A model generated the notes under the pieces. That model saw only the letters and a list, made by a program, of their open reading frames with translations, was not told the origin of the DNA and did no database searches. From positions 1 to 48,773 of the forward strand of contig JAUYMY010000058.1 of the NCBI GenBank assembly GCA_030699385.1: DNA of 48,773 nt. The letters run 5' to 3'. This DNA comes from Methylobacter sp. (GTDB lineage Bacteria; Pseudomonadota; Gammaproteobacteria; Methylococcales; Methylomonadaceae). Shown one piece after another: positions 1 to 48,773 of the stretch; position 1 is the stretch's first letter; each line of letters opens with the position of its first letter. The position numbers were made by a program, and so were the translations under genes.

Positions 1-220
1 GACCGTATCAAGAGCGCGTAAAATGCAACGTTTCTTGTCACAACCTTTCTTCGTTGCTGAAGTATTTACCGGATCGCCTGGTAAATATGTATCACTGAAA
101 GATACTATTGCCGGTTTTAAAGGCATTATCGACGGTGAATACGATGCGATTCCAGAGCAGGCTTTTTATATGGTGGGAACCATAGATGAAGCGCTTGAGA
201 AAGCTAAAGGCATGAAATAA
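1..220 (+). CDS. atpD: F1 ATP synthase subunit beta, C-terminal end (partial)
   Basis: This is the last 72 or so codons of the beta subunit, read in the frame that starts at base 2; the 5' part lies outside the window. The beta subunit carries the catalytic nucleotide sites of F1-ATPase at the membrane. The visible part has the typical C-terminal helical domain, with the segment [15 protein letters not shown] followed by [18 protein letters not shown], which is strongly conserved in bacterial AtpD. The gene for the epsilon subunit follows 25 bases later, as in the usual atp operon order. The methionine at base 23 is internal and not the start. Confidence 0.96.
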
Positions 221-245
221 GTCATAAAAATAGTAGGTATCAATC

Positions 246-668
246 ATGACCATGACCGTACATGTAGACATCGTCAGTGCAGAAAAGGAAATATTTTCCG
301 GATTGGCGGAAATGGTATTCGCGCCTGCTGAACTTGGCGAAGTGGGTATTTCACCCCGTCATGCTCCGTTAATATCGAAATTGAGACCCGGCGAAGTCAG
401 GGTTAAAGTCAGCGATAAAGAAAGTTATCCGTTTTATGTATCGGGAGGCATATTGGAAGTTCAGCCTCATTTGATTACTATTTTGGCTGACACGGCCATT
501 AGAGCGAAAGATATTGATGAAGCGGCGGCGCTGGAAGCAAAATCCAGGGCGGAAGAGGCTTTGAGCGATAAGAGCAGTAAAATTGATTATGCAACAGCCC
601 AAGCGCAATTGCTTGATGCAATGATGCAATTGAGAACATTGGATAGGCTTAGAAAACGCGGCGGGTAG
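246..668 (+). CDS. atpC: F1 ATP synthase subunit epsilon
   Basis: A 140-residue epsilon subunit, the normal length for the family. Epsilon is part of the central rotor stalk of F1Fo ATP synthase and can inhibit ATP hydrolysis through its C-terminal helices. The N-terminal beta-sandwich (about residues 4-85, including [20 protein letters not shown]) and the C-terminal helical hairpin rich in Ala, Glu and Lys (about 90-138) are both present. The start at 246 has a TAGGT motif about eight bases upstream; a second ATG two codons later is possible. It closes the atp operon, since a strong terminator follows. Confidence 0.96.
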
Positions 669-702
669 TTGGTTTATTACGCAGTACATTTTTATCCTTT
701 AT

Positions 703-741
703 AAAGCCCGATAGCGCGTTTACACGTTATCGGGCTTTTTT
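703..741 (+). terminator. Rho-independent terminator of the atp operon
   Basis: An inverted repeat AAAGCCCGATAgCG / CGtTATCGGGCTTT with an 8-base loop runs straight into a T-tract. It sits 34 bases after the atpC stop, so it should end the atp transcript and separate it from glmU. Confidence 0.9.
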
Positions 742-760
742 GGTTTTAACGGAGTATTAA

Positions 761-2131
761 ATGCAAATAACGACAATTATTTTAGCGGCCGGTAAAGGCA
801 CGCGTATGCGTTCGGAGCTGCCTAAAATCCTACATAAAATTGCCAGCCGCTCTTTATTGCAGCATGTTTATGATATGGCGGCGCAATTGGAAAATAATTG
901 CGTCAAGATTGTGGTCGGCCACGGTGCGGAGCAGGTCACTACCGCCTTAAAACATTTTGATGCGGATTGGATAGAGCAAACGCAACAATTAGGTACAGGC
1001 CATGCGGTGCAACAAGTCAGCGACCAGCTTGCCGATGCCGATACGGTGTTGATATTGTACGGCGATGTGCCGTTGTTAAAATTAACCACGGTCAAGACGC
1101 TAATCGCTCATGTTAACGAGCGCTCGCTGGCTTTACTGACGGTGAATCTTGATACGCCCACTGGTTACGGCCGGATAGTCCGCGACGCCGCAGGCCGGGT
1201 CAGTAAAATTGTCGAAGAAAAAGATGCTGATGCCAATGAGAAACAAATCAACGAAGTCAATACCGGCATTATGGCGGTGCAAGGCCGGCAGCTAAAAAAA
1301 TGGTTAAGCCAGCTAAATAACAGTAATGCGCAGGGCGAATATTATTTAACCGATGTGATTGAAATGGCGGTAGCCGATCAAATTAATATCGTCACTAGTC
1401 AGCCGGAAACCGAGGATGAGGTGCTGGGTATCAATAATCGCATGCAACTCAGTTATTTGGAGCGCGTTTATCAGCAGGAGCAAGCCAATAGTCTGATGGA
1501 GCGGGGCGTGACCTTAAAAGACCCGCTGCGTTTTGATCAACGAGGCTCGATTGAAAATCTGGGGCAAGATATAGAAATCGATATTAATGTCATTTTGGAA
1601 GGGAAAAACAGCATCGGCAGCCATGTCAAAATAGGTGCTAATACGCATATCAAAGATTCGATTATTGGCGATAATGTAGACATACTTGCAAACTGCGTTA
1701 TTGAGGATGCGGTGGTAGGTCAAGGCAGCCGGATTGGTCCTTTTGCTAGGCTCAGGCCGGAAAGCGTGTTGGCCGAAGATGTGCATATCGGTAATTTTGT
1801 CGAAATCAAAAAATCGTCAGTCGCGGCAGGCAGCAAAATAAATCACTTGAGCTATATCGGCGATAGTACGGTGGGCGCAAAAGTGAATATCGGCGCCGGT
1901 ACCATTACCTGCAATTACGACGGCGCTAATAAATTTAGAACGATCATCGAAGATGGCGCTTTCATCGGTTCCGATACTCAGCTCGTCGCCCCGGTTACGA
2001 TAGGCAAAAATGCCACCATAGGCGCCGGTTCAACCATCACTAAAGACAGCCCTGAGAACCAGTTAACCTTAAGTCGCGCCAAGCAGGTATCCCTCGCAGG
2101 ATGGCAGCGACCCGTTAAAAAGGAGACATGA
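761..2131 (+). CDS. glmU: Bifunctional GlcNAc-1-P uridyltransferase / GlcN-1-P acetyltransferase
   Basis: GlmU acetylates glucosamine-1-phosphate and then couples it to UTP, giving UDP-GlcNAc for peptidoglycan and LPS in the cytoplasm. The 456-residue length matches the family. The N-terminal Rossmann-like uridyltransferase domain (about 1-230) starts with the signature [10 protein letters not shown] at residues 8-17. The C-terminal part (about 250-450) is a left-handed beta-helix of hexapeptide repeats containing the acetyltransferase segment [19 protein letters not shown] ribosome site precedes the ATG. glmS starts one base after the stop, so the two are certainly co-transcribed. Nothing looks abnormal. 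Confidence 0.98.
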
Positions 2132-2132
2132 T

Positions 2133-3986
2133 ATGTGTGGCATTGTTGGCGGTATCGCGCAACGAAATGTAGTGCCTATTCTATTGGAAGGCCTAAGGCG
2201 TCTCGAATATCGGGGCTATGATTCGGCAGGTTTAGCTGTCATCGACAATCAGCAAATTCACCGAAAACGTGAGCTGGGCAAAGTCAAAGGCCTTGAAGCG
2301 CTACTCGAAGCAGAGCCAATTTCAGGCCGCATTGGTATCGCCCATACCCGTTGGGCGACCCACGGCAAACCCAGCACAGCCAATGCACATCCGCATATGT
2401 GCCGGCATAAAATAGCGGTGGTTCATAACGGCATCATCGAAAACCATGAACATTTAAGAGCCGTCCAGCAACAAAATGGTTACGAATTCAGTTCGGAAAC
2501 CGACACCGAAGTGATTGCGCACGAAATCCATCATGCGATGGAAACCCATCGACTAAGCTCAGGTCAGGCTACCGGCGATTTGCTCGACGCGGTTAAGTTG
2601 GCGGTCAAAAAACTGGATGGCGCTTATGCCTTGGGCATCATCAGTGTTGATGATCCCGATACGCTTGTCGCTTGCAGAAAAGGCAGTCCGCTGGTTATCG
2701 GTGTCGGTATCGGTGAATATTTTATCGCGTCCGATGTGGCCGCCTTGTTGCCGGTAACGCAGCGCTTTATTTTTCTTGAAGACGGCGACATCGCGGCGAT
2801 TAATATCAATGGGTTGGTCATTTATGATCAACAGGATCAAGCGGTTACGCGGCCGGTCGTAGACAGCCAGTTGACGGCTGATGCGGTCGATAAAGGCGAG
2901 TATCGCCATTACATGCTGAAAGAAATTTATGAACAGCCGTTTGCCATCGCGCAAACGCTGGAAGGCCGGTTTATTAATAACCGCCTGCAAGAAAACGCCT
3001 TCGGACATAATGCCGCCGAAGTGTTCGACAATATAAAAGCCATTCAAATTTTAGCCTGCGGCACCAGTTATCATGCCGGCATGGTGGCGCGTTACTGGTT
3101 TGAAAAATTGGCCCGCGTGCCCTGTAACATCGAAGTGGCCAGCGAATTTCGCTACCGAAATCCGGTGTTAGCGCCGGATACGCTGGTTGTCACTATCTCG
3201 CAGTCCGGCGAAACCGCCGACACCTTGGCCGCATTACTGGAAGCGAAAAAACTGGGCGCAAAATACTCGCTGGCTATCTGCAATGTGCCGGAAAGCTCGT
3301 TGGTCAGGGAATCCGATCTGGTGCTGATGACCCGAGCCGGCCCTGAAATCGGCGTTGCTTCAACCAAAGCCTTTACCACCCAACTGGCGACCTTAATGTT
3401 GCTGGTTATTGCTATCGGTAGGCGTTTTAATTTGAGCGAAGTGGAAGAGCAGAAAATCACCTCGGAATTGTTCAGCTTGTCGGGCAAAATCGAAAAAGTG
3501 TTAAAGCTGGATGGTCAAATTAAAGCGCTGTCCGAACAATTTGCCGAAAAGGAACATGCCTTGTTTTTAGGCCGGGGTACGCATTATCCGATTGCGATGG
3601 AAGGCGCGTTGAAGTTAAAAGAAATTTCCTACATTCATGCCGAAGCTTACCCCGCAGGCGAGTTAAAACACGGCCCCCTGGCCTTAATTGATGCTGACAT
3701 GCCGGTGGTGACCGTCGCGCCGAATAACAGCTTGTTGGAGAAATTGAAGTCGAACATGCAGGAGGTCAGCGCCAGGGGAGGGCAGTTGATCGTGTTCATG
3801 GATGAAACCTTAGCCTCTGCCGAAGATGAAAATGTGCAGATTGTAAAAATCCCCCAAGTCGGCAATGAAATTTCGCCGATTGTGTACACTATCCCCTTAC
3901 AATTATTGGCTTATCATGTCGCAGTGTTAAAAGGCACCGATGTCGACCAGCCCAGAAACCTCGCAAAATCAGTTACAGTGGAATAA
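2133..3986 (+). CDS. glmS: Glutamine-fructose-6-phosphate aminotransferase (isomerizing)
   Basis: GlmS makes glucosamine-6-phosphate from fructose-6-phosphate and glutamine, the entry step of amino-sugar synthesis and the step feeding GlmU. The 617 residues begin with MCGIVGG, where Cys2 is the N-terminal nucleophile of the glutaminase domain (about 1-240). Two SIS sugar-isomerase domains follow (about 290-430 and 460-600), and the end [13 protein letters not shown] is the standard C-terminal tail that enters the active site. The gene begins immediately after glmU, and no glmS-type riboswitch would fit in that gap. Confidence 0.98.
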
Positions 3987-3988
3987 AT

Positions 3989-4534
3989 ATGGCGAAATTA
4001 TCCTTACAAGAACAGCTGTTAAAATCCGGTTTGGTCAGTGCCGCTAAAGCCAAAAGCGTTAATTCTGACAAGCGCAAACAAACTCAGCAGCAGCGCAAGA
4101 ATAAAGTCGAAGTAATTGATGAGGCAAAAGAACTGGCGCAAAAAGCACAGGCTGAAAAAATCGAACGGGATCGGGAGCTTAACCAGCTGCGCCAGCAACA
4201 AGAAGAGCAAAAGCAGTTAGCCGCGCAAATCAAACAGATCATCGAATTAAACCGTTTGCCCCGGGATGCCGAGGGTTTAGCCTATAACTTTACCGATGAT
4301 AACAAGGTGAAGCGGCTCTATGTCACCGCTGCCATGCGCGATCAGATTGCCGAAGGACGGCTGGCTATTGTCAAATTCGGTTCGCAATACGAAGTTGTAT
4401 CTGCCGAAGTGGCAAAAAAAGTGCAGTCACGCGATGCTGCCAACGTTATCGTTTTTAATGAGCCAGATAAAACAGAGCACAGTATTGATGACGCTTATGC
4501 GGCGTACCAAGTGCCAGATGATTTGATTTGGTAG
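3989..4534 (+). CDS. DUF2058 (YaiL-like) protein
   Basis: A 181-residue protein of the DUF2058 family, whose role is not established. The N-terminus MAKLSLQEQLLKSGLVS and the Lys/Gln/Glu-rich region at about 20-85 (a predicted charged coiled coil) are typical. A compact C-terminal half follows with LPRDAEGLAYNFTDDNKVK and a YVTAAMRDQIAEGRLAIVK segment. It starts two bases after the glmS stop and is followed by a terminator, so it is probably the last gene of the glmUS transcript. The strong positive charge at the N-terminus suggests nucleic-acid contact, but that is inference. Confidence 0.85.
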   Translation: MAKLSLQEQLLKSGLVSAAKAKSVNSDKRKQTQQQRKNKVEVIDEAKELAQKAQAEKIERDRELNQLRQQQEEQKQLAAQIKQIIELNRLPRDAEGLAYNFTDDNKVKRLYVTAAMRDQIAEGRLAIVKFGSQYEVVSAEVAKKVQSRDAANVIVFNEPDKTEHSIDDAYAAYQVPDDLIW

Positions 4535-4616
4535 CGTCTGGGTTGTGTGTTTTATACGGATTTTTACTAGCGCATTAATGGCGTGCAAAATATAAACCAG
4601 AGTGAAGTAATTTGCG

Positions 4617-4648
4617 ATAAAAAACAGGTGCTTATGCCTGTTTTTTTT
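4617..4648 (+). terminator. Rho-independent terminator after the glmUS-DUF2058 transcript
   Basis: The stem AAAAACAGG / CCTGTTTTT has an 8-base loop and ends in eight T residues. It lies about 85 bases after the DUF2058 stop. The rest of 4535-4860 holds no gene that I can see. Confidence 0.88.
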
Positions 4649-4860
4649 ATGGTCTACTTTTAGCTTTAGTGGGCAATTCTTGGCGTCCTTTCTTTGTCGG
4701 CATCGTTCTAGTGACGCGAAAGAGTGGAAATAAACTGAGTTTGAGTTGTATTTTTAAAGTTAGCGCCTAAGCTTAGATGTTGAATGCCTAGTAATCGCTT
4801 AGATAACCGATATACAAAACCATTCACAACGTGCCTTTTACTTAAACATAGGAAATAAAA

Positions 4861-5148
4861 ATGAAAAAAATAATTGTTTTATTCGCCGTTTTCTGCTCAT
4901 TTAATGTCATCGCTTCACCTGTCAATATCAATACTGCGGATGCGAAAACGATAGGGGAGGCTTTGTCGGGTATAGGTTTGAAAAAAGCTGAAGCCATCGT
5001 TAAGTACCGGGAAGAAAAAGGTGCCTTCAAAAATGCAGAAGATTTGGCGAATGTTGCTGGAATAGGCGAAAAAACAGTAGAAAAAATCAAGCACGATGTA
5101 TTGATTAGTGATGCTGTTGTCGAGGATAAAAAAGCAGCTAAGAAATAG
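4861..5148 (+). CDS. Secreted ComEA-like helix-hairpin-helix protein
   Basis: A 95-residue protein with a clear signal peptide (MKKIIVLFAVFCSFNVIA, cleavage probably after Ala18) and a single tandem helix-hairpin-helix domain. The segment VNINTADAKTIGEALSGIG followed by GIGEKTVEKIK near residues 62-75 is the ComEA-type fold, which binds double-stranded DNA non-specifically in the periplasm. Naturally transformable bacteria use such proteins to pull DNA through the outer membrane. AGGAAATAAAA in front of the ATG is a good ribosome site. The gene stands alone, so its job in competence is inferred from the family only. Confidence 0.85.
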   Translation: MKKIIVLFAVFCSFNVIASPVNINTADAKTIGEALSGIGLKKAEAIVKYREEKGAFKNAEDLANVAGIGEKTVEKIKHDVLISDAVVEDKKAAKK

Positions 5149-5235
5149 TATAAATTATTGTTAATTAAGTGTAATTTTTTGCTGTAATGGTGATTTTTAC
5201 TTTCACGTACAGCGTAAGCCTTACACTCAAGCATG

Positions 5236-5266
5236 GACACGAAGCCCTCTTTATTCGCTTCGTGTC
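5236..5266 (+). other. Perfect hairpin downstream of the ComEA-like gene
   Basis: GACACGAAGC and GCTTCGTGTC form a perfect 10-bp stem around an 11-base loop. The tail is TCTCCT rather than a T-run, so it is a weak terminator candidate. It may end the comEA-like transcript or be a dispersed palindrome. Apart from this hairpin I see nothing in 5149-5421. Confidence 0.5.
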
Positions 5267-5421
5267 TCTCCTGCAATTTCTATGATGATCAGATTAAAGC
5301 TTAGCTAATTGTTCGGTTATACCGTTAATGTTTTTTTCAAAATTTATGCCATTGCAGCTTGTGTTATTAAGTAGATTCAACGATAATAGCCGTCCTTTAG
5401 CCAGTACGGCTAATGTTTAAT

Positions 5422-5532
5422 GGTGATCGTGTCGGTCCTCCCGCAACGATACGCTGTGAACCCCGCCAGGCCCGGAAGGGAGCAACGGTAACAGCAGATT
5501 CGTGTGCCGGGATGTGGCTGGCATGATCGCCG
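5422..5532 (+). ncRNA. ffs: 4.5S signal recognition particle RNA
   Basis: The conserved SRP domain IV sequence is present: the GGTCCTCCCGCAACG segment, the tip CCAGGCCCGGAAGGGAGCA (GGAA tetraloop region), and GTGTGCCGGGATGTGGCTGG. The ends GGTGATCGTGTC and GGCATGATCGCC pair with a few G-U pairs and set the boundaries. It scaffolds Ffh in co-translational membrane targeting. dnaX follows 30 bases later, the usual neighbour of ffs in gammaproteobacteria. Confidence 0.95.
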
Positions 5533-5562
5533 CCCAAACACTACTCACCTTTCGAGCCTGCC

Positions 5563-7200
5563 ATGAATTATCAGGTTCTTGCCAGAAAATGGCGTCCCCA
5601 TAATTTCACCGAAGTCGTCGGACAAGAGCATGTGGTCAAATCGTTAATGAACGCTTTGCAACATGACCGCCTTCACCATGCCTATTTATTTACCGGAACA
5701 CGCGGCGTCGGCAAAACCACCATTGCCCGTATCTTAGCCAAAGCCATCAATTGCGAAAACCTCCAGGATTTCAATCCGTGCGGCGTATGCAGCGTGTGTC
5801 GCGATTTGGATGAAGGCCGGTTCCTGGATTTAATCGAAGTCGACGCGGCATCGCGCACCAAGGTTGAAGACACCCGCGACCTGCTCGACAACGTGCAATA
5901 TGCGCCCAATCACGGCCGCTACAAAGTCTACCTGATCGATGAAGTCCACATGCTGTCCGGGCATAGTTTTAACGCCCTGCTGAAAACATTGGAAGAGCCG
6001 CCGCCGCATGTCAAATTTCTGCTGGCAACCACCGATCCCCACAAAATCCCCGTCACCGTATTGTCCCGCTGTTTGCAGTTTAATCTGAAGCGTTTACTGC
6101 CCAGCCAGATTTTTACCCAGATGGAATTCATCCTCCAGCAGGAGCATATTGAAGCCGAACCGGCCGCATTAAAATTATTAGCGCGCGCCGCCGATGGCAG
6201 TATGCGCGACGGTTTAAGTTTGCTGGATCAGGCCATTGTTTACGGCAACGGTAAGGTCTGCGCCGAAGAGGTCAATGCAATGCTGGGCACGGTGGCGCAA
6301 CAACCGGTTGATGACCTATTAACGGCTCTGGCTGAAGGTGATGCGCCCGCAATACTCGGCACCATAAACGAGCTGGCCAATTTAACGCCGGACTTTAGCG
6401 ATGTATTGCAACAGATTTTGCAAGTTTTGCATCGTATTGCCCTGTTGCAGCAAATACCCAGCGCTATCGACCACGATTTCGATGTGGATATGATTGCGGC
6501 ATTGGCGGCTAAATTCAGCCCCGAAGACGTGCAATTGTATTACCAAATAGGCTTGGTCGGTCAGCGCGACCTGGATTTGGCTCCCGATCCGCGTAGCGGC
6601 TTTGAAATGGTCATGCTGCGGATGCTGACTTTCAGGCCGGTCGCTACTACGGCAGCGCCGGTTAAACCGGTTCAGCTTCGCCAACCTGTTAATAAGCCGC
6701 AGCCTGCTTCTTATCAGTCGCAACCCGCTTCTCATCAGCCGCAGCCTGTTGACAATACAGAAGTAACGACGCAACCTGCGATTTTCGCTGAAAAAAAACC
6801 TCCAGAAACCGTTGCCCAACAGTACGATTCTACCTGGATGGAAATGGTTGCTACGATGAAAATCAGCGGGTTAACGCGGGAACTGGCGCACAACTGCGTA
6901 TTAGAAAGCATTGACGACACCACCTGCACTTTAATATTGGATCCGGGGCATAAACAACTACGCAGCAGCCGCACCGAAGCAAACTTGCAAAAAGCATTGC
7001 AAGCTTACCGCAACGCGCCGTTAAAATTAGTCATCAACGCCGAAAAGACTACGACTGCCACGCCTGCGGTACAATTAACCAAGGCGCGCGAAGACAAACA
7101 GCAAGCGGCCGTTGACGCCATTAATGCAGACGAAAACGTGCTGGCCTTAAAAGAGCACTTAGGCGCCAGAATCATGCCCGGCACCATAGAGCCAATCTAA
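5563..7200 (+). CDS. dnaX: DNA polymerase III subunit tau/gamma
   Basis: DnaX is the ATPase of the clamp loader. The full-length tau form (545 residues here) also ties polymerase cores and DnaB helicase together. Visible motifs are Walker A GTRGVGKT at residues 45-52, the zinc module with NPCGVCSVC, Walker B/sensor DEVHMLSGHSFNALLKTLEE, and the Arg-finger region LSRC. A Pro/Gln-rich linker with imperfect SYQSQPASHQPQP repeats spans about 365-410, followed by a tau-specific C-terminal domain. It is shorter than E. coli tau. Eight consecutive A residues at 6791-6798 lie just after the linker and could allow a gamma-like short product (see findings). ybaB and recR follow. Confidence 0.96.
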   Translation: MNYQVLARKWRPHNFTEVVGQEHVVKSLMNALQHDRLHHAYLFTGTRGVGKTTIARILAKAINCENLQDFNPCGVCSVCRDLDEGRFLDLIEVDAASRTKVEDTRDLLDNVQYAPNHGRYKVYLIDEVHMLSGHSFNALLKTLEEPPPHVKFLLATTDPHKIPVTVLSRCLQFNLKRLLPSQIFTQMEFILQQEHIEAEPAALKLLARAADGSMRDGLSLLDQAIVYGNGKVCAEEVNAMLGTVAQQPVDDLLTALAEGDAPAILGTINELANLTPDFSDVLQQILQVLHRIALLQQIPSAIDHDFDVDMIAALAAKFSPEDVQLYYQIGLVGQRDLDLAPDPRSGFEMVMLRMLTFRPVATTAAPVKPVQLRQPVNKPQPASYQSQPASHQPQPVDNTEVTTQPAIFAEKKPPETVAQQYDSTWMEMVATMKISGLTRELAHNCVLESIDDTTCTLILDPGHKQLRSSRTEANLQKALQAYRNAPLKLVINAEKTTTATPAVQLTKAREDKQQAAVDAINADENVLALKEHLGARIMPGTIEPI

Positions 7201-7235
7201 ATGAAGCGCCTATTTATAACGAACGGAGAAAATAA

Positions 7236-7559
7236 ATGAAAAACGCACTCGGCAACATCATGCAACAAGCGCAAAAAATGCAGGAAGACTTCAAAAAAGC
7301 ACAGGAAGAACTCGACTCCATGCAAATCATGGGCGAATCCGGCGGCGGTCTGGTGACCATCCTGATGACCGGCAAACGCGAAGCCAGAAAAGTCACTATT
7401 GACCCTTCGCTGCTGGGTGAAGACAAGGATATGTTGGAAGATTTGGTTGCAGCCGCAATCAATGATGCGGTCAATAAAGTCGCAAAAATGAAAAAAGAAA
7501 AAATGACCGATGTCACCGCCGGAATGCCGCTGCCTCCCGGATTCCAGCTGCCGTTCTAA
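7236..7559 (+). CDS. ybaB: YbaB/EbfC family nucleoid-associated protein
   Basis: A 107-residue DNA-binding protein of the YbaB/EbfC family, which forms a dimer of tweezer shape and coats the nucleoid. Residues 1-25 ([20 protein letters not shown]) form the N-terminal helix, followed by [28 protein letters not shown] and a C-terminal PPGFQLPF tail, all characteristic. An ACGGAGA ribosome site precedes the ATG. It lies between dnaX and recR as in many gammaproteobacteria, and the recR start lies one base after its stop. Confidence 0.95.
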
Positions 7560-7560
7560 C

Positions 7561-8157
7561 ATGAAAAAGCCGGGCTTATTAGGGCAGTTAATTCAGAACT
7601 TATGCTGCCTGCCGGGTGTCGGTCCTAAAACAGCGCAACGCATGGCTTTTCATCTGCTCCAACGCGACCGCAACGGTGCCACAGCATTAGCCCAATCGCT
7701 GCAACAAGCGCTGGAAAAGCTGGGCCATTGCCGACAATGCCGCACCTTGACTGAAGGCGATTTGTGCGAAGTTTGCGCCGACACGTCAAGAAATGACGCC
7801 GCACTCTGTATTGTGGAAAGCCCGTCCGATGCCTGGATTGTCGATCAGGCCACCGCATTCAGAGGCCGCTATTTTGTATTGCATGGCCGCTTATCGCCGC
7901 TGGACGGCGTAGGCCCCGATGAACTCGGTCTGGATCAACTGGAGCGCCAGCTGGCAAACGGCAACATCAAGGAGCTGATTTTGGCGACCAACTCCACGGT
8001 CGAAGGCGAGGCAACCGCCTACTTTATCGGCGAGCTGGCCAGAAAACACCAGGTCCCGGCCAGCCGGATTGCCCACGGCGTGCCCATGGGCGGCGAGCTC
8101 GAATACACCGACAGCAGCACTTTATCCCACGCCTTTAACGGCCGCACGGAAATATAG
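7561..8157 (+). CDS. recR: Recombination mediator protein RecR
   Basis: RecR works with RecO and RecF to load RecA on gapped DNA. I chose the ATG at 7561, which gives 198 residues, the usual RecR size; an upstream ATG in the same frame at 7510 would overlap ybaB and add non-conserved residues. The N-terminal HhH element [20 protein letters not shown] is followed by the zinc finger with [23 protein letters not shown] domain begins at [11 protein letters not shown], and the conserved GVGPDEL and [15 protein letters not shown] segments are present. Confidence 0.97.
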
Positions 8158-8186
8158 CCCCTCATTAACCCAACAAGGTGAAAGCT

Positions 8187-8525
8187 ATGACTGATTGTTT
8201 GTTTTGCAAAATGGTTGCCGGTGACATCAAACCGGACGTGGTTTTTGAAGATGAAAATGTGCTGGCTTTCAGGGACATTAATCCTCAGGCGCCGGTACAT
8301 ATCCTGATTATCCCCAAACGCCACATCGCAACCCTGAATGACCTGGACGATGCCTTGCTCGGAGGCTTGCTTTTACAAACTGCGACCCGGCTGGCGCAAC
8401 AGGAAGGCTTGTCTGAAACGGGTTACAGAACCGTATTTAATTGCAACAAACACGGCGGACAGGAAGTTTACCACCTGCATTTGCACCTGCTGGGCGGACG
8501 GCAAATGCTGTGGCCGCCCGGATAA
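8187..8525 (+). CDS. hinT: HIT family purine nucleoside phosphoramidase (HinT-like)
   Basis: A 112-residue HIT protein. Enzymes of this branch hydrolyse AMP-linked phosphoramidates such as AMP-lysine. The HIT motif HLHLHLLGG near the C-terminus supplies the catalytic histidines, and the WPPG end is typical of HinT. The N-terminal CLFCKMVAGDIKPDVVFED and PQAPVHILIIPKRHI segments fit well. The ATG at 8187 has AAGGTG as ribosome site; a GTG three codons upstream lies inside that site and is less likely. It starts 29 bases after recR and may share its transcript. Confidence 0.92.
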   Translation: MTDCLFCKMVAGDIKPDVVFEDENVLAFRDINPQAPVHILIIPKRHIATLNDLDDALLGGLLLQTATRLAQQEGLSETGYRTVFNCNKHGGQEVYHLHLHLLGGRQMLWPPG

Positions 8526-8617
8526 ATGATAGCTTCCAATAAACTTGGCGTTCAATCCCCCGTCGCTTTCTGCTAAAATTAAACCTCAAATCAAAATCAA
8601 CTTTCCTGGAAATAATT

Positions 8618-8941
8618 ATGGCTTTTGTAGTCACCGAAAACTGTATCAAATGCAAATTTACTGATTGTGTCGATGTATGCCCTGTAGATTGCTTTCATGA
8701 AGGCCCCAATTTTCTGGTCATCGATCCGGATGAGTGTATTGATTGCACCTTATGCGAACCCGAATGCCCTGCCAACGCAATCTTTGCCGAAGACGAATTG
8801 CCCGAAGGCCAAGAAATGTTTATCGAATTAAATGCCGAATTATCCAAACAATGGCCGATCATCACCGACGTGAAACCGGCTTCAGCCGATGCTGATGAAT
8901 GGAATGGCAAAGAAGGCAAGCTCGAATTGTTGGAAAGATAA
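8618..8941 (+). CDS. fdxA: Seven-iron ferredoxin (FdxA family)
   Basis: A 107-residue ferredoxin with two cluster-binding motifs. The first, [18 protein letters not shown], has the spacing expected when one site holds a 3Fe-4S cluster. The second, [16 protein letters not shown], binds 4Fe-4S. The C-terminal extension (about residues 60-107, with [11 protein letters not shown]) is the Azotobacter-type tail of FdxA proteins. Such ferredoxins are low-potential electron carriers in the cytoplasm; the partner cannot be told from the neighbours. It is monocistronic by appearance, with a long hairpin downstream. Confidence 0.93.
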
Positions 8942-9004
8942 CCGCCCTGCACCAATACGCAGTCAAATTTTTAGGCCAACAAGCCTTAGATGATTGCCAA
9001 CAAT

Positions 9005-9074
9005 AAATATACCCAAATAGCGCCGGATTTTTACTCGCCGATCAATAGGATCGCACCGGCCATTGGGTATATTT
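9005..9074. repeat. Large nested hairpin element
   Basis: AAATATACCCAA and TTGGGTATATTT form perfect 12-bp outer arms about 70 bases apart. Inside are GCCGG/CCGGC arms and a CGATC-AATAG-GATCG hairpin, so the whole can fold as a branched structure. T residues follow the right arm, so it may act as a terminator for fdxA. Its size and nested symmetry also suit a dispersed MITE-like repeat. The rest of 8942-9297 contains no convincing gene. Confidence 0.6.
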
Positions 9075-9297
9075 TTCAGAAAACCGCCTTATCGTTTCAT
9101 ACCCGACATCGGGACTTCCTGCATCAATAAGCACGAGCAACTTGCATGTAAGTACTGTTGAAAGCTTGGACGCCACCCCGTTCTGGCGGGACAGTCTATG
9201 CTCAGCATTCGAGCAGAATCCGCAACAAAAATGGCCTCCCGCAACATTCCGGCAATAAAAAAGAAACTCTCCATCCCGCCTTTACTTAACCCAAAAA

Positions 9298-9344
9298 ATA
9301 CTATATCTTGTGGCTACTTGACAAATAAACACTATATATAGCTG
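9298..9344 (+). promoter_or_regulatory. Tandem NrdR boxes upstream of nrdJa
   Basis: Two 16-bp sites match the NrdR box (consensus acaCwAtATaTwGtgt): ATACTATATCTTGTGG at 9298-9313 and ACACTATATATAGCTG at 9329-9344. Both keep the core C-w-A-t-A-T-n-T-w-G. They are 31 bp apart start to start, three helical turns, the usual arrangement for the NrdR repressor. They sit just before the reductase gene, so dATP/ATP-responsive repression is expected. The match is read by eye; nrdR itself is not in the window. Confidence 0.85.
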
Positions 9345-9396
9345 TTTCGCTTAAATTAGTCGCCCTTTGAATTTCCACCACCAACAGAGACATCCC

Positions 9397-12300
9397 ATGC
9401 CGGCAAAGCTACACGTTATCCCCAACGCGGTCACCGAAATAACTTTTCAAGATGCTTCAATGGATATTTGGGACACCAAATACCGCTTAAAAACCAAAGA
9501 GGGCGAGGCTATCGACGGCTCCATTGACGAGACCTACCAACGGGTTGCTAAAGCACTTGCCGACGTGGAAAAAGGCAAAACCCGGCAGGAACAATGCTAC
9601 AAAGACTTTCTATGGGCATTGCGCCAGGGCGCCATTCCGGCGGGACGCATTACCTCCAATGCCGGCGCTTTGGCGCACAAACCGGCAACATCGACCATTA
9701 ACTGCACCGTCTCCGGCACCATCGCCGATTCCATGGACGACATTTTGCATAAAGTGCATGAAGCAGGCTTAACATTAAAAGCGGGCTGCGTTGCACCTGA
9801 TACCTTGGTATGCACCGAACAAGGTTACGTGACTGCAGAACGTGCCGTGACTGAACAGCACCAGCATATTCTTAGTTATGACCGCGAATCGCATTGTTTT
9901 GAAATGCGCCCTATTCTCAAACACATGACTACCGTAGTGCCTACTGATGAAAACATCGAAATAGGCTCTCATCTGGGTACGCTGACCACATCAATCAAAC
10001 ATCCTGTACTGGTCTACAGAGATGAGAAATTACAATACGTTCGTGCCGACGACATTAATCAAACTGACGCCTTAATTCATTTTCAATTGCCTTGGCAGGC
10101 TGATAAAAAAACAGCATTAAAAGCGTGGTTTGCCGGTGCGCATCTAGGCGATGGCTCAGCCTACGAAAAACATATTGATTATGCACCTACGCGGGAACAA
10201 TGGCAGCTCAAGGCCAATATCTACGGCAAACGTCTGGTTTTTAAAATACGCGCCGCCGAACGCGAAGTTGTTGAGCAGTACGCACTATTTTTTCAACAGT
10301 TTTGTGATTGCCAGGCCAAAGTCGTAGCGGCCACCACACTCAATAACACACCAGTCTGGGATTTCACGGTTGCTAGTTTTAAAGCCAGCGCAGCCAGTGA
10401 ATTGATTGATCACCAAACCGGAAAAAAAAGCCACACGCTGAAAGTGCCGCAATGGATAAAACAAGCGCCAGACCGCCATTTTTTACCTTTTCTGGCCGGT
10501 CTAATTGACACCGACGGCACTATTTCTACAGAACGCGGCAGCGCCATTTTAAGTTGCCAAAGTTCAACTTTTGCCGATGAAGTTCAAAGTTTACTCGCTT
10601 TATTTGGCGTCCACGGTGCGATCACCGCAAGAAAAGCACGCTCACATGAGTATAACGGCGCACTAATTAATGATAAGGGCGGCTACAGTCTCAAAATATC
10701 CGATTCCGATTTTTTACACAATCTTGCTACGTTTATGGCAGATAGCGGCAAAAAGAGCCGGATTAAAAAACACAAGTCTCAAGCCGGACAATACGATCAT
10801 TATGTAATGAGTTCGGCCTTGCGAACCGCGCTTGACGCCCAGCAAACTGAGCTAAGCCATCTCGAAAAACAAGCTCTTGGGTTTTATCACGGCAAGCATC
10901 ATCAAGCCACGGTAAGCCGGGTGTACTTGGATAAATGGGCTAAAAAATTCCCCGAATTACACGATAAGATCACTCTTGTCCGTCAACTGCGTCCGGTAAA
11001 AACGATTAAGCGTAATTTGGCTATTGGCGAGACCTTTTATGATTTTACCGTTGATAAACATAACAACTATTTAGCTGGCAATAATGGCTTGGCAGTCATC
11101 CATAACTGCGGTATAGGCTATGAATTTTCAACCTTGCGCCCTAAAAACGCCTATGTTTCCGGAGCCGGTGCTTACACCTCCGGCCCGCTGTCGTTCATGG
11201 ATATTTACGACAAAATGTGCTTCACCGTATCGTCAGCAGGCGGCAGACGCGGCGCGCAAATGGCGACATTCGATGTCGGCCATCCCGATGTGGTCGAATT
11301 TATCCGCGCCAAACGCGAAGACGGGCGACTGCGCCAATTCAACTTGTCGCTGTTGATTACATCTGAGTTTATTGAAGCGGTAAAAGGCGATCAACCCTGG
11401 TCTCTGTCATTTCCGGTCAGCGAAAAAGAAGTGCAACTGGACAACCTGGATCTGAGTGATGCACAGCTCATCAAATGGCGCGACCTGCCTTACATCGACG
11501 GTTATGTCCTTAACGAAGACGGCCTGGTGGCTTGTAAAATCAGCAAAACCATGCCCGCGCGCCGCTTGTGGGACATCATCATGAGCTCGACTTACGACTA
11601 CGCCGAACCCGGATTTATCCTGATCGACAAGGTCAACGAGATGAACAACAACTGGTTTTGCGAGAAGATTCGAGCCACAAACCCATGTGGTGAACAGCCC
11701 TTGCCGCCTTACGGTTCGTGCCTTCTAGGCTCAATCAACCTGACCCGCTTCGTCAAAAAACCGTTCACTTCCGACGCATCGTTCGACTGGGACAATTACC
11801 GCAAAGCCATCAAAATTTTCACTCGTATGCTCGACAACGTCGTTGAAATCAACGGCCTGCCGCTGCCCCAGCAACGCGAAGAAATCCTCACCAAACGCCG
11901 CCACGGCATGGGCTATCTGGGGCTAGGATCAACCGTCACCATGATGGGCATGAAATACGGCGATAACGCGTCCTTACAATTTACCGAAGAAGTGACCAAA
12001 GTGCTGGCCGTAGAAGGCTGGAAAGCCGGGCTTGCCCTGGCCAAAGAAAAAGGCGCGGCGCCGATTATGGAGCAGTTGTTTACCGTCACCGGCGAAATGC
12101 TGCACAAACGCCCGGAAATGATTGCCGATGGCTATAAAATCGGCGACCAAATACCCGGAAAATTGCTGCACAGCAAATACAGCCGTTACATGCAACAACT
12201 GGCGCAAGTAGAACCCGAACTGGTTGGCGAATTGATTGAAACCGGCGCCCGCTTTACCCATCACAGCTCGATTGCGCCGACCGGGACCATTTCGCTGTCG

Positions 12301-12867
12301 CTCGCCAATAACGCCAGCAACGGCATCGAGCCGAGTTTTGCCCATCATTACTCGCGCAACGTGATCCGCGCCGGTAAAAAATCCAAGGAAAAAATCGACG
12401 TGTTTTCCTTTGAACTGCTGGCTTACCGCGAGATGATCAACCCTGATGCAATGCCGTACAGCGAAGATGCCGACAAGAAACTGCCGGATTATTTTATTGC
12501 GGCGGACGATGTAACGCCCAAACAGCATGTTGATATTCAGGCGGCGGCGCAAAAATGGATTGATTCGTCAATCTCGAAAACCGCCAACGTGCCGACCGAT
12601 TATCCATACGAAGACTTCAAATCGATTTATGAATATGCCTATGACAAAGGCCTGAAAGGCTGCACCACATTCCGCTTTAACCCCGAAGTGTTCCAGGGCG
12701 TCTTGGTTAAAGAATCGGATCTGGAAAACACCACCTACCAATTCACCTTGGAAGACGGCCATGTGATGGAATTTAAAGGCAACGAAGACGTCGAATACGA
12801 CGGTGAAATCCACAGCGCCGCCAATTTGTTTGATGCGTTGAAAGAGGGTTATTACGGGAAGTTTTGA
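9397..12867 (+). CDS. nrdJ: Class II (B12-dependent) ribonucleotide reductase catalytic subunit, intein-containing
   Basis: This is the large part (NrdJa) of a split adenosylcobalamin-dependent ribonucleotide reductase, which makes deoxyribonucleotides without needing oxygen. The reading frame has 1156 codons; removing the 440-residue intein leaves 716 residues. Extein signatures are INCTVSGTIADSMDDIL (redox Cys near residue 103), AGCGIGYEFSTLRP at the splice junction, the NPCGEQPLPPYGSC loop with the catalytic Cys, and SSIAPTGTISL. It ends in ANLFDALKEGYYGKF and lacks the usual C-terminal Cys tail, which NrdJb provides. I chose the ATG at 9397 with AGAGA upstream; a TTG ten codons earlier is less likely. 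Two NrdR boxes lie upstream. Confidence 0.95.
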   Translation: MPAKLHVIPNAVTEITFQDASMDIWDTKYRLKTKEGEAIDGSIDETYQRVAKALADVEKGKTRQEQCYKDFLWALRQGAIPAGRITSNAGALAHKPATSTINCTVSGTIADSMDDILHKVHEAGLTLKAGCVAPDTLVCTEQGYVTAERAVTEQHQHILSYDRESHCFEMRPILKHMTTVVPTDENIEIGSHLGTLTTSIKHPVLVYRDEKLQYVRADDINQTDALIHFQLPWQADKKTALKAWFAGAHLGDGSAYEKHIDYAPTREQWQLKANIYGKRLVFKIRAAEREVVEQYALFFQQFCDCQAKVVAATTLNNTPVWDFTVASFKASAASELIDHQTGKKSHTLKVPQWIKQAPDRHFLPFLAGLIDTDGTISTERGSAILSCQSSTFADEVQSLLALFGVHGAITARKARSHEYNGALINDKGGYSLKISDSDFLHNLATFMADSGKKSRIKKHKSQAGQYDHYVMSSALRTALDAQQTELSHLEKQALGFYHGKHHQATVSRVYLDKWAKKFPELHDKITLVRQLRPVKTIKRNLAIGETFYDFTVDKHNNYLAGNNGLAVIHNCGIGYEFSTLRPKNAYVSGAGAYTSGPLSFMDIYDKMCFTVSSAGGRRGAQMATFDVGHPDVVEFIRAKREDGRLRQFNLSLLITSEFIEAVKGDQPWSLSFPVSEKEVQLDNLDLSDAQLIKWRDLPYIDGYVLNEDGLVACKISKTMPARRLWDIIMSSTYDYAEPGFILIDKVNEMNNNWFCEKIRATNPCGEQPLPPYGSCLLGSINLTRFVKKPFTSDASFDWDNYRKAIKIFTRMLDNVVEINGLPLPQQREEILTKRRHGMGYLGLGSTVTMMGMKYGDNASLQFTEEVTKVLAVEGWKAGLALAKEKGAAPIMEQLFTVTGEMLHKRPEMIADGYKIGDQIPGKLLHSKYSRYMQQLAQVEPELVGELIETGARFTHHSSIAPTGTISLSLANNASNGIEPSFAHHYSRNVIRAGKKSKEKIDVFSFELLAYREMINPDAMPYSEDADKKLPDYFIAADDVTPKQHVDIQAAAQKWIDSSISKTANVPTDYPYEDFKSIYEYAYDKGLKGCTTFRFNPEVFQGVLVKESDLENTTYQFTLEDGHVMEFKGNEDVEYDGEIHSAANLFDALKEGYYGKF
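9787..11106 (+). mobile_element. LAGLIDADG intein within NrdJa (440 residues)
   Basis: A protein intron that splices itself out of NrdJa. It begins with Cys131 (block A, CVAPDTLVCTEQGYV) and ends with His-Asn before an extein Cys (VIHN|C), the residues needed for splicing. Block B is LTTSIKHPVLVYR. In the middle are two LAGLIDADG motifs, FAGAHLGDGSA (about residue 245) and FLAGLIDTDGTIS (about 365-377). Both keep their acidic residue, so the homing endonuclease may be active. Block F/G is YDFTVDKHNNYLAGNNGLAVIHN. The insertion splits LKAG from CGIGYEFSTLRP, a highly conserved stretch of the enzyme. Class II and class I reductases are known intein hosts. Confidence 0.95.
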
Positions 12868-12879
12868 TATTGGATAAAT

Positions 12880-12909
12880 CTAATCAGGGTGCTCGAACAC
12901 CCTGATTAG
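12880..12909. other. Perfect 12-bp hairpin after nrdJa
   Basis: CTAATCAGGGTG and CACCCTGATTAG enclose a 6-base loop, beginning 12 bases after the nrdJa stop. No T-tract follows, so it is not a standard terminator. It may protect the 3' end of the nrdJa message or slow transcription. Confidence 0.7.
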
Positions 12910-13029
12910 GGGATAAAGGTTAAGCGGAAGAGCCCCGCCTCCAACCTCTTGTAGATTACATTCGTAAAATTACTCGGGCGATTGTACTACAAGTTTGTAT
13001 ATTGGGCTCCATTGATATGGAGAAAAAAC

Positions 13030-13125
13030 ATGAAACCAAAAATAGTTCATGTTTGTAATTACACTAGATGGCGTTTTGGCCGTCTGGAGTACGTTGTTTC
13101 ACATTGGCGTTCATTACCAGCATAA
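13030..13125 (+). CDS. Small protein of 31 residues between nrdJa and nrdJb
   Basis: An open frame of 31 codons starts with ATG preceded by a strong Shine-Dalgarno sequence (TGGAGAAAAAAC before the ATG). It is followed 9 bases after its stop by a clear terminator. The peptide is basic and aromatic, with the core NYTRWRFGRLEYVVSHWRS. I do not recognise a named family, though this Trp/Arg-rich pattern reminds me of short conserved proteins. Position between the two reductase genes, a good ribosome site and its own terminator argue for a real gene; its small size keeps this uncertain. It could also be a leader peptide for nrdJb. Confidence 0.5.
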   Translation: MKPKIVHVCNYTRWRFGRLEYVVSHWRSLPA

Positions 13126-13134
13126 TGTAACAGA

Positions 13135-13163
13135 GAAGCCCTAGCGTAAGTTGGGGCTTTTTT
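13135..13163 (+). terminator. Rho-independent terminator upstream of nrdJb
   Basis: AAGCCC and GGGCTT pair across a 13-base loop and are followed by a T-run. It ends whatever is transcribed from 12910-13134, most simply the 31-codon gene. The result is that nrdJb may need its own promoter; the AT-rich stretch 13164-13195 could hold one, but no clear -35/-10 pair stands out. Confidence 0.85.
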
Positions 13164-13211
13164 ATTGTTTTTATAATTATTATAAATATAGAGGTTCAAT
13201 TAGGAACAACC

Positions 13212-13889
13212 ATGACACTACATAAAATCAGCAAAAAAATCGTCAGTTATAAAGTTCTAACCAAAGACGACGTCGAACCGGTTAAGCAGGCAGTGCAGCC
13301 AATACTGGAAAGCATGCACGAAAACCTCACTCGCCCGGAAGTGCTGCTCGGTTCCACTTACAAAATCAAGACGCCGCAGTCGGAACATGCTTTATATATC
13401 ACGATCAACGACATGATCCTCAACCCCGGCACGCCGCACGAAGAGCGGCGGCCTTATGAAATCTTCATCAATTCCAAAAACATGGAGCATTTTCAATGGG
13501 TGTTGGCCCTGACCCGACTGATCTCGGCGGTGTTCCGTAAAGGCGGAGATGCTTGTTTTCTAGTCGAAGAAATGAAAGCAGTATTCGACCCGCACGGCGG
13601 TTATTTCAAAAAAGGCGGCGTGTTCATGCCGTCGCTGGTCGCCGAAATCGGTTATGCGATTGAATCGCATTTGAAACACATCGGCATGATTAAGCCGGAA
13701 AAAATGACCGACCATCAAAAGCAGTTTCTTGACGAAAAACGCCGTGAGTTTGAAGCTCAGCATGGCGAATCGGAAGGCCAATCGTTCCCCGAAAAAGCCG
13801 TGTTGTGCAATAAGTGCAGCACCAAGGCCATGGTGTTGATGGATGGCTGTATGACGTGCTTGAATTGTGGGGAGAGTAAGTGTGGGTGA
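13212..13889 (+). CDS. nrdJb: Class II ribonucleotide reductase small part, NrdJb
   Basis: A 225-residue protein matching NrdJb, the second polypeptide of split class II reductases as in Pseudomonas aeruginosa. It has the TSCPD-type domain with VLALTRLISAVFRKGGDACFL, FDPHGGYFKKGG and MPSLVAEIGYAIE (about residues 95-155). A C-terminal cysteine-rich tail follows: CNKCSTKA, then DGCMTCLNCGESKCG. That tail holds the redox cysteines which re-reduce the active site and are missing from NrdJa here. AGGA precedes the ATG. The 344-bp gap from nrdJa is unusual, as it holds a hairpin, a small gene and a terminator. Confidence 0.88.
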   Translation: MTLHKISKKIVSYKVLTKDDVEPVKQAVQPILESMHENLTRPEVLLGSTYKIKTPQSEHALYITINDMILNPGTPHEERRPYEIFINSKNMEHFQWVLALTRLISAVFRKGGDACFLVEEMKAVFDPHGGYFKKGGVFMPSLVAEIGYAIESHLKHIGMIKPEKMTDHQKQFLDEKRREFEAQHGESEGQSFPEKAVLCNKCSTKAMVLMDGCMTCLNCGESKCG

Positions 13890-13937
13890 TTTAACCTAAT
13901 CTATACTCTGAACGGTTAAGTTTTCGGTTTTTTGGAG

Positions 13938-13956
13938 TGCGGTCGACACGACCGCA
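13938..13956. repeat. Short perfect palindrome before sbcD
   Basis: TGCGGTCG-ACA-CGACCGCA is a perfect 8-bp stem with a 3-base loop, between nrdJb and sbcD. No T-tract follows. It looks like part of a dispersed REP-like element; an effect on sbcD expression is possible but unsupported. Confidence 0.55.
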
Positions 13957-13984
13957 GGCGGGCATCCTTTAACAGAGAAATCAC

Positions 13985-15223
13985 ATGTTAAGACTATTCC
14001 ACAGCGCCGACTGGCATCTCGGCCATCATTTACACGGCATTTCGCGGCAGCGGGAACATCAGCAGTTTCTGGACTGGTTATTGGATGAACTGAGCAGTAA
14101 ACAAGCCGATGCGCTGATTGTTGCCGGCGATATTTTCGATTCGGCCAATCCGTCTTCAGCCGCGCAAGCACAGTTGTACAATTTTCTGGTCAGTGCCAAA
14201 TCCCGGCTGCCGAACCTCGATATTGTGTTAGTCGGCGGCAATCACGATTCCGCTTCCCGGCTGGATGCGCCCGCTTCACTTCTTAATGCGCTCGGTGTGA
14301 CTGTGGTCGGCGGCTTGTCCCGCGACGCCCAAGGCGCTGTCGATTGGGAGCGTTTGTTGGTGCCGCTGACCAATGCCGACGGCGAAATTAAAGCCTGGTG
14401 TGGGGCGATGCCATTTTTGCGTAATGCCGATTTGCCAACCGAGCCAGACAGCGATCCATTAATCGCAGGCATGAAATCGCTGTACGCCGAATTGTTTGCG
14501 CAGCTGCAACAAAAGGCGGGCAATGCCGAAAGTCTGATCCTGACTGGGCATTGTTATATGGTCAACGGCGCGCTGTCCGAACTCAGTGAGCGCAAAATAT
14601 TGGGCGGCAACCAACATGCGCTGCCGGTTGAACTGTTTCCCGATGACATTGCTTATGTTGCTTTAGGCCATTTGCATTTGGCGCAAAAAGTCGGCGCCAA
14701 TGAGCATATCCGTTACAGCGGCTCGCCGATTCCGCTGTCGTTTGACGAAGCCGCTTATACGCATCAAATTATGCAAGTCGACCTCAAAGCAGGGCAGCCA
14801 CTTGTAACCGCCCCCGTTAAAATCCCGCGCAGCGTTGAATTACTCAGAATCCCCAACGGCAAAGATTTTGCCGTGTTAGCCGAGGTCATCGGACAATTGG
14901 AACAACTGACTTTAGACGAGCTGTCGCTCGAACAGCGGCCACTGTTGGAATTGCGTATCCGGCTGGAAAAACCGGAACCGGGTTTGCGCCAGCAAATCGA
15001 ACAAGCCATCGCCGCCTTGCCGGTGCGTTTATTGAAAATATCCACCGCCTACAACGGCAGCGAAAACAGCCTAGCCGATTTGAACATCGAAGAGCGCCTG
15101 GAAGAATTGCAGCCGCTGGATGTGTTTCAGCGCTGTTATCAAAACAAATATGACAAGGACGCGCCCGACGCAATGACTGCGTTGTTTAACGAATTGTTTG
15201 AAAGCCTGCAAGGAACTGACTGA
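13985..15223 (+). CDS. sbcD: Exonuclease subunit SbcD
   Basis: SbcD is the Mre11-type Mn-dependent nuclease that, with SbcC, opens DNA hairpins and trims protein-blocked ends. The 412 residues carry the phosphoesterase motifs in order: SADWHLGHHLHG (residues 7-18), AGDIFDSANPS (about 47-57), GGNHDSASRLD (about 84-94), TGHCYM and LGHLHLAQK. A C-terminal capping domain follows. Its TGA overlaps the sbcC ATG by one base, showing translational coupling. AGAGA precedes the start. Confidence 0.96.
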   Translation: MLRLFHSADWHLGHHLHGISRQREHQQFLDWLLDELSSKQADALIVAGDIFDSANPSSAAQAQLYNFLVSAKSRLPNLDIVLVGGNHDSASRLDAPASLLNALGVTVVGGLSRDAQGAVDWERLLVPLTNADGEIKAWCGAMPFLRNADLPTEPDSDPLIAGMKSLYAELFAQLQQKAGNAESLILTGHCYMVNGALSELSERKILGGNQHALPVELFPDDIAYVALGHLHLAQKVGANEHIRYSGSPIPLSFDEAAYTHQIMQVDLKAGQPLVTAPVKIPRSVELLRIPNGKDFAVLAEVIGQLEQLTLDELSLEQRPLLELRIRLEKPEPGLRQQIEQAIAALPVRLLKISTAYNGSENSLADLNIEERLEELQPLDVFQRCYQNKYDKDAPDAMTALFNELFESLQGTD

Positions 15224-18200
15224 TGCGCATTTTAGCGATTCGCGGCAAAAATCTGGCCAGTTTGGCGGAGCCGTTTGAAATTTTATTGAATGACGGCCCG
15301 TTGGCAAGCGCCGGATTGTTCGCCATTACCGGCCACACCGGCGCCGGTAAAAGCACCATTCTGGATGCCTTATGTTTGGCGCTGTATGATGAAATCCCGC
15401 GCCTACCCAGCGGCCAAGGTTTTGCTGTCGGCCACAAAGATGAAGACGAAAACCTGCGCGTGACCAGCAACGACGTGCGTTCGGTATTGCGCCGGGGAAC
15501 CGCCAACGGCTATGCCGAAGTGGATTTTATCGGCAAGGACAAACAACACTACCGTGCGCGCTGGGAGGTCAGTAAAGCCCGTGGCAAAGCGGACGGGCGT
15601 TTGCAAAAACAGGAAGTCACGCTGCTTAAAATCGACGACGGGCAACGTATCGGCCAGGGCAAAAAAGACACGCTGGAACTGATCTGCGACTTAATCGATT
15701 TGAACTTCGACCAGTTCCGCCGCTCGGTATTATTGGCGCAAGGCGATTTTGCCGCGTTTTTAAAAGCCAAAAAAGACGAGCGTTCCAGCTTGCTCGAACG
15801 CATCACCGGCACCGAATTGTATTCCGAACTGTCCATTGCCGCCTTCGAGCGGGCCCGGCAGGAAAAAGACGCGTTAAACTTGATTGCCGACAAAATGCAG
15901 CACCAAATCCCGCTCGACGCGGAAGCCCGGCTATTACTTGAGCAGCTACGCGATCAATTGACCCGCCAGTTGGCAGAATTGGATTTAAACCTTGCAGGCA
16001 ACCAAAAAATCATCGACTGGTACGCGGAACTGAAAAAACGCCAACAAGCCGAACAAAGCGCCCGCGATGCGCTTGCAGCCAGCCAACGGGCGTGGGACGC
16101 AGCCGCAAGCGAGCGCCAATTAAGCCACCAAGTCGAAGCCGCACAGCCGTTACGGCCGCTGTTAAACCAATACCAAGGCGCTGATGCCGAACACAAAGAA
16201 GCTCAACAAAAACTCAAAACCAGCAGCGACAGCTACCTCACCGCGACAACAGCACTGGACACGGCAAAAACGCAACTGACTACATTGACTGCCACGTTAG
16301 CCGATGCCGAACGGCAACAACAGCAGGCGCAAGCGTTATTAATCAAAGCGCGGGCTTTGGACACCCGCCTTGATGTGATAGGGCAAAGCGTCGGTATATT
16401 AAGCCGTGAAGAAAATGAATTGCTTAAAGTGCGGGACAGTGCCGAGCAACAGCAACAAGCGCTAATCAAACAACACCAAGAACACACGGCCACGCTGCAA
16501 CAACTGGCTATTTGGCTGGAGCAACATCAGGCGCTCAAACCCATCGCCGCCGAATGGAGCCGTTGGGATGCCGAATTGGAGCGCCACCAAGCGCTAAATA
16601 AGCAAAAAACCGCTGCCGAACTGACTGCTCAACATTTAACCGAGGCGGTCGCAAACGATGAGCGCAATCTGCACGCCTTAAAACAGGCGCTTGATGACAG
16701 CCGCAGCAAAAGCGAGTTGCAGCAGCAGACGCTGGCGCAACTGAAAACGCAGGACAGCCAGCAGTCGCTGGAGAGCTTGCATCAAACAAAAGATGAAATT
16801 GAAACCCGGCGCGGACAAATCAACTCGGCACTGAATTTGGCGGCTCAAGCACACGATTTGCAACAAGCGATACAGCAACAGTCAGCCGATTTGGCCAGCA
16901 CCGAACAGACGCTTGAGCAGCAGGCCAAGCTGCTGCACACGGTAAACCAAGACCAGCTAAACAACAGCGCTGCGCTGGACGAGGCTAAAAAAGCGCTGGC
17001 TTTGATTCAGGCAACCGCGCATAAAAACGCCGAGCAATTTCGCGCCTTGTTGCAGCCAGAGCAACCTTGCCCGGTTTGCGGCGCGCTTGAACATCCCTGG
17101 AAAGACCACGTCAACTTAAGCGATGACTATGCCGAAACGCAAGCGGCGCGAGTCGCCGAACTGGAAAACCAGCATGAAGCGCTGATTAAAACTGCCGTCG
17201 AATTGACCTCGGCCATCACGCAGGGACAACAGCACAAAACTGTCTACTCAGGCAAACTGGCCGAAGCAGAGCAAAAACTCGTGCAATGCGGCAATGATTG
17301 GCAGGCTTTGGCGTTGCACGATGCTGCCGATTTTGCCGTCACCGATGCCTCGTTATTGCCGTTACTCAAACAGCTAGAGCTGCAAATAAACGAATCGCTG
17401 GCGCTGCTTAAACAACAGGAAAAATCAGCCCTGGCCTTACAAAAGCAGCTCAAGTCCGCGCAAGCTTTAGTCGATGCTGCCAAGCTGGAACAAGACAAAT
17501 TAGCCGCCGAACACACCGCGTTGGACAAACAGCTGGCGAAAAATAAAGCCGAGCGGGAACACCTTGCCGCCGATATTCAGGCGCTGACAGTGCAGCTAAA
17601 CAGCATCGTCGATTGCTTGGCGACACCGTTCCAGCCGCTGGCAAACTGGCAACAGAATTTGCACCACTTGGGCGCCGCTTTCAGACAAAATTGCGCCGCC
17701 CAAGTGCAGCAATTTCAATACAGCGAACAGCAGCTTGATAGTGCCGCTAAAGCCCTGGAACAAATCAGCCATGACGAAAAACTCGCCGGATTGGCATTCG
17801 AGCAATGCCGGCAACTACATCAAGCCAAACAAAGCGAGCTGAACAAGCAAACGGCGGAACAACAAAAACTGTCCGGCGAGCGCGACGCGGTATTGCCCGG
17901 CCTGAGCGCCGACCATTACGAACAGGCCCTTAACCAAAAGGTGCAGGACGCCAGAAGCGCGCAGCAGCAAGCCGGAAACGCGGTCAATCAGGCGGAAACA
18001 ACGCTGGCAACCGAACAACAAAATCAGCAGCATTGGCACAGCGAAACCGAGCGGCGCCACGGCAATCTGGAAAAAGCGTCAAGCGCACTCAATCAGGCGT
18101 TGGACAAACAAGCAATAACGCGGGAGCAATTAAGCGGCTTATTGGGCAAAGACGAGCACTGGCTGGCGCAACAAAAAACCGCCACCGCCACATTGGAACG

Positions 18201-18945
18201 CGCCCTGCAAGAAGCGGCGGCGCTGTTGAAAGTCAAAATCGAGGACTGTGCCCAACATCAAAACCAGCCCATTGATCTTAGCGAGGAAGAGGCGCAAAAA
18301 CGCGCATTGGAGTTGCAGCAGCAACGGCAGACAGCGCATAGCCAAAAAGAAGAGCAGCTGATACGGCTGCGGGAAGACGATAAAAAAATCGACAGCGGAC
18401 GTGCGTTAAAAGCCGAACTGGACAGCCAACAACAGCGCTGGGAACAGTGGGAAAGCATCAATGACTTGATCGGCTCCAGAAGCGGCGCCAAGTTCCGCAC
18501 CTTCGCGCAAAGCCTGACTTTGGAAGCATTGCTGGCGCACAGCAACCGCCACCTTGACGACTTTGCCAAACGCTATGTGCTGCAACGCGTTCCGGGCAGC
18601 GACCTGGAGCTGCAAATCATCGACCGCGATATGGCCGACGACGTGCGCAGCGTACACAGCCTGTCCGGTGGCGAAAGCTTTTTAGTCTCGCTGGCGCTGG
18701 CGTTGGGCTTGGCCTCGTTGTCATCGAATAAAACCCAGGTCGAATCGCTGTTTATCGACGAAGGCTTTGGCAGCCTTGATCCCGAAACGCTGGACATCGC
18801 CATTGCCAGTCTGGACACCTTACAAGCCTTGGGCCGAAAAGTCGGCGTGATCTCGCACGTACCGATTTTGGTGGAGCGGATTGGCGCCAGAGTCGTGGTT
18901 GAAAAACAGGGCGGCGGGCGCAGCCGTGTGGTTATTGCCGGGTAA
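15223..18945 (+). CDS. sbcC: Exonuclease subunit SbcC (Rad50-like ATPase)
   Basis: SbcC is the SMC-like ATPase partner of SbcD. Its 1240 residues show Walker A GHTGAGKST at 37-45 and a Q-loop region near LLAQGDFAAFLKAK. Two long coiled coils rich in Gln, Ala, Glu and Leu (about 200-600 and 640-1050) surround the zinc hook CPVC at about 616-619. The ABC signature LSGGESFLVSLALALGL and Walker B SLFIDEGFGSLDPETLD are near the end. It is within the usual SbcC range. Codon choice and GC match sbcD. Confidence 0.96.
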   Translation: MRILAIRGKNLASLAEPFEILLNDGPLASAGLFAITGHTGAGKSTILDALCLALYDEIPRLPSGQGFAVGHKDEDENLRVTSNDVRSVLRRGTANGYAEVDFIGKDKQHYRARWEVSKARGKADGRLQKQEVTLLKIDDGQRIGQGKKDTLELICDLIDLNFDQFRRSVLLAQGDFAAFLKAKKDERSSLLERITGTELYSELSIAAFERARQEKDALNLIADKMQHQIPLDAEARLLLEQLRDQLTRQLAELDLNLAGNQKIIDWYAELKKRQQAEQSARDALAASQRAWDAAASERQLSHQVEAAQPLRPLLNQYQGADAEHKEAQQKLKTSSDSYLTATTALDTAKTQLTTLTATLADAERQQQQAQALLIKARALDTRLDVIGQSVGILSREENELLKVRDSAEQQQQALIKQHQEHTATLQQLAIWLEQHQALKPIAAEWSRWDAELERHQALNKQKTAAELTAQHLTEAVANDERNLHALKQALDDSRSKSELQQQTLAQLKTQDSQQSLESLHQTKDEIETRRGQINSALNLAAQAHDLQQAIQQQSADLASTEQTLEQQAKLLHTVNQDQLNNSAALDEAKKALALIQATAHKNAEQFRALLQPEQPCPVCGALEHPWKDHVNLSDDYAETQAARVAELENQHEALIKTAVELTSAITQGQQHKTVYSGKLAEAEQKLVQCGNDWQALALHDAADFAVTDASLLPLLKQLELQINESLALLKQQEKSALALQKQLKSAQALVDAAKLEQDKLAAEHTALDKQLAKNKAEREHLAADIQALTVQLNSIVDCLATPFQPLANWQQNLHHLGAAFRQNCAAQVQQFQYSEQQLDSAAKALEQISHDEKLAGLAFEQCRQLHQAKQSELNKQTAEQQKLSGERDAVLPGLSADHYEQALNQKVQDARSAQQQAGNAVNQAETTLATEQQNQQHWHSETERRHGNLEKASSALNQALDKQAITREQLSGLLGKDEHWLAQQKTATATLERALQEAAALLKVKIEDCAQHQNQPIDLSEEEAQKRALELQQQRQTAHSQKEEQLIRLREDDKKIDSGRALKAELDSQQQRWEQWESINDLIGSRSGAKFRTFAQSLTLEALLAHSNRHLDDFAKRYVLQRVPGSDLELQIIDRDMADDVRSVHSLSGGESFLVSLALALGLASLSSNKTQVESLFIDEGFGSLDPETLDIAIASLDTLQALGRKVGVISHVPILVERIGARVVVEKQGGGRSRVVIAG

Positions 18946-18979
18946 GGCGATTTCCTGAAAAAATAGCCCCAAATAAATT

Positions 18980-19107
18980 GTCCACGAAAAACACGAAAAG
19001 CACGAAAAGCACGAAAAGCCAAACGCAGGCATCTCCAGACGACACTAACATAAGCAAAGCAATTATTTTGACTGCTTTTTTTCGTGGCTTTCGTGATTTT
19101 CGTGGAC
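18980..19107. repeat. CACGAAAAG tandem/inverted repeat element
   Basis: Four 9-base units of the form CACGAAAAR lie in tandem at 18983-19018. The inverted partner, three TTTCGTG-type units, lies at about 19078-19107. The outer arms GTCCACGAAAA and TTTTCGTGGAC are perfect. This is a dispersed intergenic repeat, not a gene. Short open frames on both strands here are products of the repeat. Confidence 0.8.
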
Positions 19108-19186
19108 TCTGTTTTTTCGACAGCTTTCGATTGTCAGGGACATTTTTTCTTAGAAATCACCTAATAATCACTGAATGTATTTTATT

Positions 19187-19231
19187 CATCACGAAGGCCA
19201 GGAAGAGTGAAGCTTCGTGGCCTTCTAGTGA
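19187..19231. repeat. Inverted repeat near the ferritin-like gene
   Basis: GAAGGCCA (19193-19200) pairs with TGGCCTTC (19218-19225). CACGAAG and CTTCGTG offer an alternative pairing inside the same stretch, and TCAC/GTGA flank it. It lies downstream of the minus-strand ferritin-like gene but has no T-tract in that direction. I see no gene in 18946-19305. Confidence 0.5.
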
Positions 19232-19305
19232 GAAGTTTACAGACGCCTTTGAACGTGATTAAAACAAGTCCAGCAAACGTCAAAACCTGCCTTGAAACTG
19301 AGGGC

Positions 19306-19761
19306 TTATAAATTAAACGGCTCCACATCACCCGGTTTGCGCAGCATCTTATTGACTTCGTCAAGATGCAGTTCTTCCCCGACAATCATTTCCCGCGCAT
19401 ATTCCTCCAGCAACACAGAAACGCCTTCGGTCGCTGCCAGCAATTCAACATAAGCGGCTATCGCTGTTTTTTCATGCTCCAAACTTTCCCTTAAAATATC
19501 GCCAATATCATGCTTGGTCGTTTCCAATAAAGGCCCAATTTTAAGCGAAGGATGCCCGCCCAATAAAGTCACCAGCTCACCCGCCTTATGCGCATGCATC
19601 AGGCTTTCGCTGGCATTGTCTTTAAGCCAGGAAACAATAGGGATGCGGTTATAGCCGTAAATCATCAGCGAGTAATGTGTGTAACGGACAACGCCCGCCA
19701 ATTCAAGCTCCATGATTTTGTTAAGTATTTCTACAGCGTGTTGTTTTTCTTGATCATTCAT
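19306..19761 (-). CDS. Ferritin-like domain protein (bacterioferritin family)
   Basis: A 151-residue four-helix ferritin-like protein, resembling the bacterioferritin/Dps-like group that stores iron or protects DNA from it. I chose the ATG at 19761, with the ribosome site AGGGGAATAA; an upstream ATG would add 16 unlikely residues. Likely metal ligands are in ELELAGVVRYTHY (helix A), ESLMHAHKAGE (helix B), ESLEHEKTAIAAY (helix C) and GEELHLDEV (helix D). The single ExxH spacing of classic bacterioferritin is altered in helix B, so the exact subfamily is unsure. It is divergent from the deaminase gene. Confidence 0.8.
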   Translation of the reverse strand: MNDQEKQHAVEILNKIMELELAGVVRYTHYSLMIYGYNRIPIVSWLKDNASESLMHAHKAGELVTLLGGHPSLKIGPLLETTKHDIGDILRESLEHEKTAIAAYVELLAATEGVSVLLEEYAREMIVGEELHLDEVNKMLRKPGDVEPFNL

Positions 19762-19826
19762 ATTTATTCCCCTGTTAATTAAAAAATATGTCAGCCCAGA
19801 ATCGGACATAACATAGCCACTTAAAT

Positions 19827-19866
19827 CAAGCTAAAAGCGAAAAATTGACCCGTAAGCTTTAGCTTG
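19827..19866. other. Inverted repeat in the ferritin/deaminase divergent region
   Basis: CAAGCTAAAAGC and GCTTTAGCTTG pair with one bulge across an AT-rich loop. It sits between two divergent genes, so it could be an operator or part of a promoter rather than a terminator. No regulator is recognisable. Confidence 0.35.
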
Positions 19867-19922
19867 CAATCTCACCTTATTGAAACTACGCTTTACCATA
19901 CACCTACTCTGGAGAACTCTCA

Positions 19923-20375
19923 ATGAACTATGCAGATATGCTCGCGGTTGCCTTTGCCGAGGCGCAAGCCGGCTTTGCTGAAGGCGGTGTCCCGGTCGGA
20001 GCCGCGTTGTTCGATGCTGACGGCAATCTGCTCGGTCGCGGCCGCAACCGCCGGGTGCAGGATAATGACCCTTCCGTTCACGGCGAAACCGACGCCTTCC
20101 GCAACGCCGGCCGCCAAACTAATTACCGCGACAAAATTTTGGTGACGACGTTGGCGCCCTGCTGGTATTGCTCAGGGCTGATCCGGCAATTCAATATTGG
20201 CACAGTGGTGGTCGGTGAATCAACCAATTTTGAAGGCCATCTGGATTGGCTCAAAGATGCCGGAACCAACATTATTGAAATGAATGATGCTGATTGTAGC
20301 GCGCTAATGCGCCGTTTTATCGAGCAATCGCCGCAACTCTGGTTTGAAGACATTGGCGAGTGTGGTTGTGATTAA
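19923..20375 (+). CDS. Cytosine deaminase-like nucleobase deaminase (Fcy1 type)
   Basis: A 150-residue zinc deaminase. HGE at residues 53-55 supplies one zinc ligand and the catalytic Glu; PCWYC at 79-83 gives the two Cys ligands. The layout, including GGVPVGAALFD, GRGRNRR, the VVVGESTNFEGH loop and the end RRFIEQSPQLWFEDIGE, is close to yeast cytosine deaminase Fcy1, which also ends in WFEDIGE. Cytosine or a related pyrimidine is therefore the likely substrate, though not proven. The stop overlaps the GTG start of a THI5/NMT1-PAS-GGDEF gene, suggesting that the two proteins share a ligand. Confidence 0.85.
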   Translation: MNYADMLAVAFAEAQAGFAEGGVPVGAALFDADGNLLGRGRNRRVQDNDPSVHGETDAFRNAGRQTNYRDKILVTTLAPCWYCSGLIRQFNIGTVVVGESTNFEGHLDWLKDAGTNIIEMNDADCSALMRRFIEQSPQLWFEDIGECGCD

Positions 20376-22323
20376 ACGTCTGACGCAAATTATTTCGCTA
20401 GCGCTACTGCTTGGCCTGAATCCGGCCTGGTCTACGGAACAGGAAATGGATGCGGTCACCTTGCAATTAAAATGGAAACATCAATTTCAATTTGCCGGTT
20501 ACTACGCCGCCAAGGAAAAAGGCTTTTATCGAGAAGCTGGGCTTGATGTCACTATTGTTGAAGCGGCTCCCGGCGTAGATCCGGTTCGGGAAGTGATAGC
20601 CGGGCGCGCACAATTCGGCGTCGGCACCAGTGAATTGATCCTGAATCGCTATCGCGGCGATCCCGTTGTCGTACTCGGGGTTATTTTTCAGCATTCTCCG
20701 TTGAGCCTGATTACGCTGGCCGAATCCGGGCTCGACAATATCCACAAACTGGTCGACCGCAAGCTGATGATCGAGCCCAATTCCGCGGAATTATTCGCCT
20801 ATTTGTTCCAGGAAGGTTTTACGCCCAAAGCTTTCAGTTTGCAGCATCACAGTCTGGATTTAAACGATCTGCTGTCCGGCAAAATCGATGCCATGTCGGT
20901 GTATGTGACCGACGAGCTGTATCAACTCAAACAGCAAGGCCGGGCGTTTAACCAATTCAGCCCGCGCATGAGCGGCATTGATTTTTACGGCGACAATTTT
21001 TTCACCTTGGACGAGCAACTGGCAGAGCATCCGCAACGAGTCAAAGCATTTAGGGCGGCGACCTTGCGCGGCTGGCTCTATGCCATGCAAAATCCCGACG
21101 AAATCGTGCAGCTGATTTACCAGCGCTATTCACAACGCCACAGCATTGAGCATTTGCAGTTTGAGGCAGAAGCCATGCATGAGTTGATGCAGCCGGAACT
21201 GATCGACCCCGGCTATATGAATGCCGGGCGCTGGCAGCATATCGTCAACACTTACCGGCAGCTTGGGCTGTTACCGGCGGATTTCAATGTCGAACCGATG
21301 CTGTTTTTTCCTAACAGCGAACTTGACTTGAAAAAACTCAAAATCAAACTTTATTATGCAGCAGCCGGATTGTCGCTGTTAGCGTTGCTGTCGGTGATTT
21401 TGTTCCGCTTTTATCGCAAAGCGCGCATCAATGAAGCCCGTCTTAACACCATGTTCGACCATGCGCCGCTGAGCTTGATTGTGCTTGATGATCAAAACAG
21501 GATTCAAGGTTGGAACGCGGAAGCCGAAAAGACGTTTCTCTGGCGCGCCGAAGAGGTTCTGGGAAAACATGCTTCGATCATGGTGCCGCCGGCAAAACGC
21601 CAGGACATCGAAAAGATCCTCGCCGCCGTACATAAAGACCGTGCCATTTCTCATACCAAAAACATCAACATCAAGCAGGATGGCAGTGAGATTCTGTGCG
21701 AATGGCTGAACGCGCCGTTCAAGGACAAACACGACCACTCGAACTTTATCATCTGCATGGCGCGCGACATTACCGAACAAAGACGCCTGGAGCAAAAGCT
21801 TGAATACGCCGCGCATTACGACAACCTGACCGCACTGCCGAACCGGGCGCTGATTCTTGAACAGCTGAAACAAGTGCTGGCGACTGCAGCGCGGCAAACA
21901 AGCAAACTGGCCATTCTGTTTCTCGACCTGAACGGATTTAAGGCGATTAACGATACCTTGGGGCATGAAGCCGGCGACACCCTGTTATTGACGGTGGCAC
22001 AGCGGCTGCCGCAAGCCATCCGCGAATGTGACTATGCAGGCCGACTGGCTGGCGACGAATTTCTGGTGATTTTGCAAGACATCGGTGCGCGTGACAACGC
22101 AGAAAAAGTAGCCGGTAAATTGCAGGAATTGATTAGCCAGCCTTGTCTGCTTAAAGAGCAGTCTATTTGCGTGAGCGCCAGCATCGGCATCAGTCTTTAT
22201 CCCGATGATGCGACCGACATCAATACCCTGATTCATCAAGCCGACCAAAGCATGTATCAAGCCAAACAAGCCGCCCTCGCCGTTAAGGCGGCTAAGGAAA
22301 TGGAACAGAATCTGCCGATATAA
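20368..22323 (+). CDS. THI5/NMT1-PAS-GGDEF membrane sensor
   Basis: A 651-residue signalling protein. After a signal peptide comes a periplasmic NMT1/THI5-like domain (about 35-315), beginning QLKWKHQFQFAGYYAAKEKG, a family that binds pyrimidines of the thiamine pathway and similar ligands. One membrane helix (about 327-350) follows. Then come a PAS domain (about 360-480, ending in MARDITEQRRLEQ) and a GGDEF domain (about 490-645) whose signature reads AGDEF. The first Gly is replaced by Ala, a change known in some active cyclases, so c-di-GMP synthesis is probable but not certain. I take the GTG at 20368, giving an 8-base overlap with the deaminase; a TTG at 20344 is an alternative. Confidence 0.85.
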   Translation: MIKRLTQIISLALLLGLNPAWSTEQEMDAVTLQLKWKHQFQFAGYYAAKEKGFYREAGLDVTIVEAAPGVDPVREVIAGRAQFGVGTSELILNRYRGDPVVVLGVIFQHSPLSLITLAESGLDNIHKLVDRKLMIEPNSAELFAYLFQEGFTPKAFSLQHHSLDLNDLLSGKIDAMSVYVTDELYQLKQQGRAFNQFSPRMSGIDFYGDNFFTLDEQLAEHPQRVKAFRAATLRGWLYAMQNPDEIVQLIYQRYSQRHSIEHLQFEAEAMHELMQPELIDPGYMNAGRWQHIVNTYRQLGLLPADFNVEPMLFFPNSELDLKKLKIKLYYAAAGLSLLALLSVILFRFYRKARINEARLNTMFDHAPLSLIVLDDQNRIQGWNAEAEKTFLWRAEEVLGKHASIMVPPAKRQDIEKILAAVHKDRAISHTKNINIKQDGSEILCEWLNAPFKDKHDHSNFIICMARDITEQRRLEQKLEYAAHYDNLTALPNRALILEQLKQVLATAARQTSKLAILFLDLNGFKAINDTLGHEAGDTLLLTVAQRLPQAIRECDYAGRLAGDEFLVILQDIGARDNAEKVAGKLQELISQPCLLKEQSICVSASIGISLYPDDATDINTLIHQADQSMYQAKQAALAVKAAKEMEQNLPI

Positions 22324-22410
22324 ATGGGTACCGACCAAATCTAACGATAGGCCCGGCAGCGGTTTTTCAGTTATAATCCCCGACTTTTTATTGCCCAAGA
22401 GCATTAAACC

Positions 22411-23325
22411 GTGTCCAGCATAAACAACGACTTATCGACTTTTCAGGGGCTCATCCTGGCCTTACAGCAATACTGGTCAGCTCAAGGCTGTATTTTATTG
22501 CAACCTTTGGATCAGGAAGTGGGTGCCGGAACCTTTCATCCCGCCACCTTTTTACGCGCCATCGGCCCTGAGCCCTGGAACGCCGCCTATGTGCAGCCGT
22601 CGCGCCGGCCGACCGACGGCCGCTTCGGCGAAAATCCCAACCGGCTCCAGCATTACTACCAGTTTCAGGTGGTTTTAAAACCGTCCCCCGATAATATCCA
22701 GGAGTTGTATTTAGGTTCGTTGCGCCATTTGGGCCTGGATTTGCTCGAACACGATGTGCGCTTTGTCGAAGACAATTGGGAATCGCCCACGCTCGGTGCC
22801 TGGGGTTTGGGCTGGGAAGTCTGGCTGAACGGCATGGAAGTGACGCAGTTCACCTATTTTCAGCAAGTCGGCGGCCTGGAATGTCGGCCGATCACCGGCG
22901 AAATCACTTACGGCCTGGAGCGCATCGCGATGTACTTGCAGGGCGTTAAAAGCGTTTACGATCTGGTCTGGACTAACGGCCCATTCGGCACCGTCACTTA
23001 CGGCGACGTATTTCATCAAAACGAAGTGGAAATGTCCGCTTACAACTTCGAACACGCCAACGTTGATTTTATGTTCGAGTGCTTCAATACCTACGAGAAA
23101 GAATGCACCAAGCTGATTGAGTTGAACTTGCCGCTACCGGCTTATGAAATGGTGTTGAAAGCTTCGCATGCGTTCAACCTGCTGGATGCGCGCCATGCGA
23201 TTTCGGTTACCGAGCGGCAACGTTATCTGTTACGGGTCAGGAATTTAGCCAAATCGGTTGCTGAGGTTTATTACCAACGCAGGGAATCGCTGGGATTTCC
23301 GATGTGTCAGAGTTCAATCGAGTAA
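22411..23325 (+). CDS. glyQ: Glycine-tRNA ligase alpha subunit
   Basis: The alpha chain of the tetrameric bacterial glycyl-tRNA synthetase, which holds the class II catalytic core. The 304 residues include [18 protein letters not shown] near the start, motif 2-like [38 protein letters not shown] and [11 protein letters not shown]. The start is GTG at 22411. In most relatives glyS follows directly; here two AT-rich genes stand between them, the first starting three bases after the glyQ stop. Confidence 0.97.
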
Positions 23326-23328
23326 TTC

Positions 23329-24351
23329 ATGTCTACTTTTTTCAACTCGGTACATATTACCAATTTCAAATCGCTTAAAGATGTCACTTTAAGCGATTGC
23401 AAGCGGATTAATTTGCTGATTGGAAAGCCGAATGTTGGAAAATCGAATATTCTTGAGGCGATTGGGTTATTTGGTTTGGGTTATAGCCGGTTTAATAAAA
23501 ACAATAAACTGACACAATTTATAAGATTCGATAATACCCCGGAATTGTTTTTTGACGGCAATACCAGCGCACCTATTACTGTTGCAATTAACAATGATGG
23601 CAATGAACCCAGCTGCCGTGTTGATTATCAAAATTTGAGCCATACCCATCTTTTTGATAAACAGCTGGTCATATCAATTTTTATTGATGGCGCGCAGTCC
23701 AAATTAACCGTAAATAATGATTTTGAGTTAGACAGTGTTGAAGTGGGTGGAACTTACAACATTAAACAGTATAAGTTTGTCCATAACCCGGCTTTTGAAA
23801 AATTAAATATCCCGTATTTAATGCCACCTTTTGGAGCAAACTTACTTAATGTTATTCAAGAACACACGCAGTTACAAAAAAAACTACGCGATATTTTTTC
23901 TGCATATAACTTAAAATTAGTCATTGATACTGCAAACAATGAATTAAGAATACAAAAAGAAATAAAGGACGGCTTTGTATTCTCGCTTTCTTACAGTTCT
24001 ATAGCGGACACTCTGCAAAGAATAATATTTTTCAAAGCCGCCATTACTTCCAATGAAGAGTCGATTTTGTTATTTGAAGAGCCGGAAGCGCATTGTTTTC
24101 CGCCTTATATCGCTCACTTTACCCAGGAAGTTATAAACTCAACTAGCAATCAGTTTTTTATTACTACGCATAGCCCTTATGTGCTCAATGATTTTTTGGA
24201 GTATGAGCGCGATGATGTTGCTATTTATATGTTTGATATAAAAGACGGTCAAACCGTTATTAAAAGACTGACTGATAGCGAGTTGAATGATGTTTATGAA
24301 TATGGGTTAGACTTGTTTTTTAATGCCGAGCTATTCACGGATGAAATTTAA
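23329..24351 (+). CDS. AAA/ABC-type ATPase of a two-gene cassette
   Basis: A 340-residue RecF/OLD-like ATPase. Residues 7-18 (SVHITNFKSLKD) and the Walker A GKPNVGKS at 32-39 are typical, as are Walker B SILLFEEPEAH (about 245-255) and the H-loop TTHSPYVLND (about 279). There is no long coiled coil. A signature-like region YSSIADTLQRIIFFKAA precedes Walker B. It starts three bases after glyQ with no visible promoter and overlaps the next gene by 11 bases. The sequence is clearly more AT-rich than glyQ and glyS, which suggests transfer. It resembles the ATPase half of split OLD-like or PARIS-like defence pairs, but I cannot name the family. Confidence 0.8.
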   Translation: MSTFFNSVHITNFKSLKDVTLSDCKRINLLIGKPNVGKSNILEAIGLFGLGYSRFNKNNKLTQFIRFDNTPELFFDGNTSAPITVAINNDGNEPSCRVDYQNLSHTHLFDKQLVISIFIDGAQSKLTVNNDFELDSVEVGGTYNIKQYKFVHNPAFEKLNIPYLMPPFGANLLNVIQEHTQLQKKLRDIFSAYNLKLVIDTANNELRIQKEIKDGFVFSLSYSSIADTLQRIIFFKAAITSNEESILLFEEPEAHCFPPYIAHFTQEVINSTSNQFFITTHSPYVLNDFLEYERDDVAIYMFDIKDGQTVIKRLTDSELNDVYEYGLDLFFNAELFTDEI

Positions 24352-24901
24352 TATTAATATTTGCGTTATTCCTGAATGTTATATCGATACTAATTTGATT
24401 GAGACCCTTGTTCCTCCTGACAGAATCGGCAATACATGTGGTTATAACCATCAGCTTGGCTGCAATAAAGTTGTTGACGAAATGATGGGGAAATTAAAAG
24501 ATGGTTTCGCTGTAGGTATTTTAGATAATGATAAAAGAAAGTTATCTCGCACGTCTGAATTTATATTGCTTACTGAAAAACAACGATTAAAGTTATATAA
24601 ACATCCAGAAAAGAATCATTACTTGATATTTCATCCGCCAATCGAACAATGGATTATTGATATAGCGAATGATGTAAGCATTAGTTTAGATGCGCCTGAA
24701 TATGATTTGCCAACAGCACATAAAGAACTGATATATGAAACAAAAGTCAATGTGAAGAGTAAAAACGATCAACGGTTTAAACGCTTATTCCGCGATCTGC
24801 AAAAGCAAAATGCACTGGGTATCAATTTGTTGGCTAATTGGATAAGGTATTTAAAAGATCATCCTTATAGTGCTGACAAACACGAATTAATAAACTTATA
24901 A
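24341..24901 (+). CDS. TOPRIM-like partner of the AAA ATPase
   Basis: A 186-residue protein that I do not recognise as a named family. I chose the ATG at 24341 (MKFNINICVIPECYID), which overlaps the ATPase stop; an in-frame ATG at 24323 lies deeper inside that gene. The order of acidic residues suits a TOPRIM-like nuclease core: Glu12 after a hydrophobic strand, and Asp62-x-Asp64 in FAVGILDNDKRK after a second strand. Residues 96-125 hold YLIFHPPIEQWIIDIANDV. The C-terminus is Lys-rich. It probably acts with the ATPase upstream as effector. The fold is inferred from the motif pattern only. Confidence 0.65.
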   Translation: MKFNINICVIPECYIDTNLIETLVPPDRIGNTCGYNHQLGCNKVVDEMMGKLKDGFAVGILDNDKRKLSRTSEFILLTEKQRLKLYKHPEKNHYLIFHPPIEQWIIDIANDVSISLDAPEYDLPTAHKELIYETKVNVKSKNDQRFKRLFRDLQKQNALGINLLANWIRYLKDHPYSADKHELINL

Positions 24902-24923
24902 CGACATATAAAGGCATCTCATC

Positions 24924-27041
24924 GTGACCGCACAACACTTACTTTTCGAATTAGGTTCAGAAGAACTGCCGCCCAAGACCTTGCTAAAACTGAGCAACGC
25001 TTTATTGAACGGCATCGTTCAAGGCCTTAACGCTGCCGAACTGACGTTTACCGGCAGCAAGGCTTACGCCACGCCCCGGCGTCTGGCGGTTTTCATCGAA
25101 AACCTGTCCACCGCGCAACCGGACAAAACCGTCGAAAAGCGCGGCCCTGCCCTGCAAGCGGCATTCGCGCCGGACGGCACGCCCAGCAAGGCGGCTTTAG
25201 GTTTCGCCGTCAGCTGCGGCACTACGTTCGACCAATTGGAGCGCCTACTTACCGACAAGGGCGAATGGCTCAGTTACACGCAAGCGATCAAAGGTCAGGC
25301 GACTGAAAATCTGGTTCCCGACATCATCCGCCAAAGCATCGCCGGATTGCCGATTGCCAAACGGATGCGCTGGGGCAGTTTCACGACCGAGTTTGTCAGA
25401 CCGGTACATTGGGCGGTCTTGCTTTACGGCGATAGCGTCATCGAGACCGAAATCCTCGGACTCAAAACCGGTGCAGCCACGCAAGGCCATCGCTTCCACG
25501 CGCCGCAACAAATCACGCTAACCAAGCCGGAAGATTACGCCGATGCCTTGTACCAACAAGGCCGCGTGATTGCCGATCTTGAGCAACGGAAAAGCATTAT
25601 CCGCGAAGCCGCGCAAAAAGCTGCCGACGCAGTAGGCGGTATTGCCCATATCGAAGACGATTTGCTGGAAGAAATCGCCGCGCTGAACGAATGGCCGGTG
25701 CCGATTACCGGCACTTTCGACCCGCGCTTTTTGGAACTGCCGCCGGAAGTGCTGATTACCACGATGCAGACCAATCAGAAATATTTTCCGGTTAAAAATG
25801 CCGACGGCGGTTTGCTGGCCAATTTCATCACCTTCAGCAATATCGAAAGCACTAACCCTAAATCGATACAGCAAGGCAATGAACGCGTAGTGACCCCGCG
25901 CCTGTCCGATGCGGAATTTTTCTGGAATCAGGATCGTAAAAAAAATCTGGCCGACCGCGTCGAAAGCTTGTCCAGCGTGGTTTTCCAGGAAAGTTTGGGC
26001 ACGGTTTACGATAAAACCAAACGCGTGCAAAATCTGGCTAAATTTATCGCCGGACATTTAGGTGCCGATGTTGAACTGGCGGAACGCGCCGCATTGCTGG
26101 CGAAAACCGACCTGATGACTGAAATGGTCGGCGAGTTCGGTAACCTGCAAGGCATTATGGGGCGCTACTATGCACTGGCGGACAACGAGCCGAAAGCCAT
26201 CGCGCTGGCGCTTGAGGAACAGTATTTCCCCAAACAATCCGGCAGCCCGACTGCCGGCAGCGCCATGGGTCAAATTTTGGCGATTGCCGAAAAAATAGAC
26301 ACGCTGGCCGGTATTTTTGCGGTCGGCCTGATCCCGACCGGCGACAAAGACCCTTATGCCTTGCGCCGTGCCGCCTTGGGCATACTCCGCACCATCATTG
26401 AAAATCAGCTCAATATCAATATTGTCGAGTTGACGGAATTTGCAGCCGCTCAGATTAAACTTGAGCCTAGCCATATTGGCTCTGGATTTTTAAAAACCCA
26501 GATAACCATGAGTTCTCCTGACGACCCGACTACAGCCGACCGGGTGATTGATTTCATTTTCGACCGTCTGAAAGGTTATTGCCTGGATCATGGTTACACG
26601 GCCGATGAATTCGATGCTGTCATCACTGTCAGACCTGCCGAACCACTGGATTTCATGCAACGTTTGCAGGCGGTTAAAGCGTTCAGGCAACTGCCCGAAG
26701 CGGAAAGTCTGGCGGCGGCAAACAAGCGCATCCGCAATATCCTGAAAAAATCCGAGTCACAACCGGCGGCCAGCGTGGGTGCCTTGTTGGAAACGCAGGA
26801 AAAACAGTTGCTGCAAGCCGCCTTGCAATCTGGCGATGACATCAAGCCGTTACTGGCGCAGCGCGATTATCAGGGCACGCTGAACCGGCTGGCAACATTG
26901 CGCAATGATGTCGATGCGTTTTTCGATCACGTCATGGTGATGACCGACGACCTGGATTTGCGCGCCAACCGGCTGGCTTTGCTGAATTTGTTGTCCGAGC
27001 AGTTTTTGACCTGCGCCGACATTTCCAAATTGCAATCGTAA
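24924..27041 (+). CDS. glyS: Glycine-tRNA ligase beta subunit
   Basis: The beta chain of glycyl-tRNA synthetase, which contributes tRNA binding. The 705 residues start with a GTG (MTAQHLLFELGSEELPPKTL), the strongly conserved GlyS opening. AAAGG lies upstream. Further landmarks are YATPRRLAVFIENL, MRWGSFTTEFVRPVHW, YFPVKNADGGLLANFITFSN and a C-terminal anticodon-binding-like domain with DDLDLRANRLALLNLL. Its separation from glyQ by about 1.6 kb is unusual. Expression must either read through the cassette or start within it. Confidence 0.97.
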   Translation: MTAQHLLFELGSEELPPKTLLKLSNALLNGIVQGLNAAELTFTGSKAYATPRRLAVFIENLSTAQPDKTVEKRGPALQAAFAPDGTPSKAALGFAVSCGTTFDQLERLLTDKGEWLSYTQAIKGQATENLVPDIIRQSIAGLPIAKRMRWGSFTTEFVRPVHWAVLLYGDSVIETEILGLKTGAATQGHRFHAPQQITLTKPEDYADALYQQGRVIADLEQRKSIIREAAQKAADAVGGIAHIEDDLLEEIAALNEWPVPITGTFDPRFLELPPEVLITTMQTNQKYFPVKNADGGLLANFITFSNIESTNPKSIQQGNERVVTPRLSDAEFFWNQDRKKNLADRVESLSSVVFQESLGTVYDKTKRVQNLAKFIAGHLGADVELAERAALLAKTDLMTEMVGEFGNLQGIMGRYYALADNEPKAIALALEEQYFPKQSGSPTAGSAMGQILAIAEKIDTLAGIFAVGLIPTGDKDPYALRRAALGILRTIIENQLNINIVELTEFAAAQIKLEPSHIGSGFLKTQITMSSPDDPTTADRVIDFIFDRLKGYCLDHGYTADEFDAVITVRPAEPLDFMQRLQAVKAFRQLPEAESLAAANKRIRNILKKSESQPAASVGALLETQEKQLLQAALQSGDDIKPLLAQRDYQGTLNRLATLRNDVDAFFDHVMVMTDDLDLRANRLALLNLLSEQFLTCADISKLQS

Positions 27042-27065
27042 ATGCGCGAATCACCGGCATCGGCA

Positions 27066-27132
27066 TTGTGGGAGCGGCCACCCGGCCGCGAACAGTACGC
27101 GATTGTTCGCGGCCAAGTGGCCGCTCCCACAA
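27066..27132. repeat. REP-like palindromic element after glyS
   Basis: TTGTGGGAGCGGCCAC at the left pairs perfectly with GTGGCCGCTCCCACAA at the right. Inner arms CGGCCGCGAACA and TTGTTCGCGGCC pair as well, around an 8-base loop. This is the layout of a REP/BIME-type element, similar in style to the TGTGGGAGCGG elements of pseudomonads. It lies between glyS and gmhB and may stabilise the glyS message. Confidence 0.85.
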
Positions 27133-27142
27133 CTTAGAACTC

Positions 27143-27694
27143 ATGCCTGAAAACCGCTACGTTTTGCTCGATCGTGATGGCGTCATCAATCAGGATTCCG
27201 ATGACTTCATCAAATCGCCGGATGAATGGCTGCCGATTGCAGGCAGCCTTGAAGCGATAGCCCTGTTCAATGCGCAAGGCTATAAAGTCGTTGTCGTCAC
27301 CAATCAATCGGGCATTGCGCGGGGGTTGTTTGATGTCGCCACGCTGGCAAAAATCCATGCAAAAATGCAGCGTTTGGTGAGCGACAAAGGCGGCAAAATC
27401 GAGGCCATTTATTTTTGCCCGCATGGCCCGGACGATGATTGCGCTTGCCGCAAACCCAAACCGGGCTTGCTTGAAGCCTTCGCAGCTGAGCATCATGTCA
27501 GCCTGAACGGCATCGCGGTTATCGGCGATTCGTTGCGCGACCTGCAGGCTGCAGAGGCAGTCGGTGCCAGTCCGATACTGGTCAAAACCGGCAAAGGCCG
27601 ACTAACCTTAGATAAAAACCCTAACCTCAACATTCCTGTTTTTGAGAATTTATATGACGCAGCAACCTTCATCACCTCAAGACCTACGGCCTAA
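27143..27694 (+). CDS. gmhB: D-glycero-beta-D-manno-heptose 1,7-bisphosphate 7-phosphatase
   Basis: A HAD-family phosphatase of the ADP-heptose route for LPS core synthesis. The ATG at 27143 gives 183 residues; earlier in-frame codons run into the REP element. HAD motif I is LLDRDGVINQD (catalytic Asp10 and Asp12), motif II VVTNQSG, and motif III/IV GDSLRDLQAA. The zinc-binding loop CPHGPDDDCACRKPKPG is diagnostic for GmhB. The acyltransferase gene starts inside its last 41 bases, an arrangement seen in other gammaproteobacteria. Confidence 0.92.
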   Translation: MPENRYVLLDRDGVINQDSDDFIKSPDEWLPIAGSLEAIALFNAQGYKVVVVTNQSGIARGLFDVATLAKIHAKMQRLVSDKGGKIEAIYFCPHGPDDDCACRKPKPGLLEAFAAEHHVSLNGIAVIGDSLRDLQAAEAVGASPILVKTGKGRLTLDKNPNLNIPVFENLYDAATFITSRPTA

Positions 27695-28397
27695 AAACTA
27701 TATCGGCTCGGCCTTGTTATTTGTCGGCATTTTCTCGACCGCGACCGTTGCCGGGCTGTTAATCCTATTGACCGCACCGCTGCCTTTTATCATCCGCTAC
27801 AACATTTCAAAGGCCTGGTGTTCTTTGGTTGTATGGATGTCCGCGTTTTTTTGCGGCCTGCGCTATGAGGTGGAAGGCATAGAAAATATTGACCCGCAGC
27901 AACCGGCGATTGTGTTGAGCAATCATCAATCGGCCTGGGAAACGCTGGCGTTACGGCATATTCTGCCGATGCAAAGCGTGTTGTTAAAACGCTCGTTGCT
28001 GATGTTCCCGATTTGGGGCTGGGCGCTGGGCGTGGTCAAATCCATCGCCATCGACAGAAACAACCAGCGTGCGGCCTTGCGCATTTTGCTGGAGAAAGGT
28101 ACGGTTTATTTAAACCAGGGCTTGTGGATAGTCATTTTTCCGGAAGGCACCCGAACCGCCGCCGGAGAAGTCAAAAAATTCAGCGCGGGCGGTGCCATGC
28201 TGGCGCAAAAAACCGGTTTTCCAATCATTCCGGTCGCGCACAATGCCGGTGATTTCTGGCCGCGTTACAGCTTTTTAAAATACCCCGGCGTGATCAAAGT
28301 AAAAATCGGCCCGGTTATCTCCAGCAAAAAACGCAAAGCCGCCGACATCAATGCCGAAGCCGAAGCCTGGATAGCTCAAGCGATAAAAGAACTTTAG
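27654..28397 (+). CDS. plsC: 1-acyl-sn-glycerol-3-phosphate acyltransferase family protein
   Basis: A 247-residue membrane-associated acyltransferase of phospholipid synthesis, PlsC family. The catalytic motif reads NHQSAWE (HX4E instead of HX4D, a known variant), and the substrate motif is FPEGTRT. There is a long hydrophobic N-terminal helix (about 17-45). I chose the ATG at 27654; a TTG four codons upstream is less likely. The overlap with gmhB implies co-transcription. Whether it makes phosphatidic acid or acylates another lysolipid cannot be told from sequence. Confidence 0.85.
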   Translation: MTQQPSSPQDLRPKNYIGSALLFVGIFSTATVAGLLILLTAPLPFIIRYNISKAWCSLVVWMSAFFCGLRYEVEGIENIDPQQPAIVLSNHQSAWETLALRHILPMQSVLLKRSLLMFPIWGWALGVVKSIAIDRNNQRAALRILLEKGTVYLNQGLWIVIFPEGTRTAAGEVKKFSAGGAMLAQKTGFPIIPVAHNAGDFWPRYSFLKYPGVIKVKIGPVISSKKRKAADINAEAEAWIAQAIKEL

Positions 28398-28448
28398 GCG
28401 AAAACCTTTTGCCATTCACTTAAACACAACACTTAACGGTAACACTCA

Positions 28449-28898
28449 ATGAAAAAACTATTACTCATTTCCCTATCGGCTTTATTGCTGACCGCTTGCA
28501 CCGATAAAAACCAGTATGAACAAACGGTACTGGAACAAATGCAGCTGGAAAAGGATGTTAAAGACTATAAATTATCGCCGGAACGCATGGCCAAATGTGT
28601 GGTGGATACCTCCTCGGCAAAAATGCCCGGCATTTTCGACCTCGATCCCAAGCGCCTAACTGCTTACCGCAACTATACAAGAATGTTGACACTGTCCTCG
28701 TCGAAAGACCCTAAAAAGACCCTTGAGGAATTGCGCACCGATTTCGGTTCGGCCAAAGATCTTGCCGAAGCCCACAGCAACTATACCGAGAGCATGATGG
28801 ACTGTATTTCTGCAGTCATCATCGAATCTGAAAAATCAGCCGAGCCTGAAAAAGAAGCAGAACCGAAAAAAGAAGAAAATAGCGCACCAAAACCGTAG
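28449..28898 (+). CDS. Predicted lipoprotein of unknown function
   Basis: A 149-residue protein with a lipoprotein signal peptide: MKKLLLISLSALLLTAC, with the lipobox LTAC and lipidated Cys17. The mature part is hydrophilic. It contains PGIFDLDPKRLTAYRNYTRMLTLSSSKDPKKT and a final Glu/Lys/Pro-rich tail (EPEKEAEPKKEEN), which may be disordered. I do not recognise a domain. Position downstream of the acyltransferase and upstream of uvrB gives no clear functional hint. Confidence 0.7.
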   Translation: MKKLLLISLSALLLTACTDKNQYEQTVLEQMQLEKDVKDYKLSPERMAKCVVDTSSAKMPGIFDLDPKRLTAYRNYTRMLTLSSSKDPKKTLEELRTDFGSAKDLAEAHSNYTESMMDCISAVIIESEKSAEPEKEAEPKKEENSAPKP

Positions 28899-28929
28899 TC
28901 ATTTACGCACATGATGCGTTGAATAAATC

Positions 28930-30942
28930 GTGAAAAAACCGTTCAAACTCCACAGCCGTTTCCAGCCCGCAGGCGACCAGCCTAGCGCGATTCAAGCCCT
29001 GGTCGAGGGCTTGAGTGATGGAGAAGTGCATCAGACCTTGCTCGGCGTGACCGGTTCCGGCAAAACTTTCACCATCGCCAATGTGATCAATCAGGTGCAG
29101 CGCCCGGCCATGATTATGGCGCCGAATAAAACGCTGGCCGCGCAGTTATACGGCGAAATGAAGGAGTTTTTCCCGGAAAACAGCGTCGAATATTTCGTCT
29201 CCTATTACGATTATTACCAGCCGGAAGCCTATGTTCCGGCCTCCGATACTTTCATCGACAAGGATGCGGCGATCAACGAGCATATTGAGCAAATGCGCTT
29301 GTCGGCGACCAAGGCGCTAATCGAGCGCCACGATACCATCGTCGTTGCCACGGTTTCGGCGATTTACGGTTTGGGCGAGCCGGAATCGTATTTCAAAATG
29401 GTGCTGCATCTGGTCAAAGGTGACATGATTAACCAGCGCGACATCCTGCGGCGGCTGGCGGAAATGCAATACACCCGCAACGACATCGACCTGCGCCGGG
29501 CGACTTACCGGGTGCGCGGCGAGGTCATCGACGTGTTCCCGGCCGAATCGGACAGCGAAGCGTTGCGAATAGAACTGTTCGATGACGAAGTGGAACGCTT
29601 GTCATTATTCGACCCGCTGACCGGCGAGATTATCCGGCGGCTGCAGCGTTATACCATTTACCCGAAAAGCCATTACGTCACGCCGCGAGAGCAATTATTG
29701 GAAGCGGTTGAAGCCATCAAAATTGAACTTAAAGAACGCCTGGAGCAATTGCGCGCGCTGGATAAACTGGTCGAAGCGCAGCGGCTGGAGCAGCGGACGC
29801 TGTTCGATATCGAGATGATACTGGAGGTCGGCTATTGCTCCGGTATCGAAAACTATTCCCGCTACCTGTCCGGCCGAAGCGCAGGCGAATCACCGCCGAC
29901 GATGTTCGATTATTTGCGCGACAATGCGCTGGTGATTATCGACGAAAGCCACGTCGCCGTGCCGCAGATCGGCGCGATGTACAAAGGCGACAGATCGCGC
30001 AAGGAAACGCTGGTCGAATACGGTTTCCGGCTGCCTTCCGCGCTGGATAACCGCCCGTTGATGTTTAATGAGTTTGAATTGAGAGCGCCGCAACGGATTT
30101 ATGTGTCGGCAACGCCGGGGCCCTACGAACGTGAGCATTCCGGCGTATTTGCCGAGCAAGTGGTCAGGCCAACCGGTTTGCTTGACCCGGTCGTCGAAGT
30201 GCGTCCGGCCACCACACAGATCGATGATTTGCTGTCGGAAATCAACAAGCGCGTGGCGGTCAAAGAGCGGGTGTTGGTAACCACGCTGACCAAGCGGATG
30301 TCCGAAGATTTGACTGAATATTTAATGGAACACGGGGTGAAAGTGCGCTACCTGCATTCCGACATCGATACCGTGGAACGGGTCGAGATCATCCGCGATT
30401 TGCGGCTGGGGCAATTCGACGTGCTGGTCGGCATCAACCTGTTGCGCGAAGGGCTGGACATACCGGAAGTATCGCTGGTTGCGATACTGGACGCCGACAA
30501 GGAAGGCTTCCTGCGTTCGGTCGTGTCGCTGGTGCAGACCATCGGCCGGGCAGCGCGAAATGTCAACGGCAAGGCTATTTTGTACGGCGATAAAATCACC
30601 AAATCAATGCAGCAGGCGATAGACGAAACCGACCGTCGCCGTGAAAAACAGCACCTGTTTAATATCGAGCATCATATCGAGCCGACCACCATTTTCAAGT
30701 CGGTCACCGATATTATGGAAGTTTCAATACCCGGTGCAGGTAAAGTCAGCGCCGCCAAATTGTTGGACAAAGTCGCTGAATTTCCGTCCGACTATAAAGC
30801 GGCCATGACGCCCAAACAGGCCAGCAAGAAACTGAAACAGCTGGAAGACGCGATGTATCAACATGCAAAAAATCTTGAATTTGAGCAGGCGGCGAAGATT
30901 CGGGATGAGATTAAGGTTTTGCAGGAGTTGATGTTGGTGTAG
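28930..30942 (+). CDS. uvrB: Excinuclease ABC subunit B
   Basis: UvrB is the damage-verifying helicase-like subunit of nucleotide excision repair. The 670 residues start at a GTG and show Walker [11 protein letters not shown] (about 40-49), the beta-hairpin region [19 protein letters not shown], helicase motifs including [10 protein letters not shown] and [33 protein letters not shown], and QTIGRAARN. The C-terminal UVR motif ([20 protein letters not shown]) binds UvrC. No clear LexA box is visible upstream. The stop codon lies inside a palindromic repeat. Confidence 0.97.
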
Positions 30943-31016
30943 GTTTGGCAACATCTTTTCGTTGCCCAACGTTTTGCGCATGTTGATGTCGGGCATAAAC
31001 AGCATGTACGACCTAC
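30939..31016. repeat. Palindromic repeat overlapping the end of uvrB
   Basis: Outer arms GTAGGT and ACCTAC enclose a hairpin GTTTGGCAAC / GTTGCCCAAC and further short inverted pieces. The left arm contains the uvrB stop TAG. This is a REP-doublet type element inserted exactly at the gene end. Confidence 0.65.
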
Positions 31017-31041
31017 GGGACTTAATCATCGCAAAATGTTT

Positions 31042-31064
31042 CGGACGGGCAGCATGCCCCGTCC
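31042..31064. repeat. GC-rich hairpin downstream of uvrB
   Basis: CGGACGGGC and GCCCCGTCCG pair around a short AGCAT loop. No T-run follows. It appears to belong to the same series of dispersed hairpins as its neighbours. Confidence 0.5.
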
Positions 31065-31157
31065 GGCTTGGGTGTCGAAGATGGAACGCTGTAACGCGGA
31101 TTTCGCGCAGCAAACCGCCACACACGCACAACGTCGATGACAGTCAATCGAAGTTGT

Positions 31158-31184
31158 GGTGGATTGCCTAACGGCGAATCCACC
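31158..31184. repeat. GGTGGATT inverted repeat
   Basis: GGTGGATT and AATCCACC pair across an 11-base spacer. It is a dispersed-repeat type seen in several proteobacteria. I see no gene between uvrB and 31217 other than these three repeat elements. Confidence 0.55.
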
Positions 31185-31217
31185 CTACAGCCCTATAAAA
31201 CTTTGAAATTAAAACTC

Positions 31218-31799
31218 ATGCCTGAATATAAAAGCATAATAGATAAACAAGCCATTATAAAAACACAGAACTGGGGCGTTGTATTTTGTCGCAATAAGGA
31301 AGTAAAGGACACCGTTCCTCTTCATAGATGGTTTTGGTTTTGCTTCCTAGAAATTTTATTTGGTGAGGAGCTGCTTGAAAACTTGATAATGACATCAGGG
31401 AACAGTGGAATAGATGATCCAAACCGAAAATCCGGAGAACCGCTCTCATTAAGCTTGCACATTCCAAGTGGAATTTTTTCAAATTTTTGTCACAACCAAC
31501 TTGTTGATTTGCTCTACTACAAATTCTTCGAGCAGTACAAGCTCTTAGAGCAAGACGACTCGGAGCAAAAACCATACATGAACGAAAAAACAGGAACTTT
31601 GGAGCTCTCTGGATTCAAATTTCGCTTTGTTAAACATAAACTCTGCCACATTATTGCATTTCGTCGCGTCTATCAAACCACAGCCTTAATATTAAATGCA
31701 GCCGTTGATTTGATAATATGGTGGATCTGGCGTGATTTGCAATTGACCATCATTGTAGGTTTAGCACTCGAATCCATAAGACGATTATTCAAGCTATGA
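31218..31799 (+). CDS. Hypothetical protein, possible C-terminal membrane segments
   Basis: A 193-residue protein I do not recognise. The ATG at 31218 (MPEYKSIIDKQAIIKTQNWG) is chosen because upstream in-frame codons run through repeat sequence. The C-terminal 45 residues are hydrophobic (TTALILNAAVDLIIWWIW and LTIIVGLALESI), suggesting two membrane helices or a hairpin. The rest is charged. Its base composition is more AT-rich than that of uvrB, and it is bounded by palindromic repeats on both sides, which points to an acquired gene. Confidence 0.5.
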   Translation: MPEYKSIIDKQAIIKTQNWGVVFCRNKEVKDTVPLHRWFWFCFLEILFGEELLENLIMTSGNSGIDDPNRKSGEPLSLSLHIPSGIFSNFCHNQLVDLLYYKFFEQYKLLEQDDSEQKPYMNEKTGTLELSGFKFRFVKHKLCHIIAFRRVYQTTALILNAAVDLIIWWIWRDLQLTIIVGLALESIRRLFKL

Positions 31800-31808
31800 A
31801 CATAGCGC

Positions 31809-31886
31809 GTAGGATGGGTAGAACGCAGTGAAACCCATCACATTGGCAATGCCTGATGCGTTTCGTTATCACTTTACCCATCCTAC
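31809..31886. repeat. GTAGGATGGGTA inverted repeat element
   Basis: GTAGGATGGGTA and TACCCATCCTAC form perfect 12-bp ends of a 78-base element, with looser pairing inside. It is another dispersed palindromic element. An open frame crossing it on the plus strand is not a gene. Confidence 0.7.
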
Positions 31887-32021
31887 CACACTTGAAAAAT
31901 CCCCAAAAAACATCTATCCCAAATCAACCCCAAATTCACAATCTCCAATCCCCGCCCAATCCACCGGCGACATGCCCAAGTATTTCCTGCTGCGCATTAT
32001 CATTACCTATTACATTTGGTA

Positions 32022-32480
32022 TTAGGTAAAAAAATAAAGAGTTGCGCTTAGCGAACTGATGATAAGTGCAATACGGATTCCAGTTATGATTTTAGATGAT
32101 TCATCCAGTTCAATCCGTCGTTCTCGAGCCGTGGTGACTGCGCGTAACGCGGCAATATGCGCCTTGTGCGAAAGATACCACGATAAGCCAATGGCCACTG
32201 CCATGCTGCTCCAGAAAAAAATAATTTCAGCTGTTCTCTTATGCAGGTGAAAAACCTCCTCAAGGATATGTCCAGTTATCGATTCAAAAAACTCAAACAG
32301 CAAATGCAAACCATGTCCGAGCACCGCGAGCACATGTCCGAGTAGCGACAAAAGAGTATCGCCAAACAGGAACAAAGTAGGGATGCCCAATATGATAGAA
32401 ACGGTAACACTACCCAGAAAGCTATTTAAGGCGCTAGCGTGAGCAGTCAGCCATGTTATAAATAATTCAAATTTTTTCAT
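32022..32480 (-). CDS. Hypothetical membrane protein
   Basis: A 152-residue protein with three probable membrane helices: NSFLGSVTVSIILGIPTLFLFGD (as about residues 17-40), AEIIFFWSSMAVAIGLSWYL, and ITGIRIALIISSLSATLYFF at the C-terminus. A His-rich stretch (LGHGLHLL, HLHKRTAE) lies between the first two. The ATG at 32480 has GAGGA upstream; an earlier ATG adds eight residues. I do not recognise a family. It follows murF on the same strand after 109 bases and may be transcribed with it. Confidence 0.55.
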   Translation of the reverse strand: MKKFELFITWLTAHASALNSFLGSVTVSIILGIPTLFLFGDTLLSLLGHVLAVLGHGLHLLFEFFESITGHILEEVFHLHKRTAEIIFFWSSMAVAIGLSWYLSHKAHIAALRAVTTARERRIELDESSKIITGIRIALIISSLSATLYFFT

Positions 32481-32589
32481 GATGTTTTCCTCGCAATTTG
32501 GCATTTAACGGATTAATGAAACGATTGCAAAAAATCATAAGGTAGATAGAGATGAGCACACTGTTCCCGATGCTGCACAAGGGCACAGG

Positions 32590-33945
32590 CTAGTGGTTAT
32601 GATGCAAAAGTTCCGCGACAACTCTTTCCATCGCCATGCAACGCGAGCCTTTAATCAAAACATTCACGCCTGACTTAAGCAGCGGAAATAGGGCTTCTAC
32701 CAAAGTATGCTCGTCGGGCAAATGCTGAGCGCCTTCCCCAAAACTAGCCGCAGCAAGACCGGCTACCTCACCTATCGTGAAAACTTCCTCAACCCCCATT
32801 ATGCGCGCCACCTTTCCGGCCCAGTTGTGCCAAGTATCACTATCATTGCCTAGTTCAACCATATCACCCAACACCAGTATTTTTTTGCCAGGCATGGTTG
32901 CCAAGGTATTCAATGCCGCCGCCAACGACGAGGGATTGGCGTTATAGGTATCGTCGATGATGTGCGCACCGCCTGCGCCAAATCGGGACTGCAGGCGCCC
33001 CGCTACCGGCTGCATGCTCTCCAAACCTACTGCAATCGTGTCCGGCTCAATGTCTAGCGCCAGACAGGCCGCTGCCGCCGCCATGGCATTTAGGGCGTTA
33101 TGGCTGCCCATGAGGTGCAATCGGATTTTGATTCGCCCCCACAATGACTCGATGGTCAGGTCGCCGCCGTCGAATCGGGGCTGCCATTTGCCCCGCACAT
33201 CCACGCCTGACTTGAATCCAAAGTGTATACACAGCCCGTCGTTGCCTACCAGTTGGCGCCAGATTGCTAGGCATTCATCGTCACCGTTCAACACGGCGAT
33301 GCCATTGCCAGTCATTGCTGAAAAGACCTCACCGTTAGCACGGGCGGCACCCTCGCACCCGCCGAACCCGGCTAGATGATCCAACCCGGCGTTAGTAATC
33401 ACCGCAATATCCGGTTTTGCCATTTCACTGAGAGCAGCGATCTCACCATAGCCGTTGGCTCCCAATTCAAGGACGGCGGCACGATGCTGCGAATTCAAGC
33501 GGAACAAGCTCAGCGGCACGCCGAGTGCATTGTTCTGGCTGCCATGCGTTGCCAGTACCGCGTCACCATACCGCTGCCGCAAAATCGCAGTAATCATTTC
33601 CTTGACGGTGGTCTTGCCATTACTGCCGAGTACGGCGAATACCGGCAATTGGAAACCTTGTCGCCAAGCTGCAGCCAACCGGCCCAGAGCAGGAACAGTA
33701 TCTTCTGCAATTAAAAGCGGTAACGAAGTCGGCATGGGGCGAGATACCAAGGCAGCCACAGCGCCACCGACCTGGGCTTCATCAAGATAATCGTGTCCAT
33801 CGTAATGCGCACCTTTCAGCGCGACAAACAATGAGCTAGGATTTAAGCGGCGCGAATCGATTTCGATTCCGGAAAACGCGATATCCCGGCCCAACAATTC
33901 TGCGCCAGACCAACGTGCGGCATCGGATAAGCGAGCATGGATCAT
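32590..33945 (-). CDS. murF: UDP-MurNAc-tripeptide-D-Ala-D-Ala ligase
   Basis: MurF adds D-Ala-D-Ala to the UDP-muramoyl tripeptide in the cytoplasm, the last soluble step of peptidoglycan precursor synthesis. The 451 residues have an N-terminal domain (FSGIEIDSRRLNPSSLFVALKG), the ATP site GSNGKTTVKEMI (about 108-119), NNALGVPLSLFRL and DTYNANPSSLAAAL. GAGG lies upstream of the ATG. MurF normally sits in the dcw cluster with other division and wall genes. Here it follows bioD and has no such neighbour, so it may be a second copy. Confidence 0.92.
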   Translation of the reverse strand: MIHARLSDAARWSGAELLGRDIAFSGIEIDSRRLNPSSLFVALKGAHYDGHDYLDEAQVGGAVAALVSRPMPTSLPLLIAEDTVPALGRLAAAWRQGFQLPVFAVLGSNGKTTVKEMITAILRQRYGDAVLATHGSQNNALGVPLSLFRLNSQHRAAVLELGANGYGEIAALSEMAKPDIAVITNAGLDHLAGFGGCEGAARANGEVFSAMTGNGIAVLNGDDECLAIWRQLVGNDGLCIHFGFKSGVDVRGKWQPRFDGGDLTIESLWGRIKIRLHLMGSHNALNAMAAAAACLALDIEPDTIAVGLESMQPVAGRLQSRFGAGGAHIIDDTYNANPSSLAAALNTLATMPGKKILVLGDMVELGNDSDTWHNWAGKVARIMGVEEVFTIGEVAGLAAASFGEGAQHLPDEHTLVEALFPLLKSGVNVLIKGSRCMAMERVVAELLHHNH

Positions 33946-33985
33946 GGCAATGGCTCCTCAAAAATAGAAAGTGTCCAATGCGGAC

Positions 33986-34705
33986 TCAAGGCATCCAGTT
34001 ATCTGCTAGACGCTCAGCCAAGTTTTTCAGCACGGAGTTCGCTAATATCAATTCGGATTCGTCATCGCCTGTCTCAAAATGACCGGTCACCAGTACCGGC
34101 TCACCGAGCCAACGTGACAGTTCTGCCGCATTGTCCATTTGCGGATCGACAGCCGGTGCAACCTGATTCAACACCACTCCCGCCAGCGTCAGGCCGCGTC
34201 GCTTTATTGCCTCCACGGCCAATAAAGTCTGACCAATAGTACCCAAACGATCCGCAGCCACTAATAACACCGGTAACGACAGCGCAACAGCTAGATCCGC
34301 ATTAAGCACACCTGAGGCCAAGGGTGAATAGAATCCTCCCGCGCCTTCCACCAACAGAAAGTCGCTCTCTGTCACACCTTGACGGCAGGCAGCGCTTACT
34401 TCCTCCAGTGTCAAACTTTTTCCTACCAGAGCCGCCGCCCGTTCCGGCGATAGCGCCGATTCGAACCGGTAAGGGCAGATGATTGTTAGCAGTTCATCGC
34501 TTTTGGCTGCAGCCTGCAAGGTAACGGCATCTTCTGGGATCAGGCCAGCATCACCTAGCTGACAACCGGATTCCACCGGTTTGCGCGGACGTACCACCCG
34601 TCCGCGATCATTGAGAAGATGCGCCAAGATTGCGGTAATCCGGGTTTTGCCAACGCCGGTATCGGTACCGGTCACGAATAATCCGCAGTTAATGAATTTA
34701 GACAT
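33986..34705 (-). CDS. bioD: Dethiobiotin synthetase
   Basis: BioD closes the ureido ring of biotin by an ATP-dependent carboxylation of diaminopelargonic acid. The 239 residues begin with the P-loop VTGTDTGVGKT (about 12-22). The segments RPRKPVESGC, PYRFESALSPERAA and LLVEGAGGFYSPL are typical. It lies 28 bases after cysN and 40 bases before murF on the same strand; no other biotin gene is nearby. Co-transcription with sulfur genes could reflect the sulfur needed in the next biotin step, but that is speculation. Confidence 0.93.
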   Translation of the reverse strand: MSKFINCGLFVTGTDTGVGKTRITAILAHLLNDRGRVVRPRKPVESGCQLGDAGLIPEDAVTLQAAAKSDELLTIICPYRFESALSPERAAALVGKSLTLEEVSAACRQGVTESDFLLVEGAGGFYSPLASGVLNADLAVALSLPVLLVAADRLGTIGQTLLAVEAIKRRGLTLAGVVLNQVAPAVDPQMDNAAELSRWLGEPVLVTGHFETGDDESELILANSVLKNLAERLADNWMP

Positions 34706-34733
34706 TAGAAATTACCTGATTGTTTAGGGATGC

Positions 34734-36359
34734 TCAGTGAATTAAACCGTGATGCTTCAATGCCGCATGAATATCATCAACGCTAAATTGGTCGACATCA
34801 AACGTCACATCGGCTTGCATCGGCTTAGGATTCAGACATAAACATAACAAACCGGCATACTTGATTGCAGCCAGTAAATCGTCATTACCCTGCTCCAGAA
34901 TGGTGACGGCATGACCGGTATCGAATAATTTCCGTTCCAGATGATAAGCCGTCTGTTTGGCGTTACAGCCGCTCAAGGCGATGATAGAGGCGGTCTGTCC
35001 GAAACGAGTATTACGCTCTTGGGCAGTAACCGGCGACCAGTCCTCTTCGCTGGCGTCACCGGTGATCATGCCAGCACCGACGGTGACATTAGTCAGGCGG
35101 TCGATAATGATAAACGCACCGGTGCCTTTATTGCGTTGGTACGGATCAAACACTAACGGGGCATTCAGCGCAACGGTGCAGTGGCCGATTTCATTGAGTT
35201 TTAGCTCGTTGGCATCGTGGTGCTCCAGCGTATTGACGTCAATGCGGTGATGCAGCATCGACACCGCGCCGGAAACGCTACGCGTCCCCAGCTTAATCAC
35301 ATATTGCCGCCACGGCGTCATGGCCTGCTCTGCCATCCAGACCAGATTGGCTTTGAATTTATCGGCAACAGTCGGTGGATTGGTTTGCTTACCGATAATC
35401 ACGTCGCCGCGACTGACGTCAATTTCGTCTTCCAACGTTAAGGTCACAGCCATAGCGGCAAAAGCCCGTTCCAACTCGTTGTCATAAGTGACGATAGACT
35501 TGATCTTACTGGATTTGCCGGACGGCAACGCAGTAATAACGTCGCCTTTTTGGAACACGCCAGAAGCTACCGTACCGCAAAAGCCGCGAAAATCCAGATT
35601 GGGGCGGTTAACGTATTGCACCGGAAATCGGGCGTCGGCAAAGTTGCGATCATCGGCAATTTCGATGCAGTTGAGCAGTTCCATCATCGCCATGCCGCTA
35701 AACCACGGCATGTTGGCACTGGGATTGACAACGTTGTCGCCATCCAAAGCCGACATCGGAATGAAATGCACATCGTGTAAATCCAATGTTTTGATAAACG
35801 CTAAATAGTCATCCTGTATTTTGCGGAATGTTTCTTCGCTGTAACCGACCAAATCCATTTTATTGATGGCGACGATAATGTGTTTGATACCTAGCAACGA
35901 GACAATAAAGCTGTGCCGTTTGGTCTGGGTTTGCACGCCGTAGCGGGCGTCGATCAAAATTACCGCCAAGTCGCAGGTAGAAGCGCCGGTGGCCATGTTG
36001 CGAGTATATTGCTCATGCCCCGGCGTGTCGGCGATGATGAATTTACGCGTCGAGGTCGAAAAATAACGGTAAGCGACATCAATAGTGATACCTTGCTCAC
36101 GCTCGGCTTGCAAGCCGTCGACCAGCAAAGCCAAATCGATTTTGCCAGCGCCGGTGGTGCCCGACTTGACGCTATCAGCTTGGACTGCCGCCAATTGGTC
36201 TTCGTAAATCATTTTTGAGTCGTGTAGCAAGCGGCCAATCAAGGTGCTTTTGCCGTCGTCGACATTGCCACAGGTTAAAAAGCGTAACAGCTCCTTACGT
36301 TCGTGCTGGGCTAGGTAGGCGTCAATGTCGGTGCTAATGAGGTCAGATTGGTGAGACAT
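34734..36359 (-). CDS. cysN: Sulfate adenylyltransferase GTPase subunit with degenerate APS-kinase-like tail
   Basis: CysN drives sulfate activation by GTP hydrolysis together with CysD. The 541 residues show the G1 motif [19 protein letters not shown] (about 29-47), G3 [17 protein letters not shown] and G4 NKMD, followed by beta-barrel domains to about 450. The remaining 85-90 residues are an addition that resembles the APS kinase domain of CysNC fusions ([34 protein letters not shown]). The P-loop has decayed (SGCNAKQT) and much of the domain is missing, so kinase activity is unlikely. It is separated from cysD by a four-helix-bundle gene. Confidence 0.92.
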
Positions 36360-36385
36360 GGGATTTTTTCCTGAAAAATTAGGTT

Positions 36386-36404
36386 AAAGGCGCAAGGCAA
36401 AAGG
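36386..36404 (-). repeat. CCTTNNG heptads, left of the four-helix-bundle gene
   Basis: Read on the minus strand this is CCTTTTG-CCTTGCG-CCTTT, three heptad-like units. A related 19-bp stretch lies at 36778-36796 in opposite orientation, 17 of 19 positions agreeing. Together they bracket the gene at 36429-36770. Confidence 0.6.
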
Positions 36405-36428
36405 TAGTTATTATCGTTAGGCCTAGGT

Positions 36429-36770
36429 TCAAGTTGTTCTTGATTTAATGAGAGCCGCAAGCATTTTTGATAATTGTTCTGCTTCGTTTTTCCAAGCAAA
36501 ACCGGTATCTTTAGCGATATAGCCAATTTCCATACCTATATAAATTTGAGTACGCAATTCTCCGCGCGAGCCTTTTGCATAATAAAAAAATTTAACCGAA
36601 TCTTTGTCACTGTTACGTTCAAATTCTTCGGCAATATTGCTGGGTACAGATAGACTACTTCGTGTAATCTGATCTTTAAACCCGTAATCCTTGCAACCAT
36701 AAAGCCCTTTATAGATTTCAACCGATAACCGGCAAGATCGTTTCCATACTTCCAAGTCTTCAAAACGCAT
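36429..36770 (-). CDS. Four-helix-bundle protein (23S rRNA intervening-sequence protein family)
   Basis: A 113-residue protein of the S23/IVP four-helix-bundle family. Such genes are found inside 23S rRNA intervening sequences and often as single genes within operons; their role is not established. Typical segments are RFEDLEVWKRSCRLSVEIYK, FKDQITRSSLSVPSNIAEE and GSRGELRTQIYIG. Here it lies between cysD and cysN on the same strand, 35 bases after cysD. It is more AT-rich than its neighbours and flanked by inverted heptad repeats, which suggests a separate arrival. Confidence 0.92.
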   Translation of the reverse strand: MRFEDLEVWKRSCRLSVEIYKGLYGCKDYGFKDQITRSSLSVPSNIAEEFERNSDKDSVKFFYYAKGSRGELRTQIYIGMEIGYIAKDTGFAWKNEAEQLSKMLAALIKSRTT

Positions 36771-36777
36771 ACTTTAT

Positions 36778-36796
36778 CCTTTAGCCTTGTGCCTTT
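36778..36796 (+). repeat. CCTTNNG heptads, right of the four-helix-bundle gene
   Basis: CCTTTAG-CCTTGTG-CCTTT continues into CGCCTG. It is the inverted partner of the stretch at 36386-36404. It occupies most of the 35-bp gap between cysD and the four-helix-bundle gene. Confidence 0.6.
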
Positions 36797-36805
36797 CGCC
36801 TGCTT

Positions 36806-37714
36806 TTAAAAATAGCCTTCACGCTTTTTCTGTTCCATCGAACCGGACTGGTCGTGGTCAATCATCCGTCCTTGCCGCTCTGAGGTGGTGGCCAATAGCA
36901 TTTCCTGGATGATTTCCGGCAATGTGGTGGCGGTGGATTCAACAGCGCCAGTTAATGGATAGCAACCCAGGGTGCGAAAACGCACTCTAAGCATCTGCGG
37001 CTGCTCGCCAGGCTCCAGCGGCATACGCTCGTCATCGACCATGATCCAGGTGCCATCACGCTGGACAACGGGACGCTCCTTGGCGAAATACAATTTTGGG
37101 ATGGGAATATTTTCCAGATGAATATATTGCCAGATGTCCAGTTCAGTCCAGTTAGATAGGGGAAATACTCGGATCGACTCATCTTTGTCGATCTTGCCGT
37201 TGTAAAGATTCCACAGTTCCGGCCGCTGATTTTTCGGATCCCAGCTGTGTTTTTTGTCACGAAACGAATAGATACGTTCCTTGGCACGGGATTTTTCTTC
37301 ATCGCGCCTTGCGCCGCCAAAGGCCGCATCGAAACGGTATTTATCCAGCGCCTGCTTGAGCGCTTCGGTCTTCATGATGTCGGTGTGCTGCTTGCTGCCA
37401 TAAGTAAAGGGATTGACGCCCTTGCTCACGCCTTCCTGGTTGGTATGGACGATCAACTCCAAGCCTAATTCGCGTGTATACCGGTCGCGAAACTCAATCA
37501 TTTCACGGAATTTCCAGGGGGTGTCGACGTGCAGCAGCGGAAATGGGGGCTTGCCGGGAAAGAATGCTTTCAGCGCCAGTTGCAACATGACGGCGGAATC
37601 CTTGCCGACCGAATAGAGCATCACCGGTCGCTCGAACTCTGCGGCTACCTCGCGGATGATGTGGATGCTTTCCGCTTCAAGCTGTTTCAGATGAGTCAAA
37701 TGATATGCAGTCAC
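36806..37714 (-). CDS. cysD: Sulfate adenylyltransferase subunit 2
   Basis: CysD forms adenosine 5'-phosphosulfate from ATP and sulfate, with CysN as GTPase partner, the first step of sulfate assimilation. The 302 residues have the PP-loop ATP motif [14 protein letters not shown] (about 34-47), [30 protein letters not shown] and [10 protein letters not shown], all standard. AGGAGG lies a few bases upstream of the ATG. It is the first gene of the minus-strand run cysD, four-helix-bundle gene, cysN, bioD, murF. Confidence 0.96.
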
Positions 37715-37798
37715 GCATAACCTCCTTAAAAAAATATAAATTTAAACGAATTATTTAGGTCGCAAAGATAGCCAAAAGTATTAAGTGCTTCAGTAAAG

Positions 37799-38677
37799 TT
37801 AAGGATTGCAGTAACTGCAATAGCGGGCTGAGGCGTATTCCAGTTCCCGCTCTACCAACACCTCATGCGCGCACCGAACGCAGCGGTGAATGTCCCCTTT
37901 CGCTTTGTGGGTTGGTGTACCGCAGTCCTCGCAGGGGAGTCCACGCACCATTTCGGCTAGATAAAAGCCCGGCGCACCGCACGCGGGACAGAGCGAATCT
38001 AGGCGCTGAGCCAGATTTTCTGCGGCCAGCCGGATGTTTTCCAAGCGTGTTGGATTAGCGAACGCGCGCATGTCGGTCTCGACGAAAGCTCGTCCGTTCG
38101 GCGCTAAATTCAATGCCCAGGTTACTGCATCCTCTAAGCTGGGCCAGTCAGCCAACCCTTTGCGGAATTCGGGGTGATTTTCGTCCTCTGGACGAACCAC
38201 CAAGTAGTGCTCGGGAAATCCGGCCGATAGGGCGAAATCCTCTGCCTCCTCCCAACTCTCGATCAGACGGTGAGAAAAATTGGTCTTGCCTGCTGAATTT
38301 GCGATGACTTCAATACCTAGCCGGTCGTCTATCCAGATCAACAGTTCCCTGTTCCAGGGCAGTATTCCGGTAAACGGATCGCTGCCAAACGAACCCTCGC
38401 TGGCGAGGCCGATGGAAAGCCCCGACAAGTCCATGCCGATGCGTGCTTTTTTACGAGCTGCATCCAGTTGGGAACCGTCGCGCGCAATATCGCGGGTAAA
38501 GGTGCCGAGAAGGTCCGTGTCAAATCCCCCCACTTTTTCTACACAGCAGCCCAGCAGCTTTTTCAGTGTTGGTGCAATCACGTCTTCTTTGCTGTGTTGA
38601 GTGAGTAGTGCTACCCGTTGGTTGCGATAGCAGCGTGCCGAGGGTTTATGCTGTGATTGCTGTCTGTTCTCGCTCAT
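37799..38677 (-). CDS. DUF6671 zinc-ribbon protein
   Basis: A 292-residue protein that I assign to DUF6671; function unknown. The N-terminal half has RVALLTQHSKEDVIAPTL, GFDTDLLGTFTRDIARDGS and SEGSFGSDPFTG, conserved in the family. The C-terminal 70 residues hold several Cys pairs (CPACGAPGF, LPCEDCGTPT, CVRCAHE, YCSYCNP) that form zinc ribbons. Location upstream of cysD, on the same strand with an 84-bp gap, may be coincidental. The assignment is from memory of the motif pattern. Confidence 0.7.
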   Translation of the reverse strand: MSENRQQSQHKPSARCYRNQRVALLTQHSKEDVIAPTLKKLLGCCVEKVGGFDTDLLGTFTRDIARDGSQLDAARKKARIGMDLSGLSIGLASEGSFGSDPFTGILPWNRELLIWIDDRLGIEVIANSAGKTNFSHRLIESWEEAEDFALSAGFPEHYLVVRPEDENHPEFRKGLADWPSLEDAVTWALNLAPNGRAFVETDMRAFANPTRLENIRLAAENLAQRLDSLCPACGAPGFYLAEMVRGLPCEDCGTPTHKAKGDIHRCVRCAHEVLVERELEYASARYCSYCNP

Positions 38678-38803
38678 GTTCTTAATTAGTAACCGGTTGA
38701 TGTGCCAACTCTTGCAAAGCAGGTAAATAAAAGATGAGGCAAATATTTACATCTTCCTGAATGTGGATTTAATTAGGGAGTTACTGATAGAAAAGTTATG
38801 GCT

Positions 38804-40354
38804 TTAATTCGGCTCAATAAATCCTATAGTTTCAACGGTGATGTTTTTCAGTTTTGAACTACTTCTATAATCATGTATGAATTCAACGACATCGTAGGCA
38901 ATAGATTTTGATTTGGCGCAATCAATAATCACTTTTGAATTGACCGGGATAGTCTCCAAAGCCTGGATGATGCTGGCCTTATTGAAGAAAGAAACTTCTT
39001 CTGCCAAGACAATATGGTGTACTTCGCGCCCATCTTCTGTCGTGATGGCATCTTTCATGTAATAAGCGTTGAGGTAACTATGGCGCAAGGTGTAGAAGAT
39101 CCCGAAAACCATGCCGATGGTAATCCCTTTCAGCAAATCGGTTGCCAATATACCAATAACAGTCGCTACAAAAGGCGCAAACTGCTCCCAGCCTAATAAG
39201 TACATCTGTTTAAAGAGAGTCGGTTTGGCCAGCTTGTAGCCCACCATAATCAATATCGCTGCCAAGCTGGCAAGTGGCACCCTATTCAGTAATTCTGCAA
39301 TGGTCATCGCGCTGATCAATAAAAAAACGCCATAAAGTATTGCTGACAGTTTTGTTTTGGCACCAAAGGTTATGTTTGCAGTACTTCGTACAATAACCTG
39401 TGCAATAGGTAATCCACCAATCAGACCGGAGACAATATTGCCCAATCCCTGAGCCTTCAACTCCCTGTTAGTCGGCGTAATTCTTTTATACGGGTCAAGC
39501 TTATCGACGGCCTCTACACACAACAGCGTTTCCAAACTTGCAACAATGGCCAATACAAAAGCTGTTTTCCAAACTTCAAAATTTGTTATTGCAGAAAAGT
39601 CGGGGAGGGTAAACTGGCTAAAAAAGCCGGTTAGATTTTCAGGAACAGGAATGCTAACCACTTGGTCGGCAGCCAAACTAAAATTCAATAGCCCATTTTG
39701 GTAAAGAGTATTTAATACTATACCCAAAACAACGACTACTATCGGACCCTGTATGAATTGAAACAGTTTGTGTTCATTTATCAACACGGTATCCCATAAT
39801 ATCAATATTGCTATTGATATGACTGCAATCAGTATAGCGCCTGGCGTAAAGGCATCAAAAGCACCAGCTATGGCTAATAAAGTGTCTCCTCCTTCAGTTT
39901 GGAAGTGAGAGAGGCCTCCTTCAGTATCTTTGGCATAGCCTAATGCATGGGGTATCTGTTTCAAAATAATCAACAGCCCGATACCTGTCAGCATTCCTTT
40001 AATAACCGAGGATGGGAAAAAGTAGGCGATAAAACCGGCCTTGGCAAAGCCCATAATAAGCTGAATAATGCCCGCCAGAACCACGGCCAATAGAAAAACA
40101 GGCCAAGAACCCAGCGTTTCGATTGCGGTTAATACAATGACGGCTAACCCGGCAGCACAGCCGGTAACGCCCAGAGACGAGCCGCTGGCTATGCCCACGA
40201 CAATGCCGCCGACAATGCCCCCTATGATACCGGCGAACAAGGGCGCACCAGATGCCAATGCAATTCCCAGGCATAAGGGAACCGCTACAAAAAACACCAC
40301 AATACTGGCAGGCAGGTCGCTTTTGAGTTCTTCAAACAGTATTTTTACTTCCAT
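38804..40354 (-). CDS. SulP family anion transporter
   Basis: A 516-residue inner-membrane transporter of the SulP/SLC26 family, with about ten to twelve membrane helices and a C-terminal STAS domain (about 430-516, with VSFFNKASIIQALETIP and VIIDCAKSKSIAYDVVEFIHDY). SulP members carry sulfate, bicarbonate or other anions; the nearby sulfate genes favour sulfate weakly, and bicarbonate remains possible. AAGGGA precedes the ATG. It is transcribed away from a TetR gene, with a perfect palindrome in the shared promoter region. Confidence 0.9.
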   Translation of the reverse strand: MEVKILFEELKSDLPASIVVFFVAVPLCLGIALASGAPLFAGIIGGIVGGIVVGIASGSSLGVTGCAAGLAVIVLTAIETLGSWPVFLLAVVLAGIIQLIMGFAKAGFIAYFFPSSVIKGMLTGIGLLIILKQIPHALGYAKDTEGGLSHFQTEGGDTLLAIAGAFDAFTPGAILIAVISIAILILWDTVLINEHKLFQFIQGPIVVVVLGIVLNTLYQNGLLNFSLAADQVVSIPVPENLTGFFSQFTLPDFSAITNFEVWKTAFVLAIVASLETLLCVEAVDKLDPYKRITPTNRELKAQGLGNIVSGLIGGLPIAQVIVRSTANITFGAKTKLSAILYGVFLLISAMTIAELLNRVPLASLAAILIMVGYKLAKPTLFKQMYLLGWEQFAPFVATVIGILATDLLKGITIGMVFGIFYTLRHSYLNAYYMKDAITTEDGREVHHIVLAEEVSFFNKASIIQALETIPVNSKVIIDCAKSKSIAYDVVEFIHDYRSSSKLKNITVETIGFIEPN

Positions 40355-40402
40355 AACAGATCCCTTTTAAACTTAAAGACAAAAACAGTAATGCTATTTA
40401 TA

Positions 40403-40423
40403 AAAGATAGTAACACTATCTTT
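40403..40423. promoter_or_regulatory. Palindromic operator candidate between SulP and TetR genes
   Basis: AAAGATAGT-AAC-ACTATCTTT is a perfect 9-bp inverted repeat with a 3-base centre, in the divergent gap 40355-40517. A second near-palindrome TTGCAAATTGCAA follows directly. Position and size fit a TetR-type operator controlling both genes. Confidence 0.6.
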
Positions 40424-40517
40424 GCAAATTGCAATACTTTCGGTTATGATTTTTACACATAAATATACGTAGCGGCACTCGCGGTCGACATCAACTACAC
40501 AAATGGAGCAGGGCGCT

Positions 40518-41207
40518 ATGGAAATTCAATTACAAATTAAAATGAATGAAAAATTATTTCTCAGGGATCCGGAGCAATCCGAACTGGGCAAAAAAATCAT
40601 TCTGCACAGCATTGAATGGATACACAAAAACGGGTTTGAAGCTTTCACCTTCAAAAAACTGGCGGAAGCTATTGGCACAACCGAGGCGGGTATTTATCGG
40701 TATTTTGAAAACAAGCACCGATTGCTAATCTACCTTACTGCCTGGTATTGGAGCTGGCTTGAATATCAAGTTACCTTTCAGACCAACAACATTAAAGATC
40801 CGGTTGTTAAGCTAAAAATGGTCATTCACTTGCTGGCGACCATGGTGGAGGACGATATTCGCACCAGTTATGTCGATGAAAGCATCCTGCATCAAATCAT
40901 TATTACCGAAGGTACCAAAGCCTATCTGACTAAGCGGGTATCGGAAGATAACAAAGACCATTTGTTTAAACCCTACAAAGACCTTTGTGCCGTTATCGGC
41001 AATATGATTTTGGAATGCAACCCCCACTATAAATATCCGAAATCATTAGCCTCAACTATTATTGAAATGGCGCATTTTCAGAATTTTTTTATGAATAACC
41101 TACCTTCGCTGACTGACTTCGGGAAAAGTAAAGATGAGGCGGAGATTGTGCTGTTTTTGGAGGATTTGGTGTTTTCCAGCTTACAATCGTCAAGCGTTGG
41201 CGGGTAA
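40518..41207 (+). CDS. TetR/AcrR family transcriptional regulator
   Basis: A 229-residue regulator with an N-terminal TetR helix-turn-helix (about 24-68): SIEWIHKNGFEAFTFKKLAEAIG then TEAGIYRYFENKHRLLIYL. The C-terminal ligand domain is not recognisable. I prefer the ATG at 40518, which has GGAGCAGGG upstream; an in-frame ATG at 40503 would add five residues. It is divergent from the SulP gene and very likely controls it through the palindrome between them. Confidence 0.85.
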   Translation: MEIQLQIKMNEKLFLRDPEQSELGKKIILHSIEWIHKNGFEAFTFKKLAEAIGTTEAGIYRYFENKHRLLIYLTAWYWSWLEYQVTFQTNNIKDPVVKLKMVIHLLATMVEDDIRTSYVDESILHQIIITEGTKAYLTKRVSEDNKDHLFKPYKDLCAVIGNMILECNPHYKYPKSLASTIIEMAHFQNFFMNNLPSLTDFGKSKDEAEIVLFLEDLVFSSLQSSSVGG

Positions 41208-41397
41208 TAATCGCTTAGTAAGTGTCCAAAATTTATTTCCGGATTTAGTTAAGTTCTGTATGCTACATAGCGATATGTTTTTGAGAGAAAGGTGTTGAGC
41301 AGTGAAGTTTGGGGGAATCATGCCAAACAGGTATTTCAACTGAGTATTTTAGTCACTAATAATGCTTATCTAACAGCACATTGAGCTTGGGGGGAGT
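41208..41397. other. Non-coding stretch after the TetR gene
   Basis: I see no gene or clear structural element here. Together with 41649-41898 it forms the flanks of a transposase remnant, so most of 41208-41898 is probably decayed mobile-element DNA. A small GCCAGC-TTC-GCTGGC hairpin lies at 41657-41671. Confidence 0.4.
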
Positions 41398-41648
41398 TTA
41401 GACAAACGACACCAAGGTTCCATAGGATTTTGAGTAAATAGCAATTCGATAGCTGTACCAGTCCATCAAGTTTACCTTAGCGTGAAGAATGCTATCCAGA
41501 TTGAGCGCAGCGTTTCAAGCTGATAGGACTTGGCACGAAAAAAATGGAGCAACTGATGGTAGCCCTTTTCGTCTAATAGCCAGTAGTGACACATCGAGGT
41601 GACACTCGCCATTTTGGTCGCTGCCAAGAAGCTCAGAATGATGGCGCA
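41398..41648 (-). pseudogene. Degenerate transposase fragment
   Basis: Translating the minus strand from 41648 gives FLAATKMASVTSMCHYWLL followed by DEKGYHQLLHFFRAKSYQLE. This looks like the N-terminal part of a DDE transposase of the kind with a WLLxxxGYxxLxHFFR motif. The frame hits a stop at 41472-41474. A -1/+1 shifted continuation (VNLMDWYSYRIAIYSKSYG) runs to a stop at 41398. No full transposase or clear IS ends are visible. The family assignment is tentative. Confidence 0.55.
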
Positions 41649-41898
41649 AAATAACAGCCAGCTTCGCTGGCGTGAGAATGTACTTTTAAATGTATGAAGG
41701 GCATGGGCAGAGCAGGCTTACTTGAGTATGCTGGCGGTCAGTCCGTTATTGCAAGGCAGGGGCATCGGCAAGCATTAACCTATTTTTGGAAATCTGCTTC
41801 GCCTTATTACTTCACCTATGCTCAGGCTAGAGCTTAGTTTTTCTGTTGCCCCGTCTTAATTTGGTCGTCACTTTTTTCCGTAGGTGCTATCGGTCAGA

Positions 41899-42429
41899 CT
41901 AATCAATCTGGCTCACCAACTCGCCAAATGCCGTTACTTGCTCCCAGTCAGTAAATTCAATAATCGCGGTAGGATCAGTTGGCCCTTTGGTCATCCACAT
42001 GATAAAACGAATCACCGTCCGATCAAACAGGCTATAGCTTGGGTAATCAATTTTCCCCGCAAACACCGTCAGTTGTTTAGGTGTCCAGCTCATACGTTTT
42101 AGAAATTTCTTCAAGTAGGGATTGGTATCAGGTTGTCGTTTTTCAGCCTTTCTGGCTACTACATTGACTGAGAAAAAGGCATTGTCCTTGCTGTCTAATA
42201 CTGGCTGGTTGTGCTCAATAAAAGCCTGTATTGCCGGATCGTGGTGACCATAATGAATGCTTGCGCCGATGATGATTTTATCGAAGCGATTCAAATCAAC
42301 GTTATCCGCCGCTTCAATAGGCACCAATGTGACGTGATGGTCATGCCGTTCAATAACAGATCGCAGCTTCTGGCATATCTTTAACGTTTGCCCATTTTTT
42401 GAGGCGTAAACGATCAAAACATTCGACAT
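41899..42429 (-). CDS. hemG: Flavodoxin-type protoporphyrinogen oxidase (HemG-like)
   Basis: A 176-residue flavodoxin domain matching HemG, the quinone-linked protoporphyrinogen IX dehydrogenase of haem synthesis. The FMN phosphate loop is YASKNGQTLKIC (about 7-18), and the conserved IIIGASIHYGHHDPAIQAF and FFSVNVVARKAEKRQPDTNPYLKKF segments are present. The long insert in the C-terminal half (WTPKQLTVFAGKIDY, MWMTKGPTDP) is the HemG hallmark. The ATG at 42429 has GGGAG upstream; 22 codons before it are open but lack a ribosome site. Confidence 0.88.
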   Translation of the reverse strand: MSNVLIVYASKNGQTLKICQKLRSVIERHDHHVTLVPIEAADNVDLNRFDKIIIGASIHYGHHDPAIQAFIEHNQPVLDSKDNAFFSVNVVARKAEKRQPDTNPYLKKFLKRMSWTPKQLTVFAGKIDYPSYSLFDRTVIRFIMWMTKGPTDPTAIIEFTDWEQVTAFGELVSQID

Positions 42430-42741
42430 ATTCAAACTCCCTATTTCATCAGTTGGTACTACAAAACGGACATCCGCAGGCTTATTAAAACACAAACCCT
42501 ATAACATCATAGAACACCCATAGGCTTGTCGGCACAGCGCTTGACGTTTTCAAGCAGCACTAATTTCAGCCCTAATATCATCCCTAGGCCAATACCGACC
42601 ACTGAATGGACAATTGTCAATTGACGCCGCTATTTTTAAGATTAGAGTACATTTTTAAAGAATTTGCCCAAAAGTTAGCATAATCCTCCAGGAAAATTTA
42701 ATACACTCAAATTGGCATAGTATGATTAAAAAGGAAAGATC
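42430..42741. other. Intergenic region with repeat copy 1
   Basis: The gap upstream of the HDOD gene holds one copy of a 36-bp repeat (42598-42633). On the minus strand an open frame of about 42 codons runs from the repeat down to a stop at 42507, with RRQLTIVHSVVGIG near its start. It has no start codon at its head and may be a gene remnant attached to the repeat. Confidence 0.5.
42598..42633 (+). repeat. 36-bp direct repeat, copy 1
   Basis: Starts ACCACTGAATGGACAATTG and ends GACGCCGCTAT. It is identical over 36 bases to 44829-44864. It contains two overlapping palindromes, GACAATTGTC and GTCAATTGAC. The 60 bases to its left are also similar, less exactly, to those left of copy 2 (shared ATATCATCCC and AGCACT). 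Confidence 0.9.
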
Positions 42742-44748
42742 ATGACCTACACAAGTATGGATAATGCTGCGCTAATTAAAGCCGCCCAATCAATTCTAAC
42801 AGATGACATCAAGCATCTTCAGATTATGCCAGAGGCTGCCCTTAAACTATTAAAGCTGGTTAATGACGACAACGTCAGTATCGAAAAATTATCCAGGGTT
42901 ATAGCAACAGAACCGGTGTTAACCGCTAAAATCCTAAAGCAGATTAATTCTGCCGCATACGCCCTACCCGGCAAAACAACCTCCATTAAGCACGCGGTGA
43001 CGATGCTGGGGTTGTCTACTGTACGCCAATTGGCAATAACCCAACTGTTTTATGACAAGCTCATACAGCGAGACACTACGAAATCCTTCAACCTTCTGTT
43101 TTTCTGGAAACATTGCCTTTATGTCGCTTCATTAAGCAAAAGAATAGCTATCGCACTTAACTATCCTGACCCTGATCTGATCTATACCGGTGGCCTGTTG
43201 CACGATATAGGTAAGCTCGTTTTGGAAAACTATGGACGCGTCACTTACAGTGACTTTATCGATGTCATTAATAACAACAAACATTTCTTTATTGAGGCGG
43301 AAGAGCGGCGCTTTTTTGGCATAACGCATACTGAGATTGGCCATATTTTTTGTCTCGAATGGCAATTACCTCCTTCAATGACGGCAATCGTTACTTATCA
43401 CCACAACCCGCCAGACCGGGCATCGCCCTACGCTAACTTTAAAACGGAGATCGCTATCGTTGCCCTAGCAAACTATATAGCCTGGGTACAAGGTATCGGC
43501 TCTGCGACCTATGTTAGCCACCCAAGCCAAGGTGATTTATTCGAATTAATTGATATTGACGCACTCAATCTTGATGCTCTGCTGCAACAGGTGGATCAGG
43601 ACATGCGAAGTACCGAAGAATTCTATGACATAAAGCTACAGGATTTAACCACATTACGCGCGTCAGTGGTCAAAGCAACGATCAATCTACGCCAGATAAA
43701 TACCGATAAGCCCTGTGTGCCCAACCCTACCCCTAACAAGATCTCGTCATCGTGTTTAACAACGCCGCATCACAGCCTGGACCCTAATGAGTTTATCCCG
43801 CAAACGCTGGAAGCAATACATGACGAATTCTCTTTTGACCATAGCATTTTATTCACCATCGATCCTAAGCACCGCTGTCTCATGGCATCGCACTGGTGGC
43901 CTAAATCAACATTGTCAACACAACAACCCTTGATGATCGGCATTAACAATATTTCCGGTTTATTATTACGCTGTCTACGCGAAAAAATAGCCGTCATTAT
44001 CAATGCCACAGTAGAACCTGACAGCCCCCTCATTCAACAGTTAAAGACCACTGAGTTCATAGCTGCCCCGGTATTGCACGACAATCATTTAACCAGCCTC
44101 CTGTATGCCGACTACTCACTATCCAAACACCCCATCCATGAACAATTAAGACTCGACATCATGCCGATTGCAGCTGAATTAGGTTTTGCCATGTTCAATG
44201 CTAAACAATATCGCCAAGAAAAAAAACGCGCTCAAATCGATCATTTAACGCAGCTTTTCAATAAACAAATGATTCATGAGTTCCTGACTGAAATCTTTCA
44301 AAAAGATAAACCCCAACGAACAAATATCGCCGTTGGCTTCCTTGATATAGATAACTTTAAACTGTTTAATGATACCTGTGGTCATCAGATGGGAGACGAA
44401 GCATTGAAAATCGTTGCCGATATTTTACGTAGCTTAACCCGCCCTGGTGATTTCATAGGTCGCTATGGAGGAGAAGAATTTCTATTTGTCCTTAAAAACA
44501 CCGACCAAGCAGGTGCCTACCGTTATGCTGAACGCATAAGAGTAGAAATTGAGCGTCGCGGTAAGATTATGAGCCAACGATTTCAGGGGCTTCAACTCAC
44601 CATTAGCATCGGTATCTCTCTGTATAGCCAGCAATATGGCCATTACACCGACATGATCGAAGTCGCCGATCAAGCAATGTATCAAGCAAAAAAAACGGGT
44701 AGAAACAAAGTTGTCATATTGCCTAATCTAGCCTTAGCCAACTCGTAA
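42742..44748 (+). CDS. HDOD-GAF-like-GGDEF signalling protein
   Basis: A 668-residue cytoplasmic protein with no membrane helix. The HDOD domain spans about 20-230 (LQIMPEAALKLLKLVNDD, HAVTMLGLSTVRQLAI) and carries GGLLHDIGKLVLENYG at about 151-166. A GAF-like region follows (about 355-485, with FSFDHSILFTIDPKHRCLMA). A GGDEF domain with an intact GGEEF signature (YGGEEFLFVLK, about 575-580) closes it. The protein probably makes c-di-GMP in response to a signal bound by the HDOD/GAF part. AAAGGAAAGATC precedes the ATG. It is bracketed by two copies of a 36-bp repeat. Confidence 0.9.
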   Translation: MTYTSMDNAALIKAAQSILTDDIKHLQIMPEAALKLLKLVNDDNVSIEKLSRVIATEPVLTAKILKQINSAAYALPGKTTSIKHAVTMLGLSTVRQLAITQLFYDKLIQRDTTKSFNLLFFWKHCLYVASLSKRIAIALNYPDPDLIYTGGLLHDIGKLVLENYGRVTYSDFIDVINNNKHFFIEAEERRFFGITHTEIGHIFCLEWQLPPSMTAIVTYHHNPPDRASPYANFKTEIAIVALANYIAWVQGIGSATYVSHPSQGDLFELIDIDALNLDALLQQVDQDMRSTEEFYDIKLQDLTTLRASVVKATINLRQINTDKPCVPNPTPNKISSSCLTTPHHSLDPNEFIPQTLEAIHDEFSFDHSILFTIDPKHRCLMASHWWPKSTLSTQQPLMIGINNISGLLLRCLREKIAVIINATVEPDSPLIQQLKTTEFIAAPVLHDNHLTSLLYADYSLSKHPIHEQLRLDIMPIAAELGFAMFNAKQYRQEKKRAQIDHLTQLFNKQMIHEFLTEIFQKDKPQRTNIAVGFLDIDNFKLFNDTCGHQMGDEALKIVADILRSLTRPGDFIGRYGGEEFLFVLKNTDQAGAYRYAERIRVEIERRGKIMSQRFQGLQLTISIGISLYSQQYGHYTDMIEVADQAMYQAKKTGRNKVVILPNLALANS

Positions 44749-44828
44749 CCCGATTAACCGAACAGGCCGTTTATCAGCACAGCAGTAGCACTCGTTTTAA
44801 CCAAAATATCATCCCCACGTCAACATCA

Positions 44829-44864
44829 ACCACTGAATGGACAATTGTCAATTGACGCCGCTAT
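44829..44864 (+). repeat. 36-bp direct repeat, copy 2
   Basis: Identical to 42598-42633. Its right edge at 44864 is exactly where recognisable mazF sequence ends, so the repeat marks the breakpoint of that gene. Confidence 0.9.
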
Positions 44865-44967
44865 AGTTAGCCGAATCGTTACTGACAATGACAGCGGGTC
44901 GAGTTTTACGAATTTCACTACCCACCGATGGGTCAAATTCAACCCACTAGACTTCACCGCATTTCAT
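44865..44967 (-). pseudogene. mazF: Truncated MazF-type toxin gene
   Basis: The minus strand from 44967 reads MKCGEV, stop, then WVEFDPSVGSEIRKTRPAVI and VSNDSANY, the start of a MazF-family endoribonuclease. One codon is TAG where the family has Trp, and the reading ends at the 36-bp repeat after about 34 codons. The remaining two-thirds are absent. The ATG overlaps the antitoxin stop by 14 bases, the usual coupling of such pairs. Confidence 0.85.
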
Positions 44968-45187
44968 TTGCCATGTCTCCGGTGATGCCATTGCGCCATT
45001 CTATAGCTTCGCTTTCCCGCCCTTTATCAGCGGCCATTGCTTTATACCCGTCATCCATACGGGTATCCATAACATGGGGTCTTACTAGGTCTTCAATGAA
45101 TTGACTTATTTTGCCTTTGCCAATTGTTCGGTGCAGACCTTCATAAACTATTTCATCTAAAGTAATCGTCATTTTCTTGTGCATCAT
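44954..45187 (-). CDS. MazE-type antitoxin (partner toxin broken)
   Basis: A 77-residue antitoxin-like protein with an N-terminal ribbon-helix-helix type start (KKMTITLDEIVYEGLHRTIGKG) and KISQFIEDLVRPHV. The C-terminal tail ends DMANEMR and would bind a MazF toxin. The reading frame is intact though the toxin gene is destroyed. The start ATG at 45187 has AGG upstream; a later Met at residue 6 is possible. An intact antitoxin without toxin could protect against related toxins elsewhere in the genome. Confidence 0.75.
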   Translation of the reverse strand: MMHKKMTITLDEIVYEGLHRTIGKGKISQFIEDLVRPHVMDTRMDDGYKAMAADKGRESEAIEWRNGITGDMANEMR

Positions 45188-45293
45188 AAGCGCCTAAATA
45201 AGGCACACGTATAATGTATAGTAGTGTAATTAAAATTTGGCCAAAAAATTGTCATCACTGTCAGAAAATGTCTTATTTATTTAACAGCTTGAA

Positions 45294-45644
45294 ATGCGTG
45301 GACTGGCACCTGCAAAGTTATTACAAGCATTGGCCAGCTCACCGTTAGGTAAAGTGTTAAGCGATGCCAAAAGTGGCGCCCCGGTTGAATTAAGACCGGT
45401 GGACAGTTTTTACATCCGTCCTGTCGTTGCCAAGCAACCTCAGGACATCAGCCTGAAAGGTTTTTGGCAAGGAGCGAAACCGTTGCCAAACACGATAGAA
45501 CAGAGTCAGCCAGCGACTATTCCGGCGATGTTGATTAAAAAAGGCGGCGATTTTCCTGCGTTTTGGCAAAAACAAAATTTCTTTATTGAAGTCATGGAGG
45601 ATTTTTATCTTAGAATACGCAAGAATATCTTGAAAGGTCTGTGA
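45294..45644 (+). CDS. Hypothetical protein
   Basis: A 116-residue protein I do not recognise. It has LLQALASSPLGKVLSDAKSG near the start, PVELRPVDSFYIRPVV, and an IKKGGDFPAFW followed by FIEVMEDFYLRIRK at the C-terminus, which looks like a conserved folded end. There is no signal peptide or membrane segment. No good ribosome site precedes the ATG. It is divergent from the antitoxin gene across 106 bases, so it may belong to the same accessory region. Confidence 0.5.
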   Translation: MRGLAPAKLLQALASSPLGKVLSDAKSGAPVELRPVDSFYIRPVVAKQPQDISLKGFWQGAKPLPNTIEQSQPATIPAMLIKKGGDFPAFWQKQNFFIEVMEDFYLRIRKNILKGL

Positions 45645-45671
45645 TCTTTCAAGGAAAAACTATATTTGTGT

Positions 45672-45875
45672 TTAAGCTAAAAAATCAGAGCCATGAACCG
45701 TTTTACAAATCGCCTCAAAGGGAAACTCTGGGCGTATGCCATGAATAATCCACCAATAGCCGACACCTTGATCAAGAGTGATTTTGCAATATGATTTATC
45801 ACGCCACGTTAACTCTAACTTTCGTTCGTGCGGCAAGTTAATAAGGGAACTGGCGGAAGAACACCATTCCAGCAC
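45672..45875 (-). CDS. Possible small protein or gene remnant
   Basis: A 67-residue frame on the minus strand beginning at a GTG. It contains ELTWRDKSYCKITLDQG and YWWIIHGIRPEFPFEAI, which looks more protein-like than random sequence. It lacks an ATG and a ribosome site, and seven further codons are open upstream. I do not recognise it. It fills most of the gap before the PPOX-family gene. Confidence 0.25.
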   Translation of the reverse strand: MLEWCSSASSLINLPHERKLELTWRDKSYCKITLDQGVGYWWIIHGIRPEFPFEAICKTVHGSDFLA

Positions 45876-45934
45876 CGTCGAACAGGCTAAAACCTAACGC
45901 CATTTTTACCCATCCATAACACCGAGGAATAGCA

Positions 45935-46567
45935 ATGAGTGAATTTTTTCATGAAGGTAGCCGACAATTGCAAGACCGCTTCGAGACTCGGCCTATGGCC
46001 GACCGTCTGGTCGAAGCTATCGTCAGCGATAAAATCAGCGCCGAAGACAAAGCTTTTATCGAACAACAGAACATGTTTTTCTTCGCCACCGTCGATCAGG
46101 AAGGGCGCCCTAATTGCTCATACAAAGGTGGCAGCGTTGGTTTAGTCAGCGTTATTGACGAGCAAACCCTGGCTTTTCCCATCTACGACGGCAGTGGTAT
46201 GTACCTGTCGGCAGGCAATGTATTGGTTAATCCGAATGTCGGCCTGTTATTTGTCGACTTTCAGCGGCAAGCCCGTTTGCGCTTCAACGGTAACGCCTTC
46301 ATTCAGGATGATGATCCGTTGATAAACCACTGGCCCGAAGCGCAATTGGTGTTGCGAGTAAAACTGCGGGAAATGTTTCCTAACTGTCCGCGCTATATCC
46401 ACAAAATGGCTCTGGTCGAAGAGTCGACATTCGTACCCAAACAACATTGCGAAACACCTGTACCGGCTTGGAAGCGGTTGGAAGTCGTTGCTGACGTATT
46501 GCCGCCCCGTGACGCACATTTAGCGGGTCACGAGCAAGATGCTGCGACGGCGTTAAACCGTAGCTAA
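45935..46567 (+). CDS. Pyridoxamine 5'-phosphate oxidase family flavoprotein
   Basis: A 210-residue split-barrel protein of the PPOX family, which bind FMN, F420 or haem. The core MFFFATVDQEGRPNCSYKGG (about 47-66) and FPIYDGSGMYLSAGNVLVNP are typical of the branch annotated as pyridoxamine 5'-phosphate oxidase-related. The substrate is unknown. GAGGAATAGCA upstream of the ATG is a good ribosome site. Codon use is more GC-rich than in the surrounding accessory genes. It stands alone between uncertain small frames. Confidence 0.85.
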   Translation: MSEFFHEGSRQLQDRFETRPMADRLVEAIVSDKISAEDKAFIEQQNMFFFATVDQEGRPNCSYKGGSVGLVSVIDEQTLAFPIYDGSGMYLSAGNVLVNPNVGLLFVDFQRQARLRFNGNAFIQDDDPLINHWPEAQLVLRVKLREMFPNCPRYIHKMALVEESTFVPKQHCETPVPAWKRLEVVADVLPPRDAHLAGHEQDAATALNRS

Positions 46568-46877
46568 TACCCCGTCTTGTCATGTTAAATCGAATGAGAG
46601 GGCAACTGGGTTATTCATCTTCTTTAGCCCCATCAAGCAGTCCCAATCCGGGTAGACAACAGCGCCGTTGTCAAAGGCCAACAGGCTACTGTTTTGAACG
46701 GTAATCGTTGTTGAATACTCTGGTTTGGTATTGGACTTCAAAACCCTTTTATCGAGTGGTTTGTTCGGCGGGGTGTTCTCCGCGATAGCGGTTTCGTCCA
46801 ACAACTTCAATAACTTTCATTCGAAGATGTTATGCAAAATGCAATTTTTAGAGATCCCTAAAGTTCATTGACCTCTC
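46568..46877. other. Gap with one doubtful minus-strand frame
   Basis: The stretch contains a 76-codon frame on the minus strand at 46580-46810 starting at a TTG. It has NSSLLAFDNGAVVYPDWDCL and MGLKKMNNPVALSFDLT near its end. The sequence reads as plausible protein but has no clear start or relative I know, so it may be a remnant. Nothing else is visible. Confidence 0.3.
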
Positions 46878-48773
46878 ATGACAACAAGAAAAACAAAAGC
46901 ATCACCAGTAATACCCTTGAAAATTGCCACCGGCTTCCCTATCGTCGGCATCGGTGCTTCGGCTGGAGGGCTCGCGGCCTTCGAAGCTTTTTTCTCTGCG
47001 ATGCCTCTGGGTATCAAGCCGGCGATGGCTTTCGTGCTGGTGCAACACCTGTCCCCAGATCACAAGAGTCTGCTCACTGAAATTATCCAACGCCACACTA
47101 CGATGCCGGTTTTCGAAGTTGAAGATGGCATGGCGGTGCAGCCCAACAGCGTCTACGTTATTCCGCCTAACCACTCTATGACGTTTCATGGCGGCATCTT
47201 GCAATTACTGAAAACCACCAAGACCAATAGGCAACATCTTCCCATCGACTTCTTCTTTTGCTCATTAGCACAAGATCAGCACGAATTGGCTATCGGCATC
47301 ATCCTGTCCGGCGCAGGCAGTGATGGTACCCAGGGTGTGCGAGCCATTAAGGGCGAATGCGGCATGGTGATGGCGCAGATCCCGGAATCCAGCGAGTTTG
47401 ACAGCATGCCTAACAGTGCCATCGCCACTGGATTAGTGGATTTTGTGCTTACCGCATCCGAGATGCCCGCCAAGCTAATCGATTATGTTATCCATGCCTT
47501 CGGCAAACTGCCCCGGTTAGACACTCATTTAGCGCTTCGTGACCAAGACTCAATGAGTAAGATATTCATCCTGCTGCGCAATCAGACCGGCCACGATTTT
47601 TCCCAGTACAAACCCAGCACTATCAACCGCCGCATTGCGCGGCGTATGGCCGTCCATCAGATTGAATCCATTGAAGGCTATGTCAATTTTTTACAGCAGA
47701 CACCAACTGAGGTGAGGTCGCTGTTCCTTGACATGCTAATTGGTGTGACTAATTTCTTCCGCGATCCAGAGGCATTTTTGGTGCTTACTGAACAACTTCT
47801 CCTCCGGCTTTTTGCCCATAAGCCATCAGGTTCTGTGATCCGCGTCTGGTGCCCAGGATGTTCGACTGGCGAGGAAGCCTATTCCCTTGCCATTATTCTA
47901 GTCGAGCGTATAGAAGCACTGAATCTCAATTATACCGTGCGGATATTCGCCACAGACCTTAATAGCCTAGCGATTGCCGAAGCGCGAACCGGACTCTATC
48001 CTGCCAATATCAGCAGCGACGTCTCGGCAGAGCGGCTGGCACGTTTTTTTACCGTTGAGCCGAATGGCAGCGCCTACCGTATCCACAAAGACATCCGCGA
48101 TATATTGGTCTTTTCTGAGCATGACCTGATCAAAGACCCGCCTTTTTCCAAATTAGACCTTATTAGTTGCCGCAATCTCATGATCTATTTGGACTCGACC
48201 TTGCAAAAGAAACTCATTCCCCTATTCCATTACTCACTCAATAGCGATGGTCTGTTGTTTCTGGGCAGCGCCGAAGGCGTGGGCGAGTTTGACGACCTTT
48301 TTGGTATGCTAGATCGTAAGTCAAAGCTCTACCTGCGCAAAGATGACACCTACAAAAAAACTCACACCACCTTAGAGCTGTTTATGCCGAACAGAACGAC
48401 CAGCGATACAACCATTCAACAAAGCCCCAATAAATCCTTTCCCGTGAAATCACCACTGCGTGAATTGACCGAACAGATGCTTTTGCAGCATATCGCCAGC
48501 TCTGCGGCACTGGTCAATAACAAAGGTGACATTTTCTACTTACACGGACGCACTGGGATGTACTTAGAGCCAGCGGCGGGTGAGGTGGGTATCAGCAACA
48601 TCCTGAAAATGGCTCGGGAAGGGCTAGGGTCTCAGCTGTCCACGGCCTTGCATAAAGCGGCGAGCACAGAAGAGGCCGTCTACTGCACATCTTTGCGCGT
48701 TAAAACCACCGGCCATTTTACTTGGGTCAACCTCTGTATCCATCCGGTGACCTCTACACGAATGCCAACATTG
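46878..48773 (+). CDS. CheB-CheR fusion protein (3' end outside window)
   Basis: The frame is open from the ATG at 46878 through the last base (632 codons), so the C-terminus is missing. The CheB methylesterase domain comes first (about 14-200) without a receiver: GIGASAGG carries the catalytic Ser, VQHLSPDHKS the His and LSGAGSDGTQG the Asp. The CheR methyltransferase domain follows (about 225-490): NRRIARRM, GVTNFFRD, WCPGCSTGEEAYSLA, FATDLNSLA and LISCRNLMIYL. The last part (about 530-632) looks like a PAS-type region (AALVNNKGDIFYLHGRTG). Such fusions often continue into coiled coils and a histidine kinase. Confidence 0.92.
   Translation, partial: MTTRKTKASPVIPLKIATGFPIVGIGASAGGLAAFEAFFSAMPLGIKPAMAFVLVQHLSPDHKSLLTEIIQRHTTMPVFEVEDGMAVQPNSVYVIPPNHSMTFHGGILQLLKTTKTNRQHLPIDFFFCSLAQDQHELAIGIILSGAGSDGTQGVRAIKGECGMVMAQIPESSEFDSMPNSAIATGLVDFVLTASEMPAKLIDYVIHAFGKLPRLDTHLALRDQDSMSKIFILLRNQTGHDFSQYKPSTINRRIARRMAVHQIESIEGYVNFLQQTPTEVRSLFLDMLIGVTNFFRDPEAFLVLTEQLLLRLFAHKPSGSVIRVWCPGCSTGEEAYSLAIILVERIEALNLNYTVRIFATDLNSLAIAEARTGLYPANISSDVSAERLARFFTVEPNGSAYRIHKDIRDILVFSEHDLIKDPPFSKLDLISCRNLMIYLDSTLQKKLIPLFHYSLNSDGLLFLGSAEGVGEFDDLFGMLDRKSKLYLRKDDTYKKTHTTLELFMPNRTTSDTTIQQSPNKSFPVKSPLRELTEQMLLQHIASSAALVNNKGDIFYLHGRTGMYLEPAAGEVGISNILKMAREGLGSQLSTALHKAASTEEAVYCTSLRVKTTGHFTWVNLCIHPVTSTRMPTL

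Follow-up and report, generated by a model that had tools for sequence, protein, structure and literature searches.

The window analysed here, the 48,773-nt contig JAUYMY010000058.1 of a Methylobacter sp., harbours two overlapping genes, which we called A and B, between glyQ and glyS, the genes of the alpha and beta subunits of glycyl-tRNA synthetase. We propose, with a probability of roughly 0.7, that A-B is a split OLD/PARIS-like phage-defence switch residing in a recurrent cassette slot at the glyQ-glyS junction. The two genes occur as a pair, the content of the slot has turned over, and the ATPase encoded by A has a hypervariable, recombining middle part.

All genes of the locus lie on the plus strand. 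The left border of the slot, glyQ (22411..23325), is separated by 3 nt from A (23329..24351), which overlaps B (24341..24901) by 11 nt. For B we chose the ATG at 24341, which fits the aligned homologues and yields a protein of 186 residues; the two proteins total 526 residues. A 22-nt spacer (24902..24923) replaces the usual leader of glyS (24924..27041), the right border, which begins with GTG. The GC content is 0.33-0.38 along the cassette versus about 0.49-0.59 over the neighbouring genes. An earlier note, made from the sequence alone, had described two overlapping AT-rich genes at this place with no visible promoter, and this description holds. Sigma-70-like sites on both strands of the region 22000-25300 number four, against 6.8 expected from shuffles, which is no promoter excess; three of them, on the plus strand, fall within the cassette (one within A, two within B).

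The 340-residue A protein is an ABC ATPase of the OLD/RecF/SMC type and the presumed sensor or controller of the pair. It contains the Walker A motif GKPNVGKS and the sequences LLFEEPEAH and THSPYVL, and its initial description as a RecF/OLD-like ATPase is supported. PDB profile matches of A include RecF and Rad50, and its head fold is equally near those of SMC/Rad50 and OLD proteins. Both observations would also suit a DNA-repair or chromosome-maintenance accessory, composed of a RecF/Rad50-like ATPase and a nuclease subunit and merely travelling between genomes, an alternative that we consider improbable in view of the distribution and variability of the pair (see below). Relatives of A (2731 proteins at E<=1e-30) greatly outnumber those of B (336 at E<=0.01), and thus the more distant ones may have other partners. 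Among the best 120 of the 2731 A homologues, the longest has 435 residues, and no protein of fusion length was found. At E<=1e-40, a search for A in 398 genomes of the phylum found only the window's own genome, which also codes elsewhere for two weaker A-like ATPases (E 5e-7 and 6e-6).

B is a stand-alone TOPRIM-like protein, presumably the nuclease effector. Its predicted fold comprises both an OLD-type TOPRIM and a helical C-terminal region, and bears out the TOPRIM reading for which the earlier note had called for a structure comparison. Foldseek gave no match of B in the PDB at E<=0.001; upon re-alignment of its candidates, the B model aligned best with the C-terminal regions of OLD proteins. 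Residues E12, D16, D62, D64 and E102 are invariant, and E12 and the D62-x-D64 motif, already spotted in the window, are present in 48/48 aligned sequences, that of the window included. The effector family has no match in Pfam, NCBIfam or PADLOC 2023, and B itself matches nothing at E<=1 in Pfam and PADLOC. For the 48 aligned sequences, DUF4435 was not found among the best 25 of 27 Pfam families, which gave scattered weak matches only. The best E-value of the B profile against PDB sequences, 1, is meaningless. Searches for B in phages, plasmids and viral contigs gave no match. A prophage remnant as the origin of the AT-rich DNA was rejected, since B lacks a phage match and the slot of the window holds A and B only. 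In two loci (L029 and L084), B is broken next to a full-length A frame; effector loss may thus occur, or these may be assembly errors.

The two genes travel together. We kept the best 80 of 118 genome loci with B relatives, and 78 of them have an A-like ATPase gene directly upstream of B (77 found by phmmer within 300 nt and one, L093, by ORF reading); the other two, L073 and L089, start at a contig edge. Among 201 genomes of the order Methylococcales, A (E<=1e-30) and B (E<=1e-3) occur in the same 18. A presence in only 18 genomes argues against the repair accessory. All 18 pairs of the order are located at the glyQ-glyS junction or, in G214, directly before glyS. In that genome (loci L123 and L126), glyQ and glyS are on separate contigs, glyQ keeps a GFPMC end of the kind typical of occupied sites, and A-B is directly upstream of glyS. 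Both borders are present in 15 of 17 Methylococcales B loci, and glyS alone in the remaining two (L022 and L036), at contig ends.

This exclusive location could reflect a functional tie to glycyl-tRNA synthetase, e.g. in tRNA-Gly quality control or regulation of the synthetase, and the glyS start does differ in occupied sites. We nevertheless hold such a tie to be very unlikely, as the same pair is found in many other contexts in other phyla, different cassettes share the slot, and most readable junctions are empty (see below). The loci outside the order, mostly of Bacteroidota, show A-B in various surroundings, some of them behind an HTH-like gene. In L033, L040, L045 and L051, all from Bacteroidota, a small HTH-like gene precedes A, possibly as a dedicated regulator; the window has no such gene between glyQ and glyS. 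In L075 (Bacteroidetes, from 4783), A-B lies 63 nt ahead of a gene identified by reading as nuoG-like, and the pair may here reside in a further housekeeping operon, that of NADH dehydrogenase. Among ten neighbour genes of A-B picked by eye without a control set, seven match PADLOC profiles at E<=1e-15 (AbiLi, AbiLii, NsnB, LmuB, HEC-02A and two methyltransferases) and three do not.

We surveyed the junction in the 132 genomes that have glyQ and glyS on one contig and strand among the matches listed. The gap is 16-35 nt (median 26) in 110 of them, 118 nt in one, 731 nt in one and more than 1.5 kb in 20. Close relatives, whose junctions the earlier note had proposed to check, have an empty one. 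Junctions larger than 700 nt are present in 21 of 113 genomes of the window's family and in none of 19 from other families. Twenty of these 21 large insertions contain a pair of genes for an ATPase and a small protein, which provides a simple search rule. The A-B pair, which we called type 1, is present in 15 of the 21. A type-2 cassette, coding for another ATPase and a protein with an 'ILCED...D-x-D...NIESW' pattern, occurs alone in four genomes (G020, G010, G036 and G175) and upstream of type 1 in G159, G126 and G149, as well as in locus L037. Type 3, found in G006 (L098), comprises an AAA_15 ATPase and a 263-residue protein with an 'LVEGE...DSD' pattern. The last insertion, in G202, has a UPF0149/PDC-S12 gene only. 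Additional genes beside type 1 code for UPF0149 (G047, L036), BRO-N (G206) and PD-DExK (L036) proteins. The inserts are filled by these ORFs on the glyQ/glyS strand, the one that was scanned, and reading of the insert ORFs revealed no integrase.

The ATPases of type 2 match HEC-01A (best E 8e-30), and some of their effectors match HEC-01B (best E 2.7e-7), others more weakly or not at all. The type-2 effectors have invariant E15, D74, D76, E119 and W121 residues and, in a single hhalign comparison (probability 69%, E 4.5e-5), are in register with B from the D-x-D to the E-x-W motif. Their best match among PDB sequences, at E 0.14, is meaningless, and Pfam assigned DUF3226 and DUF4276 to three each of 26 proteins (best E 0.004 and 0.006). 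For the type-3 ATPase, profile matches were to PtuA and AriAB (about 1e-34), and for its partner to the C-terminal part of AriAB (E 2.8e-4). The slot of G006 may house a relative of PARIS. That other pairs at this junction match defence profiles speaks against a repair function of A-B. The earlier proposal that A-B uses a synthetase operon for constant expression oversimplifies the situation, for other ATPase/effector pairs also lodge at this hotspot and A-B has many contexts outside Methylococcales.

The borders differ between empty and occupied junctions. In empty sites, the start codon of glyS is an ATG that either directly follows the glyQ end or overlaps it (28/28 parsed, from 31 short junctions read), and the glyQ product commonly has a GFPMLTEQGA-like tail. 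In occupied sites, glyQ ends in GFPMC... and glyS starts with GTG behind a different leader in all 26 rows, from 24 distinct genomes; the glyQ product of the window ends in [14 protein letters not shown]. In G156, an in-frame ATG is found two codons beyond the GTG of glyS. The 118-nt gap of G181 (L109) resembles the 3' terminus of a type-2 effector gene together with its spacer (72% identity over 86 nt, E 5.5e-6), which marks it as a scar left by a lost cassette. At least 9 switches between occupied and empty are required on a glyS tree built from 62 genomes (9-11 in bootstraps; mean of 19.7 in shuffles), and 15 when five states are distinguished. Sister to the window, with its type-1 cassette, is G020, which carries type 2. 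As glyS adjoins the slot, recombination of glyS could add changes to these counts. Such repeated gain and loss of the occupied state is also unfavourable to a repair accessory.

The two-gene layout, together with the different leader and start codon of glyS, which imply that cassette loss must spare this gene, might point to a selfish element of the toxin-antitoxin kind. It would persist by addiction and by having replaced the leader of the essential glyS, and play no part in immunity. We find this improbable: the scar of G181 and the empty sister genomes indicate that loss or absence of the cassette is tolerated, and a hypervariable ATPase middle is unexpected for an addiction module.

The hypervariable part of A, which like the turnover of the junction was not noticed in the earlier note, is its middle. 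Among 16 Methylococcales A proteins, the median pairwise identity reaches 80% in residues 1-66 and 76% in residues 215-340 (23971..24348), as against 28% in residues 74-150 (23548..23778); for B it is 58%. No stop codon was met in the 16 A copies, and the middle measures between 76 and 135 residues. A comparable dip, 20-29% at residues 81-160, is found in 37 A proteins from other phyla (of 62; E<1e-60), and a weaker one, 33-45%, in the type-2 ATPase. This is the pattern expected if one part of the protein is selected to recognise changing partners, and it speaks against a repair accessory.

DNA identity profiles in 75-nt blocks revealed mosaics. Between L027 and L028, identity is high at first (86-93% in glyQ and at the beginning of A), drops to 37-69% in the middle, and recovers to 81-97% in the end of A, in B and in glyS. 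Comparison of L015 with L028 gives the reverse: 84-98% up to and including the middle, then 46-76% in the terminal part of A and in B. In Mantel tests (n=16), the C-terminal part of A covaries with B (r=0.72, 0/5000 permutations as high) and the N-terminal part with the middle (r=0.49, 1/5000). In contrast, the middle is correlated neither with B (0.00) nor with the C-terminal part (0.06). Both positive values may be explained by adjacency of the DNA, and the telling result is thus the uncoupling of the middle from the C-terminal part. L018 and L019 combine near-identical effectors (98% for B, 96% for the C-terminal part of A) with very different middles (25%), which makes the question of recognition testable. 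More generally, natural recombinant sensor alleles make recognition by OLD/PARIS-type ATPases directly testable.

In the proposed defence switch, A-B would be expressed from the glyQS transcript and A would keep B inactive. The middle of A (about residues 74-150) would serve to recognise a trigger, either derived from or induced by a phage, and the resulting change, relayed via the conserved C-terminal part, would release B or switch it on. B would go on to cut nucleic acid, either tRNA as AriB does or DNA as OLD does, by putative two-metal catalysis involving E12/D62/D64 and D16/E102, thereby halting phage growth at the expense of the cell. We further envisage, at even odds, that the junction is an integrase-free immune slot in an essential translation operon, in which whole ATPase-TOPRIM cassettes are exchanged. 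A sensor module (N-terminal part and hypervariable middle of A) and an effector module (C-terminal part of A and B) would recombine separately and so provide bacteria with an innate receptor shuffled in a combinatorial manner; its expression, along with initiation of glyS, would be tied to the host operon.

In PARIS, an ATPase sensor restrains a TOPRIM tRNase until it detects a phage protein: the AriA hexamer sequesters AriB until a trigger such as Ocr is present, and AriB then cleaves tRNA (PMC12409363). PARIS has been proposed as class 4 of OLD systems, with separate genes (PMC10568477). A-B similarly has an AriA-type ABC ATPase gene beside a separate TOPRIM gene, the latter by predicted fold only. 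However, the 186-residue B does not match AriB/DUF4435 profiles, and the junction location and allele mosaics are not seen in the PARIS descriptions as far as their text was available. A-B has PARIS-like anatomy with no AriB homologue, and we therefore regard it as a new variant rather than as PARIS. Like OLD proteins of classes 1 and 2 (Gabija GajA), it combines an ABC ATPase with a TOPRIM, and the acidic residues of B are in the same order as those of the OLD two-metal site. In contrast to OLD, A and B are two ORFs rather than a single polypeptide. An hhalign comparison of B with four OLD-like single sequences, L190-L193, found nothing. Unlike in Gabija, no GajB helicase gene adjoins A-B, its neighbours being glyQ and glyS; a survey for GajA yielded two loci. 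AbiL likewise consists of two genes; AbiLi is matched by A at 1.2e-19, and an AbiL pair adjoins A-B in L052 (AbiLii there at 7e-21), but B has no AbiLii match at E<=1. Similarly, the PADLOC candidate HEC-01 consists of an ATPase and a small protein and is matched by type-2 proteins at the same junction, but B itself does not match HEC-01B.

The open-access literature searched held no account of the A-B pair or the junction hotspot; glyQ, glyS and phage defense occurred together only in a report on a tRNA-modifying enzyme. A-B would add to the OLD-like systems a very small split member with an effector family that lacks profile matches, and its presumed immune genes ride an essential operon with no visible mobile element.

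Two other features of the window were observed. Between glyS and a HAD-family phosphatase gene (26927-27144), short ORFs on both strands code for similar RPRT..RPSGRSHN-like peptides, which points to an inverted repeat element. At 9367-12867 (plus strand), a 1166-residue ribonucleotide reductase ORF apparently bears an intein, as judged by reading (LAGLIDADG-like motif FLAGLIDTDG, HN/C junction).
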